Source: Fluviicola sp. XM-24bin1
Lineage (GTDB): Bacteria; Bacteroidota; Bacteroidia; Flavobacteriales_D; Crocinitomicaceae
Length of the DNA stretch: 64,000 nt
Reading direction: 5' to 3'
Assembly: GCA_003149635.1 (NCBI GenBank)
Contig: QCWI01000006.1
Location: forward strand, 1-64,000
Part shown: positions 1 through 64,000 of the stretch, in pieces
How positions within the stretch are numbered: the stretch's first letter is position 1
Layout: each line of letters starts with the position of its first letter
Translations under genes and position numbers: made by a program
Notes under the pieces: model-generated
The model's database searches: none
The model's input: the letters and a program-made list of their open reading frames with translations, nothing else
What the model was told of the DNA's origin: nothing

Positions 1-189
1 TACGTTCACGACGACCATAATGCTTCGGTTCGAAACGATGTTGCTTTTTACGTTGCCGGTGATCATGCAATAGCCATCCAAAGTCGTTTGTGAATGCGCT
101 GAATTGAGAGGTAAGCTCGTCAAAATAAGCAGGAGACAAGCCACCCTGAGCATGGAGTTAGAAGGTACAATAAGATTTGCGAGGCGCAT
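1..189 (-). CDS. Secreted protein, N-terminal part only (cut by window edge)
   Basis: A minus-strand frame opens at an ATG at 189 (second in-frame ATG at 153) and runs off the left edge without a stop. From the second ATG it reads MLRVACLLLILTSLPLNSAHSQ, a basic start, hydrophobic core and AHSQ end that look like a Sec signal peptide. Because the signal starts right at the second Met, 153 is the likelier true start, although 189 cannot be excluded. The mature part seen is only about 30 residues and shows no family motif. The product is probably exported; its function cannot be read from this fragment. Confidence 0.5.
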   Translation of the reverse strand, partial: MRLANLIVPSNSMLRVACLLLILTSLPLNSAHSQTTLDGYCMITGNVKSNIVSNRSIMVVVNV

Positions 190-366
190 ACTATTACAAC
201 ACGCAGGGTATAGGATATGTTACATATTAAGAATAGGTTGTTTTACCACGGAAGCACAAGGACTAGAAATTTGACAGCCAGAGTGTATTGTTGTGGTGTA
301 CACGGAGTATTATGACTTCGTCATAATCGGGTAACTTTTCCGAATATTCAGTTGGAAATGCTTGCA

Positions 367-428
367 CACTTCGAGAGCCTCAGTGCGCGCTGATAAAACC
401 TTTCGAGGCCATTGAGGTACTCGAAATG
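367..428. repeat. REP-like inverted repeat, copy 1
   Basis: Two 19-base arms at 367-385 and 410-428, CACTTCGAGAGCCTCAGTG and the complement of CATTTCGAGTACCTCAATG, face each other across 24 bases. About 15 of 19 positions pair. The same core recurs at 29153-29214, 55909-56144 and 60534-60588. It lies just past the 3' end of fabF. Confidence 0.7.
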
Positions 429-435
429 ACTTTCT

Positions 436-1680
436 TTATTCCTCGAACTTCTTGAAAAGTACGGAGGCAATGTGTCCACCAAATCCGAAGGTGTTGCTCA
501 TCGCATACTTCATTTCTTTTGGTTTCGCTGTACCAAGTGGGAAGTCGTAATGATCTGCGTATTCCGGTTCGATTTCCGTTGTGTTGATCGTTGGAGGGAC
601 AATCCCTTCGCGCAAGGCCATAACGCAGGCAATTCCTTCAATGGCTCCGGCTGCTCCTAACAAGTGACCCGTCATCGATTTGGTTGCAGATATCGACAAA
701 TCCGCTCGTTTTCCGAATACACGTTCCGCCGCAATCAACTCTGATTTATCTCCCAATGGAGTAGAGGTTGCGTGCATGTTCACGTAATCGATGTCGTCAG
801 CAGTGATTTCGGCTTCGCGCAATGCTTCGTTCATTCCCAAAACAGCGCCTTCACCTTCTGGATGCGTTCCTGTTAAGTGGTAGGCATCTGCGGCCATTCC
901 TCCACCAACAATTTCACCGTAAATGGTCGCTCCACGTTTTTTCGCATGTTCGTAATCTTCCAATACCAATACTCCTGCACCTTCTCCCATTACGAATCCG
1001 TCGCGTGTTACATCGAACGGGCGAGAAGCCGTTGCTGGATCATCATTTCGAGTCGATAAAGCACGTGCTGAGGCAAATCCTCCCATAGCTGCTTCGTTGA
1101 TGGCTGCTTCGGATCCACCGGTAATGATCATATCCGCCTTGTTCCAACGGATGTAGTTGAACGCTTCGATGATCGCTGTATTTGAAGTAGCACACGCCGA
1201 AACTGGACAGAAATTCACACCTCTCAATCCGTATTTCATAGAGATGATTCCGGCTGCGATATCCACTAAAATTCTTGGGATGAAGAACGGTGTGAAACGA
1301 GGCGTTCCGTCTCCCTCGCAGTATTCTTTCATTTGATCCTGGAAGGTTTGAATTCCACCGTTTCCAGATCCCCAGATGACTCCGATGCGATTACGATCCA
1401 AGGATTCAAAATCAACATTCCCGTGATTCACGGCCATATCTACCGCGTACAAGGCGTAGAGCGAGAAGTTGTCGTACTGACGACGTTGTTTTACGTGAAA
1501 GTGATCTTCCAAGTTGAAGTCCTTCAATTCGCATGCGAACTTCGCTTTGAACTTTTCTGTATCGAAATACGTGATAGGAGCAGCGCCGCTTTTCCCGGCT
1601 TTCAGATTGCTCCAAAAAGTATCCAAATCGTTTCCAATAGGTGTCAATGCACCAATTCCTGTGATGACTACGCGTCTCAT
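436..1680 (-). CDS. fabF: Beta-ketoacyl-ACP synthase II (FabF)
   Basis: Condensing enzyme of type II fatty acid synthesis: it joins malonyl-ACP to a growing acyl-ACP in the cytosol. The 414 residues match the usual family length. The active-site Cys163 sits in the motif CPVSACATSNTAI, and the two catalytic histidines are in HATSTPLGDKSE (about residue 304) and MTGHLLGAAGAIEG (about 341). The N-terminus MRRVVITGIGALTPIG is typical of FabF. The gene stands alone downstream of the SUF genes, and a TAGTTTTG -7 box at 1702-1709 lies 21 bases before the ATG, so it probably has its own promoter. No acpP is adjacent in the window, although acpP-fabF pairs are common in other bacteria. Confidence 0.96.
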   Translation of the reverse strand: MRRVVITGIGALTPIGNDLDTFWSNLKAGKSGAAPITYFDTEKFKAKFACELKDFNLEDHFHVKQRRQYDNFSLYALYAVDMAVNHGNVDFESLDRNRIGVIWGSGNGGIQTFQDQMKEYCEGDGTPRFTPFFIPRILVDIAAGIISMKYGLRGVNFCPVSACATSNTAIIEAFNYIRWNKADMIITGGSEAAINEAAMGGFASARALSTRNDDPATASRPFDVTRDGFVMGEGAGVLVLEDYEHAKKRGATIYGEIVGGGMAADAYHLTGTHPEGEGAVLGMNEALREAEITADDIDYVNMHATSTPLGDKSELIAAERVFGKRADLSISATKSMTGHLLGAAGAIEGIACVMALREGIVPPTINTTEIEPEYADHYDFPLGTAKPKEMKYAMSNTFGFGGHIASVLFKKFEE

Positions 1681-1701
1681 AGTATGCTAATTTTGAGGCG
1701 G

Positions 1702-1709
1702 CAAAACTA
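1702..1709 (-). promoter_or_regulatory. Putative -7 box of fabF promoter
   Basis: On the minus strand this reads TAGTTTTG, matching the Bacteroidota -7 consensus TAnnTTTG, 21 bases before the fabF ATG. No good TTG -33 box is seen at the expected distance. Confidence 0.45.
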
Positions 1710-1792
1710 CCAAATTATTTCTCTCACCGATCATTTCGGCTCCGCTCAGTGAACGGTAACGGTGGATTTGGCTTTGCCTTAGAATGTATTGA

Positions 1793-2104
1793 TTAAAGGA
1801 ATCCGAGTTCCAGCTGTGCTTCTTCGCTCATCATATCCTTATCCCAAGGTGGATCGAATACGATGTTCACTTTGCACGAGGTGAATTCTTCCGCTCCGGC
1901 CACTTTATCTTCAACCTCTTTCGGTAAAGATTCTGCAACAGGGCAGTTCGGGGATGTCAATGTCATTTCAATATCGACATGACCTTCTTTGCTAATTTTT
2001 ACTTCGTAAATCAATCCCAATTCGAAGATATCTACCGGAATTTCCGGATCGTAGATCGTCTTGAGGATGTCGATTACTTTGTTTTCCAGTTCCATTGAAC
2101 TCAT
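1793..2104 (-). CDS. DUF59/MIP18-family iron-sulfur assembly protein (SufT-like)
   Basis: A 103-residue protein covering the whole DUF59 (MIP18) domain. Motifs seen are DPEIPVDIFELGLIYEV near residue 20 and TLTSPNCPVAESLP near 50, the latter holding the conserved Cys of the family. Members of this family help mature iron-sulfur proteins in the cytosol. The gene follows sufE by two bases and so is probably cotranscribed with sufS and sufE, which supports the role. Whether it acts like SufT or only as a general carrier factor cannot be told from sequence. Confidence 0.88.
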   Translation of the reverse strand: MSSMELENKVIDILKTIYDPEIPVDIFELGLIYEVKISKEGHVDIEMTLTSPNCPVAESLPKEVEDKVAGAEEFTSCKVNIVFDPPWDKDMMSEEAQLELGFL

Positions 2105-2106
2105 AG

Positions 2107-2517
2107 CTATACCTTTTTAAGCGCCTCCATTTTCATGGTGCGAATCATACTCGCTAATCCATTAGATCGTGTTGGAGACAAGTGTTCATGCAGTCCAATT
2201 TCGTCGATGAAACGCAACGAACTGCTGGCAATATTTTTCGGTGATTCGTTGTTAAACACACGAATCAACAATGCGATTATTCCTTTGGTGATTATGGCGT
2301 CTGAATCTGCGGAGAACTGCATATTCTCTCCGTCAAAATCTGTGTGAAGCCATACACGTGATTGACACCCTTCAATAAGACGATTGTCCGTTTTCAAGCC
2401 TTCATCAATCAACGGAAGTTCTTTTCCGAGTTCGATGATGTATTCGTATTTATCCATCCAATCATCGTAGATGGCAAACTCGTCTATTATTTCTTGTTCC
2501 TTCTCTTGAAGAGTCAT
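2107..2517 (-). CDS. sufE: SufE, cysteine desulfuration protein
   Basis: SufE takes the persulfide sulfur from SufS and passes it to the SUF scaffold. The 136 residues match family length. The sulfur-accepting Cys51 is in LIEGCQSRVWL, the expected SufE motif, and the N-terminal half carries the usual helical segment DDWMDKYEYIIELGKELP. It lies between sufS (40 bases upstream) and a DUF59 gene (two bases downstream). A TACATTTG -7 box at 2543-2550 in the sufS-sufE gap may give it an additional promoter. The sufBCD scaffold genes are not in this window. Confidence 0.95.
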   Translation of the reverse strand: MTLQEKEQEIIDEFAIYDDWMDKYEYIIELGKELPLIDEGLKTDNRLIEGCQSRVWLHTDFDGENMQFSADSDAIITKGIIALLIRVFNNESPKNIASSSLRFIDEIGLHEHLSPTRSNGLASMIRTMKMEALKKV

Positions 2518-2556
2518 TTCACTTAGCTTTCTTTTGCGGACGCAAATGTAGTCATC

Positions 2557-3789
2557 CTACAATAACATGTTTACACTTCGCTGCAACGCTTTGATGAATA
2601 CATCGATCTCTTCTTTCGAGTTGTAGAAAGCGAAGGATGCGCGAATCGTTCCGGGAATTTTGAAAATATCCATTAAGGGTTGCGTACAGTGATGTCCCGT
2701 ACGAACCGCAATTCCTTGTTTGTCCAGAAGCGTTCCCACGTCAAACGGATGCGTTCCTTCCACCACGAAGGACACGACGCTTGTTTTATTTTCCGCTGTT
2801 CCAATCAAGCGCACACCGTCAATCTTCTTCAATTCTGATTCGGCGTATGCCAACAATTCCTGTTCGTGATCGTGGATAGCATCCATATCCAATCCATTCA
2901 GATATTCGAAAGCCGTTCCAAGACAAATTCCACCTGCAATGTTCGGTGTTCCTGCCTCGAATTTGTACGGCAATTCATTGTATGTCGTTTTCGCGAATGT
3001 CACTTTGGCAATCATGTCGCCCCCACCTTGATATGGTGGCATGGCATCCAAAATGTCTTTCTTACCGTACAAGATTCCGACTCCGGTCGGCCCGAAAACT
3101 TTGTGTCCGGAGAAAGCGAAAAAGTCACAATCCAATTCCTGAACATCAACTTTTGTATGCTGAATACTTTGCGCTCCGTCTATTAGAACTTTGGCGCCTA
3201 AGGCATGTGCCTTTTCAATAATTTCCTGCACTGGATTGATGGTTCCCAATGTATTGGAGATGTGCGTTACCGCTACCAATTTCGTTTTATCGGATAGGTA
3301 TGATTCAAAGACGTCCATCTTCAATTCACCTTTCTCGTTGATCGGAATTACCTTCAAGATACAACCTTGACGTTCGCACAACATTTGCCACGGAACGATG
3401 TTGGAGTGGTGCTCCATTTCGGAGATGATAATCTCGTCTCCTGCTTTCAACATCTGTCCGAATGAGAATGCAACCAAGTTGATTCCGTCCGTAGTCCCTT
3501 TCGTGAACAGCACTTGCTCGGATGTAGGTGCGTTAATGGCTTTTTGAATGATTTTACGGGCGTCTTCGTATTGCTCTGTGGCAATCTGACTCAAGTGGTG
3601 CACGCCGCGATGAATGTTCGCATTGTCTTTGGTGTAGTACTTTGAGATGGCATCAATTACTGATTTCGGCTTTTGAGCTGTGGCTCCGTTATCAAAGTAA
3701 ATGAGGGGTTTCCCGTACACCTCTTGATGTAAGATGGGGAATTGCGATCTTATTTTCTCTACGTCCAACTTCACGATTGTTTCATTCAT
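2557..3789 (-). CDS. sufS: SufS, cysteine desulfurase (SUF system)
   Basis: PLP enzyme that removes sulfur from cysteine for iron-sulfur cluster building. From the ATG at 3789 it has 410 residues. The PLP lysine is in FAFSGHKVFGPTGVG (about residue 230) and the persulfide cysteine in AVRTGHHCTQPLMDIF near the C-terminus, which marks the group II (SufS) type rather than IscS. The frame stays open 12 codons further upstream to 3825, but the start at MNETIVKLD is preferred: it begins the conserved region, and a TTG-N21-TATCTTTG promoter lies at 3794-3825, inside that extension. The -7 box ends four bases before the ATG, so the mRNA may be leaderless. Confidence 0.95.
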   Translation of the reverse strand: MNETIVKLDVEKIRSQFPILHQEVYGKPLIYFDNGATAQKPKSVIDAISKYYTKDNANIHRGVHHLSQIATEQYEDARKIIQKAINAPTSEQVLFTKGTTDGINLVAFSFGQMLKAGDEIIISEMEHHSNIVPWQMLCERQGCILKVIPINEKGELKMDVFESYLSDKTKLVAVTHISNTLGTINPVQEIIEKAHALGAKVLIDGAQSIQHTKVDVQELDCDFFAFSGHKVFGPTGVGILYGKKDILDAMPPYQGGGDMIAKVTFAKTTYNELPYKFEAGTPNIAGGICLGTAFEYLNGLDMDAIHDHEQELLAYAESELKKIDGVRLIGTAENKTSVVSFVVEGTHPFDVGTLLDKQGIAVRTGHHCTQPLMDIFKIPGTIRASFAFYNSKEEIDVFIKALQRSVNMLL

Positions 3790-3793
3790 AGTA

Positions 3794-3825
3794 CAAAGAT
3801 ACTCAAATAGCTTTATTTGGAACAA
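3794..3825 (-). promoter_or_regulatory. Strong Bacteroidota-type promoter of sufS
   Basis: On the minus strand TTG (3825-3823), a 21-base spacer, then TATCTTTG (3801-3794). This fits the TTG/TAnnTTTG consensus. Only TACT separates the -7 box from the sufS ATG, so transcription would start at or next to the start codon. Confidence 0.7.
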
Positions 3826-4016
3826 TTCTAAACAAGAGAAATGGATTTTTTGTGAGGGAGGCTGGATACTATGTTATAACTGGCTTTGATCCCCCTTTTT
3901 GCAATGTTGGAATATCGGAATATTCCGACTTAGTTGTCGGATTTTAATAAACACCGCCTCGAAAATTTTGATTATTTTCTAAAGTACGGACTCCATTTCG
4001 TCAATGAGCTAGTTCG

Positions 4017-4032
4017 CTAATTCGCGAATTAG
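4017..4032. repeat. Perfect 16-bp palindrome between tlyA and sufS
   Basis: CTAATTCGCGAATTAG is its own reverse complement. It lies in the 255-base gap 3826-4081 upstream of sufS and downstream of tlyA. Apart from this palindrome and the sufS promoter nothing gene-like is seen there. Related AT-rich strings with GCGAATT occur at 21951-22040 and 38217-38228. Confidence 0.6.
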
Positions 4033-4081
4033 AAGTTACTGATTGATGGTCTTGATCCCCTTTAAAATCAGTATTTTATAT

Positions 4082-4816
4082 CTACACCTTCCTCAAAAAC
4101 ATCAAAAACTCCCGATTTCCGTCACCTCCTAAAATTGGCGAATCAATCGTCGCTTCCCATTTCAACTGATTACGCGAAGCGCTTTGCTTGATGCTCTCAA
4201 TTACTTCAGGGTAGAGTTTCTTATCCTTCACGACTCCACCTTTTCCAATGTTCTCTTTTCCAACTTCAAACTGTGGTTTCACAAGGGCAATCATCCAAGC
4301 ATTTGGTTTCATGAAGGCATGAACGAATGGGAAGATCTTTTCCAATGAGATGAATGAGACATCGATCACACAACCATCGGCCAATTCAGGAATTAACTTG
4401 GGAGTCAATTCGCGCACGTGCGTTTTTTCTAGGTTGACTGTTCTTTCGTCTTCATCAATCTTGGTGTGCAATTGCTTCGAACCGACATCCACGCAATAGA
4501 CTTTCGCAGCGTCATTGTCCAAGAGAACTTGCGTAAATCCTCCGGTAGATGCGCCAATGTCCAACATCACCTTTTCTTTGATGTCCGGATTCCATTCCTT
4601 GATCCCATCGATTAATTTGAACGCACCTCTGGAAACCCATGGGATTTCTTCGGCAATCATTTCGATGTCGCAATCGACGGGAAACTTCTTGCCCGTTTTG
4701 GTGATCAGCTTTCCGTTTACCTTCACTCCAGTTTCACGAATGATTTGCTCGGCGCGAGTTCGGGTGGAAACGAGTTTGCGTTGGATCAATATTTTGTCGA
4801 GTCGTTCTTCTTCCAT
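4082..4816 (-). CDS. tlyA: TlyA-family rRNA methyltransferase with S4 domain
   Basis: 244 residues with an N-terminal S4 RNA-binding domain (about 1-65, RLDKILIQRKLVSTRTRAEQ) and an FtsJ-like Rossmann methyltransferase domain. The SAM site is MLDIGASTGGFTQVLLDN near residue 85, and the region ALVKPQFEVGKENIGKGGV is typical of TlyA. Known members methylate ribose 2'-OH of 16S/23S rRNA; some were first named hemolysin A, and a haemolytic role should not be assumed. The stop of the upstream cupin gene and this ATG overlap as TAATG (4818-4814), which suggests translational coupling. Confidence 0.92.
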   Translation of the reverse strand: MEEERLDKILIQRKLVSTRTRAEQIIRETGVKVNGKLITKTGKKFPVDCDIEMIAEEIPWVSRGAFKLIDGIKEWNPDIKEKVMLDIGASTGGFTQVLLDNDAAKVYCVDVGSKQLHTKIDEDERTVNLEKTHVRELTPKLIPELADGCVIDVSFISLEKIFPFVHAFMKPNAWMIALVKPQFEVGKENIGKGGVVKDKKLYPEVIESIKQSASRNQLKWEATIDSPILGGDGNREFLMFLRKV

Positions 4817-5331
4817 TAATGTCGTGTAAATGCAGCAATGATTCCTTCGTGCTGCGGGTATTTCGCCGTTAATTCTTCTCTAGATGGAAGCACGAAATCG
4901 CGGAAATCAAATCCAGGAGAAACGGTACAACTCATCAAAGCAAAATCGCCACCATCCACTACTTTCGCGGCAAACCAATAGGTTTCTGGAACCAACAATT
5001 GCGGTTGTTCACCGTTTAGAATGTCGTTCCCAATCAAATGTTTCGAATGTTCTCCCTCCGGTGAAATCATGTGTAATTCAATGGCGCTTCCTTGATGAAA
5101 GAACCACAATTCGTCTTGCTCAATGCGGTGAAATGCCGAGAAGGTGTCGCTCGTCAGCATGAAGTAAATTCCCGTTCCATAGCTGCGATCTCCTTCGTGG
5201 TTTCCGGCCAAAACGGTGTTCGGAATGGAATGCTCCGATCGGTAGGTTTCTTTGTAGAATCCACCTTCGGGATGCGGTTGCAAGCCCAGTTGTTGAACCA
5301 ATTCTTCTTTGCTAAAAGTTGACGAATTCAT
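4816..5331 (-). CDS. Cupin-superfamily protein, DUF985
   Basis: 171 residues matching the DUF985 cupin family across the full length. Motifs seen are LGLQPHPEGGFYKETYRS near the N-terminus, IYFMLTSDTFSAFHRIEQDELWFFHQGS in two parts of the barrel, and a C-terminal CTVSPGFDFRDFVLPSREEL. The histidines and glutamates of FHRIEQDE could hold a metal. The reaction of this family is not firmly known. It leads a two-gene unit with tlyA (one-base overlap). A TAGCTTTG -7 box at 5355-5362 lies 23 bases before the ATG. Confidence 0.88.
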   Translation of the reverse strand: MNSSTFSKEELVQQLGLQPHPEGGFYKETYRSEHSIPNTVLAGNHEGDRSYGTGIYFMLTSDTFSAFHRIEQDELWFFHQGSAIELHMISPEGEHSKHLIGNDILNGEQPQLLVPETYWFAAKVVDGGDFALMSCTVSPGFDFRDFVLPSREELTAKYPQHEGIIAAFTRH

Positions 5332-5354
5332 ATCATTGATTGACTAAGAACTGC

Positions 5355-5362
5355 CAAAGCTA
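5355..5362 (-). promoter_or_regulatory. Putative -7 box upstream of DUF985-tlyA
   Basis: Minus strand TAGCTTTG, matching TAnnTTTG, 23 bases before the cupin gene ATG. No clear -33 TTG is seen at the usual spacing. Confidence 0.4.
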
Positions 5363-5466
5363 GGGATAATAGATTGATCTTGGCGCTAGCGATGAGCGAT
5401 AGACTTCAATTCTTTGCAGTTTCTGTATAACGACCAATATTCTTAATTACAATTAGTATAATTGAA

Positions 5467-6117
5467 TTATTGCTGGGTGTATTTTTTTGAAATAGGTAAT
5501 TTCAAACCATTTACCATCCAATAGCTTCGTGTTTTTAATTTCACTTTGTCGAGGCAAACAGCATTTTTTTTGTGAACTCGTTTGATCGAAATGAATTCTG
5601 ATAGCAATTCCACCAAGTAGGTCAATGATTTTCTTACCGATATTGTGCCGCTATCAGTGTGAATTTTAACGTAAGGTGTATTAGCTTCGAGAAATAAAAT
5701 AGAATCGAGCTCGATTCTTATTTCCTTTTTCCCATCCATAATGATCACAAAACCATCTTGTTTTTTCTTTAGTAAAATTTTTACGAGAGCGTTAATGTCA
5801 GCTTCTTTATAAGGTTTGTTAAGATAGCCTGCTGGCCCATATTGGATCGCCTGCGTGATTGTTTTCTCATCTCCGAAAGAAGTCAAAAAAATAATGGGGA
5901 TTGATTTCTCTTGGCAATGATCTGCGAATACAAAACCATCCGCTTTACCATTAATCTGAATATCAATAATTGCGGCATCAAACGATCTGGCCTGTATATT
6001 GAATAATGCACTACTGAGCGTATTATGTAAGGAGCAATGATTGACGCCAAATTTCTTCAAAGTGTTTTGAATTGAATAGGCGATTAAGGGTTCATCTTCC
6101 AAAATAATTACCTCCAT
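5467..6117 (-). CDS. Response regulator, receiver plus LytTR DNA-binding domain
   Basis: 216 residues. The receiver domain (about 1-120) has the acidic pair in ILEDEP, the phospho-accepting Asp in AAIIDIQING, the Thr/Ser region IPIIFLTSFGD and the conserved Lys in GYLNKPYKEAD. The C-terminal part (about 125-210) is a LytTR domain, with the typical ILFLEANTPYVKIHT and FISIKRVHKKNAV segments. It would bind DNA when phosphorylated. Its ATG overlaps the stop of the upstream kinase-like frame as TAATG, so kinase and regulator were built as one translational unit. That kinase frame is broken (see 6117-7448), so this regulator may now lack its cognate kinase. Confidence 0.92.
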   Translation of the reverse strand: MEVIILEDEPLIAYSIQNTLKKFGVNHCSLHNTLSSALFNIQARSFDAAIIDIQINGKADGFVFADHCQEKSIPIIFLTSFGDEKTITQAIQYGPAGYLNKPYKEADINALVKILLKKKQDGFVIIMDGKKEIRIELDSILFLEANTPYVKIHTDSGTISVRKSLTYLVELLSEFISIKRVHKKNAVCLDKVKLKTRSYWMVNGLKLPISKKYTQQ

Positions 6118-7448
6118 TAGCTAATTTTTAAATTGAATTTATATTCCAGCCCTCCATGAATCGAGAGGTTATTTTCGTGTTTCAACGATGAACCAAGAAG
6201 AATACTTATCAACTCCATCCCGAAACGTGGCTTTATTTCTGAAACGCTCTGCAGTTTTCTCCCATTATCTGAATACAAAATGGTCAACGCTTCTTTATGC
6301 GATTCTGTAATGGTTAAGAAGGTTCGTTTTTCATCATTTCGGTTCCATGCATGTTTGACTGAATTAGTGATCATTTCATGCAGAATCATTCCTAAATTAG
6401 AGAGCTTTTCAAAATAAATACTAACATCAGGAAAGTCAAGATGAACGTCAACAGTATTTTCAATAATCCCAGCCAAGAGATCCTCCATGTAAAATTGAAG
6501 AGATACATTTCCAGAAGTATTTGGTGCTCCGGACGTTTATAGTAATTTATGGAGTGAAACGAGAGCATCTAAACGGCCAGAAAACGAATCAAGAGTATCG
6601 GCTATTTCTGGTGAAGATGCCAAATCAATTTGCACATTTAACAGACTCTTAACCACCTGAAGATTGTTTTTTACTCGATGATTTAATTCTCTCAATAACA
6701 AGTATTTTTGTTTGATCAATGACTCAAGGTTACTTCTTTCTTTTTCTAACTCTTCCTCTTTTCGTTTTCTTTTATCAATCTCATCAGATAATTCCTGATT
6801 CATGCGAGAAAGTTCCTCCACCATTTTGTAGTGCACTTGAATGTCAATAGAGTTTTATGGTAATCTTTCATGAAGAAGCTCTTTTGAGGTGATCACTTCT
6901 GAATATAGAGGAAAAACTTCGTTACAGTAAAAATTTTGTTCGAACATTGTCCTGCCGGTGATACAATCTGAAAGCATGTACACCTCAAAACCTTTGTCAT
7001 AGGCAGATCTACCGGTAGAATCAATACAAATAGAACAAACGCAACCGGCTAGCATAATTTTTTCAATGTTGTTCGTTCTAAGATACGTTTCTAAGTCGGT
7101 GTTTATAAAAGCATTTAGTCCATGCTTTCCTTCCATGCGAACAATACGTTCACCGATACTTTGAAATTCTGGCACCTCTTCAGCACCAAAAGTATTTCGT
7201 TTAAATGCACCAAGCTCCTTAATTGATTTTAAAATCCCTACTGGATCTTCAAGCTCTTCATACAATTCAGAGAAGACTATTGTAGTTGAAATTATAGCGA
7301 CAGATTCCGGTAAATCATGTATGAGATTTAATGTGTTTTGTAACACGTTTAATTCGTGCAACATGTCCTCTATAAAATCTTACAAGATGCCTTCCTGAGA
7401 GAAATAGTCGTTTTGAAAACCTATTAAAAGTAATGCAGTATTTGACAT
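6117..7448 (-). pseudogene. Isochorismatase-like domain joined to HisKA_2 histidine kinase, broken by three in-frame TAA codons
   Basis: One minus-strand frame of 444 codons runs from ATG 7448 to the TAA at 6119-6117. Reading through internal TAA codons at 7382-7380 (codon 23), 6857-6855 and 6539-6537 gives a coherent protein. Codons 1-22 read MSNTALLLIGFQNDYFSQEG then IL, the first strand of an isochorismatase fold. Next come the rest of that fold with the expected Cys region (AGCVCSICIDSTGRSAYDKG), a coiled-coil linker, a HisKA_2 H-box (RELNHRVKNNLQVVKSLLN) and an ATPase domain with N-box ILHEMITNSVKHAW and GMELI. No frameshift is seen. The usual catalytic Asp of the hydrolase (ID in the first strand) is Gly here (LIGFQ). 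It overlaps the LytTR regulator by TAATG. It is either a decayed gene, sequence error, or suppression; decay or error is likelier. Confidence 0.75.
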
Positions 7449-7599
7449 AAATTTTTGAGTGCCTTTAAGAGGTGTAAAAAATCTACAGTAGCTTACTTTC
7501 TAGGTGCACAAATTGTACTTGAAATCTCACTTTTTGTATTTGAAATACGATTGTCGCGTTTGGCGCGCACTTTTTACTTAAGTTGTCTAACTTAAAGTC

Positions 7600-7989
7600 A
7601 TGGATTTGCCGATGAGATCTCACGTTGTTGACCTTGGGTTTGTTCGATTTTTTATAACCGATAACGATATAGTTGTCTCTGACTACATGAAAGGAGTTGT
7701 TTTGGATTTGGAAAAATCCAAATTGGTTCACTCATATATAGGAGAATTGTGTGATTACAAGCCTAAAAATCAACTTTTTTTGGCATGCGATGGACTCGAA
7801 GCTAACAGAGAAGTAAGAGCTTGGGGATTAACCGAAGACGCGAGTAAATATACCATAAAGTCGGCTATAGTGTGTGAATCTCTAGCGCATCGAATAATTG
7901 GTAATGTTCTCATCAATTTGAGAGGTTTTCCGCGTCAAACCAAAATATTCGCAGAAACAGATAGGGCTATATCTTGGCTTTTGGAATAA
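7600..7989 (+). CDS. STAS/SEC14-like small protein (SpoIIAA-like, DUF7793-type)
   Basis: 129 residues, no signal peptide or membrane segment. The pattern of short strands and helices, a central KYTIKSAIVCESLAHRIIGNVLI segment and the end QTKIFAETDRAISWLLE are like the small STAS/SEC14-type proteins common in Bacteroidota. In those, the ending reads like TK(I/L)F.DE..AL.WL. Their role is not well known; a partner-binding or signalling role is inferred from the STAS fold. The gene is divergent from the broken kinase frame. The family call rests on pattern memory, not an alignment. Confidence 0.6.
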   Translation: MDLPMRSHVVDLGFVRFFITDNDIVVSDYMKGVVLDLEKSKLVHSYIGELCDYKPKNQLFLACDGLEANREVRAWGLTEDASKYTIKSAIVCESLAHRIIGNVLINLRGFPRQTKIFAETDRAISWLLE

Positions 7990-8530
7990 CGACGAAATTT
8001 CCTGATGTGGACTTATTGGACTCTTATGGTTTCATGCTTTCCGAAAGCTTATATGTAACAGGTTTCACGAATTTGCCAGTTAATTCAAAGCATGGTCAAA
8101 TGATCGTTGAAATGAGCTTATAATTCCAAAACCAGAAATATTCATCTCATTTCGGCAACAAAAAAAAGGCATACAGGTACTTTTTTAAGATTCTTGGTGC
8201 AGAAATGACTTTCTTCTTATAGAGTTAGTACCACGGGGTTCGCTGAACTTGAATCTACACTTGGAGAAATACCGATTAGGGCAAACTTTCCATTTAAAAA
8301 GGATTTGGGAAAGTTTCTTTGCAGGCTAGCGATGCAATCTAGGCGGCAAAGACGGTAAAAATATTTCAATTGTAGGACTACACAGCAAGCCGCTCAGCGA
8401 AAAGAATTGTGTGATCGGCTTGCTTTGTTTGTTATTTGGAATCCAACTACACTCAAATTTGCCATTGATTAGATTAATTCTTTCCTAAGGCCAAAAACAA
8501 AACGAATATTGTTTACTGACAAATTAAGCT
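7990..8530 (+). other. 541-base gap with coding-like scraps, no intact gene
   Basis: No complete gene is seen. Two stretches read like protein but lack proper starts. One is 7992-8123, ending at a TAA at 8121-8123; its only ATG is at 8034, giving 29 residues starting MLSESLYVTGFTNLPVNSK. The other lies about 8230-8358 and includes LGEIPIRANFPFKKDLGKFL. I do not recognise either. They may be relics of signalling genes, in keeping with the broken kinase nearby. A terminator-like hairpin closes the stretch (8385-8433). Confidence 0.35.
8385..8433 (+). terminator. Hairpin with T-rich tail
   Basis: Arms GCAAGCCG (8385-8392) and CGGCTTGC (8416-8423) pair perfectly over 8 bases, around a 23-base loop, and are followed by TTTGTTTGTT. 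The long loop makes it a weaker terminator candidate. Confidence 0.45.
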
Positions 8531-9163
8531 ATGAATGCATACTCAAACTTTACGAATTACCATGGCGAACCTAACCCACTGCCAGAAAATGTTCAATATT
8601 TTTACCACGACCTAATAGGGCCAATTATTTCCGGTTTAAAATTGATGATTCACAATGACCTCATTTCAGAGGGAAACGGAGAGATTGGTCTGAAATACAT
8701 TAGTGTATTAAATGAACTACAGAGGAAATTGCAGGAAGGCATTGAATTCAACGATGATAGTACAGGCTTGGAAAAGAAGATTCAAGATTTAATGACCTTC
8801 TTTCCTCATGTAGATTTCCGTTCATGCATTAAAATAAGTGCGAAAATAGGGGAGTATTTATCTTCTAATTTACTTTTACTCATCTCCGAAATCATAAATA
8901 ATCTTGTCAAGCACGACAGAATTAAAGTTCTTGATTTAAAAATAAAAATTGTTGAGGAACGCATCGAGTTACAATTCAAGCACGATTGCAAAGGATTAAG
9001 TCAATCAAGATTTGATGTCTTAAGTAAATCTTCCAATAAAACCTTAGGGATTCAATCTATTTCAAACAGGTTAAGCAAATTGAATCTCGAGATTATTTAT
9101 CGAACGGGTGTGATTGAAGTGTATTCGTCTCGCTCCAAACCATCACGTGAAGAGGGAATATGA
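8531..9163 (+). CDS. Small cytosolic sensor-kinase-like protein (HisKA_3/HATPase type, degenerate)
   Basis: 210 residues, no membrane segment and no sensor domain. The segment QYFYHDLIGPIISGLKLMI resembles the HisKA_3 phospho-acceptor helix (LHDxLGPLLSGIKL), with the His in YHD. The C-terminal half holds a recognisable N-box, LISEIINNLVKHDRIKVLDL, and a G2-like LGIQSISNRLSKLN. The G1 box (DxGxG) is replaced by KHDCKGLSQ, so ATP binding may be weak or lost. It lies in the same neighbourhood as the LytTR regulator and the STAS-like protein. It could be a reduced kinase, a phosphatase-like partner, or a decaying gene. Confidence 0.55.
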   Translation: MNAYSNFTNYHGEPNPLPENVQYFYHDLIGPIISGLKLMIHNDLISEGNGEIGLKYISVLNELQRKLQEGIEFNDDSTGLEKKIQDLMTFFPHVDFRSCIKISAKIGEYLSSNLLLLISEIINNLVKHDRIKVLDLKIKIVEERIELQFKHDCKGLSQSRFDVLSKSSNKTLGIQSISNRLSKLNLEIIYRTGVIEVYSSRSKPSREEGI

Positions 9164-9223
9164 GGCATCAATGCTAACTATAAAAGGCCGAAAGTCACTT
9201 TGATCACTTGATTGCAGTGCGCT

Positions 9224-10237
9224 TTAGTAACACTTAAAACAAGCGTCAACGGGTGTTGTGGTTCCATTGATAACAGCCGCACCGATAGGTTGAAGCGTCC
9301 ATCCCGCAGGACATGTCTGACCATCGTAGATATACATTACAGTACATGGCGAATCAGTGTAACAAGCATCTACTGGGACTCCTCCGAAAATGGCCACGTT
9401 GATCTGTTGTGTGCTCCATCCAGCAGGACACGATTGTCCATCATAAATGTACATTACCGTACCGGGTGCAGAACCGCCTGTTGGAGGCACAGCCACCCAA
9501 TTGTTCCCATCAAATTCTAGAAGATCTCCTGCGTTGGCGTTTGTCGGTAGTTCAATCTCATTCGTTGGATCGTTATCGGCGTCATCAACCAAATCGATGG
9601 CATAGTCACCTAAGAATACCTGCCCTCCGTTGGACAAGTATAACGTATCGTTAGAAAAGGATAGCACTTGTATTTCATTGGTAGGATCGGCATCTGCATC
9701 ATTTACGCCATCCTGAAGAACTGATAAATCCACCGTACTTCCATTTGAAATCGTCAAGTCCGTTCCGTTCAGCGTAAGATCTTGAATTTCATTATTTGGA
9801 TCTGCGTCAGCGTCGTTCACTTGATCATTGACTGCACTCTCGGCGGTTTCGCTGTGTAGCGCGTAAGGAACGCTTAAAAATTGAGTGGTACCCGAAATGG
9901 AATAATTGGTTCCACCGGCTGGATCGATTTCTGTTTGAATGAAATACGTTCCGTTGCCCCAATCGATTAATGTAAAATCTCCCGAAATGATGGATCCAGT
10001 TCCTACCTCCAATGTGGCAAGACCGTTGTTATTGGTTTGAATAGTATGTTGCTCCTGATAGACGATTACACCAGTCGTACTGTTTTGACGGATACTGATT
10101 TGCATCCCAACAGGACTGTTTTGAAGCAAGTTATTGGACGCGTCTCTGACAACGGATTGATACGTAAATTTCTGGGGGCTTTGCGCCATAGATAGACGGG
10201 CGATGAAGATCATCGCGAGCAGTAGTAGATTTCTCAT
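9224..10237 (-). CDS. Secreted repeat protein with tail-fibre-like N-domain and duplicated C-terminal module
   Basis: 337 residues beginning with a signal peptide (MRNLLLLAMIFIARLSMAQ). The next 115 residues, from SPQKFTYQSVVRDASNN to TTQFLSVPYALHSETA, form the beta-rich domain common at the front of Bacteroidota surface proteins. Three copies of a DADxDPxNEI motif follow (about residues 140-230); these aspartate-rich loops probably bind calcium. The C-terminus has two similar units, each with VMYIYDGQxCPAGW and a later VDAC, so it arose by tandem duplication. No C-terminal type IX sorting domain is evident. Function unknown; a surface or adhesin-like role is inferred. Confidence 0.75.
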   Translation of the reverse strand: MRNLLLLAMIFIARLSMAQSPQKFTYQSVVRDASNNLLQNSPVGMQISIRQNSTTGVIVYQEQHTIQTNNNGLATLEVGTGSIISGDFTLIDWGNGTYFIQTEIDPAGGTNYSISGTTQFLSVPYALHSETAESAVNDQVNDADADPNNEIQDLTLNGTDLTISNGSTVDLSVLQDGVNDADADPTNEIQVLSFSNDTLYLSNGGQVFLGDYAIDLVDDADNDPTNEIELPTNANAGDLLEFDGNNWVAVPPTGGSAPGTVMYIYDGQSCPAGWSTQQINVAIFGGVPVDACYTDSPCTVMYIYDGQTCPAGWTLQPIGAAVINGTTTPVDACFKCY

Positions 10238-10275
10238 GTGACTAAGTTAAGAAATCTGCAATTTTATAGTAATCT

Positions 10276-10740
10276 CTATTTCTTTTCTTCACGCAAAATT
10301 TTCTCCATTTTACGACCTTTTGCCAATTCGTCAATCAGTTTTTCCATGCGTCTGCAATCGCGGTACAAGGCGAATTCTTCAGAAATATCTTCAATTCGAT
10401 ACCCGCATACCACGCCTTTAATCAAGTGGGCATTTTGATGCATTTTGGCTCCCGCGAAAAAATCTCCAAACGATCCTTCACCGGAAATGAAGGTTTCCAA
10501 TGTTGCTTGATCATAATCTGTTCACCACAAAATAATTTGGTCGAGTTCTTCTTTGGTTCTGCCATGCTTTTCTATTCTTTTCAGATAATGCGGATAAATG
10601 GAACCAAAGTTCATTTTTGCGATTTGCTCATTTTTTTCTGCTGTAACTTCTGGCATGATGGAAGGTTTATGGCGGTTAATGACAAGGTGTTCGTGGTCGG
10701 GTGATGGATCTAGTTCTCGAAGATCGCACTTTTCGGCCAT
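10276..10740 (-). pseudogene. DUF2200 family gene interrupted by in-frame TGA
   Basis: Two frames, 10740-10522 and 10521-10276, are in the same register and separated only by a TGA at 10524-10522. Together they give a DUF2200-like protein: IAKMNFGSIYPHYLKRIEKH and GRTKEELDQIILW before the stop, then TDYDQATLETFISG, AHLIKGVVCGYRIEDI and LIDELAKGRKMEKILREEKK after it. In this family the Trp is usually followed by Leu-Thr-Gly, so TGA stands where TTA (Leu) would be expected. There is no frameshift. Restart inside the second part is possible only at a TTG. It is likely a recent nonsense mutation or a sequence error. The function of the family is unknown. Confidence 0.75.
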
Positions 10741-10899
10741 TGTTTTGGGTTAGTCGATGGATGGGGTTATGGATTTGAAACCCCTAAGTAATTGTGATCT
10801 GTTTGCGTAATTGTTGCAATTATTTTGGGTTAAAAATGAGTATTTGTGTCGCATTGACAATCCATTATGTACGTATTACTTTGGTGTAAAATTTTATTT

Positions 10900-11037
10900 A
10901 TGAAAATTCAAGCTATTAAACCAGGGCCTAAAAGAACCGCTAAATCAACGGGGAAACCAGACAGAATACAAAGAGATAACAAAAATACACCAGGAAACAC
11001 TCCGTCATTAAAGCCAAGTAAATCAACCAAGAAGTAA
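10900..11037 (+). CDS. Putative 45-residue Lys/Pro-rich basic peptide
   Basis: ATG at 10900, TAA at 11035-11037. The product is very basic and polar: it starts MKIQAIKPGPKRTAKSTGKP and ends SLKPSKSTKK, with no hydrophobic segment, so it is likely disordered. It would be followed 10 bases later by a second short ORF, which hints at a two-gene unit. It has no recognised family. Composition (Lys, Thr, Pro, Asn) also fits chance translation of an A-rich stretch, so the call is tentative. Confidence 0.3.
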   Translation: MKIQAIKPGPKRTAKSTGKPDRIQRDNKNTPGNTPSLKPSKSTKK

Positions 11038-11047
11038 TTATTATCGA

Positions 11048-11209
11048 ATGAACATAGCAAGCACCCTTAATAAAATTAAGCTGTTTGAAGAGTTGGTGAT
11101 TGAGTCTGGGTTTAAAAGGGACGCAATTGATTACCATCAGTCAATACAACAAGCACATAACCGAAACTTAACTTTCATGAAGGATTTATCGGAAACGATC
11201 ATATTGTAA
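11048..11209 (+). CDS. Putative 53-residue protein
   Basis: ATG at 11048, TAA at 11207-11209. It starts MNIASTLNKIKLFEELVIES, continues GFKRDAIDYHQSIQQAHNRN and ends LTFMKDLSETIIL. The amphipathic helical pattern is more protein-like than a random frame. It may be the front part of a longer gene that has been lost, as with other broken genes nearby. No family recognised. Confidence 0.3.
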   Translation: MNIASTLNKIKLFEELVIESGFKRDAIDYHQSIQQAHNRNLTFMKDLSETIIL

Positions 11210-11337
11210 AAGGAAATATTCTTCAGCATGCAATTTTGTGCTTTCATTAGAACTCAACTGAGATAAACGAGCCTGACTGATTCCAGTTCTTCCCGATACC
11301 ATTGCTCAGTTAATTGATTTCTTAACCTGTAAGACCT

Positions 11338-11363
11338 TTGTTCTCTCCAATCCCCTATCTTTG
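11338..11363 (+). promoter_or_regulatory. Putative promoter of queD-folE unit
   Basis: TTG at 11338-11340 and TATCTTTG at 11356-11363, a good -7 box, with a shortish 15-base spacer. It lies 16 bases before the preferred TTG start at 11379. Confidence 0.5.
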
Positions 11364-11378
11364 CACAAAACATTGAAG

Positions 11379-11810
11379 TTGAAAACAGTTTACATTACAC
11401 GTAGGGAAACCTTCAATGCCGCGCACAAACTCTATAATGAGAATTGGTCCGAAGAGAAAAACGAAGAAGTTTTCGGTAAATGCGCCAACGCAAATTGGCA
11501 CGGACACAATTTCTCCATTTGGGTGACGGTCAAAGGCATTCCCCACCCAGACACAGGATTCGTTATTAATCTCAAAGACTTGAGCAAAATCGTCAAAGAG
11601 TACGTGGTAGAGCCATTGGATCACCGCAATCTCAATTTGGATGTACCTTTTCTCAAAGGAATTTTGCCCTCTACCGAGAACATCGCCATTGAAGTGTGGA
11701 ACATTATCGAAGGGCCGATCAAAGAGAAAGGAGGCGAATTGGCGAAAATCAAACTAGTAGAAACGGAAAACAACTTCGTAGAATACTACGGAGGAAACGA
11801 GCCGTTTTAA
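11379..11810 (+). CDS. 6-pyruvoyl-tetrahydropterin synthase/QueD family protein
   Basis: Zinc enzyme of the PTPS/QueD fold acting on dihydroneopterin triphosphate, either toward pterins or toward queuosine (6-carboxy-tetrahydropterin). Zinc ligands are visible: His in ETFNAAHKL and the pair in NWHGHNFSIWVTV. The later LDHRNLNLDVPFL and STENIAIEVWN are standard for the family. No ATG precedes the domain. Three TTG codons (11361, 11373, 11379) are candidates; 11379 is preferred because it gives the usual short start (M)KTVYITRRETF, and 11361 overlaps the -7 box. folE follows 62 bases later, so the two supply consecutive steps from GTP. Queuosine versus pterin use cannot be settled from sequence alone. 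Confidence 0.88.
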   Translation: MKTVYITRRETFNAAHKLYNENWSEEKNEEVFGKCANANWHGHNFSIWVTVKGIPHPDTGFVINLKDLSKIVKEYVVEPLDHRNLNLDVPFLKGILPSTENIAIEVWNIIEGPIKEKGGELAKIKLVETENNFVEYYGGNEPF

Positions 11811-11872
11811 CATTTACGTTTTTTAACACACGGGTAGTAGTTCTGTTACTACCTTTATAATAAGTAGTAAGC

Positions 11873-12463
11873 ATGGATGACAGCATATACGATGATGAAA
11901 CGACTGCACATTTGATGCAGAATTATCAAGATGTTCTGGTGAAAATTGGAGAAGATCCCAACCGTGAAGGACTTCAAAAAACGCCCGAGCGTGTTGCTAA
12001 GGCAATGCAATATCTCACACAAGGCTACGATCAGAATCCCGACGGATTGGTGCAGCAAGCCATCTTTCATGAGGAATATTCTGAAATGGTCATTGTTAAG
12101 GATATCGAAGTGTATTCGTTGTGCGAACACCACATGTTGCCGTTTTTCGGGAAAGCGCACGTAGCGTACATTCCAGATGGTAAAATTGTGGGACTCAGCA
12201 AAATTCCTCGTGTGGTGGACGCCTACTCCCGACGATTGCAAGTACAAGAGCGATTGACGATAGAAATTCGCGATTGTATTCAGCGAACTTTGGAACCGAA
12301 AGGGGTGGCCGTAGTAATTGAAGCCTCTCACATGTGCATGCAGATGCGCGGGGTGCAGAAGCAAAATTCGGTAACCACTTCCAGCGCGTTCACAGGTCTC
12401 TTCCTAAGCAGCGATACTACACGTAAAGAGTTTATTAATTTGATTCAGGCAAAACTGCACTGA
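11873..12463 (+). CDS. folE: GTP cyclohydrolase I
   Basis: Converts GTP to 7,8-dihydroneopterin triphosphate, the first step of folate, pterin and queuosine pathways. The 196 residues match bacterial FolE. Zinc and active-site residues are in [20 protein letters not shown] (Cys and two His) and the later Cys in [31 protein letters not shown] is the family hallmark. Placement right after the QueD-like gene suggests joint expression from the promoter at 11338-11363. Confidence 0.96.
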
Positions 12464-12480
12464 AAGAAAACAAAGCAATT

Positions 12481-13191
12481 ATGAATTTTGTAGTAGGACC
12501 TTACATGCTCATCACCATCGGTTTTATGCTGTTGGGGGCATTGGTAGGTTTTATTTTGAAGCGAAAATTCGCAAAGTACGCTGAGATTCCTTCGAATAAC
12601 GGAATGTCAGGGAAGGAGATCGCAGAGAAAATGTTGAGCGATAATGGGATCTATGATGTGAAAGTTATTTGTACTCCAGGTCAATTAACAGATCACTACA
12701 ACCCAACGAACAAAACGGTGAATTTATCCGAAGCGGTATATAATGGACGAAATGCAGCAGCGGCGGCAGTATCTGCGCACGAATGCGGTCACGCGGTGCA
12801 ACACGCAGAAGCATACGGGCCCTTGACTTTCCGTTCGAAAATGGTTCCCTTGCAAAACATTTCCGGAACGATTTTGAACATCATTATCATGAGTATGTTC
12901 TTTGGAGGAGCCTTCCTTTTTGAAACCTTCCCATCGACGCTTGTAGCAACGGTAGTACTCGGAGCATTCGGAATTATGGCCTTGTTCGCGATTGTGACAT
13001 TGCCGGTAGAATTCGATGCATCGAAACGAGCATTGGCATGGATTGAAGGAACAGGAATGTATTCAAATGAAGAATACGCGCGATCGAAGGACGCGTTAAA
13101 GTGGGCGGCTACAACCTATGTAGTTGCAGCACTCGGAGCATTGGTGACTTTGCTATACTTCGCAATGTCTTTCCTAGGCGCCGACGATTAA
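12481..13191 (+). CDS. Membrane zinc metallopeptidase, YugP type
   Basis: 236 residues. An N-terminal membrane segment (MLITIGFMLLGALVGFIL) is followed by a soluble part with the zinc motif SAHECGHAVQHAEAYGP (HExxH), then two or three further membrane segments (about 125-150, 155-180, 210-230). This layout matches the YugP family of putative membrane zinc peptidases, whose substrate is unknown. It begins 17 bases after folE, so may be in the same transcript, but no functional tie to pterin synthesis is evident. A strong bidirectional terminator follows at 13213-13245. Confidence 0.9.
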   Translation: MNFVVGPYMLITIGFMLLGALVGFILKRKFAKYAEIPSNNGMSGKEIAEKMLSDNGIYDVKVICTPGQLTDHYNPTNKTVNLSEAVYNGRNAAAAAVSAHECGHAVQHAEAYGPLTFRSKMVPLQNISGTILNIIIMSMFFGGAFLFETFPSTLVATVVLGAFGIMALFAIVTLPVEFDASKRALAWIEGTGMYSNEEYARSKDALKWAATTYVVAALGALVTLLYFAMSFLGADD

Positions 13192-13212
13192 AAAACACAC
13201 AGAAGATTCAAT

Positions 13213-13245
13213 AAAAAAGCCGCTTCCTCAGGGAGCGGCTTTTTT
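13213..13245. terminator. Bidirectional rho-independent terminator
   Basis: AAAAGCCGCTTCC, a TCAG loop, then GGAGCGGCTTTTTT. The stem is flanked by an A run on the left and a T run on the right, so it can end both the folE-yugP transcript and the convergent GH3 gene. Confidence 0.9.
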
Positions 13246-13266
13246 AGTCTAGTGTCTAGCGTCTCT

Positions 13267-14820
13267 CTACAAATCATCCGCAAAAGATTCCCCATTCGAT
13301 AAGAAAGCTTCCCACTTGCGCACCAATGATTCATTCAATACACGCGGGAATTTGCTTTGTGATCCAATACGATGGTGAATTGCCATGAACTCGTAGAATT
13401 TATCAATCGGTAAGGTTTTTACTTTCGGTCGTTTCAAAATGAACTTACGCGAGGTATAATAATCGTCATTGAGTTGTTTCAAGCGCTCGTCCAAATACAC
13501 CTCAAATTCTGATTCTGGAATGGATCGATCCACACCGATATACCATTCGTGACGGTTTTTCTTACGATTCGGATATGAACAAAATTCTTGAATTTCTGCT
13601 CCGTAGCGGCGTCCTGTTTCAACTACAGCGGTCGATAAGTTTTCTTCAGACAAATGCTCTCCGCAAATGTTGAGGTTGTACGAAACGCGCCCAATAATTT
13701 TAAATCGTCGCGAAGCCACATCATCAAAGACAATGAGATCCCCCAAGTTGTAACGCCAAAGACCCGAACAAGTCGTGATGATCATACAGTACGGAACATG
13801 CGGTTGCACCTCATTCAAAGTCAAGGCGCGAACATCTTCGAACTGACCATAGCGTAGCGCCTCAAACGATGAAGCTTCAACAAATTCGTAAAAGATTCCA
13901 TGCTTGGTAAGCAAAGTCATATACGGATCGTTGAGGTTCTTTTGATATCCGAAATAGCCTTCGCTGGCAAGGAAAGTATTTTGATAGAACAAAGGCTTGC
14001 TGCACATTTTATCAATCTTGTATTTGTACGGATCCACGAAGATTCCACCATGAACGTACAATTGAAGATTCGGCCAGATGTCGTGAATCGATTTGAGTTG
14101 GTACCGCTTGATGATGCGCTCCAAAAGCAATGAAATCCAAGAAGGAACCCCGGCAATCACACCAATGTTCCATTTCGGAGCCTTCTCTACAATCTTGTTC
14201 ATCTTTTCCTCCCAATCGGTAATCTGAGAGATTTTCTTCCCTGGTTTCGACATAGATGAGAACACCCACGACTTGTTTTTTGCTAAGATGCCGCTTAGGT
14301 CACCCACTCGAATATCCGCCTGATGACGTAACGTAGTCGATCCTCCAATGATTAAAGCCTTCGACTTGATAAGCGAAGCTCCCAATTGATTTGTGCTGAT
14401 TTCAGAAACTTGTTGGAACGATGTCCGCTTGAACTGTCGCAACATGGATTCACTTACAGGGATGTATTTACTTCCTCCTTTCGTGGTTCCTGAAGAAAGC
14501 GCATAAAACTTGATGAGTCCCGGCCAAATGAGATCGGATTCTCCATCAATCGCTCGGTGCAACCAATCGTCATGGAAACGCTCGTAATTGGTAATTGAAA
14601 CGGTATTTTGAAAGGATCGCACCAAATCCTCTGACTTCAACATGCCTTTGAAGTTGTGATACATTCCGAACTCTGTGTATCGGGCTTGATGCACCAACTT
14701 GGTCAGGGTCTCTTGTTGTGAAGATTTCTTCGAGGAGCGAATGGCCACTAAAGGAGCAATTCTTTTCGTCTCTTTCTGTAGTGGCAGTGATTCGGCGGCA
14801 AGTAATTTTTCAGCTTTCAT
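13267..14820 (-). CDS. GH3-family protein (acyl-adenylate/amide ligase superfamily), copy A
   Basis: About 517 residues from the ATG at 14820; an upstream TTG at 14838 is also in frame but less likely. GH3 motifs are visible: the ATP loop SSGTTKGGSKYIPVS, LASEGYFGYQ, and GLWRYNLGDLIVF, in the order and spacing of plant and bacterial GH3 proteins. Plant GH3 enzymes join amino acids to acidic hormones through an acyl-adenylate; substrates of the bacterial ones are not established. It is divergent from a second GH3 gene (15156-16670) with which it shares the same motifs, so they are paralogs. A TAGGTTTG -7 box on the minus strand at 14841-14848 precedes it. Confidence 0.9.
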   Translation of the reverse strand: MKAEKLLAAESLPLQKETKRIAPLVAIRSSKKSSQQETLTKLVHQARYTEFGMYHNFKGMLKSEDLVRSFQNTVSITNYERFHDDWLHRAIDGESDLIWPGLIKFYALSSGTTKGGSKYIPVSESMLRQFKRTSFQQVSEISTNQLGASLIKSKALIIGGSTTLRHQADIRVGDLSGILAKNKSWVFSSMSKPGKKISQITDWEEKMNKIVEKAPKWNIGVIAGVPSWISLLLERIIKRYQLKSIHDIWPNLQLYVHGGIFVDPYKYKIDKMCSKPLFYQNTFLASEGYFGYQKNLNDPYMTLLTKHGIFYEFVEASSFEALRYGQFEDVRALTLNEVQPHVPYCMIITTCSGLWRYNLGDLIVFDDVASRRFKIIGRVSYNLNICGEHLSEENLSTAVVETGRRYGAEIQEFCSYPNRKKNRHEWYIGVDRSIPESEFEVYLDERLKQLNDDYYTSRKFILKRPKVKTLPIDKFYEFMAIHHRIGSQSKFPRVLNESLVRKWEAFLSNGESFADDL

Positions 14821-14950
14821 TGAGAATGTAAAAATCAAAGCAAACCTAAATCTATCACACTACCTGCCTGTTAGTCAATCGTTAAGAAATCAACAAAGTC
14901 GAGTTAGCGTTTCATTAACATTGAAGTCCGCGGCGGAAGGCAAATTTTAG

Positions 14951-14958
14951 TATCTTTG
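14951..14958 (+). promoter_or_regulatory. -7 box ahead of the 32-codon micro-ORF
   Basis: TATCTTTG, an exact TAnnTTTG match, ends 18 bases before the ATG at 14977. The nearest upstream TTG is 27 bases away, longer than the usual spacer. Confidence 0.5.
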
Positions 14959-14976
14959 GAAAAAAACAAGAAAGCT

Positions 14977-15075
14977 ATGCCGGATAATTTTTTTGAACAA
15001 TCTACAGCGGCCGTTGGAACGATTATCACAATTGCCCTTTTGGGAGTGATCACTGCGATCCTTATCTGGGGATAA
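14977..15075 (+). CDS. 32-residue single-pass membrane micro-protein
   Basis: ATG at 14977, TAA at 15073-15075. The short acidic, polar front MPDNFFEQSTAAVG is followed by a continuous hydrophobic segment TIITIALLGVITAILIWG of 18 residues that can span a membrane once. It has its own -7 box (14951-14958) and is closed by a strong hairpin terminator (15106-15137), so it looks like a complete one-gene unit between two divergent GH3 genes. No known family recognised. Chance is possible for so short a frame, but promoter, hydrophobic pattern and terminator together make it credible. Confidence 0.6.
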   Translation: MPDNFFEQSTAAVGTIITIALLGVITAILIWG

Positions 15076-15105
15076 TTCCAGCGGATTAAGGTTTAAAATT
15101 ATTGT

Positions 15106-15137
15106 CCTGTCATACTTTGCTATGGCAGGATTTTTTT
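15106..15137 (+). terminator. Rho-independent terminator after the micro-ORF
   Basis: CCTGTCATA (15106-15114), loop CTTTGC, TATGGCAGG (15121-15129), one G-T pair in nine, followed by A and seven T. It lies before the second GH3 start, so the micro-ORF and GH3 copy B are probably separate transcripts. Confidence 0.85.
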
Positions 15138-15155
15138 GTTTCAACTGTTCACATT

Positions 15156-16670
15156 ATGCCATTTAATTCCATTTTTTCCTGGCTCATAAAGAAACGAATG
15201 CATCAAATTGATTTGTTTCGAATGCACCCAATTGAGGTGCAGTGGGAGGTTTTTGAGGAATTAATTCAAGCGGCAAAACTCACAGAATATGGCAAAGGAT
15301 ATGGGATGAAGGACGTAAAATCCTACGAAGATTTTCGCCGAAACGTGCCCTTATCTGATTACGAAACGATGAAGCCTTTTATTGGTCGCGCCATGCGTGG
15401 TGAACAGGATTTACTTTGGCCCGGTGAAACAAAATGGTTCGCGAAATCTTCTGGTACTACCTCCACGCGAAGTAAGCTCATTCCAGTGACGAAAGAATCT
15501 TTGGAAGATTGTCATTACAAAGGAGGGAAAGATTTGCTCGGCTTGTATTATCACAACCATCCGAATCGGAAATTATACAACGGAAAACATTTGATTGTAG
15601 GAGGGAGCGCACAGGTGAATCCCAATCCTTTAATGGCCGATTCCTACTCAGGGGATTTATCCGCAATTATCGTGAAAAACCTTCCGTGGTGGGCTGAAAT
15701 CCGCAGAACGCCTGCGAAAGAAATTGCCTTGTTGAGCGAATGGGAAACGAAGATCGAAAAGATGGCGCTTTCTACAATGAAGGAAGATGTCTACATCCTT
15801 GCCGGAGTTCCAAGTTGGACGATGGTTCTAGCGAATCGAATTTTGGAGATTTCTGGAGCTGATAATTTGAAGGAAGTTTGGCCGAATCTGGAGTTATTCA
15901 TGCACGGAGGCGTGAGCTTTGAACCGTATCGTGAGCAATTCCACAAGTTGATTCCATACGATGGTATGAATTACGTGGAAACGTACAACGCCTCGGAAGG
16001 ATTCTTCGGGATTCAAGATGAAGTAAACAGCGATGAAATGTTGTTGATGTTGGACTACGGAATCTTTTTTGAATTCATTCCAATGTCAGAATACGACGGA
16101 ATCGATTCGAAGAAAGTGCTGCCGATCAGTGAGGTCGAAATGGATACAAACTATGCGGTGGTGATTTCAACGAATGGAGGATTATGGCGCTATTTATTGG
16201 GAGATACCATCCGATTTACCTCTACTTCTCCATTCCGATTCAAAATCACTGGACGTACGAAGAGTTATATCAACACCTTTGGCGAAGAGTTAATCGTTGA
16301 GAATGCCGAGCGCGCGGTTTCCGTTGCGTGTTCCCGAACCAATGCCCAAATTCGCGATTATACTGTGGCTCCTGTTTACATGGAGAATAAGGAGAAGGGT
16401 GCACATGAATGGCTCATTGGATTTGAGCAATATCCGGACGACATGGAACGTTTTACCCGTGTGTTGGATGAAACTTTACGCGAATTAAACAGCGATTACG
16501 ACGCAAAACGATACAACGATTTGATCTTAGATCATCCCAAAATTCACATGATTGCGCCGGATATTTTTGATTTGTGGCTCAAGAACAAAGGGAAATTGGG
16601 AGGTCAGCACAAGGTGCCACGTTTGATGAACAATCGCGAAATCGTGGAACAAATCTTGCAATTGAGTTGA
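15156..16670 (+). CDS. GH3-family protein, copy B
   Basis: 504 residues from the ATG at 15156 (MPFNSIFSWLIKKRMHQ). The frame is open further upstream to 15102, but that part overlaps the terminator and should not be coding. GH3 motifs: SSGTTSTRSKLIPVTKESL, YNASEGFFGIQDEV, GLWRYLLGDTIRF and TGRTKSYINTFGEE. Like copy A it should activate a carboxylic acid as an adenylate and perhaps join it to an amine; the substrate is unknown. It is followed 10 bases later by a secreted protein gene (16681), so the two may be cotranscribed. Confidence 0.9.
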   Translation: MPFNSIFSWLIKKRMHQIDLFRMHPIEVQWEVFEELIQAAKLTEYGKGYGMKDVKSYEDFRRNVPLSDYETMKPFIGRAMRGEQDLLWPGETKWFAKSSGTTSTRSKLIPVTKESLEDCHYKGGKDLLGLYYHNHPNRKLYNGKHLIVGGSAQVNPNPLMADSYSGDLSAIIVKNLPWWAEIRRTPAKEIALLSEWETKIEKMALSTMKEDVYILAGVPSWTMVLANRILEISGADNLKEVWPNLELFMHGGVSFEPYREQFHKLIPYDGMNYVETYNASEGFFGIQDEVNSDEMLLMLDYGIFFEFIPMSEYDGIDSKKVLPISEVEMDTNYAVVISTNGGLWRYLLGDTIRFTSTSPFRFKITGRTKSYINTFGEELIVENAERAVSVACSRTNAQIRDYTVAPVYMENKEKGAHEWLIGFEQYPDDMERFTRVLDETLRELNSDYDAKRYNDLILDHPKIHMIAPDIFDLWLKNKGKLGGQHKVPRLMNNREIVEQILQLS

Positions 16671-16680
16671 TCGAAAAACT

Positions 16681-17538
16681 ATGTGGAATAAAGTCTTTTT
16701 AATGATTTTGCTGATGTGGGGAGGTCAACTTCTCGCACAGGATACACTTTTTCACGAAGGTGATACCGTGACCTATTCCTGGTCGTCGGAACATAATTTC
16801 CCCATGAAATCCAATGATGTTTGGAGCGTGGACAAATTGGAAAATGTGTACATCTCGGATGGCGAATCCATCAAAAAGTATGATTCTACCGGAGTTTTAA
16901 AGTTTCAACAAAGCATCAAGTCCTACGGGCAGGTAACACAATTGGCTCCGGTGAATTCCATGAAACTTATTTACTTCTCGCAAGAACAGCAAACCTTGTG
17001 TTTTCTGGATAATACCTTGACGGTAACGGAAGATTGCATCGATTTGGCCGATTACAACATTTACAATGCTGAGTGGATCGCGACGTCTACCCGCCCGGAA
17101 TTGTTGTGGGTATATGACAATGACAATTCGACCTTGAAATTGATTTCGCTGAAAACCCTCGGGGAAGTGAATTTGGAGATTTTAAACGTGCTCGGAATTC
17201 TCGGTCTCGAATCAATGGATAAAATATTGGAAGCAGGTCAGTATCTCTATGTTTTTGACGAAACGAAAGGAGTTTATCAACTGGATTTCTACGGCGGATT
17301 ACTTAATAAATGGGATTCCATCGGGGAATTTACCATTGCCGCAGATCAGGAAAGTCATTTGTTCCGATTGCGTGAAAACGATCTGGTAACGCAGGGATTG
17401 CTGAAAGGATCCGTCGAAGAACAGGCCGTTTTCAAATTGCCCAAGACGGGGATTACACAGTTCCAAATCATGGGAAAGCACCTATATTTCCGCACTTCGA
17501 AAACTGTTCATAAATATACCTTGGATTTCAATAATTAG
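16681..17538 (+). CDS. Secreted protein of unknown function, propeller-like
   Basis: 285 residues with a clear signal peptide, MWNKVFLMILLMWGGQLLAQ. The mature part is rich in short beta strands with regular spacing (VWSVDKLENVYISDGESIKKY, then GVYQLDFYGGLLNKW), suggesting a beta-propeller, but no catalytic motif is seen. Similar stand-alone proteins are common in Bacteroidota without known role. It follows the GH3 copy B gene by 10 bases. Confidence 0.7.
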   Translation: MWNKVFLMILLMWGGQLLAQDTLFHEGDTVTYSWSSEHNFPMKSNDVWSVDKLENVYISDGESIKKYDSTGVLKFQQSIKSYGQVTQLAPVNSMKLIYFSQEQQTLCFLDNTLTVTEDCIDLADYNIYNAEWIATSTRPELLWVYDNDNSTLKLISLKTLGEVNLEILNVLGILGLESMDKILEAGQYLYVFDETKGVYQLDFYGGLLNKWDSIGEFTIAADQESHLFRLRENDLVTQGLLKGSVEEQAVFKLPKTGITQFQIMGKHLYFRTSKTVHKYTLDFNN

Positions 17539-17595
17539 TTGTTGATTCTTTGCCCAATTGTTGTAATTTAGTCAGTCCAAAAAAACCAACGGAAC

Positions 17596-18210
17596 ATGCA
17601 CATTGCGATAGCGGGAAACATAGGATCAGGAAAGACCACTTTGACCAAGGAATTGGCGAAACATTTTGGATGGGAAACGCACTTTGAAGACGTTGAACAG
17701 AATCCGTATCTCAATGATTTCTATGAAGATATGCAGCGTTGGTCGTTCAATTTGCAAATCTATTACTTGAACAGTCGCTTCACGCAAATTCAGGAAATCC
17801 AGAAGGCAGAGAAGACGGTAATTCAAGATCGTACGATTTACGAAGATGCTTTCATTTTTGCGCCGAACTTGCATTCGATGGGATTGATGACAACCCGCGA
17901 TTTCGAGAACTACTTTTCGTTGTTCAATTTGATGGATTCCTTCGTTTCCGCTCCAGATTTGTTGATCTACCTTCGCGCAAGCGTTCCAACATTGGTAAAC
18001 CAAATTCAGCGACGTGGTCGTGATTACGAGGAAAGTATCCGATTGGATTACCTCAAGCGATTGAATGAGCGCTATGAAGCATGGATTTCAACCTACGACA
18101 AAGGAAAGTTGCTCATCATCGATGTAGACAACAACAATTTCCCAGAAAACAAAGAAGATTTGGGAACTATTATCAACGCGATTGACGCGGAAATCAACGG
18201 ATTGTTTTAA
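17596..18210 (+). CDS. Deoxynucleoside kinase
   Basis: 204 residues of the dNK/dGK family, which phosphorylates deoxynucleosides for salvage. The P-loop GNIGSGKTTLTKELA is at the N-terminus. EDVEQNPYLNDFYEDMQRWSF supplies the substrate-binding Glu and aromatic residues, and QDRTIYEDAFIF is the DRS-like motif. The lid region RRGRDYEESIRLDYLKRL is also typical. It lies two bases ahead of the epimerase gene. Base specificity cannot be predicted. Confidence 0.92.
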   Translation: MHIAIAGNIGSGKTTLTKELAKHFGWETHFEDVEQNPYLNDFYEDMQRWSFNLQIYYLNSRFTQIQEIQKAEKTVIQDRTIYEDAFIFAPNLHSMGLMTTRDFENYFSLFNLMDSFVSAPDLLIYLRASVPTLVNQIQRRGRDYEESIRLDYLKRLNERYEAWISTYDKGKLLIIDVDNNNFPENKEDLGTIINAIDAEINGLF

Positions 18211-18212
18211 TC

Positions 18213-19178
18213 ATGATTGTAGTTACGGGAGCCGCTGGCTTCATTGGAAGCTGCCTGGTAAGTCGATTGAATCAGGCGGGTCACGAGAACATCGTGGTAG
18301 TCGATGATTTTTCAAAGACTGAAAAAGATAAAAACCTCCAGGGAAAAACGCTCACAGCCAAAGTGGGGCGAAACGATTTCGTTCAGTGGTTGGAACAATT
18401 CGGAGAAGAAGTAGAGTTCATTTTCCACATTGGAGCGCGAACAGATACGACGGAATTCGATCGTTCTATTTTCGATGCCTTGAATGTCAATTACTCCAAA
18501 GATGTTTGGAATCTGTGTGTGAAGTTCAATATTCCTTTGGTGTACGCGAGTTCCGCGGCGACTTACGGATTGGGTGAACACGGATACAAGGACGATCACG
18601 GAATTGTAAATGAATTGAAGCCTCTAAATCCTTACGGAGATTCCAAAAACGACTTCGATAAATGGGTGTTGATGCAAGAAAACACGCCTCCATTCTGGGC
18701 CGGATTGAAATTCTTCAATGTCTACGGGCCAAATGAATACCATAAAGGAAGAATGGCATCGGTAATTTTCCATGCGTTCAATCAAATTGGAGCAACAGGA
18801 GGAATGAAATTGTTCCGTTCGCACCGAGATGATTACAAAGACGGAGAGCAATTGCGCGATTTCGTTTACGTGAAAGATGTGGTGGAAGTGTGTTATTACT
18901 TGATGGATACACCTCCAACTTCGGGAATCTATAATTTGGGCTCTGGAAATGCACGCTCTTTCCTTGACTTGACGAAGAATACATTCAAAGCCATGGGGAA
19001 GGAGGAGAACATTTCTTTCATCGATACCCCAGCCGACATTCGCGATAAGTATCAGTATTTCACAGAGGCAGACATGTCTAAGCTGATTGATTCAGGCTAT
19101 TCAAAACCGTTCCATACTCTAGAAGAAGGAGTTGCTGATTATGTGACGAATTATCTTTCTGAAGAGAAGTATTATTAG
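18213..19178 (+). CDS. hldD: ADP-L-glycero-D-manno-heptose 6-epimerase
   Basis: 321 residues, extended short-chain dehydrogenase. The NADP-binding motif is VTGAAGFIGSCLVSRLN, the HldD-specific string is IFHIGARTDTTEFD, and the catalytic Tyr-Lys pair is in NPYGDSKNDFDKWVL. FFNVYGPNEYHKGRMASVI also matches this enzyme. It makes the L,D-heptose precursor of the lipopolysaccharide core. kdtA, another core/lipid A gene, is at 58471. It directly follows the deoxynucleoside kinase gene. Confidence 0.93.
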   Translation: MIVVTGAAGFIGSCLVSRLNQAGHENIVVVDDFSKTEKDKNLQGKTLTAKVGRNDFVQWLEQFGEEVEFIFHIGARTDTTEFDRSIFDALNVNYSKDVWNLCVKFNIPLVYASSAATYGLGEHGYKDDHGIVNELKPLNPYGDSKNDFDKWVLMQENTPPFWAGLKFFNVYGPNEYHKGRMASVIFHAFNQIGATGGMKLFRSHRDDYKDGEQLRDFVYVKDVVEVCYYLMDTPPTSGIYNLGSGNARSFLDLTKNTFKAMGKEENISFIDTPADIRDKYQYFTEADMSKLIDSGYSKPFHTLEEGVADYVTNYLSEEKYY

Positions 19179-19264
19179 GAAGGATTAGGGTAGGTAGACC
19201 GTAAAAAGTCGAAGGGTTAAAGCTTTCTACTTTCCACTGTCAACCTTCTACCAATAAAGTCCTT

Positions 19265-21829
19265 CTAAAAATTAAAATCATTTGCATCGCTGCTCATAAT
19301 ATCCATGGAGATGGCGAATTTCAAGTTTCTTGGTTCACTACCTACGGTACTTCCAAACTGATTGCTTGAGGTACTGGCGATGATGTATGCACCCAGACGC
19401 AATCGTTCTCGGAACACTTTGAAGATTCGCTCTACGCCGACATATGCTTCCGTGTAGAAATAATTGTTGTATTCTGGTAAGTACAAGAATCCAGCTCCCG
19501 CCACCGACTTAATTCCCGTCTTCTTCATGAAAGGAATCTTGTTGATGATCGCGCCGTTAAAATGGTGGATGTAGTGCGCTTGAACGTACCAATCTTCCGT
19601 TTCGTAGGCTTCCTCGAGGTTTTGGAAGTTGTTCAAAGGATCAACGAATGCAAGTGCCAACCAACGGTTTCCATCCGCTTGACGGAAGAATTTACGATCG
19701 ATGAACGTAACACTGTCTTGATTCAAGAACATTCCCATTTTGATGTTGTACTTTGATTCTCCCATGGTGCGAATTTGAACCGACTGATTGATCTGGAAGT
19801 ACACATAGTCGAAATCAACCGCAGATTGCAGCGGGCCGTTCCATCCTTTTTCCCAACCTAAGGTGAATGTTGGCCACGCACTTCCAAGAACTACTTTACG
19901 CGTAGGTTCCGTGCGGTATTTCTGTCCGGGAACATAAGCAAGGTAGAACAAGGTTCGAACCGCATTGAAGGCGTCAAATTGCACAGGTTCTGTATTCTGG
20001 AATGAATCATCGAACCACGTTACAAATCGATAATCCAAGTCAAATTGGTAGCGATGATCTATTCGCAAAGACTTATAGAGGTAGAGTCCGTTCACCAATT
20101 CTATATAATGAGACGCACGTAACCCAATGTTCTGATAAATGTTCTGCCTGTCTAGCAAGGAGGAGATGGCATTGTTCGCGTTGATCATCCTTGCGTCCTT
20201 CGAGATGGTAATTCCGTATTGTCCGAGCTTCCTGGGCGAATAATAATGATACCACCTGACCCTGCCTCGCGGGTCGAGATTGTTCCATCCCAACGTAAAT
20301 TTAGTCCCGGTACTAATCCACTGGTCGTTTTCAAATTTCTTATAAAAGTAGATGCTTGGCCCTAGGCGCAATCCCCCAATTCCAATAGGTTCGATCAATT
20401 CAACTGCTGAAGGGAACCACCAGCGTGTTTTCTTATCACGATTCATTCGACCGATTCCGAGGAATGCGGCTTTCATGAAGGTGATTTTGTTGAATACAGA
20501 ATCAACGGAATCCAAATAATGCTCTGAAGTATAGATGGCGTGCAAACTATCTTGAACGAACTTCGTGCGCTGCTCTTCTACCGTTAATGGAGTGGGTCTG
20601 ATTTCATCCCAATACGTGCTGTCTCGTTCGTAAGCTTCCTTCGTTGTAACACCCAATTCATTGGAGAAAAACTTCTCTGGGAATACAGGATTGACTTCAT
20701 AATTGGAGAAGATTACCTGTGTTTCTCCTTTAACGGTTTCTTTTCCGTATTTGGTGGCGTATTTGAAGGTTTGAGATTCAAGTAGCCAAAGGGAATCTTG
20801 TTGATAGAATTCCTGGATTACATGGAAGTCGTCATAAATTTTCAAGTTTCCTTTGCGCATGGCAACGTCTACTTTGGTCAGTACCCAATCGTTCTTTTTG
20901 ATGTACAAAAAGCCGTTCATCGTAGAATTACCTACAGAGCGAGAAGAGATTTTGATCACGTAAGTTGTATCTCCGACTTCATCGGTTTGAATCTCGTTCA
21001 ACTTGTATTTGTAGGAGAGAATTCCGGAAGGGTGCAAAGGAGATAAAATCGGCCCTTGGTGCAAATCCGGCATGTTGATCAAACTCTTGTAGAAGTTGAA
21101 ATCACCTTGTAAAGTCGATTGGTAATACAGTTGTTCTGGGTTCCCGATCTTGTCATATCCCGTTCGGATTTCCTTTACATCTTTTGGATATTGGAAGTGC
21201 TTTTTAATATTTACCTCAATCATATTCAATCGGGCTGCTTCTTTCATTTTGGCCTCACGTGCATCTTCTTCTTCCTGGAAGACATCTTGCGGAGCATTGT
21301 CCACTTCCACTTCTTCCTGATTCTTCTTTTTCTTGTCGAAGGTTTCTACGCCTTTGATATAGATGTCGACCGTGTAGCCGTCCATCTGGCGAATCATCTC
21401 TTTTTTATGATCGATAACATTTTGCACGATCATCCAACCGATGTTCTTCTTCTTGGTGGAAACTTCTACGTTGTTTAGTTCTTTTACCGCCTGCTGCATG
21501 TAGACATTCTGAACTGTTGGCTGATCAATTTTATCTACAGTCACTTGAACTTCGAGATCGTTATATCCGATCGCTGTAAAAACGAGGGTATGGACTCCTA
21601 ATTGACATCCAAGAAAATACTTCCCTTCGAAATCGGTAATGGCTCCTGAATTCGCGGATGATCCCTCAGAGTTTCCTCTGTCCTTTAGATATACTTTCGC
21701 AAAAGGAATCGGATTGTTTTCTTCGTCGTAAACGAAACCGGAAATGCTTTGGCTGAATGCTGGCAATGCGCACAAGAAGAAAAGTGCTAAAGCGATGCTG
21801 GTCCGAAGAGTAGAAGTTGTTGGTTTCAA
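19265..21829 (-). CDS. DUF5686 outer-membrane protein with carboxypeptidase-regulatory-like N-domain
   Basis: 854 residues. The signal peptide (IALALFFLCALPAFSQ) is followed by a CarboxypepD_reg-like beta domain (SISGFVYDEENNPIPFAKVYL, about 27-110), the DUF5686 domain, and a long C-terminal beta-barrel with alternating aromatic residues and a terminal Phe. This is the standard layout of DUF5686 proteins, abundant in Bacteroidota outer membranes with no settled function. The start codon is TTG at 21829; no ATG stands before the signal peptide. A degenerate -7-like TAACTTTT lies upstream. Confidence 0.88.
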   Translation of the reverse strand: MKPTTSTLRTSIALALFFLCALPAFSQSISGFVYDEENNPIPFAKVYLKDRGNSEGSSANSGAITDFEGKYFLGCQLGVHTLVFTAIGYNDLEVQVTVDKIDQPTVQNVYMQQAVKELNNVEVSTKKKNIGWMIVQNVIDHKKEMIRQMDGYTVDIYIKGVETFDKKKKNQEEVEVDNAPQDVFQEEEDAREAKMKEAARLNMIEVNIKKHFQYPKDVKEIRTGYDKIGNPEQLYYQSTLQGDFNFYKSLINMPDLHQGPILSPLHPSGILSYKYKLNEIQTDEVGDTTYVIKISSRSVGNSTMNGFLYIKKNDWVLTKVDVAMRKGNLKIYDDFHVIQEFYQQDSLWLLESQTFKYATKYGKETVKGETQVIFSNYEVNPVFPEKFFSNELGVTTKEAYERDSTYWDEIRPTPLTVEEQRTKFVQDSLHAIYTSEHYLDSVDSVFNKITFMKAAFLGIGRMNRDKKTRWWFPSAVELIEPIGIGGLRLGPSIYFYKKFENDQWISTGTKFTLGWNNLDPRGRVRWYHYYSPRKLGQYGITISKDARMINANNAISSLLDRQNIYQNIGLRASHYIELVNGLYLYKSLRIDHRYQFDLDYRFVTWFDDSFQNTEPVQFDAFNAVRTLFYLAYVPGQKYRTEPTRKVVLGSAWPTFTLGWEKGWNGPLQSAVDFDYVYFQINQSVQIRTMGESKYNIKMGMFLNQDSVTFIDRKFFRQADGNRWLALAFVDPLNNFQNLEEAYETEDWYVQAHYIHHFNGAIINKIPFMKKTGIKSVAGAGFLYLPEYNNYFYTEAYVGVERIFKVFRERLRLGAYIIASTSSNQFGSTVGSEPRNLKFAISMDIMSSDANDFNF

Positions 21830-21839
21830 GTGTCTCTTT

Positions 21840-22095
21840 TACTGTAAGAATGTTCCGCAGCTGAAAAGTTACAAAAGGAACGAAAAAAAAGCAGATTTAG
21901 TTTCGCGGAGTTGGGAATTATTGGGGAATATTAACAGCTATAACTCTATAAGATAGCGAATTGAAATGGAAATTACTAGAAATATCAATATTCCTTTATA
22001 ACCATTTAGTTATATAGCAAATTCGCGATTTAGCGAAATTTAAAATTTTAGAATTAGCCTCCCTACAGCCCAAAGCGGTCTCGTAACATATTTCA
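21840..22095. other. Gap with AT-rich inverted strings, no gene
   Basis: About 270 bases between the DUF5686 gene and the glycosyltransferase gene, AT-rich. It holds AGATAGCGAATT (21951-21962), whose exact complement occurs at 38217-38228, and facing strings AAATTCGCGATTT and AGCGAAATTT near 22018-22041. These resemble the palindrome at 4017-4032. No protein or RNA gene is seen. Confidence 0.45.
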
Positions 22096-22102
22096 AAAAG
22101 GC

Positions 22103-22705
22103 TCAAACCCCAAACTCAGCGCCCAACCACGATGCCTTCAGATCTTCTATCGTATCCACGTCGTTCAACTCCTTCAGCGTCTCCGAGGTGTATTTAAGTT
22201 CCTGCAATTCTGCTTGAGTAATTTCCAACAACGCATCCGTGCTCCAAGGTTTGTTTTCAAAGATTTGAGGAATCATTTTTCGCATCCCAATCAGGTAATA
22301 ACCGCCGTCTTCAGAAGGCCCGAACACCGTATCGAAATTGTTCAAAGCACCTAACCCTTCTTCCATGACCTCTGCGCTTAGGTCAGGCAAATCTGCACCA
22401 ACGCCAATAATTCGTGTGTATCCTTTAGAGAATCCTTGTTCAAATGCGTGTTTCATACGATCGCCTAAATCGCCGCCCTGTTGGACAAACTTTTCCTGAT
22501 TGGGCCATTTGCTTTTCACAATCACGTCTGAGAAATATACATGGACATCGGTGTTTTGAACTTTCAGGGATTCACGCTCGGTAATTTCAACTAAACGTCT
22601 ATAGACATTGAAGGCAAAAGTATCGCCCTGCGTTTTAGCCAAGCGAGTTTTTACCTTCCCAAGCACAATATTTTTCGCGAAAACAATGAGGAGTTGTTTC
22701 TCCAT
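22103..22705 (-). CDS. TIGR04282-family glycosyltransferase (DUF2064)
   Basis: 200 residues. MEKQLLIVFAKNIVLGKVKTRLA, then GVGADLPDLSAEVMEEGL and FGPSEDGGYYLIGMRKMIPQ are hallmarks of TIGR04282, a GT-A-like family tied to arsenosugar biosynthesis clusters in many bacteria. It lies one base after a secreted rhodanese-like gene, and rhodanese neighbours are seen in some such clusters. The radical SAM enzyme ArsS is not in the window, so the arsenosugar role is only a family-based suggestion. Confidence 0.85.
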   Translation of the reverse strand: MEKQLLIVFAKNIVLGKVKTRLAKTQGDTFAFNVYRRLVEITERESLKVQNTDVHVYFSDVIVKSKWPNQEKFVQQGGDLGDRMKHAFEQGFSKGYTRIIGVGADLPDLSAEVMEEGLGALNNFDTVFGPSEDGGYYLIGMRKMIPQIFENKPWSTDALLEITQAELQELKYTSETLKELNDVDTIEDLKASWLGAEFGV

Positions 22706-22706
22706 G

Positions 22707-23207
22707 CTAGTACACTACAGTTCCACGGTACACCCACTTCCCCCAATCGGCAGAGAACCCATGGATTTTCGTTGTTTTTTCTCCAGAAGGATCTCGCATG
22801 GGATACGAATTGTTGGCCCAATGAAACAATCCGCCGTATAAATTTTTGACGTTCGTGTATCCCGCCTTAATCAACTTCTGACCGATGGTTTGACTTCTCG
22901 CTCCGATGCTACAGTAGACAATGATTTCAGCGTCCTTTGGTAGTTTGGAAACACTGGAGATATCGAAGTTATCGTAACCAACTTGCATGGCCGTTTTGAT
23001 ATGACTCACGTCGAACTCTTCCTTTTCTCGTGTGTCTAAAAAATATACGTTTGGCTTCCCGATTTTCGCCTTGGCGTCCGCGATGGAGATCGTTGGAAAA
23101 TCAGCCGAGTAGTAATTTTTCAACATAGAACGATACTCCTTCGATTGCCCAAAAGCGGTGAAAGTCAAAAGAGTAACAAAAAGAAAAATATAGCGCATTG
23201 GTTTCAT
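22707..23207 (-). CDS. Secreted rhodanese-like protein
   Basis: 166 residues with a signal peptide (MRYIFLFVTLLTFTAFGQ) and a single rhodanese domain. The active-site loop is VYCSIGARSQTIGQKL, with the catalytic Cys in CSIGARS, and the domain ends in NLYGGLFHWANNS. It probably acts in the periplasm as a sulfurtransferase or a binding protein. The first Met of MKPMRYIF is used here; the second, three codons later, is equally possible. It is directly upstream of the TIGR04282 gene (one-base gap). Confidence 0.88.
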   Translation of the reverse strand: MKPMRYIFLFVTLLTFTAFGQSKEYRSMLKNYYSADFPTISIADAKAKIGKPNVYFLDTREKEEFDVSHIKTAMQVGYDNFDISSVSKLPKDAEIIVYCSIGARSQTIGQKLIKAGYTNVKNLYGGLFHWANNSYPMRDPSGEKTTKIHGFSADWGKWVYRGTVVY

Positions 23208-23238
23208 TTATCGCTTAGACGAAAATACGTCAATTATC

Positions 23239-24186
23239 TTACGGTTCACAGATTAACGTATCAAGATATGGAGAAAATCCGGCCCAAACCCCCAAAGCTC
23301 CGTTTGAAAGATTCGTGGGAATATTGGTAGGCGTCGCGAATGGATTTCCTGCTGTTTGAAGCTGTACGTGCTTCTTTTCATAGTACTCAAATACGACACG
23401 ATCCAATTTCGAAAGTTTGATCACGACCGTATCTCCTTGTGCATACAAGAACCGCGTTGAGTCTGGGTATTCCTGTCCGCCAGAATGTGGGTTTTCATAG
23501 GCGAATTCAAATTCTAATCCATCGAAAAACTCGTCGTCAAAAACGGGATTGTACGTTGGAACGAAGCCTGTTTCAGTCGTGTCTCCAGCGGCATTTCCAA
23601 TAATATTAGCTTCCCAGAAGTACGCATCGTATTGTCCGGCAGGATCTGCAAGAGTCGCCCAGGAATATCCGTGGTTCGTCAATTTACCATCCGGTTCCCA
23701 GAACGTATTGACAAGCGGTGTCGGTTGCAACAATGTGGTCTCTCCAGTGTACGATTGACCGTCATGCTCCACCGTTAGTGTGTACGTTTTTCCAACCTGC
23801 CCCCAAATGGCAGGGTCAAGTCCAACGTAAGCACAGATGTTGTAGTTCTGAAGATCTTCCGCAGGAATTCCTAGAATTTGTGCGGCAATTTCTTCCGTCC
23901 CCGGAGGGAGGTTTCCCGAACACACTTCGTCAAGAACTACTGTATTGGTTCCGTCAGAAACGGTCACGGTGGCTCCAGAAATGAATCCATTCAAAAAGGC
24001 GTTCACATCCGTTGGGGCATAGACTTCCTTCGAAGTGGAAAGCAATACAAAAGGAGGTTGCCCAGTTTCAATGCGTCCGTCAATGACAATTTGCTCCTGA
24101 TATCCGGGAATGTCTACCTCTACCTCTTTTGTACATGAAGCAAAGAACAATCCGGTGAGCAGCAATAATGTGAATATTCGTATCAT
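23239..24186 (-). CDS. DUF4249 lipoprotein
   Basis: 315 residues beginning with a lipoprotein signal (LLLLTGLFFASC), lipidated Cys at about 18. DUF4249 features follow: EVEVDIPGYQEQIVIDGRIE near the front and beta-rich repeats. Genes of this family sit next to TonB-dependent receptors in Bacteroidota, as here: its ATG overlaps the receptor stop by four bases (24183-24186). It may serve as a surface partner of the receptor, in the way SusD does, but the ligand is unknown. Confidence 0.88.
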   Translation of the reverse strand: MIRIFTLLLLTGLFFASCTKEVEVDIPGYQEQIVIDGRIETGQPPFVLLSTSKEVYAPTDVNAFLNGFISGATVTVSDGTNTVVLDEVCSGNLPPGTEEIAAQILGIPAEDLQNYNICAYVGLDPAIWGQVGKTYTLTVEHDGQSYTGETTLLQPTPLVNTFWEPDGKLTNHGYSWATLADPAGQYDAYFWEANIIGNAAGDTTETGFVPTYNPVFDDEFFDGLEFEFAYENPHSGGQEYPDSTRFLYAQGDTVVIKLSKLDRVVFEYYEKKHVQLQTAGNPFATPTNIPTNLSNGALGVWAGFSPYLDTLICEP

Positions 24187-26585
24187 AACTCAAAATTCCA
24201 TGTTACACTTGGGATGATCGGGAAGAGCGTCACTTGCTTTACACTGATATCAAACGTTCCCTCGAAGAATTCGCCGTCGTTGTCAATATAAAGGAAATAT
24301 GGATTCGCTCTGTTGTACACGTTGTACACCGAGAACGCCCAGTTGTATTTAAATTTCTTCTTTGTTTTTATCGTTTCGTTCGTCAGCGGATCAACGGTTT
24401 CTTTGTACGCTTTTGAATACCAAATCGCTGACAGGTCCAATCTGTGGTAAGGCGCCATTCGAGTAGAGTTACGAGCTCCGTAAGCAAAGAGCAGATCTTG
24501 GTTTTGAATGAACCAAGACGAAGGCAAGGTCAAAGTATTTCCAGTGGCATAGATAAATGCAGAACTAAATACCCAGCGCTCGTTCAATTTATAACTCATT
24601 ACTACCGAAAGGTCGTGACGACGATCGTACTTTGCTGGGAAAGGATCACCGTTATTTAAATCTTCAAATACGCGTTCCGTCTTGCTCCATGTGTATCCAA
24701 TCCATCCCGTAAATTTGCCGGTTCGCTTTTTCAAAAAGAATTCAGCTCCGTAGCTCCAACCATCTCCAAAAACGAGCAAATTATCTGTATTGTCGTTCAC
24801 GTTGTCCCCCGGTAATGCGCCGTCGCGGTATTCGATGAGGTTGTTGAGTCCTTTGTAGAACAATTCCACTGAACTCTCGAACATGTTGTCTTTGAAATTT
24901 CTGAAATACCCCAGGGATGCCTGATACCCCTGAACAGGTTTTGCTTTGGATGTGGATGGATACCAAATGTCGGTTGGAAGCGAAACCGCACTCAATGAAG
25001 TAAGGTGGACGTATTGATAGTTATAAGAATATCCGGCTTTGATGGAACTCTTATCCGGTAATAACCAACGTGCTGAAATTCTTGGTTCCAATCCATGATA
25101 GAATTGGATGATGTCACCTTTGTTGTATTCAACCGTTGAGTCTTGTGTACTGATTCCATCGCCTTTAATGTAGCGGGTAAATGGCCCGACATGCTGGAAC
25201 ATACTATAGCGCAATCCTGCGTTGGCTTTGATGTTTTCGGTAACGTCAAATTCGTCAAGGAAGTACACCGCAGATTCATGACTTCGAAGTTTTTGAGCTA
25301 ACCCTGTATCGAAAACCACATCCTCCGATTCCGCTGAAACGCCAATAGGAGTGAAGGTATGATACACGTAATTTACTCCCCATTTTAGTTTGTTGCGCGT
25401 ATTGGCATAGTACGTAAAATCAGCTTTTCCGCCCCAGTCACGGATTCCTGATTTGAGCTGAAAACGGAATTGGTCTTGTTCGGATTCAAAACGAAACTCG
25501 TAATCGGTAAACGTAGCGCTGACGTTCATGAAAAGTTTGCTATTGAACAGGTGATTCCAACGTAATGATCCTATTCCATTACCCCACGGCATGCGAACAT
25601 TGAAATCATCTTCCTGATTGGCAAATTCGAATTCATCCTTGCCGTAGTATCCAGACAAATACAAACGGTCTTTATCGCTCAATTTGTAATTCGCTTTGAA
25701 GTTCAGGTCGTAGAAGAAATAGCTGGATCCCGCAAACGGAGAATCGCCTGGAATCGCATTCTTCATGATGACATCGATGTAAGTGCGTCGACCAGAAATG
25801 ATGAACGATCCTTTGTCTTTTTTTATCGGGCCTTCTGCCGTCAATCGCGAGGAAATAACTCCAATTCCACCTGTGAGTCCGAAGCGTTTGTTGTTCCCTT
25901 CGTTCAAGTTGACTTCCAATACCGACGACATTCGTCCTCCGAAATTGGCCGGCATTCCTCCTTTGGTCAAGCTCACGCTCTTTACGGCATCAGAATTAAA
26001 AACCGAAAAGAATCCGAACAAGTGCGAAGCATTGTACACAACCGCCTCATCCAACAATACCAAGTTTTGATCTGGCCCACCGCCCCGAACGTAAAATCCT
26101 TGTCCACCTTCAGCCGCGGATGAAACCCCAGGAAGCAATTGAATCGTTTTTACCAAATCCACTTCGCCCATAAACGCTGGCAAGGTTTTGATTTGATCCA
26201 TGTCCAACTCATGCTGGCCCATTTGGGTGCTTTCGATATTCTCTTTGGCTTTTCCGTTGACTACCACGGGGCCTATATCCTGAACGTTTGCTCCCAATTC
26301 GATGTCCAGTCGAACATCTTCTTTCGATAAGTCAACCTCGCGCTTTTCCGTTTCAATTCCAGCCATTCGGAACTCCACAATATATATTCCAGCAGGTACG
26401 GTTAATGAATAAAATCCGTAGGTGTTCGTGATGGCTCCTTTCTGAATTTCAGGAATATAGACCTTCGCTCCAATCACCGTTTCGCCGTTGGATGCATCGG
26501 TAACCACGCCACTCAAGGTTCTCGAATCCTGCGACCAGGAAACGGAGCTTAAGAAAAGTAGCAGGAACGCCGCGAGAAATCGCAT
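24183..26585 (-). CDS. TonB-dependent receptor with carboxypeptidase-regulatory-like domain
   Basis: 800 residues. The signal peptide (FLAAFLLLFLSSVSWSQ) is followed by a CarboxypepD_reg-like domain (about 20-105), a plug domain (MDQIKTLPAFMGEVDLVKTI and FYVRGGGPDQNLVLLDEAVV), and a 22-strand-type barrel ending in VTWNFEL with a terminal aromatic-hydrophobic pattern. It imports an unknown ligand across the outer membrane with energy from TonB. It is cotranscribed with the DUF4249 gene. A promoter with TTG-N20-TAAATTTG is at 26612-26642. No SusD is present. Confidence 0.93.
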   Translation of the reverse strand: MRFLAAFLLLFLSSVSWSQDSRTLSGVVTDASNGETVIGAKVYIPEIQKGAITNTYGFYSLTVPAGIYIVEFRMAGIETEKREVDLSKEDVRLDIELGANVQDIGPVVVNGKAKENIESTQMGQHELDMDQIKTLPAFMGEVDLVKTIQLLPGVSSAAEGGQGFYVRGGGPDQNLVLLDEAVVYNASHLFGFFSVFNSDAVKSVSLTKGGMPANFGGRMSSVLEVNLNEGNNKRFGLTGGIGVISSRLTAEGPIKKDKGSFIISGRRTYIDVIMKNAIPGDSPFAGSSYFFYDLNFKANYKLSDKDRLYLSGYYGKDEFEFANQEDDFNVRMPWGNGIGSLRWNHLFNSKLFMNVSATFTDYEFRFESEQDQFRFQLKSGIRDWGGKADFTYYANTRNKLKWGVNYVYHTFTPIGVSAESEDVVFDTGLAQKLRSHESAVYFLDEFDVTENIKANAGLRYSMFQHVGPFTRYIKGDGISTQDSTVEYNKGDIIQFYHGLEPRISARWLLPDKSSIKAGYSYNYQYVHLTSLSAVSLPTDIWYPSTSKAKPVQGYQASLGYFRNFKDNMFESSVELFYKGLNNLIEYRDGALPGDNVNDNTDNLLVFGDGWSYGAEFFLKKRTGKFTGWIGYTWSKTERVFEDLNNGDPFPAKYDRRHDLSVVMSYKLNERWVFSSAFIYATGNTLTLPSSWFIQNQDLLFAYGARNSTRMAPYHRLDLSAIWYSKAYKETVDPLTNETIKTKKKFKYNWAFSVYNVYNRANPYFLYIDNDGEFFEGTFDISVKQVTLFPIIPSVTWNFEL

Positions 26586-26611
26586 GTTTTATCCGTTTGA
26601 GTTAATCGAAG

Positions 26612-26642
26612 CAAATTTACAACGATTTGCCCCCTAAATCAA
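26612..26642 (-). promoter_or_regulatory. Promoter of the TonB receptor-DUF4249 operon
   Basis: Minus strand TTG (26642-26640), 20-base spacer, TAAATTTG (26619-26612), 26 bases before the ATG. It is back to back with the pheT -7 box at 26675-26682. Confidence 0.6.
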
Positions 26643-26674
26643 AGATTCCGGTACATAAAACCTGTAAGAAATGT

Positions 26675-26682
26675 TATTTTTG
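26675..26682 (+). promoter_or_regulatory. -7 box of pheT promoter
   Basis: TATTTTTG, a match to TAnnTTTG, 26 bases before the pheT ATG. No TTG at the ideal distance. Confidence 0.5.
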
Positions 26683-26708
26683 CAGTTCAATTTTTTGATT
26701 CTGAAAAC

Positions 26709-29141
26709 ATGAAAGTTTCTTACAACTGGCTTCGCGAATACGTTCAAACAGATTTGACTCCAGAAGAGATGTCGAAAATCTTGACCGATACAGGTTTGGA
26801 AGTCGAAGGATTGGAGAAAATCGAAACCGTGCAAGGTGGATTGAACGGCGTTGTTGTCGGTGAAGTTTTGACATGTGAACAACACCCCGATGCAGATCGT
26901 CTGAAAGTTACTACGGTGACTGTTGGAGGGGATCCATTGACGATTGTTTGTGGTGCACCGAACGTTGCAGTCGGGTTGAAAGTAGTTGTAGCGACTGTCG
27001 GGACAATCTTGTATCCAGAGCCGGACAAGGCGTTTAAAATCAAAGAATCAAAAATTCGCGGGCAAGTTTCGCAAGGAATGCTCTGTGCAGAGGATGAGTT
27101 GGGATTGGGCGAAAGCCACGACGGAATCATGATCCTTCCAGAATCAGTGGCAGTGGGAACACCAGCAGCTATGTACTTTGAGTTGGAAGACGATTTTCAG
27201 ATTGAAATCGGATTAACTCCGAACCGTTCGGATGCATTGGGACATATCGGTGTCGCTCGCGATTTGGTGGCTTACTTAAATACGCACAACGATGTTCAAG
27301 TTTCCTTGAATTGGCCGAACGTAGATGATTTTAAGGTGGATTCAAACGATTTGCCCATTGCAATTTCCGTAGAAGATGAAGCAGCTTGCCCAAGATATAT
27401 GGGAACTTCGATTAAAGGAGTGAAAGTGGAGGCATCGCCGGCTTGGTTGCAAAATCGCTTGAGAGCTATTGGTTTGGCTCCGATCAATAATGTAGTGGAT
27501 GTGACCAACTTCGTAATGCACGAACTAGGAACTCCATTACATGCTTTCGATGCTGCGAAATTGAATGGAAAAGTGGTGGTTAAAATGGCCAATGCTGGAG
27601 ATAAATTCACAACGCTGGATGAGGTGGAGCGTGAATTGGATGCAAGCAATCTCATGATTACAAACGGATCGGATCACTTGTGTATCGCTGGTGTTTTCGG
27701 AGGGATTTCTTCTGGGATTTCGAACGATACAGTAGATGTATTCCTTGAATCCGCTTATTTCGAGCCGGTATCCGTGCGTAAGACAGCGAAGATGCATGGA
27801 TTGAACACAGATGCGTCATTCCGCTACGAGCGTGGTGTGGATCCGAACTTGACCGATGTAGCATTGAAACGTGCGACGTTGTTGATTCGAGAAGTTGCCG
27901 GAGGAACCGTTGCCATGGATGTCGTGGATACCAATCCAAAACCAATTGAGAATAAAACCGTGAAATTCAGCTTCGATCGTTGCAATCGATTGATTGGAGA
28001 GGAATTGCCAAGAGCGACGGTAGAGAAAATATTGAACAATCTGGACATTAAAGTGATTTCTGAAGATAATGGAATTGCCAATTTGGAGATTCCTGCGTAT
28101 CGCGTGGATGTCACTAGAGAAGCGGATGTTGTTGAAGAAGTACTTCGAATTCACGGTTACAATGCTGTGCCAGTTCCAACTAAATGGAACGCCACCATTT
28201 CACGTTTTGTCAAGCCAGATCCAGAGAAAATCCAGAATACGATTTCTGAGATGTTGGTCGGAATGGGCTGCATGGAAATGATGAACAACTCCTTGACGAA
28301 ATCATCGTATGTTCGTGATTTGGGAGGAGAAATCTTGAAAGACGAACGAAGCATTGCGATGTTGAATCCATTGAGTCAAGATTTGGACGTAATGCGCCAA
28401 TCACTCATTTTCAATTTGCTGGAGACAGTCGGGTACAATCAAAACCGTCAGAATCCAAACTTACAATTGTACGAATTCGGAAAGATTTACCAGAAGTTTG
28501 ATACTGGATATCACGAAAACAAACGATTGATCATCGGAATTTCGGGAGACAAGCACCCAGAGAATTGGAATGCATCCAACGAGCAACGTACCTTCTACAC
28601 CGTGAAAGGTTTGGCGGAAGCCGTTTTGCAACGATTGGGAATGAAAGGGCTGATGAAAACAAAGGCCTTGAAAAACTCGCTGCTTCAAGACGGATTACAG
28701 ATCTACGTACTTAAAAATAAAGTAGGGGAGATCGGCTGGGTATCGCCTCAGTTCAAGAAACAATTTGGATTGAAGAATGATGTCTTTGTCGCTGATTTGG
28801 ATTGGGATGCGCTTCTAGATTCCATGAAATTCACGAAGATCAAATTCACGGAATTGCCAAAAACGTTTGCCGTTCGTCGTGATTTCTCCTTGTTACTGGA
28901 CGAGATGGTACAATTTGCTGAGATTGAAGAAATCGCTTACGCAAGTGATCGCAAGTTGCTTCAGGAAGTCGGTTTGTTCGACGTGTACGAAGGAAAGAAT
29001 TTGGACGCCGGGAAGAAATCCTACGCGGTAAGTTTCATCTTCCAGGACGCTGAAAAAACCTTGAAAGACAAACAAGTAGACGCGATTATGGAGAAAATCC
29101 GTCAGTCGCTGGAATCTAAATTGGGAGCACAATTACGATAA
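26709..29141 (+). CDS. pheT: Phenylalanine-tRNA ligase beta subunit
   Basis: 810 residues, normal for bacterial PheT. Domains in order: N-terminal start MKVSYNWLREYVQTDLTPEE, tRNA-binding EMAP-like domain (about 40-150, HPDADRLKVTTVTVG), the B3/4 editing domain, the B5 domain, the catalytic-like core, and the C-terminal anticodon-binding FDX-ACB domain (about 715-810, FTELPKTFAVRRDFSLLLDE). It charges tRNA-Phe together with PheS. pheS is not adjacent, so the subunits are encoded apart, as is common in Bacteroidota. Confidence 0.97.
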   Translation: MKVSYNWLREYVQTDLTPEEMSKILTDTGLEVEGLEKIETVQGGLNGVVVGEVLTCEQHPDADRLKVTTVTVGGDPLTIVCGAPNVAVGLKVVVATVGTILYPEPDKAFKIKESKIRGQVSQGMLCAEDELGLGESHDGIMILPESVAVGTPAAMYFELEDDFQIEIGLTPNRSDALGHIGVARDLVAYLNTHNDVQVSLNWPNVDDFKVDSNDLPIAISVEDEAACPRYMGTSIKGVKVEASPAWLQNRLRAIGLAPINNVVDVTNFVMHELGTPLHAFDAAKLNGKVVVKMANAGDKFTTLDEVERELDASNLMITNGSDHLCIAGVFGGISSGISNDTVDVFLESAYFEPVSVRKTAKMHGLNTDASFRYERGVDPNLTDVALKRATLLIREVAGGTVAMDVVDTNPKPIENKTVKFSFDRCNRLIGEELPRATVEKILNNLDIKVISEDNGIANLEIPAYRVDVTREADVVEEVLRIHGYNAVPVPTKWNATISRFVKPDPEKIQNTISEMLVGMGCMEMMNNSLTKSSYVRDLGGEILKDERSIAMLNPLSQDLDVMRQSLIFNLLETVGYNQNRQNPNLQLYEFGKIYQKFDTGYHENKRLIIGISGDKHPENWNASNEQRTFYTVKGLAEAVLQRLGMKGLMKTKALKNSLLQDGLQIYVLKNKVGEIGWVSPQFKKQFGLKNDVFVADLDWDALLDSMKFTKIKFTELPKTFAVRRDFSLLLDEMVQFAEIEEIAYASDRKLLQEVGLFDVYEGKNLDAGKKSYAVSFIFQDAEKTLKDKQVDAIMEKIRQSLESKLGAQLR

Positions 29142-29152
29142 TTGGAGCAGTA

Positions 29153-29214
29153 CGCTGAGCCTGTCGAAGTGCACTGCAGTGCTTTGAATTGCTGCCATTT
29201 CGAGAGCCTCAATG
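29153..29214. repeat. REP-like repeat pair, copy 2
   Basis: CGCTGAGCCTGTCGAAGTG at 29153-29171 and CATTTCGAGAGCCTCAATG at 29196-29214 form facing arms of the same family as 367-428 and 60534-60588. It lies between pheT and bioD. Confidence 0.65.
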
Positions 29215-29235
29215 TCCGCAATATTTTTCTAGACC

Positions 29236-29850
29236 ATGCAAAAATACATCATCACAGGAATAGGAACAGAAGTTGGAAAAACGGTAGTGAGCGCCATCGT
29301 CTCAGAAGCGTTACGCGCTAATTACTGGAAACCTGTTCAAGCCGGTGATTTGGATTTTTCCGATTCCATGAAAGTCGACGCATGGACGGACAATGTGAAC
29401 ATTTTGGAAGAGCGTTATCGATTGAAAACGCCGATGTCTCCGCATGCCGCTGCTGATATCGATGGAATCTCAATTGCCTCGCATGATTTCCAAGTTCCTG
29501 ATGTAAATCCTTTAGTGATAGAAGGCGCTGGAGGATTGATGGTTCCTCTCAACCAAACAGGTTTGACCTATCTCGACGTTTTCCAAAAATGGAATTTACC
29601 TGTGATTTTGGTGTCAAGACATTATTTGGGAAGCATCAACCACACTTTGATGTCAGTGGATGCATTAAAGCAACGCGGCATTGAAATCAAAGGAATCATT
29701 TTCGTCGGGGATGAACATCCAACAACAGAGTCCATCATTTTAAAATCTACCGGGTTGCCGATGATTATTCGCATTCCAATGACCGATGAAGTCAACAAGG
29801 ATTTCGTAATGGAACAGGCAAAACGTCCTGAGTTTTTGTATTCTCTTTAG
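29236..29850 (+). CDS. bioD: Dethiobiotin synthetase
   Basis: 204 residues. The P-loop ITGIGTEVGKTVVSAIVSEA, KPVQAGD and the later VIEGAGGLMVPLN are hallmark BioD motifs. The enzyme closes the ureido ring of dethiobiotin from 7,8-diaminopelargonate, CO2 and ATP. bioA lies about 650 bases downstream, with a small secreted-protein gene on the other strand between them. The N-terminal repeat-rich gap suggests it is not cotranscribed with pheT. Confidence 0.94.
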   Translation: MQKYIITGIGTEVGKTVVSAIVSEALRANYWKPVQAGDLDFSDSMKVDAWTDNVNILEERYRLKTPMSPHAAADIDGISIASHDFQVPDVNPLVIEGAGGLMVPLNQTGLTYLDVFQKWNLPVILVSRHYLGSINHTLMSVDALKQRGIEIKGIIFVGDEHPTTESIILKSTGLPMIIRIPMTDEVNKDFVMEQAKRPEFLYSL

Positions 29851-29865
29851 GAGAATTTACTCCCC

Positions 29866-29926
29866 CTTTGGAGGAGAAGAAGCACTGCTTCTGAAGACCG
29901 AAGCGACAATGGGGGAGGATATTTAA
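29866..29926. repeat. CCCCCTTTGGAGG-type intergenic element
   Basis: CTCCCCCTTTGGAGGAG followed by AATGGGGGAGG about 30 bases on. Similar G/C-run palindromes occur at 30427-30460, 47763-47795, 47829-47859 and 56011-56063, always between genes. Confidence 0.5.
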
Positions 29927-29992
29927 CATTCCCTTTATCTTTAATGAGAAGATTAGCCTATTCATGATTCCTTATTCAACATTCTTTATTCT

Positions 29993-30382
29993 TTACTCAA
30001 CCACCACAATCACAACCGTACTCTCCTGAATCACCTCGCCGCGAAAGATTTCCTGAACTACAATTTCCGTTTGTCCAACTTTCTCCGCTTTGAATAAAAA
30101 GGTTTTCCAGGCAGCATCAGCACCCGACAATCCTTCGGACTGATCATATTTGTAGGTGATTTCACTGTCGATGAGTTGAACCATAGATTCATCTGAAACA
30201 ATCACTGCGACTTGCTCTCCTACCGATCCGTGAATATGTCCCGAATAGGTCAAATACTGTCCAACCCGAAGCGTATCCGTTCCGGTCAATGGATCCAAAT
30301 CCAAAGTATCTTGCTCTTGTGCAAAGGCACTTCCAGTGATCAAAAGCAAAATGAATATCGGGATAAACTTCAGTCGTTTCAT
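29993..30382 (-). CDS. Small secreted protein, chagasin/I42-like fold possible
   Basis: From the ATG at 30382 the product has 129 residues with a signal peptide (MKRLKFIPIFILLLITGSAF then AQ). The frame is open 11 codons further up, but those precede the signal. The mature part is all-beta: TLRVGQYLTYSGHIHGSVGE, then GADAAWKTFLFKAEKVGQTE and IVVQEIFRGE. That last pattern resembles chagasin-type cysteine-protease inhibitors (inhibitor family I42), though the usual NPTTGY motif is not clear. Function is therefore only a suggestion. It is divergent from bioA. Confidence 0.5.
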   Translation of the reverse strand: MKRLKFIPIFILLLITGSAFAQEQDTLDLDPLTGTDTLRVGQYLTYSGHIHGSVGEQVAVIVSDESMVQLIDSEITYKYDQSEGLSGADAAWKTFLFKAEKVGQTEIVVQEIFRGEVIQESTVVIVVVE

Positions 30383-30426
30383 AATTGTCGTTTCCAAGGT
30401 TGGGACATAAATCATACCAGAAATTA

Positions 30427-30460
30427 TTTCCCCCTTTGGAGGGGGATTAAGGGGGAGGAC
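30427..30460. repeat. CCCCCTTTGGAGGGGG palindrome plus G-runs
   Basis: TTCCCCCTTTGGAGGGGG with a following TTAAGGGGGAGG. It sits directly upstream of the bioA promoter, partner of the element at 29866. Confidence 0.6.
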
Positions 30461-30461
30461 T

Positions 30462-30493
30462 TTGCCAATTATTCTTTTTCAATCTTACTTTTG
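30462..30493 (+). promoter_or_regulatory. Promoter of bioA, leaderless type
   Basis: TTG (30462-30464), 21-base spacer, TACTTTTG (30486-30493). Only CAAC separates the -7 box from the ATG at 30498, the same layout as at sufS. Confidence 0.7.
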
Positions 30494-30497
30494 CAAC

Positions 30498-31772
30498 ATG
30501 TCCGATCTAATTTCCAAAGACCAACAACACGTTTGGCATCCTTTTACACAACATCATACTGCCGGTGATCCTCTGCCGATCGTTAAAGCTGAAGGCGTGT
30601 ATTTATATGATGAGAGCGGAAAATCGTATATCGATGCGAATGCGTCCTGGTGGGTGAATACACACGGTCATGGACATCCGCATATTGGCAAGGCGTTGTC
30701 AGAACAATTTCAAACGGTAGATCACATTGTTTTTGCGGGAGCTACACATCCCAAGGCAGTGGAGTTGGCGGAGCGCATTTGTGGACATCTACCAGATCAT
30801 TTTCAGAAGGTTTTCTTTTCGGATAACGGTTCAACGGCCGTGGAAATCGCGTTGAAAATGGCCATTCAATATTGGCACAATAAAGGAGAGAACAAGCAAC
30901 GTTTTTTGGCGATGCACGGCTCGTACCATGGCGATACTTTCGGAGCGATGTCGGTAGGACAACGCGGGTATTTCAATGCACCGTTCGAACCGCTCTTCTT
31001 TGATACCGATTATCTGGATTTCCCAAATGGTTCCAACGAATCAGAGATCTTGGAACGAGCCGAAAGTCTTCTTTCTTCAGGGGATTTTGCGGGATTGATC
31101 GTAGAGCCTTTGGTGCAAGGAGCGGCAGGAATGCGCATGTACGCTCCTGAGTTCTTAGATCAATTGACAGCGATTGCACAAAAACATGGGGTGTTGGTCA
31201 TTTTTGACGAAGTAATGACAGGGTTCGGAAAAACGGGAAAACTCTTTTCGATGGATCACTGTCAAAACAAACCCGATTTCGTGGCGCTCTCCAAAGGATT
31301 AACTGCCGGAGTCATGGCACTGGGATTGACGGTAACCTCGGATAAAATCTACGAGGCATTTCTTGGAGAAGAAACGACCAAAGCGCTCTTGCACGGACAT
31401 TCATTCACAGCGAATCCAATTGCATGCTCAGTAGCTTGTGCGAACCTAGATCTTTTCGAACGCGAAGAGACATGGCAAAATATCGATGCAATGGTGCAGT
31501 GGAATCAAGCATTCGCTGAGGAGTTAACGCAATTCGATTTTGTGGTGAATATCCGCCAGCAAGGAACCATTCTCGCCTTTGAAATTCAGGAATCAGGAGA
31601 AGCAAGTTATTTCTCTGACCTCAAGACCCGTGCGTATGAATTCTTCTTGGAACGCGGTGTTCTCTTGCGCCCGCTTGGTAATGTGATTTTCGTGAACCCT
31701 CCGTTTTGTATTACTGAAGAGGAGTTTGGGAAAGTGAAGGAGGTGATACTTTCTTTTTTGAAAAGTCTTTAA
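30498..31772 (+). CDS. bioA: Adenosylmethionine-8-amino-7-oxononanoate aminotransferase
   Basis: 424 residues from the ATG at 30498 (MSDLISKDQQHVWHPFTQH). The frame extends to 30462, but the promoter lies in that part. Class III PLP aminotransferase: HVWHPFTQ and DANASWWVNTHGHGHP are BioA signatures, and the PLP Lys is in FVALSKGLTAG. The acceptor-side motif is FDEVMTGFGKTGKLF. It makes 7,8-diaminopelargonate with SAM as the amino donor, the step just before BioD. Confidence 0.95.
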   Translation: MSDLISKDQQHVWHPFTQHHTAGDPLPIVKAEGVYLYDESGKSYIDANASWWVNTHGHGHPHIGKALSEQFQTVDHIVFAGATHPKAVELAERICGHLPDHFQKVFFSDNGSTAVEIALKMAIQYWHNKGENKQRFLAMHGSYHGDTFGAMSVGQRGYFNAPFEPLFFDTDYLDFPNGSNESEILERAESLLSSGDFAGLIVEPLVQGAAGMRMYAPEFLDQLTAIAQKHGVLVIFDEVMTGFGKTGKLFSMDHCQNKPDFVALSKGLTAGVMALGLTVTSDKIYEAFLGEETTKALLHGHSFTANPIACSVACANLDLFEREETWQNIDAMVQWNQAFAEELTQFDFVVNIRQQGTILAFEIQESGEASYFSDLKTRAYEFFLERGVLLRPLGNVIFVNPPFCITEEEFGKVKEVILSFLKSL

Positions 31773-32090
31773 TCCCTGGACTCAATAGGAATCTCCATGG
31801 ATTAGTTTAATTCTTCCTAATTCTTTTTGATCAAGCAAAAAGAATGAAAAAATCAAGGTGTGCTTCAAGCCGTTCGGCGCAACATTTTCAAGAAGTAAAA
31901 CTATCGAATGAGTGGATGAATCATCCAAACGACAAGCGCCTTCGCTGTTTTACTAATCTTAAAAATGTTTCTTGTCTCCTCACTTCGGAAGCACACCGAA
32001 GTCCATAATTACGAACTCAGATTTCGAATCTCCATTAAAAATTAAGTACTAGTCTTTGATCTTTATTCTTTAAGCGAAGCGGTCTATTGT
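31773..32090. other. Gap between convergent bioA and aminotransferase genes
   Basis: 318 bases without a gene. A perfect hairpin, ATTCTTTTTG (31820-31829), loop ATCAAG, CAAAAAGAAT (31836-31845), can end transcription from either side. The rest shows short unrelated strings (for example ACTTCGGAAGCACACCGAAGT near 31981-32003, a weak hairpin). No RNA gene recognised. Confidence 0.5.
31820..31845. terminator. Possible terminator or dispersed hairpin element
   Basis: Perfect 10-bp stem with a six-base loop, AT-rich apart from the G-C pairs. It may be a terminator for bioA and for the convergent operon, or a copy of a dispersed element. Confidence 0.45.
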
Positions 32091-33296
32091 CTAGCTTCTT
32101 GTATCCCCAATCGCCTCACCAATAATCTTCGCAGCCTCCAGAATCTCTTCCTCCGAAATATTCAATGGTGGTGACAGGCGGAAACTATACGGATGCGACA
32201 AAAACCAAAAGCTAATCAATCCTTTTTCGAGGCATTTTTTGACCACTTTTTCGACGCGTTCAAAGGATTCCATGTCGAAGGCGAACATCATTCCGATGCA
32301 ACGGATTTCCTTGATTTCCGGTTCGTTTTCGAGTAAAGATTCTAGCAGAGCTCCCAAACGTTCTACTTCATTGAAGTCAATTTCAGAATCAAGGACTTCC
32401 AGGCAGGCATGTCCCGCAGCACAGACAACCGGATGTCCACCGAAAGTAGTGATATGACCCAACATCGGGTTGAATGTAAATTGATGCAAATTCTCCTTTG
32501 AAGAAACGAGTGCACCAATCGGCATGCCTCCACCCAAAGCTTTTCCCAGCGTAAGGATATCAGGAACAACATCAAAGTGCTCGAAGGCAAATAATTTTCC
32601 TGTGCGTCCCATTCCGCACTGGATTTCATCAAAAATGAGTTGCGCACCGACCTCGGTACATCGATCACGAAGGGCTTTCAAAAATTCCTTGGACGGCACT
32701 CTAACTCCGGCATCTCCTTGTATCGTTTCAATGATGACACCTGCTGTTTTCTCCGTGATTTGTTCGAGCTCTGCCGCTTCGTTGAACGTCAAAAAGCGGA
32801 CGTCTGGTAGCAAAGGTCGGAATGCTTCTTTCTTTGTTTCATTGCCCGAAACACTCATCGATCCGTGTGTGGAACCGTGATAGCTCCCGCGAAATGAAAT
32901 CAATTCGGTTCTTCCAGTAACGCGTTTGGCCAATTTCAATGCAGCTTCGTTCGCTTCTGTTCCAGAGTTGACCGTATAAACAGCATTCAATGAATCGGGG
33001 AGGAGGGACGTTAATTTCCGTGCAAAATTCAATTGGGCATCCTGAACGAATTCGCCGTACACCATTACGTGCATATGACGATCTACTTGCGATTTAATGG
33101 CTGAAACGACTTTCGGATGGTTGTGCCCGATGTTGTTTACCGCCACGCCGGCGATCATGTCAAGATACCGCTTCCCAGAGGTGTCGATTATCCAACTGCC
33201 TTCGGCGCGATCAACGTCAATAAGATAAGGGAAGGGATTCGTTTGTCCCTGCAGCCTTAAAAAATCCTGTTGGTTGTCATTCGTTCGATTCGGCAT
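32091..33296 (-). CDS. Class III PLP aminotransferase (acetylornithine/4-aminobutyrate type)
   Basis: 401 residues. Family motifs: VYTVNSGTEANEAALKLAKR, FRGSYHGSTHGSMSVSG, LIFDEIQCGMGRTGKLFAFE, and the PLP Lys in LTLGKALGGGMPIGALV. This places it with the acetylornithine/ornithine/GABA group, but the exact substrate cannot be told from motifs. No arginine-biosynthesis gene lies next to it. It ends a likely operon that begins with transketolase at 38058; its start overlaps the upstream gene by 20 bases, which may mean an internal start a little downstream. Confidence 0.88.
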   Translation of the reverse strand: MPNRTNDNQQDFLRLQGQTNPFPYLIDVDRAEGSWIIDTSGKRYLDMIAGVAVNNIGHNHPKVVSAIKSQVDRHMHVMVYGEFVQDAQLNFARKLTSLLPDSLNAVYTVNSGTEANEAALKLAKRVTGRTELISFRGSYHGSTHGSMSVSGNETKKEAFRPLLPDVRFLTFNEAAELEQITEKTAGVIIETIQGDAGVRVPSKEFLKALRDRCTEVGAQLIFDEIQCGMGRTGKLFAFEHFDVVPDILTLGKALGGGMPIGALVSSKENLHQFTFNPMLGHITTFGGHPVVCAAGHACLEVLDSEIDFNEVERLGALLESLLENEPEIKEIRCIGMMFAFDMESFERVEKVVKKCLEKGLISFWFLSHPYSFRLSPPLNISEEEILEAAKIIGEAIGDTRS

Positions 33297-33768
33297 CGGT
33301 ATCGTTCGCCAAACGCTTTACTAATTCGCGTTTGAATTGGGCTTCCAAACTTACGACTTTTGCAGCTTTCTTAAATCCAATGACTTCACCAATTTTCACG
33401 AGGTATTCTTTCTGAATTTCAGCTTCTTCAATTCGAGCATCTAGCGCTTCTTTCATTTTGGCCTCAACTTCAGCGTCGGTCATTGTATCGATTCCATTCT
33501 TGATGGCAGTAGTGGCAGCGTTCTTTTTCTTCTTTTCCGCCTTCATCTTTTCTTCCATCTCATTGTAGATCGGCCAGAATTTTTCCGCTTCTTCTTCGGT
33601 CAAATCCAACTCTTCGGTGAAGTAGGCAATTTTCAACTGCTTCACACGCTCTTTCTTCTGTTGGCGCTGTCCGGGTTTCCGTCCACCACGTGGCGGTTGA
33701 CTGTATGCCTCAAAGCTGAAAGCCATCAGCAAGAGCACTAAAATTGGGGCAAAGTATCGTGTATTCAT
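33277..33768 (-). CDS. Secreted helical protein linked to ECF sigma factor
   Basis: 163 residues with a signal peptide (FAPILVLLLMAFSFEAYSQ), then a basic, Gly/Arg/Gln-rich stretch and charged helices. The segment LDLTEEEAEKFWPIYNEMEEKM resembles the periplasmic sensor-type proteins often found beside ECF sigma factors in Bacteroidota, with some likeness to Spy/CpxP helices. Its neighbours are the putative anti-sigma factor and the ECF sigma factor, all in one direction with small gaps. A role in envelope-stress sensing is inferred, not shown. Confidence 0.65.
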   Translation of the reverse strand: MNTRYFAPILVLLLMAFSFEAYSQPPRGGRKPGQRQQKKERVKQLKIAYFTEELDLTEEEAEKFWPIYNEMEEKMKAEKKKKNAATTAIKNGIDTMTDAEVEAKMKEALDARIEEAEIQKEYLVKIGEVIGFKKAAKVVSLEAQFKRELVKRLANDTDAESNE

Positions 33769-33781
33769 AATATCGATTTTA

Positions 33782-34318
33782 TTACATGATGAAGTCGTCG
33801 TCGCTCTCGTCCAAACCTCCTTCGAGTTCTAAATACTCAAGGATTTCCTCGTCTGAAATCTGCTTTAACGACTCTTGCAAGTCTTTCGTTTCTGTTTCAA
33901 TAATTGTTTCCAAAGGTTCTACTTCCGGTTGCGGTTCTTGTGTTAAAACCGGTTCCGATCCTAAGTTTTTCTCAGCAATGAACTCAATCAATAGTTCTTC
34001 GTCAAAATCATCGATGTTGTCATTAACGTAAGCCAACACTTCCGCACGGGATGGTTCATTTGTATTGGCTAAATCAATGGTGCTAATAGAGCCTGTCGCT
34101 TCCGGGAGCAATAAAAATGCTACCAAAACAGCTGCCGCAACACCCGAAATCCAAGTAATTGGACGTTGGAACAATGGAATGATCTTCGCCTGAGGTTCTT
34201 CAGGTTCATCGTTCACGTCGGCGATAACCTTATCCGCTAAATCCTTGAAATAGCTGGCATCAGGCGTCTCTATCGGTCGCTTTTCGATGAAATCAAATAT
34301 GTCTTTTTTCTCTTCCAT
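33782..34318 (-). CDS. Putative anti-sigma factor (single membrane segment)
   Basis: 178 residues. A soluble N-terminal part (about 1-55, IETPDASYFKDLADKVIADV), one membrane segment (about 57-75, ISGVAAAVLVAFLLLPEA) and an acidic C-terminal part outside. The order sigma factor, membrane protein, secreted protein (34905 to 33277) is a common ECF module. No ZAS zinc motif (HxxxCxxC) is present, so the call rests on layout and gene order. Confidence 0.6.
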   Translation of the reverse strand: MEEKKDIFDFIEKRPIETPDASYFKDLADKVIADVNDEPEEPQAKIIPLFQRPITWISGVAAAVLVAFLLLPEATGSISTIDLANTNEPSRAEVLAYVNDNIDDFDEELLIEFIAEKNLGSEPVLTQEPQPEVEPLETIIETETKDLQESLKQISDEEILEYLELEGGLDESDDDFIM

Positions 34319-34341
34319 TTCTTATTAGATAGTTAACTCAC

Positions 34342-34905
34342 TCAATGGTTTAATTGTAAAAGGATAAATTCTTGAATTTTTTTCTTCGCGTGAAAAAAGC
34401 TGGCTTTCAAGGCTCCTTCACTTGTTCCCAATCGTTTCGAAATTTCGTTGTACGGAAGGTCTTCGAAATACTTCATTTGGAAGACTGCCGCTTGTTTGTC
34501 GGGTAAAGTATCAATGGCGTCTTGGAGTAGTTGTGAAATTTCATCTCCACTGATTTGATCCAAGGCGGCATGTCCCGCTTTAATTTCCAAGATCGGTTCG
34601 TCGAGATCTACTCCGGATCGACGTTGTTCTTTTTGAAGGAAATTAAGCGTTTCGTTTCTGGCAATACGAAACATCCAAGTGTATAGCGCTGAATCTCCTT
34701 TAAATTCAGAAAGATTCTGGTACACTTTTACGAATACGTCTTGAAGAATATCGTTGGTGAGCTGGTGCGATTTCGCCATCCCACGAATTTGACGATACAA
34801 TGCAGGGCCGTGCTGATCTACCAACGCACGAAACGCTAGTTCAGCCTTTGCTCCCCCCTGTGAAAATTGCTGCAGGATTTCAGAATCGTCAAGGGGTTTT
34901 GCCAT
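34342..34905 (-). CDS. ECF RNA polymerase sigma factor
   Basis: 187 residues with regions sigma2 (NDILQDVFVKVYQNLSEFKG, YTWMFRIARNETLNFLQKEQ) and sigma4 (DTLPDKQAAVFQMKYFEDLP, YNEISKRLGTSEGALKASFF). It is sigma-70 family, extracytoplasmic function type. It starts three bases after the transketolase C-subunit gene, so it is embedded in that operon, with its probable membrane partner directly after. The signal it answers is unknown. Confidence 0.93.
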   Translation of the reverse strand: MAKPLDDSEILQQFSQGGAKAELAFRALVDQHGPALYRQIRGMAKSHQLTNDILQDVFVKVYQNLSEFKGDSALYTWMFRIARNETLNFLQKEQRRSGVDLDEPILEIKAGHAALDQISGDEISQLLQDAIDTLPDKQAAVFQMKYFEDLPYNEISKRLGTSEGALKASFFHAKKKIQEFILLQLNH

Positions 34906-34908
34906 AGA

Positions 34909-35871
34909 TTATTTTCGTTGAATTGCGCGCTCTGCAGCTGCGATCACATCTGGCGTATCGATGCCGTATTTGGTCATCAATTCTGCCGGAGTTCCACTTT
35001 CACCGAAGGAATCATTTACTCCTACGTATTCTTGTGGTGCTGGATGATTGCGCGTCAACACTTGTGCGATGGAATCTCCCAGGCCTCCGTTGATCATGTG
35101 TTCTTCTGCAGTAACAACACATTTTGTTTTTGCTACTGACTGTAGGACAGCTTGCTCATCCAAAGGTTTAATCGTGTGCATATTTATTACCTCAGCAGAG
35201 ATTCCTTTTTTCGCCAATTCTTGCGCTGCTTCAATGGATTTCCATACTAAATGACCGCATGCGATAATAGTCACATCGCTTCCTTCCATCAACACATCGG
35301 CCTTCCCGATTTGGAAGTTGGCGTCTGGTTTTACAAAGATTGGAACTGAAGGGCGTCCGAATCGAAGGTAAACTGGGCCTTCGTATGCGGCAATCGCCAT
35401 AGTCGCTTGTTTCGTTTGGTTGAAATCAGCAGGAACGATTACCGTCATGTTTGGCAACATTTTCATCATTCCGATGTCCTCCAAAATTTGGTGGGTAGCT
35501 CCATCTTCTCCTAGCGTCAATCCAGCGTGAGAAGCACAGATTTTTACATTCTTATTAGAGTATGCGATGGACTGACGAATTTGATCGTACACACGTCCTG
35601 TGGAGAAGTTGGCAAAAGTCCCAGTGAAAGGAATTTTTCCTCCGATGGTCATTCCAGCGGCCATTCCCATCATGTTTGCTTCAGCAATTCCTGCCTGAAA
35701 GAAACGTTCTGGAAATTCGTTTTGGAAAGCATTCATTTTCAAGGATCCGGTAAGATCCGCACACAGCGCCACCACATCTTTGTTTTGTTTTCCAATTTCA
35801 AGTAATCCTTCGCCAAATCCTGAGCGAGTGTCTTTCTTTCCAAGTACTTCAAATTCCATTGTTTCCATCAT
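34909..35871 (-). CDS. Transketolase, C-terminal subunit
   Basis: 320 residues covering the pyrimidine-binding and C-terminal domains of transketolase. Visible motifs: [40 protein letters not shown] with the catalytic region, and [19 protein letters not shown]. Split transketolase genes are well known in archaea and some bacteria. Here the N-terminal half is at 37216-38058, with a VWA gene between. The ATG overlaps the VWA stop by four bases (35868-35871). It transfers two-carbon units in the pentose phosphate pathway. Confidence 0.92.
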
Positions 35872-37220
35872 AATTTCAGAGTAGTTGTGCTGTTTGAATT
35901 AATTCTAAATTCTTTTTCTAAAGTATATTCCGATTTAAACGATTCTTTCTTTCGATAAATGACTTTGTAGCCACCAGGTTGTAGGGTAAATCGACCTTTG
36001 GAAGCGCCATCATCAAGGTTACAGATCCAATCCCAAGTGCCATTGCTATTCTTTGCGAAAATTTGCCCAACAATTCCATTCCCAGCAGAATAACTCATAA
36101 ATCCGGGAGCCTTAATGTTGATGGTTTCCAATCCACTTTGCGTTACTTTCACCGAAACGTAGATTCGTGGAAGTGTCAAGATTTCTACATCGTACCAACC
36201 AACAAGATACTTGTCTGTTTCACCAATTTTTTGGGTATTCAGTGTTTGTGCCTCGCCTTGTTGCATGATGCGCGCATCGATTTGATACGGTTTGCTTGCA
36301 TTGGTGAATCGGAATTGAATTTCTCCTTGACCGGCATCAACGTTGACGGTGTTGTGCTTGTATTTTTCGATTTCAATTCCTTTCAATTCAACGCGTGGTG
36401 TAGTGTTTACCACCAAGTCATACTTTAACTCTGGATCCAATACCAAGGTATCCGGATTCCCTTTACGGTTCAAGGTATGCGTGTACGTGTATTTCAGATT
36501 GTTCGTGTTCGCTTCGTACAGGAACATATCCACGTTGGTTTCCAATGGCCTTCCGTCCACAGTATTCAAGTTGATTTGAACCGTGGTATTCAGAACCACC
36601 TTCGAGATTAGATTCTCCAATACTTTTTCGAAAGCATCTTTGGTTTCTGCCTCTTCGTAGCTTCCAATACAATTGAACTTCTCAAGGTAAGACAGATCTA
36701 AACCAAGTCCGATAACGAAAGGTGTAACGTTGACTTCTTTGTCTTTCAGTTTTTGAGCAATCACACAGGGATCATTGTCACAGGCCTCGATTCCGTCGGT
36801 AATAAGAATGATGATGTTTCGGCCTGTGTTGTCCGGAAAATCTCCTGCGGCAGCCTCTAGCGACCGAGCGATTGGCGTGGTTCCTTTGGCTTGAATGCCT
36901 TGAATACGATTTTTGATTTGCTGACTATTTCCCGCAGCTATTGGAACTTCCAACTTGGTGTCGTCACAATCTTCGAAAGTAGGTGTAATGGCCGATTGAT
37001 GTCCGTAAACGCGCAATCCCACTTCTAGATTTGGAATGTCCCCAATTTCATCAACGGTCTTGCTCAAAAGCTTTTTCGCTGTCGCGATTCGCGTTTCACC
37101 TTCCCACCGGGCATTCATACTATTGGATGCGTCCAGAATGAAGAGAATGCGTGTTTTATCCTCTTGCGCATTCGAAAGGAAAGCGCCCAGTAAAAATAAT
37201 ATGGTGAGTAGTTGTTTAAT
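35868..37220 (-). CDS. Secreted von Willebrand factor A protein, likely ATT start
   Basis: 450 residues if started at ATT 37220-37218. The frame then reads (M)[18 protein letters not shown], a full signal peptide, followed by [16 protein letters not shown], with the metal-binding DxSxS motif of VWA domains. A start at the first ATG (37118) would cut off both. No ATG, GTG or TTG exists between that point and the TGA that opens the frame at 37250-37248, so ATT (a rare bacterial initiator, known in infC) is the best candidate. It overlaps the TAA stop of the upstream transketolase half (TATTAA). The VWA domain spans about 20-200, with beta-rich domains behind. Function unknown; it interrupts a split enzyme operon. 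Confidence 0.8.
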
Positions 37221-38058
37221 AGTCTCCCAAAGTTTCTTCCAACTGGTTCAATGCGTCGGCCAATTGCTCATCGTTCGGAGCAACTCCGTGCCACTTGTGT
37301 GTGCCCATCATATAGTCAACACCTTGACCCATTTCTGTTCTCATAACGATGACGATAGGCTTTTCGTTACCGATTAATGACTTCGCTTTTGCAAAAGTTG
37401 TTCGCATATCTTCGAAATCGTGCCCATCCATTTCAAGTACTTCCCATCCAAAAGCTTGCCATTTTTTAGATAGGTCACCCAAAGAAAGCACGTCATCCAC
37501 GTCTCCGTCGATTTGGCGTCCGTTGTAATCGATTGTAGCGATAAGGTTGTCCACTTTGTTTGCAGCTGCGTACATGGCTGCTTCCCAAATTTGTCCTTCC
37601 TGCAACTCACCATCACCGTGAAGTGTGTACACCAAAGTGTCGTCTTGGTTCATTTTTTTAGTCAATGCAGCTCCAACTCCAACGGAAAGCCCTTGTCCGA
37701 GAGAACCTGAAGCCATACGTACACCCGGAACTTTTTTGTCCGTAGAAGGGTGTCCTTGCAAACGAGATGAAATCTTACGGAAGGTTCCTAACTCTTCGGT
37801 TGGAAAATATCCTGCACGAGATAGAACGCTATACCAAACCGGTGAAATGTGACCGTTCGACAAGAAGAATAAGTCTTCTCCCGCTCCGTCCATGTTGAAT
37901 GATTCCGGATTGTGTTTCATTTGGTCGAAGTAGAGCATTGTTAAGAAATCTGCACATCCAAGCGACCCTCCTGGGTGACCTGAACTTACGGCTGATACCA
38001 TTCGTACAATATCTCTTCTTACTTGTGAAGCAATGCGCGCTAATTCTTGATTTTCCAT
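37216..38058 (-). CDS. Transketolase, N-terminal subunit
   Basis: 280 residues with thiamine-diphosphate-binding features: VSSGHPGGSLGCADFLTMLY, FLSNGHISPVWYSVL, SGSLGQGLSVGVGAAL and HGDGELQEGQIWEAAMYAA (the GDG-type TPP motif). It needs the C-terminal subunit (34909-35871) to form active transketolase. It opens the operon; the promoter TTG-N18-TAGTTTTG lies at 38087-38115. Confidence 0.94.
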   Translation of the reverse strand: MENQELARIASQVRRDIVRMVSAVSSGHPGGSLGCADFLTMLYFDQMKHNPESFNMDGAGEDLFFLSNGHISPVWYSVLSRAGYFPTEELGTFRKISSRLQGHPSTDKKVPGVRMASGSLGQGLSVGVGAALTKKMNQDDTLVYTLHGDGELQEGQIWEAAMYAAANKVDNLIATIDYNGRQIDGDVDDVLSLGDLSKKWQAFGWEVLEMDGHDFEDMRTTFAKAKSLIGNEKPIVIVMRTEMGQGVDYMMGTHKWHGVAPNDEQLADALNQLEETLGDY

Positions 38059-38086
38059 TTTCTCAGTTTCGTTTGCGAATGAACTA

Positions 38087-38115
38087 CAAAACTACACGAT
38101 ATAACGATCTAGCAA
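38087..38115 (-). promoter_or_regulatory. Promoter of transketolase-VWA-ECF operon
   Basis: Minus strand TTG (38115-38113), 18-base spacer, TAGTTTTG (38094-38087), 28 bases before the ATG. Confidence 0.6.
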
Positions 38116-38297
38116 GGATGGAAAAGGGGGAAGTTATCACCAATTCGAGGGACTTTTACACGATTTTTGAATGAGAAATTGTAAAATGTACAGTATGAGG
38201 GCGTTCACGATAATTTAATTCGCTATCTGACCACACAAACAATTAAAATTGGTAAACTTGTAAGACAAGTTACTGCTAACATAAACTTACTGCTACA

Positions 38298-40658
38298 ATG
38301 AAAGTGCTATTACTCACGTTGGCGACAGCTTTTCTAACTGTTTTTACCGCCAATGCCCAATTCCCAGGATGCCCTTCCGTGAATGCCGGAAATGATACAG
38401 TTACCGACTGTAATGATCCCTGCGTTGACCTTGTCGCTACGCCTTTTGACGCCGGAGCAACATCCAGTTACCAAGTGCTAGGAATTCCGCACAATCCACC
38501 GATTGCGTATAACGCTACAGGAGGAACACCGGTATCCGTAGGAACCGATGATATTTGGAGTCCAGCGATTACTTTGCCATTCGATTTTTGTTTCTACGGC
38601 CAAACGTATAACAGCTGTGTGATTGGATCGAATGGATGTATTCAATTTGGTACAGCGAATGCAGGAGGTTATCATCCTTGGGCGTTTAGTGCACAATGTC
38701 CAGATCCAGCATTGGTTCCAGCAGGAAACATTTTTGGCCCTTACCATGATATTGATCCATCGGTATCAGGTCAGGTAAACTATCACATTTTGGGAACAGC
38801 ACCTTGTCGAATATTCGTTGTTACGTTTGATGCGATTGCGCACTTTAGCTGTACAAACTTGAACAGTACACACATGATCGTTTTGTACGAAACAACGAAC
38901 GCCATCGATGTGTACATTGAAAACAAAGCAAGCTGTACTACTTGGAACTCAGGAAATACCTTAGTTGGAATTCAGGACATGGCTGGAACAACGGGATTGG
39001 CAGCTCCGGGACGAAATACAGGAGTTTGGACAGTAACTACGCCTGAAGGATGGCGATTCTTACCGGATGGAGCACCAATTTACACGGTAGAGTGGTTCGA
39101 GAATGGAGTTTCACTAGGAACTACGGATACTATTAATGTTTGTCCAACGACTACAACCACCTATACGGTTGAAGCTACCTACACTTCATGTAATGGTTCG
39201 GTAATCGTGGAAACGGATGATGTTATAGTCACTCCAACAGGCGGAGGTTTGAACATTTCGGAATTGAACAACACACCTACGAATTGTAATGCTACTTCAG
39301 GATCTGTTGAAATTACAGCGTCGGGAGGTATAGGGCCGTACGAATATTCACTAAACGATACCTTGAACTTTCAGGCCTCTGGCACTTATACAAATTTGGG
39401 AGCAGGAACATATACGGTGTATGTGCAGGATGCCTCTGGTTGTATTACTCCTTATGTATTTACAATAGGAGAGAATGCGGCGCCAGAAATCACATTGAAT
39501 GGATTTACAGATGCGACGTGTGGTCAAGATAACGCCACGGTAGACGTTTCAGCAATCAACGGAACGCAGCCGTACACATATACGCTCAACGGAACCAATC
39601 CGCAACCAACAGGAAACTTTACAGGCGTAAGCGCCAATACCTATCTCCTTCAAGTAGAGGATGCGAATGGTTGTACAGATACGGTTTCTGTTGTAATCGG
39701 TGCAGATCCTTTCCCAACACTTTCCATGTTGACTTCAGATACCGTTTGCTCGAATGCAAGCGATGGAATTGTTGAGGTGGAAGCAGTAAATGGTGTATTG
39801 CCTTACGGATATTCGATCAACGGAGGAACACCGCAACCAACCGGAGTATTTACAGGATTAGCATCCGGATCGTACGAAGTAGTTGTTGGTGATAGCAACT
39901 TGTGTTTCGATACCATTACAGTAGTGGTGGATGAGTTTCCAGCTCCGGTAATTTTCCCTGAGGCAGATGCTTGTTTGTACACGCATTACGCGACTGGTAC
40001 GCAGTCTCCGCACGGAGGGTATTGGTCAGCAGCCGATACATCGATTACATTCCTACAGGATTCGTTGACCTTGAATCCACAAATTCAAACATCAGTATAT
40101 GGCACTTATACCGTGACGTTTACCGATAGTATTTGTGATGTATCCACAAGCTCAATTATCAACTTCTTGCCCGATCCATGGGTATTCCTTCAGGATACAA
40201 TTATCTGTTCTGGAACGCAATACGTAATGGTGGCGAATGCTGAAGCATCAACAACTGCTTACACCTGGAGTACGGGAGAAGTCAATACTAATTCCATAAC
40301 CGTTAGCGCGCCGGGAGTTTATTCTGTGGATGCAACGAACGCCTGTGGAACTGCTTCTGCTTCAGCGGTGCTTGGTAACAAACTTTGTGATATCGTGGCT
40401 CCGAATGTGATTTCACTTTCATCCATGGTAGGAAATAACATCTGGAGTGTAGAAGCCGAAGGACTAGAATCATTCACGTGTACGATTACCAACCGTTGGG
40501 GGAACTTGATTTTCGAATACAGCGATCCAAACGGAGGTTGGGATGGAACATCCAACGGACAGCCGGTAAGCGAAGGAACGTATTTCTACATCATCGACGC
40601 AACAATCGAAGGTGGTGAACAATTACAAAAACATGGATTTATCGAGGTACTTCGATGA
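38298..40658 (+). CDS. Type IX secreted surface protein (type B C-terminal domain, SprB-like repeats)
   Basis: 786 residues. The signal peptide (MKVLLLTLATAFLTVFTANA) is followed by a large beta-rich lectin-like region (about 20-265, Cys-rich). Three SprB-like repeats follow (about 320-560), each with a GxxPYxYxxN pattern and a later YxVxVxDxxxC unit. The end is a gliding motility-associated C-terminal domain, CTITNRWGNLIFEYSDPNGG then WDGTSNGQPVSEGTYFYII, the sort signal for the type IX system. It is probably a cell-surface or secreted adhesin. It is transcribed alone, with a hairpin terminator at 40678. Confidence 0.93.
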   Translation: MKVLLLTLATAFLTVFTANAQFPGCPSVNAGNDTVTDCNDPCVDLVATPFDAGATSSYQVLGIPHNPPIAYNATGGTPVSVGTDDIWSPAITLPFDFCFYGQTYNSCVIGSNGCIQFGTANAGGYHPWAFSAQCPDPALVPAGNIFGPYHDIDPSVSGQVNYHILGTAPCRIFVVTFDAIAHFSCTNLNSTHMIVLYETTNAIDVYIENKASCTTWNSGNTLVGIQDMAGTTGLAAPGRNTGVWTVTTPEGWRFLPDGAPIYTVEWFENGVSLGTTDTINVCPTTTTTYTVEATYTSCNGSVIVETDDVIVTPTGGGLNISELNNTPTNCNATSGSVEITASGGIGPYEYSLNDTLNFQASGTYTNLGAGTYTVYVQDASGCITPYVFTIGENAAPEITLNGFTDATCGQDNATVDVSAINGTQPYTYTLNGTNPQPTGNFTGVSANTYLLQVEDANGCTDTVSVVIGADPFPTLSMLTSDTVCSNASDGIVEVEAVNGVLPYGYSINGGTPQPTGVFTGLASGSYEVVVGDSNLCFDTITVVVDEFPAPVIFPEADACLYTHYATGTQSPHGGYWSAADTSITFLQDSLTLNPQIQTSVYGTYTVTFTDSICDVSTSSIINFLPDPWVFLQDTIICSGTQYVMVANAEASTTAYTWSTGEVNTNSITVSAPGVYSVDATNACGTASASAVLGNKLCDIVAPNVISLSSMVGNNIWSVEAEGLESFTCTITNRWGNLIFEYSDPNGGWDGTSNGQPVSEGTYFYIIDATIEGGEQLQKHGFIEVLR

Positions 40659-40677
40659 TCTCCAATTGATAAGAAGA

Positions 40678-40705
40678 AAGGCGGCTTTTTAGTCGTCTTT
40701 TTTTT
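40678..40705 (+). terminator. Rho-independent terminator after T9SS cargo gene
   Basis: AAGGCGGCT (40678-40686), loop TTTT, AGTCGTCTT (40691-40699), nine pairs including three G-T, then a run of T. Confidence 0.75.
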
Positions 40706-40763
40706 CGTCTATACATACGCTTTTGCCATTTGAGATCGTTACATTTATAAGAAAGCAAGGAAA

Positions 40764-41753
40764 ATGAAGTACGTCGGGATTAATGGTTTTGGCCGTATCG
40801 GTCGCTATTTTTTACGGATGGCAATCTCTAATGAGAATATTGAGGTTGTTGCCGTGAATGATCTTGCCCCGATAGCAACCCTTGCACACCTTCTCAAATA
40901 CGATAGCGTTCACCGTCGTTTTCCCATGGATTTTACCGTTGAGGGAGATGCATTAGTGTTCGAAAACGGACGAAAAGTTACTTTCACGCAATTCAAAGAC
41001 CCGAAGGACATTCCTTGGTCGAAGCTAGGAGCCGAATATGTACTTGAATCAACTGGTTTGTTTCGAACGCGCGAGTTGGCTTCGAAGCACTTTGAAGGAG
41101 GGGCGAAGAAAATCGTATTATCAGCGCCACCGCAATCTTCGGATATCAAAACCGTAGTGTTGGGTGTGAACGATGGCATCTTAAATGGGGATGAGACATT
41201 GATTTCCAATGCGTCGTGTACCACGAATTCCGCGGCACCTATGGTCAAGGTGATGAAAGAACTTTGTACCATTAACAGTGCCTTCATCACCACGGTACAC
41301 TCGTACACATCCGACCAAAGATTGCACGATGCACCGCACAAGGATTTACGTCGTGCCCGGGCAGCTGCTGAGTCCATCGTTCCAACAACAACGGGAGCGG
41401 CAAAAGCATTGGCCAAGATTTTTCCTGAGTTGGAAGGTCACATTGGAGGATGCGGAATTCGCGTTCCGGTACCCGATGGATCATTAACCGACTTAACACT
41501 CGTTGTAGAGAATCCACCGACGGAAGATGAAATCAAGGCAGCAATGAAAGCCGCCTCTGAAGGAGAATTAAAAAACATACTTGCCTACACGAAAGATCCA
41601 TTGGTTTCCGTAGATATTTTAGGGAACCCGAATAGCTGTTTGTTTGATGCTGAATTGACGAGCGTCATAGGGAACATGGTGAAGATTGTAGGTTGGTACG
41701 ATAATGAAGCAGGGTATTCCAATAGATTGGTTGATCTCTTCCGAGGTTTGTAA
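40764..41753 (+). CDS. gap: Glyceraldehyde-3-phosphate dehydrogenase, type I
   Basis: 329 residues. NAD-binding GINGFGRIGRYFLRMAI at the N-terminus; the catalytic Cys is in ISNASCTTNSAAPMVKVM. VHSYTSDQRLHDAPHKDLRR and GWYDNEAGYSNRLVDL are typical of GAPDH. It acts in glycolysis and gluconeogenesis. The DUF5723 gene follows after six bases, an unusual companion, but the spacing suggests one transcript. Bacteroidota often carry more than one gap gene, so this may not be the only copy. Confidence 0.95.
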   Translation: MKYVGINGFGRIGRYFLRMAISNENIEVVAVNDLAPIATLAHLLKYDSVHRRFPMDFTVEGDALVFENGRKVTFTQFKDPKDIPWSKLGAEYVLESTGLFRTRELASKHFEGGAKKIVLSAPPQSSDIKTVVLGVNDGILNGDETLISNASCTTNSAAPMVKVMKELCTINSAFITTVHSYTSDQRLHDAPHKDLRRARAAAESIVPTTTGAAKALAKIFPELEGHIGGCGIRVPVPDGSLTDLTLVVENPPTEDEIKAAMKAASEGELKNILAYTKDPLVSVDILGNPNSCLFDAELTSVIGNMVKIVGWYDNEAGYSNRLVDLFRGL

Positions 41754-41759
41754 CACAAT

Positions 41760-43226
41760 TTGATTAAACATTTAATTACATATAGTTTTCTGCTATGTGG
41801 GCTAATCGGTTATTCTCAGAATAATTTTGGCTCGCTACAAAGCAATTACATGCCGACGAATAGCGTGTTCATCAATCCGTCTTCCATGTTGGATGCAAAG
41901 GTTTGGTTGGACATCAATATTGTGGGAGCGGGATCATATGTAAACAACGATTTGGTCTATTTACAGAAACAAAGTTGGCTTGGGATTGCCCGAGATGCTC
42001 GGCGTGGGACGGTTAATATCTCGGAAGATGATATCCAATTCAATCAGTCCAGAAATAAGTATCATGCGTACAATCGAAATTTCGTTCACACATTGGCTGC
42101 CGTTTGGAGTCAAGGAGATTTCGCCGCTGGATTATCAACGGGGGTAAGAAGTTATACGGATGTTCGCGGTGTGCCGGATTACGTAGCGCAGTTTATCGAA
42201 AATGGAGTAGCCGATTACGTGGTGCAGCATGATATCCGCTATCAAATGGAACGACTGCGAATTGCCTCTTCTCAGTTTGGAGAAATCAAAGGTTCTTTCG
42301 CATACACTTTCAAAAAGCACGGCCGGGATATGTTTATGGCAGGTGTGTCCATCTCTAAGTTTTTTCCGCTAGCGGGTGGTGGAGCGAATATTTACGATGT
42401 AGATTTCATTGTAGACAACGATTCATTGATTCAATACAATGATTTCACCGTGGACGCTATGTACACGCCGAACCCTCAGTTTAATACTGGAAAAGGCTGG
42501 GGATTTGATCTTGGATTTACATACCAAAGAATGCTAGGGGAGGCTTCTGTGTATTATCCAAATTCGGCAAAATATGGATGTCGCCAGAACCCGTACAAAT
42601 TCAAATTGGGCGTATCGATCATGGATTTAGGGTCGATTAAATTTCCAGAAGATCAAATTCAATACGCCGGATACAATTTCAGCAATTTCAATTGGGAACA
42701 ATATCAAGACGCTGAGGCGAATGAAGACAATGTGACGGATTTATATGCACAGCAAGAGGAGAATATCCAACAGGGAGAGGTGCGTCAGCCAAATAAAATG
42801 AGCTTGCCAACGTTCATGTCCGTTCAATTCGATTACAATCTTTGGGCATCGCGCGTGTACGTAAACGGAACAATTATTCAGGGAATTCCAGCGGGTAGAA
42901 GAACATTTGGAGTGCGTCATGCGAACAGTCTTTCAGTAACACCGCGCTATGAATCGTATTGGATTGAATTGGCACTTCCATTCAGCTTGTACGAATATCG
43001 TTATCCGCAAATGGGCGCTGCTGTACAATTGGGGCCTTTGACCGTGGGAACGGATAAATTAATCAGCTGGATTTCCAGAACAGACCTTTACGGTGTAGAT
43101 ATTTATATGCATTTGAAAATTCCGATTCAGTACAATCCCAAGTGCCGTCAACGTTTCAAAGGACGAGGTGGTCGCGGCGGGCCTTTCCGTAGAAAGGACA
43201 ATTCAATGACGCGTTGTACGATTTAA
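41760..43226 (+). CDS. DUF5723-family outer-membrane protein
   Basis: 488 residues. Start is TTG at 41760 (no ATG precedes), giving the signal peptide (M)IKHLITYSFLLCGLIGYSQ. The mature protein begins NNFGSLQSNYMPTNSVFINP, the typical front of DUF5723 proteins, followed by many amphipathic strands of an outer-membrane barrel and a basic Arg/Gly-rich tail (KCRQRFKGRGGRGGPFRRK). Function unknown. The basic tail is unusual for a barrel that would normally end in an aromatic residue; it may be an extension inside or outside the membrane. Confidence 0.8.
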   Translation: MIKHLITYSFLLCGLIGYSQNNFGSLQSNYMPTNSVFINPSSMLDAKVWLDINIVGAGSYVNNDLVYLQKQSWLGIARDARRGTVNISEDDIQFNQSRNKYHAYNRNFVHTLAAVWSQGDFAAGLSTGVRSYTDVRGVPDYVAQFIENGVADYVVQHDIRYQMERLRIASSQFGEIKGSFAYTFKKHGRDMFMAGVSISKFFPLAGGGANIYDVDFIVDNDSLIQYNDFTVDAMYTPNPQFNTGKGWGFDLGFTYQRMLGEASVYYPNSAKYGCRQNPYKFKLGVSIMDLGSIKFPEDQIQYAGYNFSNFNWEQYQDAEANEDNVTDLYAQQEENIQQGEVRQPNKMSLPTFMSVQFDYNLWASRVYVNGTIIQGIPAGRRTFGVRHANSLSVTPRYESYWIELALPFSLYEYRYPQMGAAVQLGPLTVGTDKLISWISRTDLYGVDIYMHLKIPIQYNPKCRQRFKGRGGRGGPFRRKDNSMTRCTI

Positions 43227-43235
43227 GTTGGAAAA

Positions 43236-43259
43236 TCTAGCGTCTAGTGTCTGGAGTCT
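43236..43259. repeat. Short CTAG-rich dispersed string
   Basis: TCTAGCGTCTAGTGTCTGG matches, in permuted form, AGTCTAGTGTCTAGCGTCT at 13246-13264. It lies between convergent genes in both cases. Confidence 0.4.
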
Positions 43260-43292
43260 TTCCTCTTTTCTCTTTCCATCTTTGCTCTCTTT

Positions 43293-44936
43293 TCACGGCC
43301 AATGCAAAACCCATCCCTTAGGAGCGGCATCTGAAACCGATAATAGAGCGGCTTGCGCTTCGGCCGAAGAAGCATACGATTGTACACTCACCACAGTTTT
43401 ATCACCTCTTTGGAAAGTCTTAGCAGGATATCCCATCCCTTGAATTTTGGATGCCAAGCGTTCTGCATTTGCAGCCTCGCCGAACACACCCGCAACAATG
43501 TGATACGGTTGATCGTTGCTACCAGTTATAGGCTTTTGAGTAGGTTCTGGTTCGGGATCAGCAGGAGCTTCTTGAATTTCTTCCTGGGGATCTTCTTCTT
43601 GTCCTTCTTCTAAATCTGCTGGTTCATCAGCTTCATCGGCCATTTCGTCTTCGTCCGTTTCGTCTGATGCAGTTTCTTGCTCATCTGCCGGTTCTTCGTC
43701 AGGTTCATTAAGAACACTGTTTTCGTCGTCTTCCGAAGGCTCTGCAGCAGTACTATCAGCTAGGAATGGTAAGTATTCTTTCGCTTGCTCGTAATTCAAT
43801 GCGACGAATGTTCCACCAGCTACGATAATGAAGACTAAACCAATCAAAATGTAGAACCCAGCACTACGTTTCTTACGCTTCTTCTTTGGTTTCTCCTTTT
43901 TGTCTTTTTTGAGCTTGTCTAGTTTCTGTTGATTCGCAGCAATTTCTTCTTTTTGAAGAATGTTCTTTTCAGGAGTTACTTTCGCTGATGCCGCCCCAGC
44001 TGCCGCCGCTGTTGAAGTGGTCGTTGCTTTCTTAGTTTCCGACTTAGGAGCATCTTTCTTATTGTCCAAATCTGGAATCACCTGATTCACCGTCGATTTT
44101 GAAGCCGCTTCTTTCAGCTTTTCAGTTGGTTTAGGTGCTTCTGCCTTAGGAGTCTCTTTTGGTTTTTCTGCTTTCGGAGGAGTTGGCACAGGAGCTACTT
44201 TTGGAGAACTTTTCTTGGTCTCTTCAGCTTTCTTCTTCGCTTCGGCTTCCGCAGCCTTTTTAGCATCAGCTTCCTCCTTGGCTTTCTTTTTTGCTTCGGC
44301 TTCCGCTGCCTTTTTGGCATCAGCTTCCTCCTTTGCTTTCTTTTTTGCTTCGGCTTCCGCTGCCTTTTTGGCATCAGCTTCCTCCTTTGCTTTCTTTTTT
44401 GCTTCGGCATCTGCCGCTTTTTTAGCGTCTGCTTCTTCCTTTGCTTTCTTTTTCGCTTCGGCTTCTGCTGCTTTTTTGGCGTCAGCTTCTTCCTTGGCTT
44501 TTTTCTTTGCTTCGGCTTCCGCTGCCTTTTTAGCATCTGCGTCCTCCTTGGCTTTCTTGTCAGCATCTTCCTTAGCCGTGTCAACTAAAGGAGCAGCTGC
44601 CGGTTCCGATGATTCAGCATTGTCTTCAGCGTTTTCGAAGATCATATCTCCGTCAGCGTCCTTACCAAAGCTTCCAAAGTTTCCGAACGGCACCGATTTA
44701 CCACCTTCAATTTCGTTGAGCATGCGATGCACTTCATCTGAGACCATTTTCTTAGCTTCTTCTTCTGAAATGCCAGCATCTTTTGCGATGAAACCTGCCA
44801 ACGCACCATCATCGTGTTTGAGGTACGGCATAAACATCATCTCTTTCGTGTCTAGATTTGTAATGGTAAGAGCACCCAAACCAGGTAAGATGATCGTTTT
44901 GGTTTCTTCGAATAGTTTCTCGACGTATTGAATCAT
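43293..44936 (-). CDS. HU-CCDC81 plus SPOR domain protein with long Ala/Lys/Glu repeats
   Basis: 547 residues. An HU-CCDC81-type N-domain (about 1-100, MIQYVEKLFEETKTIILPGL) is followed by a long charged helix made of 18-residue units such as DAKKAAEAEAKKKAKEEA (about 125-235). A Lys/Pro-rich linker, a membrane segment (about 355-378, FYILIGLVFIIVAGGTFVAL), an acidic region, and a C-terminal SPOR domain (about 475-547, YHIVAGVFGEAANAERLASK) complete it. SPOR domains bind denuded peptidoglycan strands at division sites. It may link the cytoplasmic side to the division cell wall; HU-CCDC81 function in bacteria is not established. Confidence 0.9.
   Translation of the reverse strand: MIQYVEKLFEETKTIILPGLGALTITNLDTKEMMFMPYLKHDDGALAGFIAKDAGISEEEAKKMVSDEVHRMLNEIEGGKSVPFGNFGSFGKDADGDMIFENAEDNAESSEPAAAPLVDTAKEDADKKAKEDADAKKAAEAEAKKKAKEEADAKKAAEAEAKKKAKEEADAKKAADAEAKKKAKEEADAKKAAEAEAKKKAKEEADAKKAAEAEAKKKAKEEADAKKAAEAEAKKKAEETKKSSPKVAPVPTPPKAEKPKETPKAEAPKPTEKLKEAASKSTVNQVIPDLDNKKDAPKSETKKATTTSTAAAAGAASAKVTPEKNILQKEEIAANQQKLDKLKKDKKEKPKKKRKKRSAGFYILIGLVFIIVAGGTFVALNYEQAKEYLPFLADSTAAEPSEDDENSVLNEPDEEPADEQETASDETDEDEMADEADEPADLEEGQEEDPQEEIQEAPADPEPEPTQKPITGSNDQPYHIVAGVFGEAANAERLASKIQGMGYPAKTFQRGDKTVVSVQSYASSAEAQAALLSVSDAAPKGWVLHWP
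44240..44563. repeat. Six tandem 54-bp coding repeats
   Basis: Units start at 44240, 44294, 44348, 44402, 44456 and 44510, each 54 bases (18 codons), within the HU-CCDC81/SPOR gene. Units two and three are nearly identical; others differ at a few bases. Unit number may vary between strains through slippage. The opposite strand has a long open frame here only because of the repeat composition. Confidence 0.85.
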
Positions 44937-44970
44937 GGTAGCGTTTTTGGAGGAGGTAAATTACAAAAAA

Positions 44971-45825
44971 TCAGAATAATTCATGGAAGTCAAAGGTCTG
45001 ATCTAAGCGGATTCCCTTCTCAGTATTTTTCAATGTAGCCAATTGATTTACCGGATCGTGTTCCAGAAAGAGCACATAGTTCTCTTTTTCGGCTTTTTTG
45101 AGGAAAAAATCTTTCTCTTTCAAGGTTTGCAATGGACGTGTATCGTATCCCATTACGTATGGAAGCGGGATATGCCCAACGCTCGGAAGTAAATCCGCCA
45201 TGAAAACCAATGTTTTTTCCTTGTAATGGATATGAGGAATCATCATGCTCTCGGTATGACCATCCACGAAAAAGACATCAAAATTGTTGAATACATTTTC
45301 TGTGTAATCGCCTTTGCGATCGATGAATTTCAATTGTCCCGATTCCTGAATAGGCATGATGTTCTCCTTCAGAAAAGATGCTTTTTCTCTGGGATTGGGT
45401 TCCGTCGCCCATTTCCAATGATTTTCCGTACTCCAGTAGGTCGCGTTCTTAAATACGGGTTCAAATCCTGTTCGGTCTTTATTCCATTTAATGGCACCTC
45501 CGCAATGGTCAAAGTGCAAGTGTGTGAGGAAAACATCAGTGATATCGTCCAATCCAAACCCAAGCTTTTTCAAATTGGGCTCCAAGCTGTTGTGATCGGA
45601 GAGGTAATAATGAGAAAAGAACTTTTCCGATTGTTTGTCTCCAATTCCGGTATCAATCAATATCAAACGATCGCCGTCCTCAATAAGTAAGGATCGCATA
45701 CTCCAATCGCACATATTGTTGTCGTCGGCAGGATTCGTTCGCGTCCAAAGCGATTTCGGAACAACACCAAACATGGCGCCTCCGTCCAATTTGAAATTTC
45801 CTGTATTTAAAGGGTAAAGTTTCAT
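44971..45825 (-). CDS. Metallo-beta-lactamase-fold hydrolase
   Basis: 284 residues from the ATG at 45825 (MKLYPLNTGNFKLDGGAMFG); an upstream extension to 45864 overlaps the permease gene and is less likely. The metal site THLHFDHCGGAIKWN (HxHxDH type) is followed by VDGHTESMMIPHI and FLEHDPVNQLATL. This pattern is near the AiiA/lactonase-like branch, so a lactone or ester hydrolase is possible, but the substrate is unknown. It follows the DMT permease gene by one base. Confidence 0.85.
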   Translation of the reverse strand: MKLYPLNTGNFKLDGGAMFGVVPKSLWTRTNPADDNNMCDWSMRSLLIEDGDRLILIDTGIGDKQSEKFFSHYYLSDHNSLEPNLKKLGFGLDDITDVFLTHLHFDHCGGAIKWNKDRTGFEPVFKNATYWSTENHWKWATEPNPREKASFLKENIMPIQESGQLKFIDRKGDYTENVFNNFDVFFVDGHTESMMIPHIHYKEKTLVFMADLLPSVGHIPLPYVMGYDTRPLQTLKEKDFFLKKAEKENYVLFLEHDPVNQLATLKNTEKGIRLDQTFDFHELF

Positions 45826-45826
45826 A

Positions 45827-46690
45827 TTACGATCTGTTTGAAAGATATAAGAGTGCGATAGCAAAGATAGCGGAAATCAATCCTACAATTTTGCGAACGC
45901 TGGCTTGCTCACGAAAGGCGAGAAATCCGAGTAAAGCTGAGGTGACAACCACCGAAACGTTGGTAATCGAAAGAACGGTAACATCGCTCCATCCTGTAGA
46001 TTTATACGATACCAAAAGCAAGTAAATGGAGAAGTAGTTCGGGATACCAAGCACAAATCCTCCGAGTACATTTCTCCATTGAAATTTTCGTTTGCCTGAA
46101 ATCCATTGGGTGGATAGAATCATCAATCCAAAAACTCCTGCAGTCCCTAATCCGATAGCTGTGAAAATAGAATCGGGAAGACCTTGCAAGAGGTTTTCTT
46201 GAACCACGTACAGTAGGAAATCCAACATACCACTTCCAAGGAAGAGCACGATCAGCATCCATGAGGAATTAACTTTATCCGATTTAGAATAGGAAACAAG
46301 GAAAACCCCCAACATGGCCAAAACGATCCCGGATCCATTCAGAATTCCCAGCGGTTTTCCGAAGATTATAATCATTGCCAAAAGAGACGCTGCCATGCTC
46401 ATTTTTACCGCGACGGATGTAGAAGCAACTCCGTTCAACTGGGAACTTTTTCCCATCAAAAAGAAGAGGCAAATGAATAAAATCCCAGCGCCCAAGGCGG
46501 CAAACATCCAGTCGGTTTGATTTAAGTATTCGTTGCTCCATTGATTACCATACAGCGTCATTCCGATGGTAAAAGCAGTTGCGTAGTTGAATACGATGGC
46601 TTGGAAAGTGTCAATATTGAATCGACGGAAAAGTTTGAAGATCACAAAGATCAAACTGGAACTGGCTACCGATAGAGTTAAAGGAATCAT
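45827..46690 (-). CDS. EamA/DMT-family permease
   Basis: 287 residues with about ten hydrophobic segments in two similar halves, the EamA (drug/metabolite transporter) layout. GMTLYGNQWSNEYLNQTDW and the paired ISAIFAIALLYLSNR end are seen. It probably moves a small metabolite across the inner membrane; the substrate is unknown. It overlaps ribD by four bases at 46687-46690 and precedes the MBL-fold gene, so the three may be one operon. Confidence 0.82.
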   Translation of the reverse strand: MIPLTLSVASSSLIFVIFKLFRRFNIDTFQAIVFNYATAFTIGMTLYGNQWSNEYLNQTDWMFAALGAGILFICLFFLMGKSSQLNGVASTSVAVKMSMAASLLAMIIIFGKPLGILNGSGIVLAMLGVFLVSYSKSDKVNSSWMLIVLFLGSGMLDFLLYVVQENLLQGLPDSIFTAIGLGTAGVFGLMILSTQWISGKRKFQWRNVLGGFVLGIPNYFSIYLLLVSYKSTGWSDVTVLSITNVSVVVTSALLGFLAFREQASVRKIVGLISAIFAIALLYLSNRS

Positions 46691-47709
46691 GGTCGGTAGA
46701 AGTTTATAAGATCTCCGAATATATTTTCTTGTTTAATCAACGTTCCTTCAATTACTGGGGCTTTGGTACCGCTTTCGAAAACCGTTTGTCCAACAATCTG
46801 AACGGCTTCGTCCCAATGGTTACGGAATGATTGAATCGTATTTCGTCCTCCTTCCAGCAATACCGATTGGATACCTCTCCCGTGAAGAGCGTTCAAAATA
46901 TTCTCGGCCTCCATCGATTCCAGTTGAATGTAGGAGATCCCTTTCAATTCTTCGTTTTTAACGGTATTGAAGACGATGGTTTCCGCAGTATTATTGAAAA
47001 CGGCGTAATTGGTGCTCAATTCACAATTGGAATCCAACACAACGCGAATGGGATTTTTACCACTAACCGCACGAACTGTTAGAGATGGATTATCGTTAAT
47101 CACAGTGTTCTTGCCAACGAGTATCGCGTCACATTCTGCTCTCAGTTTGTGAACGAAAGCTTGTGTTTCCGGCCCAGAAATCCATGAAATTTCTCCCTTC
47201 TTCCCTGAGGTATTATCAATAAAGCCGTTGCGTGTCTCAGCCCATTTTAGTGTAACATGCGGTCGTTTCTTTTCTTGAACGGTGAAGAATTTTCGGTTCA
47301 GCGCTCTGGCTTGATCTTCTAATAAGAAAGCCGTGACTTCAATTCCTGCGGCCGTCAAACGCTCAATTCCTTTACCATTCACTTGAGCAAAGCTATCTCC
47401 ACAACCAATCACCACGCGCTTCAGTTGTTTCTCTACAATTAAATCAGCACAAGGCGGTGTTTTCCCATGATGAGCGCAGGGTTCGAGCGAAACGTAAATC
47501 GTGCATTCCGATAAAATTTCCGGATTCGCAACAGCGTTGATAGCATTCACTTCGGCGTGCGCTTCGCCGTATTTTTCGTGATATCCTTCCCCAACAATTA
47601 CGTCGTTGTGAACCACTACCGCACCTACCATCGGATTGGGCGATACCTTTCCGGCTCCAAGAGCAGCCAATTCAATGGCACGGCGCATGTATTTTTCTTC
47701 AGAATTCAC
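46687..47709 (-). CDS. ribD: Riboflavin biosynthesis protein RibD (deaminase/reductase)
   Basis: 340 residues, bifunctional. The N-terminal deaminase domain has the zinc site HAEVNAI and PCAHHGKTPPCADLIVEKQL. The C-terminal reductase domain (about 150-340) carries LKWAETRNGFIDN and LLEGGRNTIQSFRNH. The start used is GTG at 47709 (MNSEEKYMRRAIELAA); the Met seven codons later is an alternative. It catalyses the deamination and reduction steps after GTP cyclohydrolase II. A TACTTTTA box lies just upstream, one base off the -7 consensus. Confidence 0.93.
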   Translation of the reverse strand: MNSEEKYMRRAIELAALGAGKVSPNPMVGAVVVHNDVIVGEGYHEKYGEAHAEVNAINAVANPEILSECTIYVSLEPCAHHGKTPPCADLIVEKQLKRVVIGCGDSFAQVNGKGIERLTAAGIEVTAFLLEDQARALNRKFFTVQEKKRPHVTLKWAETRNGFIDNTSGKKGEISWISGPETQAFVHKLRAECDAILVGKNTVINDNPSLTVRAVSGKNPIRVVLDSNCELSTNYAVFNNTAETIVFNTVKNEELKGISYIQLESMEAENILNALHGRGIQSVLLEGGRNTIQSFRNHWDEAVQIVGQTVFESGTKAPVIEGTLIKQENIFGDLINFYRP

Positions 47710-47762
47710 GAGCTTAAAAGTAGGAATAATGCGTTTACGAAAATTGCTAATTCAAGAATTCG

Positions 47763-47859
47763 CCCCTGTCCCCTTGAGGGGACTTTTAGGGGGTGACAAC
47801 TCGTTTAAATTTGCAAAATACCCATCACCCTCCCTAGACCTCCCTCAAGGGAGGAGGGA
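47763..47859. repeat. Two G/C-run palindromes between ribD and atoE
   Basis: GTCCCCTTGAGGGGAC at about 47768-47783, then CTCCCTCAAGGGAGGAGGGA at about 47841-47859. Same type as 29866 and 30427. The gap 47710-47913 holds nothing else recognised. Confidence 0.55.
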
Positions 47860-47913
47860 TAAAAGGTCAAATTCAAAAGCATTCCCTACTTTTATCCGAC
47901 AAGCGAACTACGA

Positions 47914-49311
47914 ATGAAATTCTTCCGATTTATTGAAAAGGCCTTTCGAACGCTCTTGCCAAGTCCGTTTTCAATTGCCATTTTCTTAACTGTAATCACA
48001 TTTGTAATTTCCTTCTGCGCTATGAAGAGCAATGTCACAGGATGGGATAGAGTGGAAGGATTGCTGTATTCCTGGGAGCAAGGACTTTGGGACAAACCAT
48101 ACATAGTATTCGCTTTTCAAATGATGTTGATGCTCGTGCTGGGGCACGTATTGGCATTAACCAAACCCGTAAATTTTCTAATCAGTCACGTAACGCGTTA
48201 TTGTAACTCTACTGCTACTTCGGCGGCTATTGTCACGGTTTTAACCGTTACTGTTGCCTTGTTTAATTGGGGACTTGGACTCATTTTCGGAGCGATATTG
48301 GCCAGAAAGGTGGGTGAGCGAGCGGTTCGAAATAAAATCCAATTTAACTATCCAATCATCGGTGCGGCTGGATACAGCGGCTTAATGGTTTGGCACGGGG
48401 GAATTTCTGGATCTGCGCCCATAAAAGCAGCGGAATCGGGCCACGTAAAGGGAATGATGGCGGACATTTATTCGCCGGAGCAATTGGCCGAATTACCGAA
48501 TAATTACTCCTTTTCCGAGACAATTTTCGGAAGCATGAATCTCACGGCAATTGCACTGTTGATCATTGTTCTTCCATTGTTCATGTACTGGCTTGGGAAA
48601 CGATCCGAGCGAGCCGTGTCGCTGCCAGTTATTAAGGATGAATCGACCGAGGTTGAGGAAGAAAAAGCCGAAGGAGCAGAGCGAATAGACGCTTCCAAAT
48701 GGTTCGGAATGATTCTAGGTGCGCTCGTTTTTGCCTACATGATTTTCAGGATTTTCAAAGCTTTCGGTGATCCCGAAGTTGGATGGGATTTTGTGAGTCC
48801 TGATTTCATTAATCTTTTGCTCTTTGGCTTAGCGCTAATGCTGCATCGATCGGTTCGATCCTTCTTAAAATCGGTGAACACCGCCATTGGAGGAGCTTCT
48901 GGAATTTTGATTCAATTTCCGCTGTACTTCGGAATATTAGGAATTATGAAACACGCAGGATTGGTCGGGCAAATTTCCGATTTCTTCGCCGCGCATTCCA
49001 GTCCAACGAGCTTCCCTGTCTATACCTTCTTATCCTCAGGATTGGTCAATATTTTTGTACCGAGCGGAGGTGGGCAATGGAGCATTCAAGGGCCAATTAT
49101 CATTGAAGCTGCATCCAGTATTGGAGTCGGTGCACCAAAAGCGATCATGGCGCTTGCGTACGGAGATCAAATTACCAACATGTTGCAACCGTTTTGGGCC
49201 TTGCCACTTTTAGGTATTACCGGTTTGAAAGCGCGGGCAATTCTACCTTATACTTTTGCATTGATGCTGGTTGGATCCGCAATATTCCTAACTGTATTAA
49301 TGATCTTCTAG
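47914..49311 (+). CDS. Short-chain fatty acid transporter family protein (AtoE-like)
   Basis: 465 residues with about twelve hydrophobic segments. The front FRTLLPSPFSIAIFLTVITF and the long motif region NSTATSAAIVTVLTVTVALF, plus VNIFVPSGGGQWSIQGPI near 380, match the AtoE/TIGR00366 short-chain fatty acid transporter family. It probably takes up butyrate-like acids across the inner membrane. The stop TAG abuts the ATG of the NRAMP-like gene (49312), so they are coupled. Confidence 0.85.
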   Translation: MKFFRFIEKAFRTLLPSPFSIAIFLTVITFVISFCAMKSNVTGWDRVEGLLYSWEQGLWDKPYIVFAFQMMLMLVLGHVLALTKPVNFLISHVTRYCNSTATSAAIVTVLTVTVALFNWGLGLIFGAILARKVGERAVRNKIQFNYPIIGAAGYSGLMVWHGGISGSAPIKAAESGHVKGMMADIYSPEQLAELPNNYSFSETIFGSMNLTAIALLIIVLPLFMYWLGKRSERAVSLPVIKDESTEVEEEKAEGAERIDASKWFGMILGALVFAYMIFRIFKAFGDPEVGWDFVSPDFINLLLFGLALMLHRSVRSFLKSVNTAIGGASGILIQFPLYFGILGIMKHAGLVGQISDFFAAHSSPTSFPVYTFLSSGLVNIFVPSGGGQWSIQGPIIIEAASSIGVGAPKAIMALAYGDQITNMLQPFWALPLLGITGLKARAILPYTFALMLVGSAIFLTVLMIF

Positions 49312-50583
49312 ATGGATAAAGAACGCATCTCCAACTTGCTCAAAACCATTGGCCCAGGGATTCTGTTCGCGAGTACGTGTATCGGGGTTTCCCACCTTGT
49401 TCAATGCACAAGAGCTGGCGCCGCTTTTGGATTTGCATTAGTCCCTTTTGTAATCGCAGCAAACGTATTCAAATATCCATTCTTCGAATTTGGAAGTCGA
49501 TACGCGAATGCGACGGGTGAAAGTATCATCGACGGATATAAGCGATTGGGGAAGTGGATGCTTTGGGCGTATTTCGCTGTGACCATCGGAAGTATGTTTT
49601 TTGTGAGCGCAGCGGTAGGAGCTGTTACTTCCGGATTCATGCAAAATCTCTTCGGACTCACCGATTATGGACTCGCCGTTACCATTGTTCTTTTTGTTGG
49701 ATGTGCGCTCATTCTGATGCTGGGCAAATACGGCATTTTGGATTCACTCGTAAAAGTGATTGGTGCCATTCTTCTTTTATCAACTTTGCTGGCATTTGTA
49801 CTGGCATTGATTCAAGGCCCGGAAGCGAAAGTCGTTACTGAAACTCCTGAAATTTGGTCGGATGCGACAATTCCATTCATTATTGCCTTAATGGGTTGGA
49901 TGCCGACGGCGGTAGACTTGAGCGCATGGAATAGTTTGTGGACGGTAGAGCGTATTGAGCAAACAGGGTACAAGCCCACGCTCAAGGAAACCTTATTGGA
50001 TTTCAATTTTGGGTATTTGGTATCAGCCGTTCTGTCGATCTGTTTCCTTACGTTAGGGGCATACATGCTCTTCGGAACTGGGAAAGAACTTCCAGAAGGT
50101 ACAGCTCCATTTGCGAGTTCGGTCATAAGTATGTTTACCAATTTCATAGGTGAATGGAGCTATATCATCATCGCAGCAGCATCCTTCTCCATTATGTTCG
50201 GAACGGCAATCGCTGTGTTTGATGGATATGGTCGTAGTTTATCACGTACGTGGGCATTGATCAAAAGCGATAAGGTTGGAAAGGAAGTGAAATCCAGCAA
50301 TTCCATTTATATCTGGGGCATCGCAATAGTGGTGATTGGATCGTTCGCCATCGTCTATTTCCTTAGCAAAAATCTAAAGGATCTCGTTGATATCGCTACC
50401 ATTTTGAGCTTTGTGATTGCACCATTAATCGCTATTGTGAACTATAAATTGGTCACTGGAGCCTTGGTTCCGAGTTCTTACCATCCTAAAATGTGGTTGA
50501 AAGTCTTGAGTTGGTTGGGCATCGTATTCTTAACAGGATTCGCAATCTATTACCTCTGGTTGCTCATGAACTCATGGATGTAG
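49312..50583 (+). CDS. NRAMP-superfamily transporter lacking the canonical metal-site motifs
   Basis: 423 residues with eleven or so membrane segments, NRAMP-like (LKTIGPGILFASTCIGVSHL, then VQCTRAGAAFGFALVP). Canonical NRAMP proteins have DPGN in segment 1 and MPH in segment 6, which bind the metal. Here segment 1 reads IGVSH and segment 6 reads ALMGWMPTAVDLSAW, so the metal-site Asp, Asn and the MPH His are gone. It therefore belongs to a divergent branch, and its substrate may not be Mn2+ or Fe2+. It is directly coupled to the AtoE-like transporter (no intervening base), an unusual pair. Confidence 0.82.
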   Translation: MDKERISNLLKTIGPGILFASTCIGVSHLVQCTRAGAAFGFALVPFVIAANVFKYPFFEFGSRYANATGESIIDGYKRLGKWMLWAYFAVTIGSMFFVSAAVGAVTSGFMQNLFGLTDYGLAVTIVLFVGCALILMLGKYGILDSLVKVIGAILLLSTLLAFVLALIQGPEAKVVTETPEIWSDATIPFIIALMGWMPTAVDLSAWNSLWTVERIEQTGYKPTLKETLLDFNFGYLVSAVLSICFLTLGAYMLFGTGKELPEGTAPFASSVISMFTNFIGEWSYIIIAAASFSIMFGTAIAVFDGYGRSLSRTWALIKSDKVGKEVKSSNSIYIWGIAIVVIGSFAIVYFLSKNLKDLVDIATILSFVIAPLIAIVNYKLVTGALVPSSYHPKMWLKVLSWLGIVFLTGFAIYYLWLLMNSWM

Positions 50584-50613
50584 CCCTTTCCATAAATTTC
50601 ATTTACTACTTAC

Positions 50614-50674
50614 ATTAATAGTATTAATTTCATAAATAGTATTAAAACTTGCCTACTTGATAGTAATACTATTA
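50614..50674. promoter_or_regulatory. Three operator-like palindromic boxes upstream of tetR
   Basis: ATTAATAGTATTAAT (50614-50628, arms of seven with a central G), AATAGTATTA (50635-50644) and TAATACTATT (50664-50673, the inverse). The last abuts the -7 box. TetR regulators often bind such palindromes and repress their own promoter. Confidence 0.55.
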
Positions 50675-50680
50675 TGTTTG
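50649..50680 (+). promoter_or_regulatory. Promoter of tetR-ABC-hlyD-tolC
   Basis: TTG (50649-50651), 21-base spacer, TATGTTTG (50673-50680), 22 bases before the ATG of the tetR gene. It overlaps the operator-like box 50664-50674. Confidence 0.65.
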
Positions 50681-50702
50681 CTACTCTTAATATTTAAATG
50701 GA

Positions 50703-51380
50703 ATGCAAGACTTTCAAAATAGAATTTCGTTTCGCATCAACGAGAACGTGTTTCTGAAGGATCCGCTTTCGAGTGATTTGGGAAAGAAGATCATCCGTGC
50801 CTCCATTGATTTGATTGAGGAGTTGGGCTTCGATGATTTTACTTTCAAGAAGTTGGCAACGGAAATCTCATCAACGGAAGCTTCGATATACCGCTACTTC
50901 GAAAACAAACACAACTTATTGGCGTACCTCGTGATGTGGTACTGGCGATGGATTGAATATCGATTGATCATGGCCACCATGAATATCGATGACCCTAAGA
51001 AGCGGTTAGACAATTGTATTCAGGTGCTTACTGAAAAAGTGACGGAGGATATGACGGTTTCACAAGTGAACGAGGTGAAACTGCAATCAATCGTTATTGA
51101 GGAATCATCCAAAGTATATCTCAACAAAAAGGTGGCGGAAGACAATCGTCACGGATTTTTCGTGCCTTACAAAGATGTTGTGCATCGCGTAGCTAGTATC
51201 ATCGAAGAAATGCGACCTGATTTCAAATATCCGCACATGTTGGTCTCAACGATTATTGAAGGAACCAATCACCAACGTTTCTTTACGAATCATTTGCCAC
51301 GCCTTACGAACGTTATCGACGGTGAAGATGCCGTTTGCGCATTCTATGGTGAGTTTACCAACAAAATTCTCGAAAAATGA
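50703..51380 (+). CDS. TetR/AcrR-family transcriptional regulator
   Basis: 225 residues with the N-terminal helix-turn-helix IIRASIDLIEELGFDDFTFK and KLATEISSTEASIYRYFENK. The C-terminal part (about 75-225) is the ligand-binding half with no recognisable class. It precedes an ABC/HlyD/TolC cluster in the same direction, and palindromic boxes lie in its promoter, so it probably controls the exporter and itself. The inducer is unknown. Confidence 0.9.
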   Translation: MQDFQNRISFRINENVFLKDPLSSDLGKKIIRASIDLIEELGFDDFTFKKLATEISSTEASIYRYFENKHNLLAYLVMWYWRWIEYRLIMATMNIDDPKKRLDNCIQVLTEKVTEDMTVSQVNEVKLQSIVIEESSKVYLNKKVAEDNRHGFFVPYKDVVHRVASIIEEMRPDFKYPHMLVSTIIEGTNHQRFFTNHLPRLTNVIDGEDAVCAFYGEFTNKILEK

Positions 51381-51427
51381 AGCAATCATCTCAACTCAGA
51401 TGATGCACAAAAGCATAGCAAGAAATT

Positions 51428-53116
51428 ATGGAAAAACAGAAACTAACGCCGTTGAAACGATTCTGGCTTTTACTCAAGCCAGATAAAATCGAGATACGGA
51501 ATATCTACATCTACGCCATCTTTATTGGTTTGATCAACTTGTCTCTCCCCATCGGAATTCAAGCGATCATCAACCTTATTCAAGGGGGCGCGGTCAGTAC
51601 TTCATGGATCGTTTTGATCTTCTTCGTAGTTGGAGGTATCGCCATTTCGGGAATCCTGCAGATTAAGCAGCTGCACATAACGGAGAACTTGCAGCAGAAA
51701 GTGTTCGCGCGTGCTGCCTTCGAATTTGCCTACCGTGTACCACGTATTAAGTTGGAGCGTTTGCACAAGCATTACACGCCGGAGTTGATGAACCGCTTCT
51801 TCGATATTGTCTCCGTTCAGAAGGCACTGCCGAAGATCATGATTGATTTTTCATCAGCAGGTATTGAAGCCTTTTTCGGATTGATACTACTCTCTCTTTA
51901 CCACCCGTTCTTCATCTTATTCAGTTTGTTCTTAATCATCATTGTATTCGTGATACTTCGACTTACGGTGCGCCGAGGATTAGAGACAAGTTTAGATGAA
52001 TCGAAACGTAAGTATCAAATTGCACACTGGTTACAAGAGGTGGCGAAAGCAAATTACACCTTCAAATTGGCGGGAGAAACGCAATTACCACTCAATGAAG
52101 TAAACTCAAAGACGGAAGGATATGTACGTGCGCGTGAATCGCATTTCTCTGTATTGGTGAGTCAATATGGTTTGATGGTCGGGTTCAAAGCCTTGGTAGC
52201 ATTTGGACTCTTGTTGATTGGTGGTTTGCTTGTAATCGAGCAGGAGTTGAACATTGGTCAGTTCGTAGCGGCGGAGATTATCATCCTCTTGGTAATGAAC
52301 TCCATTGAGAAGATCATGTTGAACTTTGATACGATTTACGACATTCTAACCTCCTTAGAGAAGATCGCTCAGGTAACAGATTTGGAGTTGGATACGGAAG
52401 GAGGAATCCGATTGCAAGAAGGTGATACAAAAGGATTGGAAGTGAATTTGAATCAAGTGACATTCGAATATCCAGAGGAGAACAAAACGGTATTGAACAA
52501 TATCAATTTGGATATCGCCTCCGGGGAACGCGTAGTTATTTCGGGCCAGAATGATAGCGGTAAATCGACCTTGTTGTATGTTATTGGAGGATTGTACAGC
52601 CCTAGTCGAGGTTCTATCGTTGTTGACAGCATTCCAGTAAATAACTACTGTCCTGAGTCGCTTCGAAATGGAATTGGTGGTTACCTCAGAGATGAGTCTT
52701 TATTTGAAGGAACACTTCTAGAGAACATCACCTTAGGCCGTGACGGGGCAACGTTTGAAAACGTTCGTTGGGCAACGGAATCGTTAGGACTATCCAAGCT
52801 CATAAATGATTTACCATACGGTTACGACACGCGCGTACTGCCGCAAGGACGACAATTTTCAAAAAGCACGATTGCGAAGATTCTTATCGCCAGAAGTATT
52901 GTAGATCGACCGCGATTGCTCTTGCTTGAGAACAGTTTCTCGGTATTCAGCGAAGAGGATCGAAAAAACATTTTGCAGTTCCTTTTGGATCACGAAAATG
53001 ACTGGACGGTGTTACTTACAAGTTCACAGCCATTGGAGAATTTGAAAGATTTGAAGTACCGACAAGTGGTACTTGACAAAGGAGAAGTTATTGACATAAA
53101 AGATATATCATGTTAA
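51428..53116 (+). CDS. ABC transporter (permease-ATPase fusion) with degenerate nucleotide-binding domain
   Basis: 562 residues: a six-segment permease domain (about 1-320) and an ABC domain (about 335-562). Walker A is kept (ISGQNDSGKSTLLYVIGG). The other motifs differ from consensus: Q-loop is GGYLRDESLFEGTL (Gln lost), the signature is PQGRQFSKSTIAKI instead of LSGGQ, Walker B is LLLLENSFSVF (D to E, catalytic E to N), and the switch region is LLTSSQPLE (His lost). Efficient ATP hydrolysis is doubtful. No C39 peptidase domain is present. A canonical ABC partner is not found nearby. It is the first gene of a secretion cluster with HlyD and TolC and overlaps HlyD by seven bases. Confidence 0.85.
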   Translation: MEKQKLTPLKRFWLLLKPDKIEIRNIYIYAIFIGLINLSLPIGIQAIINLIQGGAVSTSWIVLIFFVVGGIAISGILQIKQLHITENLQQKVFARAAFEFAYRVPRIKLERLHKHYTPELMNRFFDIVSVQKALPKIMIDFSSAGIEAFFGLILLSLYHPFFILFSLFLIIIVFVILRLTVRRGLETSLDESKRKYQIAHWLQEVAKANYTFKLAGETQLPLNEVNSKTEGYVRARESHFSVLVSQYGLMVGFKALVAFGLLLIGGLLVIEQELNIGQFVAAEIIILLVMNSIEKIMLNFDTIYDILTSLEKIAQVTDLELDTEGGIRLQEGDTKGLEVNLNQVTFEYPEENKTVLNNINLDIASGERVVISGQNDSGKSTLLYVIGGLYSPSRGSIVVDSIPVNNYCPESLRNGIGGYLRDESLFEGTLLENITLGRDGATFENVRWATESLGLSKLINDLPYGYDTRVLPQGRQFSKSTIAKILIARSIVDRPRLLLLENSFSVFSEEDRKNILQFLLDHENDWTVLLTSSQPLENLKDLKYRQVVLDKGEVIDIKDISC

Positions 53117-54477
53117 ACATTTCAGAGAATAAGATCCAGGATCGAATGAACTGGAACGTGTTTTCGACGCTCAATTATGTAGAGTCGAAAAAGACAAAGC
53201 GTTTGATGTTACGCATGCTAAAATGGACATTTTTCACAGTGTTCGTGGTCATGCTTTTGCCTTGGACGCAGAACGTTTCTACAACGGGAGTAGTGACCAC
53301 GGTTCTTCCTGAGCACCGCCCGCAAACAATTCATTCCATTATTGCCGGTAGAGTAGATCAGTGGTTGGTTTTCGAAGGTCAGCGCGTGGAGAAAGGAGAT
53401 ACGTTGATGGTGATTTCCGAGATCAAAGACGCCTACATGGATGACCGTCTTTTGGAACGAACAAGGAATCAAATCACGTTGAAAAAAGATGCCGTTGTTG
53501 CCTATGGCGATAAGGAAGATGCGCAAGAAGCACAATTGCGCGCATTGAACGATCAACAAAAGTTGAAACTACAGCAGGCGCAAATCAAATTGCAACAGGC
53601 GACGTTGAAGGTGCAAAATGATAGCATCAAATTGCAAGCAGCAGAAATCGACCTCTCCACTACAGCTTATCAGTATCGACGTGCCGACAGCTTGTACAGT
53701 CGAGAATTGATTTCCTTGAAGAAACTCGAAGACCGTAGGCTGAAGTATCAGTCTTCAGTAGCGAAGGAAACGGAAGCACGAAACAACTGGTTCAACAGTC
53801 AGAATGAATTGATCCGATTGCGTGTAGATATCGCTACTATCCGAGCGGATTATGACAAGCAAATTGCGAAGGTTCTTTCGGAACGACTCACGACGACCTC
53901 GAACAGATTGGATTCCGAGGGAAGCATCAATAAAATGGAGAACCAGTATAGCAATTACAAAAAGCGTTCTGGATACTACTACATTTTGGCACCTCAGAGC
54001 GGATATGTGACCAAGACCTTCGTTACTGGAATCGGGGAAACGATAAAAGAAGGTCAGGCCGTTATTAGCATCATGCCAGACGAATACGAGTTGGCCGCTG
54101 AAATTTACATCGATCCGATCGATTTGCCATTGATGCACGTAGGAGAGCACGTCCGAATTCAATTCGACGGTTGGCCTGCAATTGTCTTCTCTGGATGGCC
54201 GGATGCGAGCTACGGAACCTATGGAGGTGAAATCTATGCGATTGACCAGTACATTGGGGATAATGGTAAATACCGAATGTTGATCAAGCCAGATGAGCGA
54301 CATGTTCCCTGGCCAAAAGCACTTCGATATGGAGCCGGACTCAAAGCAATGATCTTACTTAACGACGTACCAATTTGGTACGAACTGTGGCGACAAGTCA
54401 ACGGATTCCCGCCAGAGTATTACAAACCTAAAACGGACAAACAAACTGGAGATGCCATTAAAGAAGAGAAAAAATAG
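53110..54477 (+). CDS. HlyD-family membrane fusion protein
   Basis: 455 residues. One N-terminal membrane segment (about 34-52, MLKWTFFTVFVVMLLPW), biotinyl-like half motif SIIAGRVDQWLVFEGQRVEKG, a long coiled coil (about 125-270, DQQKLKLQQAQIKLQQATLK), then the other half motif YILAPQSGYVTKTFVTGIGE and a beta-barrel region. It bridges an inner-membrane ABC protein and an outer-membrane TolC channel. It overlaps the ABC gene by seven bases and the TolC gene by 26. Confidence 0.93.
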   Translation: MLNISENKIQDRMNWNVFSTLNYVESKKTKRLMLRMLKWTFFTVFVVMLLPWTQNVSTTGVVTTVLPEHRPQTIHSIIAGRVDQWLVFEGQRVEKGDTLMVISEIKDAYMDDRLLERTRNQITLKKDAVVAYGDKEDAQEAQLRALNDQQKLKLQQAQIKLQQATLKVQNDSIKLQAAEIDLSTTAYQYRRADSLYSRELISLKKLEDRRLKYQSSVAKETEARNNWFNSQNELIRLRVDIATIRADYDKQIAKVLSERLTTTSNRLDSEGSINKMENQYSNYKKRSGYYYILAPQSGYVTKTFVTGIGETIKEGQAVISIMPDEYELAAEIYIDPIDLPLMHVGEHVRIQFDGWPAIVFSGWPDASYGTYGGEIYAIDQYIGDNGKYRMLIKPDERHVPWPKALRYGAGLKAMILLNDVPIWYELWRQVNGFPPEYYKPKTDKQTGDAIKEEKK

Positions 54478-55897
54478 CGCACTATTGCTTGTTTTCCTGC
54501 TGGGTATGTTCGTAACGGGGCATTCTCAAGTAGATTCCACGGGTGCTGTACCGGCTGATTCCTCACTTCAAGATTCGATGGTGATGACCTATGATCAATT
54601 CATAGAGCGTGTGATGAAACAGCATCCCATGGTTTTTCGTGCAAGAATGAAAGCCGAAGCCGGAGCACGTGGTGTTCAAGGGGCCAAGGGAGGATTTGAT
54701 CCTGTAGTGAACGGAAGCGTGAAGCAAAAGTATTTCAGCGGCAGTCAGTACTACAGTCATATAGATGGAAATCTGAAAGTGCCTACTTGGTTCGGATTAA
54801 CAGCCGAGGCAGGATACATGCAAACGGATGGGGTATATCTGAATCCTGAAGCGCGATTGCCAGAGGATGGATTGTGGTACGCGGGCTTGAACTTGGAATT
54901 GGGGAATGGACTCCTGATAGATCAACGCCGAGCCGAATTGAAAAAAGCACGATTGTACGAAGACATGACCTTGTTGGAGCAGCGCGTCATGACCAACCAA
55001 TTGATGAACGAAGCGACAATTGCTTACTGGAAATGGGCAAAGGCGTATGAGATTTTACAAATCTTTTCAGAGGCGCTAACGGCGGCAGAATTGCGATTGG
55101 AAGCAGTGAAGTCGTATGTAGAATTCGGAGATTATCCGGGAATTTACATCACGGAAGCATCGATGCAATATCAAAGCCGAATGTTGAGTTACCAGCAGGC
55201 TTTGTTGGATTGGCAGAATGCAAGTCTCAAGCTGGAAATTTATCTGTGGGATCAAGGTTTTGTGCCGTTGCAACTCAATGGAGCCGTACCGAACCTCATC
55301 AGTGAGGTGGTGCAAGGAATGGATGTCTTGTTCGATGTAAATACTGTGATTCAAAATCATCCGTTGGTCGAATTGAACCAATTGGACGTTGCTCGTCAAC
55401 GGGTGGACTTACGTTTGAAGCGAGAGTACTTGAAACCTAAATTGACTTTGGAATACCGCGCATTAAACGAACCCGCGACGACAGGATTTTTCTCAGAGTA
55501 CACGGTCGCCGATTACACCTGGGGAGCCAAATTAAAGTACCCGTTATTTACGCGTCGTGAACGAGCAGATGTGCGCATCGGAGAACTGAAAGTGGAGCAA
55601 CAGCAACTGAAGGGGGTAGAGATTGCGGCCAAATTGGAATATCAATTGGGTGCAGCGAGAAATACGATTGAAAATCTCACCGGACAGTATGATATCATCG
55701 GTGAAACCATTCAGGCAGCTTCAGACCTTTTAGATGCTGAGGTAGAGCTATTCGGAAATGGTGAAAGTTCTTTGTTCATGATCAACTCGCGGGAATTGAA
55801 ATTTCTAGAAGTTCGCGTCAAGCAGGTAGAACTCGCCAGCAAGGTTGAGATCTCAAAATCGGAACTCAATTACGGATTGTTGCTCATCCTACCATAA
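54452..55897 (+). CDS. TolC-family outer-membrane efflux protein
   Basis: 481 residues with a signal peptide (NSALLLVFLLGMFVTGHSQ) and the repeated helical and strand pattern of the OEP/TolC family; TYDQFIERVMKQHPMVFRAR and NTVIQNHPLVELNQLDVAR are parts of the two repeats. It forms the outer-membrane exit channel for the ABC-HlyD pair. The overlap of 26 bases with hlyD shows tight coupling. The substrate of the exporter is unknown. Confidence 0.92.
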   Translation: MPLKKRKNSALLLVFLLGMFVTGHSQVDSTGAVPADSSLQDSMVMTYDQFIERVMKQHPMVFRARMKAEAGARGVQGAKGGFDPVVNGSVKQKYFSGSQYYSHIDGNLKVPTWFGLTAEAGYMQTDGVYLNPEARLPEDGLWYAGLNLELGNGLLIDQRRAELKKARLYEDMTLLEQRVMTNQLMNEATIAYWKWAKAYEILQIFSEALTAAELRLEAVKSYVEFGDYPGIYITEASMQYQSRMLSYQQALLDWQNASLKLEIYLWDQGFVPLQLNGAVPNLISEVVQGMDVLFDVNTVIQNHPLVELNQLDVARQRVDLRLKREYLKPKLTLEYRALNEPATTGFFSEYTVADYTWGAKLKYPLFTRRERADVRIGELKVEQQQLKGVEIAAKLEYQLGAARNTIENLTGQYDIIGETIQAASDLLDAEVELFGNGESSLFMINSRELKFLEVRVKQVELASKVEISKSELNYGLLLILP

Positions 55898-55908
55898 ACT
55901 ACCCCGAA

Positions 55909-56144
55909 CATTGAGACTCTCGAAATAGAGGGTGTCTTTCACATATTAATACCAAATCACTTATAAGATCGTCCATCGACCGGACGATCTTTTTTGTACT
56001 GAAATCTATTTTCCCCCTTCGGAGGGAAGAAAAGCGATTCAAGAGCTTTGAAGAAGGGGAGGACACAGAACATTTGCATCGATTCTTATTGCCATCACTT
56101 TCAAAACCAACCCTCACTCAACTTGCACTGAGCTTGTCGAAGTG
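55909..56144. repeat. REP-like repeat halves, copy 3
   Basis: CATTGAGACTCTCGAAAT at 55909-55926 and CACTGAGCTTGTCGAAGTG at 56126-56144, both matching the complement of the core CTTCGAGAGCCTCAGYG. Here the two lie in the same orientation and about 200 bases apart, unlike the close inverted pairs elsewhere. Confidence 0.55.
55965..55995 (+). terminator. Rho-independent terminator after tolC
   Basis: AAGATCGTCC (55965-55974), loop ATCGACC, GGACGATCTT (55982-55991), then a T run. Ten perfect pairs. Confidence 0.9.
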
Positions 56145-56286
56145 TTGCGGTTAAAACTCACCCTAGCACGCGCAAAAAAAAGGCCATCCCTTTCGAGACA
56201 GCCTTTCAATATTGAAAATCGATTTATCCTCACAGTGACGGTGCAAGTCCGCCTACTGTTCGTCTTCGAAAGCTCTCGCTTTCTCT

Positions 56287-56919
56287 TTAGTGATTTGCCA
56301 AGTAATCAGCAACACCGTCGAATGATGCTTTCATTCCGTCTTCACCTTTTTGCCAGTTCGCTGGGCATACTTCACCATTCTCTTCGAAGAATTGCAAAGC
56401 GTCAACCATACGCAATGCTTCATCAACGTTACGTCCCAATGGGAAGTTGTTCACCAACTGGTGCATTACTGTTCCTTCTTTGTCAATCAAGAACAATCCA
56501 CGGTAAGCGATCATTGGCCCTGTTGCGATCATGTTTCCGTCAACATCGTAATCGTACTCTCCTGCCAAAACTCCGTAAGCTTCAGAGATTGTTTTTGAAG
56601 TATCCGCGATGATTGGGTAAGTAATTCCTTGAATTCCTCCCTGATCTTTTGGTACTTGCAACCATCCCCAGTGAGACTCAGGTGTGTCCGTAGAAGCAGC
56701 AACTACTTTTACGCCACGCGCTTCAAATTCTCCCAATTTCGATTGGAATGCGTGCAACTCAGATGGACATACGAATGTAAAATCCTTCGGGTAGAAGAAA
56801 AACAATACTGGGTTTTTTCCTACGTACTGATCCAATGAGAAATCATCTACGATCTCACCTCCATTGATTACCGCTTCTGTTTTGAAAGACGGTGCTTTTT
56901 TTCCTACTAATACTGACAT
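56287..56919 (-). CDS. 2-Cys peroxiredoxin (AhpC/Prx1 type)
   Basis: 210 residues. The peroxidatic Cys is in FYPKDFTFVCPSELHAF and the resolving Cys in NGEVCPANWQKG, so it is a typical 2-Cys peroxiredoxin. It reduces hydrogen peroxide and alkyl peroxides in the cytosol using thioredoxin or AhpF. It is divergent from an OxyR-like regulator (57063), a well-known arrangement for peroxide-induced genes. A TAAATTTG -7 box on the minus strand at 56997-57004 gives a 5' leader of about 70 bases. Confidence 0.95.
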   Translation of the reverse strand: MSVLVGKKAPSFKTEAVINGGEIVDDFSLDQYVGKNPVLFFFYPKDFTFVCPSELHAFQSKLGEFEARGVKVVAASTDTPESHWGWLQVPKDQGGIQGITYPIIADTSKTISEAYGVLAGEYDYDVDGNMIATGPMIAYRGLFLIDKEGTVMHQLVNNFPLGRNVDEALRMVDALQFFEENGEVCPANWQKGEDGMKASFDGVADYLANH

Positions 56920-56996
56920 TTAGCTTGTTTTTAAATTGTTTTCGTAAAGTTAAAAATTGTTCCCTCAAAAAGAGTCGTAACTCCCAAGAACTGATA

Positions 56997-57004
56997 CAAA
57001 TTTA
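56997..57004 (-). promoter_or_regulatory. -7 box of the peroxiredoxin gene
   Basis: Minus strand TAAATTTG, in the 143-base intergenic region shared with the oxyR-like gene. An OxyR site is expected here but I cannot mark one confidently. Confidence 0.45.
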
Positions 57005-57062
57005 CATACCTTATCATATAAGTATAATTGAATTTATTTATTTTAGTATAAATTGTAGTTAT

Positions 57063-57983
57063 ATGATTTCCATTCAACAAATTCAATACATCATCACCGT
57101 CGCTGAAGAGCGTCAATTCCAACGTGCAAGCGAGCGTTGTTTTGTAACGCAGCCCACGCTTTCCATGCAAATTAAGAAGGCGGAAGAAACTTTAGGTAAC
57201 AAGATTTTCGATCGATCAAGATCTCCTCTGGAGCTTACAGAATACGGTTCGAAATTGTTGCCTATTCTACGCGACGTAATTTCTGAATACAACCGAGTGG
57301 AGGCCTTGACCAAACAAGAAGAGGGTACTTTCCGAGAACAATTGCGGGTTGCGGTAATTCCTACAATTGCTGGATATCTGTTACCGGATTTGTTTGATAA
57401 ATGGAAGGATGAATTGGAGGACATCGAATTGACTATCGAAGAGATGAAAACCGAAGAAATCTTGGTGGCGTTGGAAGAGAAAACGATCGACATGGGGATT
57501 CTCGCTGGGCCTGTGCAACATCCGAAATGGCGTACCAACATTCTATATCACGAAGAGATCTACGCTTACACGCCCCAGTTCGAAAATCGTGTGATCGCAT
57601 CCTCAGAATTGGAGAAGGAGCACCCGTGGTTGTTAAGTAAAGGAAATTGCTTGCGCACGCAGATGGTACATTTTTGCGAGTTGGAACCCGAAAGCGATAA
57701 GGGGTGGAACTACGAAGGCGGAAATATTGAATTGTTGGTAAAAATGGTCGATCTGCACGGCGGATACACCTTGATCCCAGAACATTACGCAGCGTCTCTT
57801 AAAGTCAAAGGGTTGAATCGTATTGAATCGGATGATTTGCACGAGAATCCAGCACGAGAAATCATTGCGGTTTGTTCCAATCGCACCCCAAAATGGCACG
57901 CCATTGAACGCTTGATTCGAACGGTGCAGTTAAAGTACGGCCAAAAGGATATCCAGAACTTAAAATTGTTGAATTGGGATTGA
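57063..57983 (+). CDS. OxyR-like LysR-family transcriptional regulator
   Basis: 306 residues from the ATG at 57063 (MISIQQIQYIITVAEERQFQ). The frame is open upstream to 56892, but that part lies in the promoter region and overlaps the peroxiredoxin start, so it is rejected. HTH is RASERCFVTQPTLSMQIKKA, and the effector domain follows. Cysteines in SKGNCLRTQMVHFCELEPES resemble the redox pair region of OxyR (CLRD..H..C), supporting peroxide sensing. It is divergent from the peroxiredoxin gene. Confidence 0.9.
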   Translation: MISIQQIQYIITVAEERQFQRASERCFVTQPTLSMQIKKAEETLGNKIFDRSRSPLELTEYGSKLLPILRDVISEYNRVEALTKQEEGTFREQLRVAVIPTIAGYLLPDLFDKWKDELEDIELTIEEMKTEEILVALEEKTIDMGILAGPVQHPKWRTNILYHEEIYAYTPQFENRVIASSELEKEHPWLLSKGNCLRTQMVHFCELEPESDKGWNYEGGNIELLVKMVDLHGGYTLIPEHYAASLKVKGLNRIESDDLHENPAREIIAVCSNRTPKWHAIERLIRTVQLKYGQKDIQNLKLLNWD

Positions 57984-57985
57984 TC

Positions 57986-58075
57986 ATGAAGAAGTTTAAA
58001 TACACCATTTGTTATCCAGACAATCCGGAAATAGAAAAACCGGAGACACTTATTTCAGCTGAGGAAGCCATGTAA
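57986..58075 (+). CDS. 29-residue ORF, possible front part of the next gene
   Basis: ATG at 57986, two bases after the oxyR-like stop; TAA at 58073-58075. It starts MKKFKYTICYPDNPEIEKPE and ends TLISAEEAM. It is in the same frame as the gene that starts at 58076, with only the TAA between. The two could be a single gene broken by a nonsense codon (CAA to TAA would restore it), or two coupled genes. Confidence 0.4.
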   Translation: MKKFKYTICYPDNPEIEKPETLISAEEAM

Positions 58076-58414
58076 ATGGCACGAAACTATCCTTGGATGG
58101 ATCAACTCACACTTCTAGAACAATTGGAAGACGACGAAAGTCATTACAATCCATCCCTGGGATTCATCAATACCGAGTCCAAACATGAATTGGCCATTAC
58201 GGCGATGCTCGAAGATGGAAAGGTGGAATTCTCTTGGTGGTACAATCGCCCGGTAACCCGAAAGCCCTTCTTTGGATTGGGTGGCGAAAAAACAAAAATG
58301 GTACTGGATGATCATTGGCAATTCAACCTCGAAATTACCCTTCAACTGCTTGAAGCATTCCTTAGAAACGACTATCAGGAAGTGCGAAATCGTATGCTGA
58401 TTGATAAGGGTTAG
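58076..58414 (+). CDS. Small conserved-looking protein of unknown function
   Basis: 112 residues starting MARNYPWMDQLTLLEQLEDD, with ITAMLEDGKVEFSWWYNRPV and a helix-rich end. No membrane segment or known domain is recognised. The ATG follows the preceding TAA directly (TAAATG), in the same reading frame as the 29-residue ORF. The beginning ARNYPWMDQL looks like the continuation of the preceding SAEEAM, so it may be the main part of a broken gene of about 142 codons. Confidence 0.55.
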   Translation: MARNYPWMDQLTLLEQLEDDESHYNPSLGFINTESKHELAITAMLEDGKVEFSWWYNRPVTRKPFFGLGGEKTKMVLDDHWQFNLEITLQLLEAFLRNDYQEVRNRMLIDKG

Positions 58415-58470
58415 TTTGTTCTGATTTGCCAATCAAGCAGTCAAAAACTCAAACAATCAAAACGTCCTTC

Positions 58471-59679
58471 TCATCCCGCAATAATCATATCATACATCTT
58501 CTGACTTGCCCCACGGTTTTCATCCACAAAGGTTTCAGCTTTTTCGTCGATGCATTCTTTGTTTTCCAGAACGTACTCAATCCGGTGTTTTAGTTCCTCC
58601 GAAGTTGATACATCAAAACCAAATCCACATTTGATAAATGAGGCAGCCTCCGGGAAGCGATTGTGATTCGGCCCGATAATAACGCCCATTCCAAAAACTG
58701 CCGGTTCGAGGATATTATGCAGATTTCCAGAGAATCCACCACCGACGTATGCTACGGCACCAAAAGAATAAGCGCTGGATAAGTGTCCGATGGTATCCAA
58801 TACTAAGACTTCTGCATTCGGTTTCAAATTCCCCTTGGTGTATCGCACATGCGGGCGACGCAATGATTTCGTAATTCCCTGAACGGATTTCTCATCCACA
58901 TTGTGCGGTGCGATGATCACTTTGCAGGACATCTTATTGATCACAGGGAGTAAGATGTCTTCGTCTTTGGGCCAACAGCTTCCGATGATAAACACGCGAT
59001 CCTCACCGCAAAATTCAGCAATTTTAGAGTCGGGCGTATGCGTGATTTTCGTTTCATAGACCTTGTCGTAACGACTATCGCCTACAATCGAAACGTTGTT
59101 TATGCCGATGGAAGAGAGCAGTTCCACGGATTCTTCATTCTGAACAAAGAACCAATCAAATTGTTGGAGCGTTTTGCGGAAAAAGGATCCGTATCCTTTG
59201 AAGAATCGATGCTCTTTTCGGAACAATCCGCTGACATTGTACACTTTGGCGCCGATCTTTTTCGCTTCAATAATATGATTCGACCAGAATTCGTACTTAA
59301 TCAAACAGAAATATTTCGGTTTGAAATGTGCCATCATCGTGCGGGCATTTCTAGGAGTGTCTAGAGGAATGTAACAAACGTGATCGGCTGGGTGATTTCG
59401 TTTGTGGTAATGTTTCATTCCAGAAGGAGAGAAGAAGGTTACCAACAAAAATGCATCGGGATGTTCGCTACGGAATTTCTGCATCAATGGAAGTCCTTGA
59501 TCGAACTCACCAAGAGAAGCACAGTGGAACCAAATTACTTCGCGATTCTCAGTATCAGGAAGTTGGGAACGCCAGCCTTTCCGACCGTTCACCCATTCCT
59601 TTGACTTTGGATTGAACAATCCATGCACGCGAACTCCGATCCCTAAAAAGAGAATGCCAATATTGTACAAGAAGTGCAT
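58471..59679 (-). CDS. kdtA: 3-deoxy-D-manno-octulosonic acid transferase
   Basis: 402 residues from the ATG at 59679, whose first bases overlap the TGA of the upstream gene (TGATG). The frame extends 17 codons further to 59730, but that would overlap the upstream coding end by 52 bases. An N-terminal membrane anchor (FLYNIGILFLGIGVRVHGLF) is followed by the glycosyltransferase N domain (WFHCASLGEFDQGLPLM) and the C domain with FIIGSCWPKDEDILLPVI and VGGGFSGNLHNILEPAVFG. It adds Kdo to lipid A in the inner membrane. Confidence 0.92.
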   Translation of the reverse strand: MHFLYNIGILFLGIGVRVHGLFNPKSKEWVNGRKGWRSQLPDTENREVIWFHCASLGEFDQGLPLMQKFRSEHPDAFLLVTFFSPSGMKHYHKRNHPADHVCYIPLDTPRNARTMMAHFKPKYFCLIKYEFWSNHIIEAKKIGAKVYNVSGLFRKEHRFFKGYGSFFRKTLQQFDWFFVQNEESVELLSSIGINNVSIVGDSRYDKVYETKITHTPDSKIAEFCGEDRVFIIGSCWPKDEDILLPVINKMSCKVIIAPHNVDEKSVQGITKSLRRPHVRYTKGNLKPNAEVLVLDTIGHLSSAYSFGAVAYVGGGFSGNLHNILEPAVFGMGVIIGPNHNRFPEAASFIKCGFGFDVSTSEELKHRIEYVLENKECIDEKAETFVDENRGASQKMYDMIIAG

Positions 59680-60446
59680 CAGTCGAAATAAAAATCCTGA
59701 GGTTGTCTCGGGTAAATTGGAATCATCCAACCTACACGCAATCCGAATTGTAGATCCAAGCGTGGGGCTGTAGGAACTATAAATTCTGGCTCGTCAAAGA
59801 AGATGGTACGGCGCTCGAAAGTAATCCCTTCCTGCACGTAAATACCACCATAAAATTTTAAAAAGCTTTGGTTGGACATGAACGCATATCCGAGGAATTG
59901 ATTTGTGGTAAATCCTTGTACCAAACGATCGTATCCTTTGCGGTAATCCAATTCAATTACTGGAACTACGTGTTCTTGAGTTTCTACACGAATTTTGTGC
60001 GCGATCCATCCCAATCCAACGCTGGCGTACAATCCGGAATTAGGATTTGAATTGAAAATAGGAATCACTTTCCCGATGTTTCCATTGATATTCATTCCTC
60101 GGGATGCCGTTACCACTATCGCCTGATCACCGTTTTGATCCGTGATCGTTCCTTTGTCATCCATCAAATGTGAGAACATGGTTACCTTATTCGGAGTAAC
60201 GTCGTTCCCAAACATGAAGCTAGCGTCCAATCCGTACACCCAATTTCTCTCTGTTTTGTATCCGGCAAAGAATCCAATATGATTGAAATGTCCATGACGC
60301 TCCGCCAAATCACCACCAGTCAAGTTGAATCCATACTGAATGGAAACCCATGGCATGGCAATGGCAGAATCGCGAAAGTTCAGCTGAGCTGAAGATGAAA
60401 ATCCTAGTGTAAGGATAAATACGAATGCTATGAATACGTTCTTCAT
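59679..60446 (-). CDS. Putative outer-membrane beta-barrel protein
   Basis: 255 residues with a signal peptide (MKNVFIAFVFILTLGFSSSA then Q) and a mature part of alternating hydrophobic strands with aromatic girdles (WVSIQYGFNLTGGDLAERHG, HIGFFAGYKTERNWVYGLDA, LDLQFGLRVGWMIPIYPRQP). This is like small outer-membrane barrels of about 8 to 12 strands. Function unknown. Its stop overlaps the kdtA start, so the two are coupled, which hints at an envelope role. Confidence 0.7.
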   Translation of the reverse strand: MKNVFIAFVFILTLGFSSSAQLNFRDSAIAMPWVSIQYGFNLTGGDLAERHGHFNHIGFFAGYKTERNWVYGLDASFMFGNDVTPNKVTMFSHLMDDKGTITDQNGDQAIVVTASRGMNINGNIGKVIPIFNSNPNSGLYASVGLGWIAHKIRVETQEHVVPVIELDYRKGYDRLVQGFTTNQFLGYAFMSNQSFLKFYGGIYVQEGITFERRTIFFDEPEFIVPTAPRLDLQFGLRVGWMIPIYPRQPQDFYFD

Positions 60447-60533
60447 GTTAGCACAAAAATAACGCTATCTTAATTGCTTTGCAATGGTTTTAACAGAGAA
60501 TAAGATATGTTTTTACAGATCCAAAAGCTGACA

Positions 60534-60588
60534 CTTCGAGAGCCTCAGCGATCAGCAATAGTCTATGCGGGCGCTGAGGCTCTCGAAG
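60534..60588. repeat. REP-like perfect inverted repeat overlapping the end of cysQ
   Basis: CTTCGAGAGCCTCAGCG (60534-60550) and CGCTGAGGCTCTCGAAG (60572-60588) pair perfectly over 17 bases, with a 21-base loop. The right arm is inside cysQ and supplies its last codons. Confidence 0.9.
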
Positions 60589-61378
60589 CGCGCTCCACCA
60601 AAAACCAAGGATTCAACAATTCTTCCCGATTATAAAGTAAAGGCCGTTTCGTTTCCCAATTGATAACGGTACATTCCGAGTGATTGCAAATTGCTTGTCC
60701 TGCTGCGGTATCCCATTCCATGGTAGGGGCAAAACGAGGATATGCATCCGCAGATCCTTCAGCAACCATGCACAACTTCAATGAACTTCCTTTTGATAAC
60801 GTGGCTACTTCGCCGTGTTTTGATTCCAATTCTTTGATGTATGCTGACGTTTCACCTGACAAATGAGAGCGACTGGCAACAACCGTAAAAGGACGATCTC
60901 CAGAATTTATCGGTAATTTATTTGAGGAAGATATGCGATCTGAGACAGACAGTCCTTTGTCAAGATTCGTCGTTTTGAACGCACCGATTTCAGTGGAGGA
61001 GAAGTACAATTCTCCTAACGCGGGTACCAATACCACTCCAGCAATCGGCTTTTGATTTTCAATCAATGCGATGTTTACAGTAAATTCTCCGTTGCGTTTG
61101 ATGAATTCTTTGGTTCCGTCAATAGGATCCACAATCCACAGTCGATTCCAAGCGGCTCTTTCTTCGTACGGAATCGATTTTCCTTCTTCGGAAAGCACTG
61201 GAATATCTGTCGTTTTTAGGTATTCCATGATGATGTTGTGCGATGAAATATCTGCCTTGGTTAAAGGGGAATTGTCTGATTTGAAATCAACACCGAAATC
61301 GTCTGTTTCGTAAATTTCCATGATGCGAATTCCCGCATCGATTGCTGCGTCAATCGCAGTTGCCAATAATTTCTCCAT
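60563..61378 (-). CDS. cysQ: 3'(2'),5'-bisphosphate nucleotidase CysQ
   Basis: 271 residues of the inositol monophosphatase superfamily. Metal-binding motifs: WIVDPIDGTKEFIKRNGEFT and EWDTAAGQAICNH. It removes the 3'-phosphate from PAP made during sulfate reduction, in keeping with cysN and cysD upstream. The C-terminal ERASRASAPA is encoded by the repeat at 60572-60588 and neighbouring bases, so it is probably an added tail. The gene starts four bases after cysN. Confidence 0.93.
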   Translation of the reverse strand: MEKLLATAIDAAIDAGIRIMEIYETDDFGVDFKSDNSPLTKADISSHNIIMEYLKTTDIPVLSEEGKSIPYEERAAWNRLWIVDPIDGTKEFIKRNGEFTVNIALIENQKPIAGVVLVPALGELYFSSTEIGAFKTTNLDKGLSVSDRISSSNKLPINSGDRPFTVVASRSHLSGETSAYIKELESKHGEVATLSKGSSLKLCMVAEGSADAYPRFAPTMEWDTAAGQAICNHSECTVINWETKRPLLYNREELLNPWFLVERASRASAPA

Positions 61379-61382
61379 GTAA

Positions 61383-62639
<1,257 letters not shown>

Positions 62640-62674
62640 GCTCTTGGTTGATGATTTATAGCGATACCTTTAGC

Positions 62675-63493
62675 TTAGTATTCAAGATGAAGCCCGAATT
62701 CGACGTTCTTTCGTGTTTCATTTCGATCAATGATTACGATCCCCAGTTTGTACAAATCAATAGAGAAGTTCACATGTTCATTCCTCTTGATCTGCTCCCA
62801 AGCTTCGCTCATACCTTGACTCCAGTTGATGTCGTCAAAGACGAAAATTGCAGCTTGATCAATTTTATCCATTAAAGCCTCGAAGTATTCCAAAGTCGGC
62901 TCCTTTTTATGGTTTCCATCGATGAAAAGAAGGTTATAGGTCTCATCGCGCTTTAGGACTTCAGGGAAGGTATTTTCATATAACCCCTGGATTACTGCAA
63001 AATTTGATTCGGGTACGATGGTAGCAAATTGTTCGGCCGAAAAGTTGCATAATTGTGGAAGTCCTTCCATTGTAGTAAGTCTTCCATTATTTGCCTTTGA
63101 AGAGTGCAAAAGATAGGTTCCTGAAATGCCCACGTTCGTTCCTATTTCCAGAATCCGCGGCTGATTTAAAGAACGAGTCATATGGTATAGAAATCGACAC
63201 CATTTCGCCGGAGATGCAGCTTTTCTACAGATATTCTGAACGGTATCGACATGATCCATGTTGAACACTTCGTATGTTATTTGGGTGGTATCAGCGAGTA
63301 ATTTTTCTCTGTATGCTTCACAAAGTTGGAACGCTTCCAAGTCTTCTTTTTGGTTATCTCCAGATTTCGTGAGATCGAAAGATTTAGTAATAACTTGAAG
63401 TAACTCATTGTCGATCGCTTTCATTTTATTGAGTTCTGATCGTTGGTTGAGCCTTCGCTTCAAGATCGATGTATGTTTAGTTATTTTATTCAT
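62675..63493 (-). CDS. Class I SAM-dependent methyltransferase (catechol O-methyltransferase-like)
   Basis: 272 residues. The SAM motif I is RILEIGTNVGISGTYLLHSS (about 113-132), with the acidic segment TTMEGLPQLCNFSAEQF and YNLLFIDGNHKKEPTLEYFE after it, a pattern of the Methyltransf_24/catechol O-methyltransferase-like group. The first 75 residues are helical and unassigned. It lies between cysD (five bases upstream) and cysN (35 bases downstream), where no methyltransferase is needed for sulfate activation. Substrate unknown. Confidence 0.8.
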   Translation of the reverse strand: MNKITKHTSILKRRLNQRSELNKMKAIDNELLQVITKSFDLTKSGDNQKEDLEAFQLCEAYREKLLADTTQITYEVFNMDHVDTVQNICRKAASPAKWCRFLYHMTRSLNQPRILEIGTNVGISGTYLLHSSKANNGRLTTMEGLPQLCNFSAEQFATIVPESNFAVIQGLYENTFPEVLKRDETYNLLFIDGNHKKEPTLEYFEALMDKIDQAAIFVFDDINWSQGMSEAWEQIKRNEHVNFSIDLYKLGIVIIDRNETRKNVEFGLHLEY

Positions 63494-63498
63494 CCTAA

Positions 63499-64000
63499 TT
63501 AGAAATATCCTTGTCTTTTTCTGTCTTCCATCGCGCTTTCAGAACGTTTGTCATCTGCACGGTTCCCACGTTCAGTTTCTCGCATTGCGGCAACTTCCGC
63601 TACAATTTTTTCCAGCGTATCCGCATCCGATTCAATACCTCCAGTAATGGTAATATCGCCTAAGGTTCTGAAGCGAATTTTCTTAGTTACAATTTCTTCG
63701 TTGTCGTCAATTTGCAAATATTCCGATTTCGGTATCCAAGAATTGTTGCGCCAAAGGACTTTGCGTTCGTGTGCATAGTACAATGACGGAATGGCGATGT
63801 TCTCACGAAGAATGTATCCCCAAACGTCCATTTCTGTCCAATTGGAAATCGGGAACACTCGGAAATGCTCTCCTTCGAAATGCTTTGCATTGAATAGATT
63901 CCACAATTCAGGCCGCTGGTTCTTCGGGTCCCATTGACCGAAATCATCACGATGTGAGAAGAAGCGTTCTTTTGCTCTTGCTTTTTCTTCGTCACGACGG
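63499..64000 (-). CDS. cysD: Sulfate adenylyltransferase subunit 2 (CysD), C-terminal part
   Basis: The 5' part lies beyond the right edge of the window. The frame seen has about 166 residues: RRDEEKARAKERFFSHRDDF at the edge, then WDPKNQRPELWNLFNAKHFE, FRVFPISNWTEMDVWGYILR and RTLGDITITGGIESDADTLE, all typical of CysD. The end ESAMEDRKRQGYF is the usual CysD C-terminus. It pairs with CysN for ATP sulfurylase. It is the first visible gene of the operon cysD, methyltransferase, cysN, cysQ. Confidence 0.95.
   Translation of the reverse strand, partial: RRDEEKARAKERFFSHRDDFGQWDPKNQRPELWNLFNAKHFEGEHFRVFPISNWTEMDVWGYILRENIAIPSLYYAHERKVLWRNNSWIPKSEYLQIDDNEEIVTKKIRFRTLGDITITGGIESDADTLEKIVAEVAAMRETERGNRADDKRSESAMEDRKRQGYF

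Follow-up and report, generated by a model that had tools for sequence, protein, structure and literature searches.

A broken frame on the minus strand of Fluviicola sp. XM-24bin1 was found to hold two genes, and the locus is probably a lineage-specific copy of a conserved signalling cassette that is now decaying. The DNA analysed (the window) was a stretch of 64,000 nucleotides of contig QCWI01000006.1. The frame (6117-7448, 444 codons) carries TAA at codons 23 (7382-7380), 198 (6857-6855) and 304 (6539-6537), and its translation agrees exactly with the initial annotation, which had described three nonsense changes of one kind in one gene. That description was retained for codons 23 and 304; codon 198 is the position at which the corresponding protein ends in nearly all relatives.

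With the stops read as X, Pfam placed Isochorismatase (PF00857) at residues 4-189 (E 1.3e-28, 100.7 bits, cut-off 27) and HisKA_2 at residues 254-330 (E 7.4e-15, 55.3 bits, cut-off 22.3). These two matches are far from chance. The match to HATPase at residues 347-406 was weak and under the cut-off (E 0.0044), so that of the isochorismatase, H-box and ATPase-box segments previously recognized around the stops, the first two were confirmed above cut-off and the third as a weak match. The isochorismatase-like gene (gene 1; 6855-7448, minus strand, 197 codons and the TAA at codon 198) belongs to the isochorismatase superfamily on the PF00857 cut-off, and its open piece at 6855-7364 reached 94.0 bits by itself against the same cut-off of 27. 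The second gene (6117-6854, minus strand; PF07568, E 5e-15) belongs to the HisKA_2 histidine kinases on the domain cut-off and is of the HisKA_2/HWE type. It has no single continuous open frame through the ATPase part; the TAA at 6539-6537 falls between the phospho-acceptor and ATPase parts. An intact response regulator with receiver and LytTR domains (5467-6117, minus strand; PF00072, E 4.2e-17; PF04397, E 8.6e-9) follows, and its start overlaps the kinase stop.

Relatives of gene 1 were taken as the best 80 of 146 loci confirmed in a scan of public genomes. In 79 of these 80 the isochorismatase-like protein is stand-alone, and its frame runs for 187 to 209 residues from the start of the match, which puts its end at the position of the middle TAA in the window. 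On this comparison the middle TAA is the natural end of gene 1 and no lesion, and the same count rules out one fused gene with three lesions. The alternative named earlier, in which the stops would be natural ends of separate genes, thus holds for codon 198 and fails for codons 23 and 304. The proposed fusion of an isochorismatase to a HisKA_2 kinase was not borne out, since the stand-alone protein is usually followed by a separate partner. The sole exception (L087, Desulfogranum mediterraneum) is a true single-ORF fusion with PAS, HisKA, HATPase and receiver domains, and its kinase is of a different type from the HisKA_2 kinase of the window. In the closest relative (G022) both proteins are uninterrupted and encoded by separate genes, with sense codons at the positions of codons 23 and 304. 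Comparison with intact homologs at the three codons, as the initial annotation had recommended, separates the middle stop from the other two. The G022 sequence is apparently the 4.2-kb contig JAQXBM010000059.1 of a Crocinitomicaceae MAG, which is itself among the 80 loci (as L025); identity to the window is 59% for the first protein, 46% for the kinase and 44% for the regulator. The same contig carries a 501-residue open frame (L021, 84-1589, minus strand) that we take to be transposase-like.

The signalling protein downstream of gene 1 begins with a conserved motif, roughly ELxxQIQYRLIEELxxSExRYR. This partner motif was found just downstream in 73 of the best 80 of 146 loci (once within the L087 fusion), at most 315 bases from the stop of the first gene. 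It was not found downstream in the other seven (L053, L059, L068, L084, L095, L098, and L100); two downstream matches of 2.8 bits, in L068 and L098, were treated as chance and counted among these misses. The window locus belongs to the cassette as defined here, with the motif just downstream of gene 1 at about 6851. Directly after the middle TAA the window kinase matched a motif profile built without the window at 26.9 bits (E 4e-6), and alignment A5 also shows the motif; the coordinates 6747-6854 (minus strand) come from a profile whose rows include the window.

A standard start codon lies 2 to 25 residues before the motif in 70 of the 72 separate partners; the nearest one overlaps the first gene in 23 of these 70, by exactly four bases in 13. 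In G022 the kinase ATG likewise sits inside the end of gene 1, in another frame. No ATG, GTG or TTG was found in frame between the middle TAA of the window and the kinase motif (beginning at about 6851-6854), and ATT codons are the only start-like codons ahead of standard ones inside the motif. An ATG at 6871-6869 (minus strand) overlaps the end of gene 1 in a frame other than that of the kinase, and may be the old kinase start. The lack of a standard start in frame ahead of the window kinase motif makes a small frameshift likely where the two genes meet: a small insertion or deletion there would explain both the shared frame and the missing start. A non-standard start is a possible alternative, and the partners of L045 and L046, two loci with an identical protein and one isolate name, likewise have no standard in-frame start before the motif (2 of 72). 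The earlier statement that the frame contains no frameshift is correct inside the frame as read and doubtful at the junction.

The motif and the isochorismatase-like gene are linked. Genome-wide linkage was examined for 25 of the 80 loci, whose genomes had been selected because they carry the gene; six of these genomes had supplied rows of the motif profile and 14 rows of the isochorismatase profile. These genomes contain 26 family members at 299-335 bits, and other isochorismatases among the matches listed reached at most 68 bits. All 22 motif matches (in 21 of the 25 genomes) lie on the same strand as a family member and within about 350 bases downstream of it, one of them inside the L087 fusion. 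Given how the genomes were selected and the six profile rows, the result is to be read as the motif occurring nowhere else in them. At the cut-off no motif match accompanied the family members of L038, L053, L068, and L095; the L038 motif reached 24.7 bits in separate profile scoring, and a convincing motif was not found anywhere in the other three of the 25 gene-bearing genomes.

Profile searches of the order and the phylum scored at most eight candidates in the genomes listed. The order sample (399 genomes) yielded six close family members, at E 1.1e-86 or better, and seven motif matches below E 1e-6. Six of the seven are in the gene-bearing genomes, and the seventh is in G557, where 93 bases of contig follow the motif. 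The rows of the motif profile included the window, G022, G671 (with the same partner sequence as L031) and G478, and excluded G536, G557 and G560. Three weak motif matches (E 6.5e-5 to 2.9e-4) occurred in genomes of one other genus that hold no family member; they lie in frames of 987-997 residues and were not counted as partners. Among the matches scored in the phylum sample (395 genomes), the genome of the window alone had a close family member. The four weaker matches are other isochorismatases, with Glu (L105, L106) or Asp (L108) at the triad position, or partial (L107).

Outputs attached to the motif are varied. Domains were tallied for 71 of the 73 partners, including the partner part of L087 and excluding L045 and L046, which have no standard start: HATPase_c was found in 64, PAS in 61, HisKA in 58, receiver in 25, GGDEF in 4, EAL in 3, and HisKA_2 in 1. 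The partner of L109 has GAF domains and a weak match to SpoIIE (E 5.8e-5, 23.6 bits, cut-off 25), and that of L111, which is cut at its end, has GAF and no SpoIIE match. The best 80 of 146 loci represent at least ten labelled phyla, 6 of the 81 tree rows (window included) carrying no phylum label. The Cyanobacteriota form one group on the tree and the Pseudomonadota are scattered over it; multiple changes along the tree do not prove transfer. The nearest neighbour of the window protein is the G022 protein (support 99/95). A plasmid-borne cassette was unsupported: the protein of L061 (Pseudoalteromonas) had no match at E 1e-30 among 72,556 plasmid records.

In the window the locus lies in an AT-rich segment of 5.98 kb (5376-11355), with a G+C content of 0.377 compared with 0.437 for the rest of the window. 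The detailed comparison within the genus covered G018, G025, and G022. Judged by two flanking proteins (90-96% identity), the first two are the nearest relatives; both lack the segment at this site, where about 100 to 120 bases separate their aligned flanks. Exact repeats longer than 8 bases were not found at the segment borders, and a search for repeats around the locus gave nothing useful. Beside the broken kinase, the segment encodes on the plus strand a DUF7793 protein (7600-7989) and a HATPase-like protein (8531-9163; weak, under the cut-off). It also holds a DUF2200 gene (10276-10740, minus strand) with one in-frame TGA (10524-10522), which when read through gives an otherwise full-length Pfam match (E 5.5e-41). 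It is the only interrupted gene noticed elsewhere in the 64 kb; the codon-usage scan used to look for others is too weak for the purpose and misses short genes.

Of the three explanations offered initially for the stops (recent decay, sequence error, and readthrough), recent decay is the best supported. The premature stops are absent from the intact homologs, as in a pseudogene. The window frame shows weak codon usage (0.03-0.07 per codon, compared with a training mean of 0.12), although the lowest training ORF is at 0.01. For relaxed selection on the remaining codons the signs are mixed. The end branch of the window on the tree is longer than that of its sister (0.8 vs. 0.45), and at 11 positions the first protein carries a residue that none of the relatives has in that column, as many as only 3 of the 80 relatives reach; at conserved columns it lies within the range of the relatives. 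The column of codon 23 is itself variable (His 31, Arg 14, Tyr 14, and Thr 9 of 80 relatives). With all changes equally likely, a single-base change in the frame would be nonsense in about 5.4% of cases, with 13.6 missense changes per nonsense change; two nonsense changes therefore imply a modest number of others. Leaving the stops aside, the window copy is no more divergent at conserved columns than intact copies are: of 27 otherwise invariant columns one is changed (P56T), and 7 of 80 relatives differ in at least one of these columns. The decay, if real, is therefore recent. Decay by itself does not require conserved columns to be as intact as in relatives, and this conservation counts against it.

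The same conservation of the first protein would be expected if the two premature stops were sequencing or assembly errors and the cassette were intact in the cell. We consider this unlikely in view of the dense map of long ORFs in the window, the weak codon usage of the frame, and the location of the only other interrupted gene noticed, which is in the same inserted segment. Still less probable, to the point of being improbable, are functional stops, with either readthrough or a kinase made in pieces, its phospho-acceptor and ATPase parts apart. The codon-304 TAA does fall between those two parts, translation of the ATPase part could begin at an ATG at 6488, and the frames on both sides of the stops remain conserved. 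Against this, G022 has no premature stop, and the codons corresponding to 23 and 304 are sense there, which disfavours recoding. HATPase_c is in the same ORF as the motif in 64 of 71 partners, and a restart after codon 23 would drop the first strand of gene 1 (residues 6-11 in the L087 model). TAA is moreover the commonest stop in the window, where it ends 26 of the 56 ORFs of at least 120 aa (among the 26 are two pieces of this locus). It is therefore an ordinary stop here, and a general change in its meaning is ruled out.

Whether the family is catalytic bears on what the intact cassette does. The catalytic triad of the isochorismatase superfamily is Asp-Lys-Cys; Asp-Lys-Gly members also occur, and none without Asp is given in the available part of that account (PMC8849098). 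The window protein does not have the complete triad: the catalytic Asp position is Gly in the window and in all 80 relatives (best 80 of 146), whereas Gln12, Lys108, and Cys141 are kept in all 80. The Gly count is partly the result of selection, because one of the two search patterns for relatives requires Gly at this position; the six order members found by profile have Gly there too. In an AlphaFold model covering residues 1-330 of the L087 fusion (mean pLDDT 88.3, pTM 0.68) an isochorismatase fold is followed by the motif as one helix (213-242), and then by another mixed domain at the position of the Pfam PAS match. We propose a ligand-sensing pseudoenzyme that may dock on the partner helix. 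A small molecule would bind in the former active site of the gene 1 protein, the protein would dock on the N-terminal helix of the partner, and the ligand would then switch whichever output is attached. A competing interpretation of the sequences, in which the protein is catalytically active and, as a hydrolase, produces or removes the signal of its partner, deserves some weight and is less probable. It would fit the retained active-site Cys, Lys and Gln and a fold close to BiuH and RutB, and it is at odds with Gly at the position of the catalytic Asp, including in the profile-found members.

Comparison with known systems shows where the family departs from them. It shares its fold and the Lys-Cys and Gln positions with the isochorismatase/cysteine hydrolase superfamily (PF00857), but unlike that superfamily it is linked to a signalling partner. 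The nearest solved structure, 3kl2, ranks top by sequence (E 5.6e-37, two-row profile A1) and is also the best fold match for the L087 model (36% identity); it has Glu where the window family has Gly. An NCBIfam cut-off was reached by none of the three intact relatives tested. The window kinase shares the H-box domain, the weak ATPase match and an adjacent receiver-LytTR protein with HisKA_2/HWE kinases that have a LytTR regulator, but its N-terminus is the conserved partner motif and the copy is interrupted; Pfam found no sensor domain other than the motif ahead of HisKA_2. RsbT/RsbU, as presented in the available part of PMC12143880, offers a parallel to the proposed pair in that a separate protein activates a serine/threonine phosphatase by binding; here the partner has an isochorismatase fold, and docking is only presumed.

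No description of the isochorismatase-like/partner pair was found among the matches listed in the literature searched, a body of text mostly without subscription journals. It is an even call whether the family is a widespread, undescribed sensory module of at least ten phyla, in which an isochorismatase-fold pseudoenzyme binds a common metabolite and is plugged by a short N-terminal helix tag into interchangeable outputs (histidine kinases, hybrid kinases, cyclic-di-GMP enzymes, and PP2C-type phosphatases), with a decaying copy in the window. The stops themselves are probably ordinary decay together with one natural gene end. In Fluviicola sp. XM-24bin1 the module is probably dead, and the response regulator, itself intact, would have lost its kinase. 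For the family, what matters is an enzyme fold, seemingly without its catalytic acid, that is coupled to several output types via one short shared motif. If the proposed mechanism is true, the pair would serve two-component and cyclic-di-GMP signalling as a portable input module; its docking site can be tested, and the strong conservation of its pocket would suggest a single common ligand.
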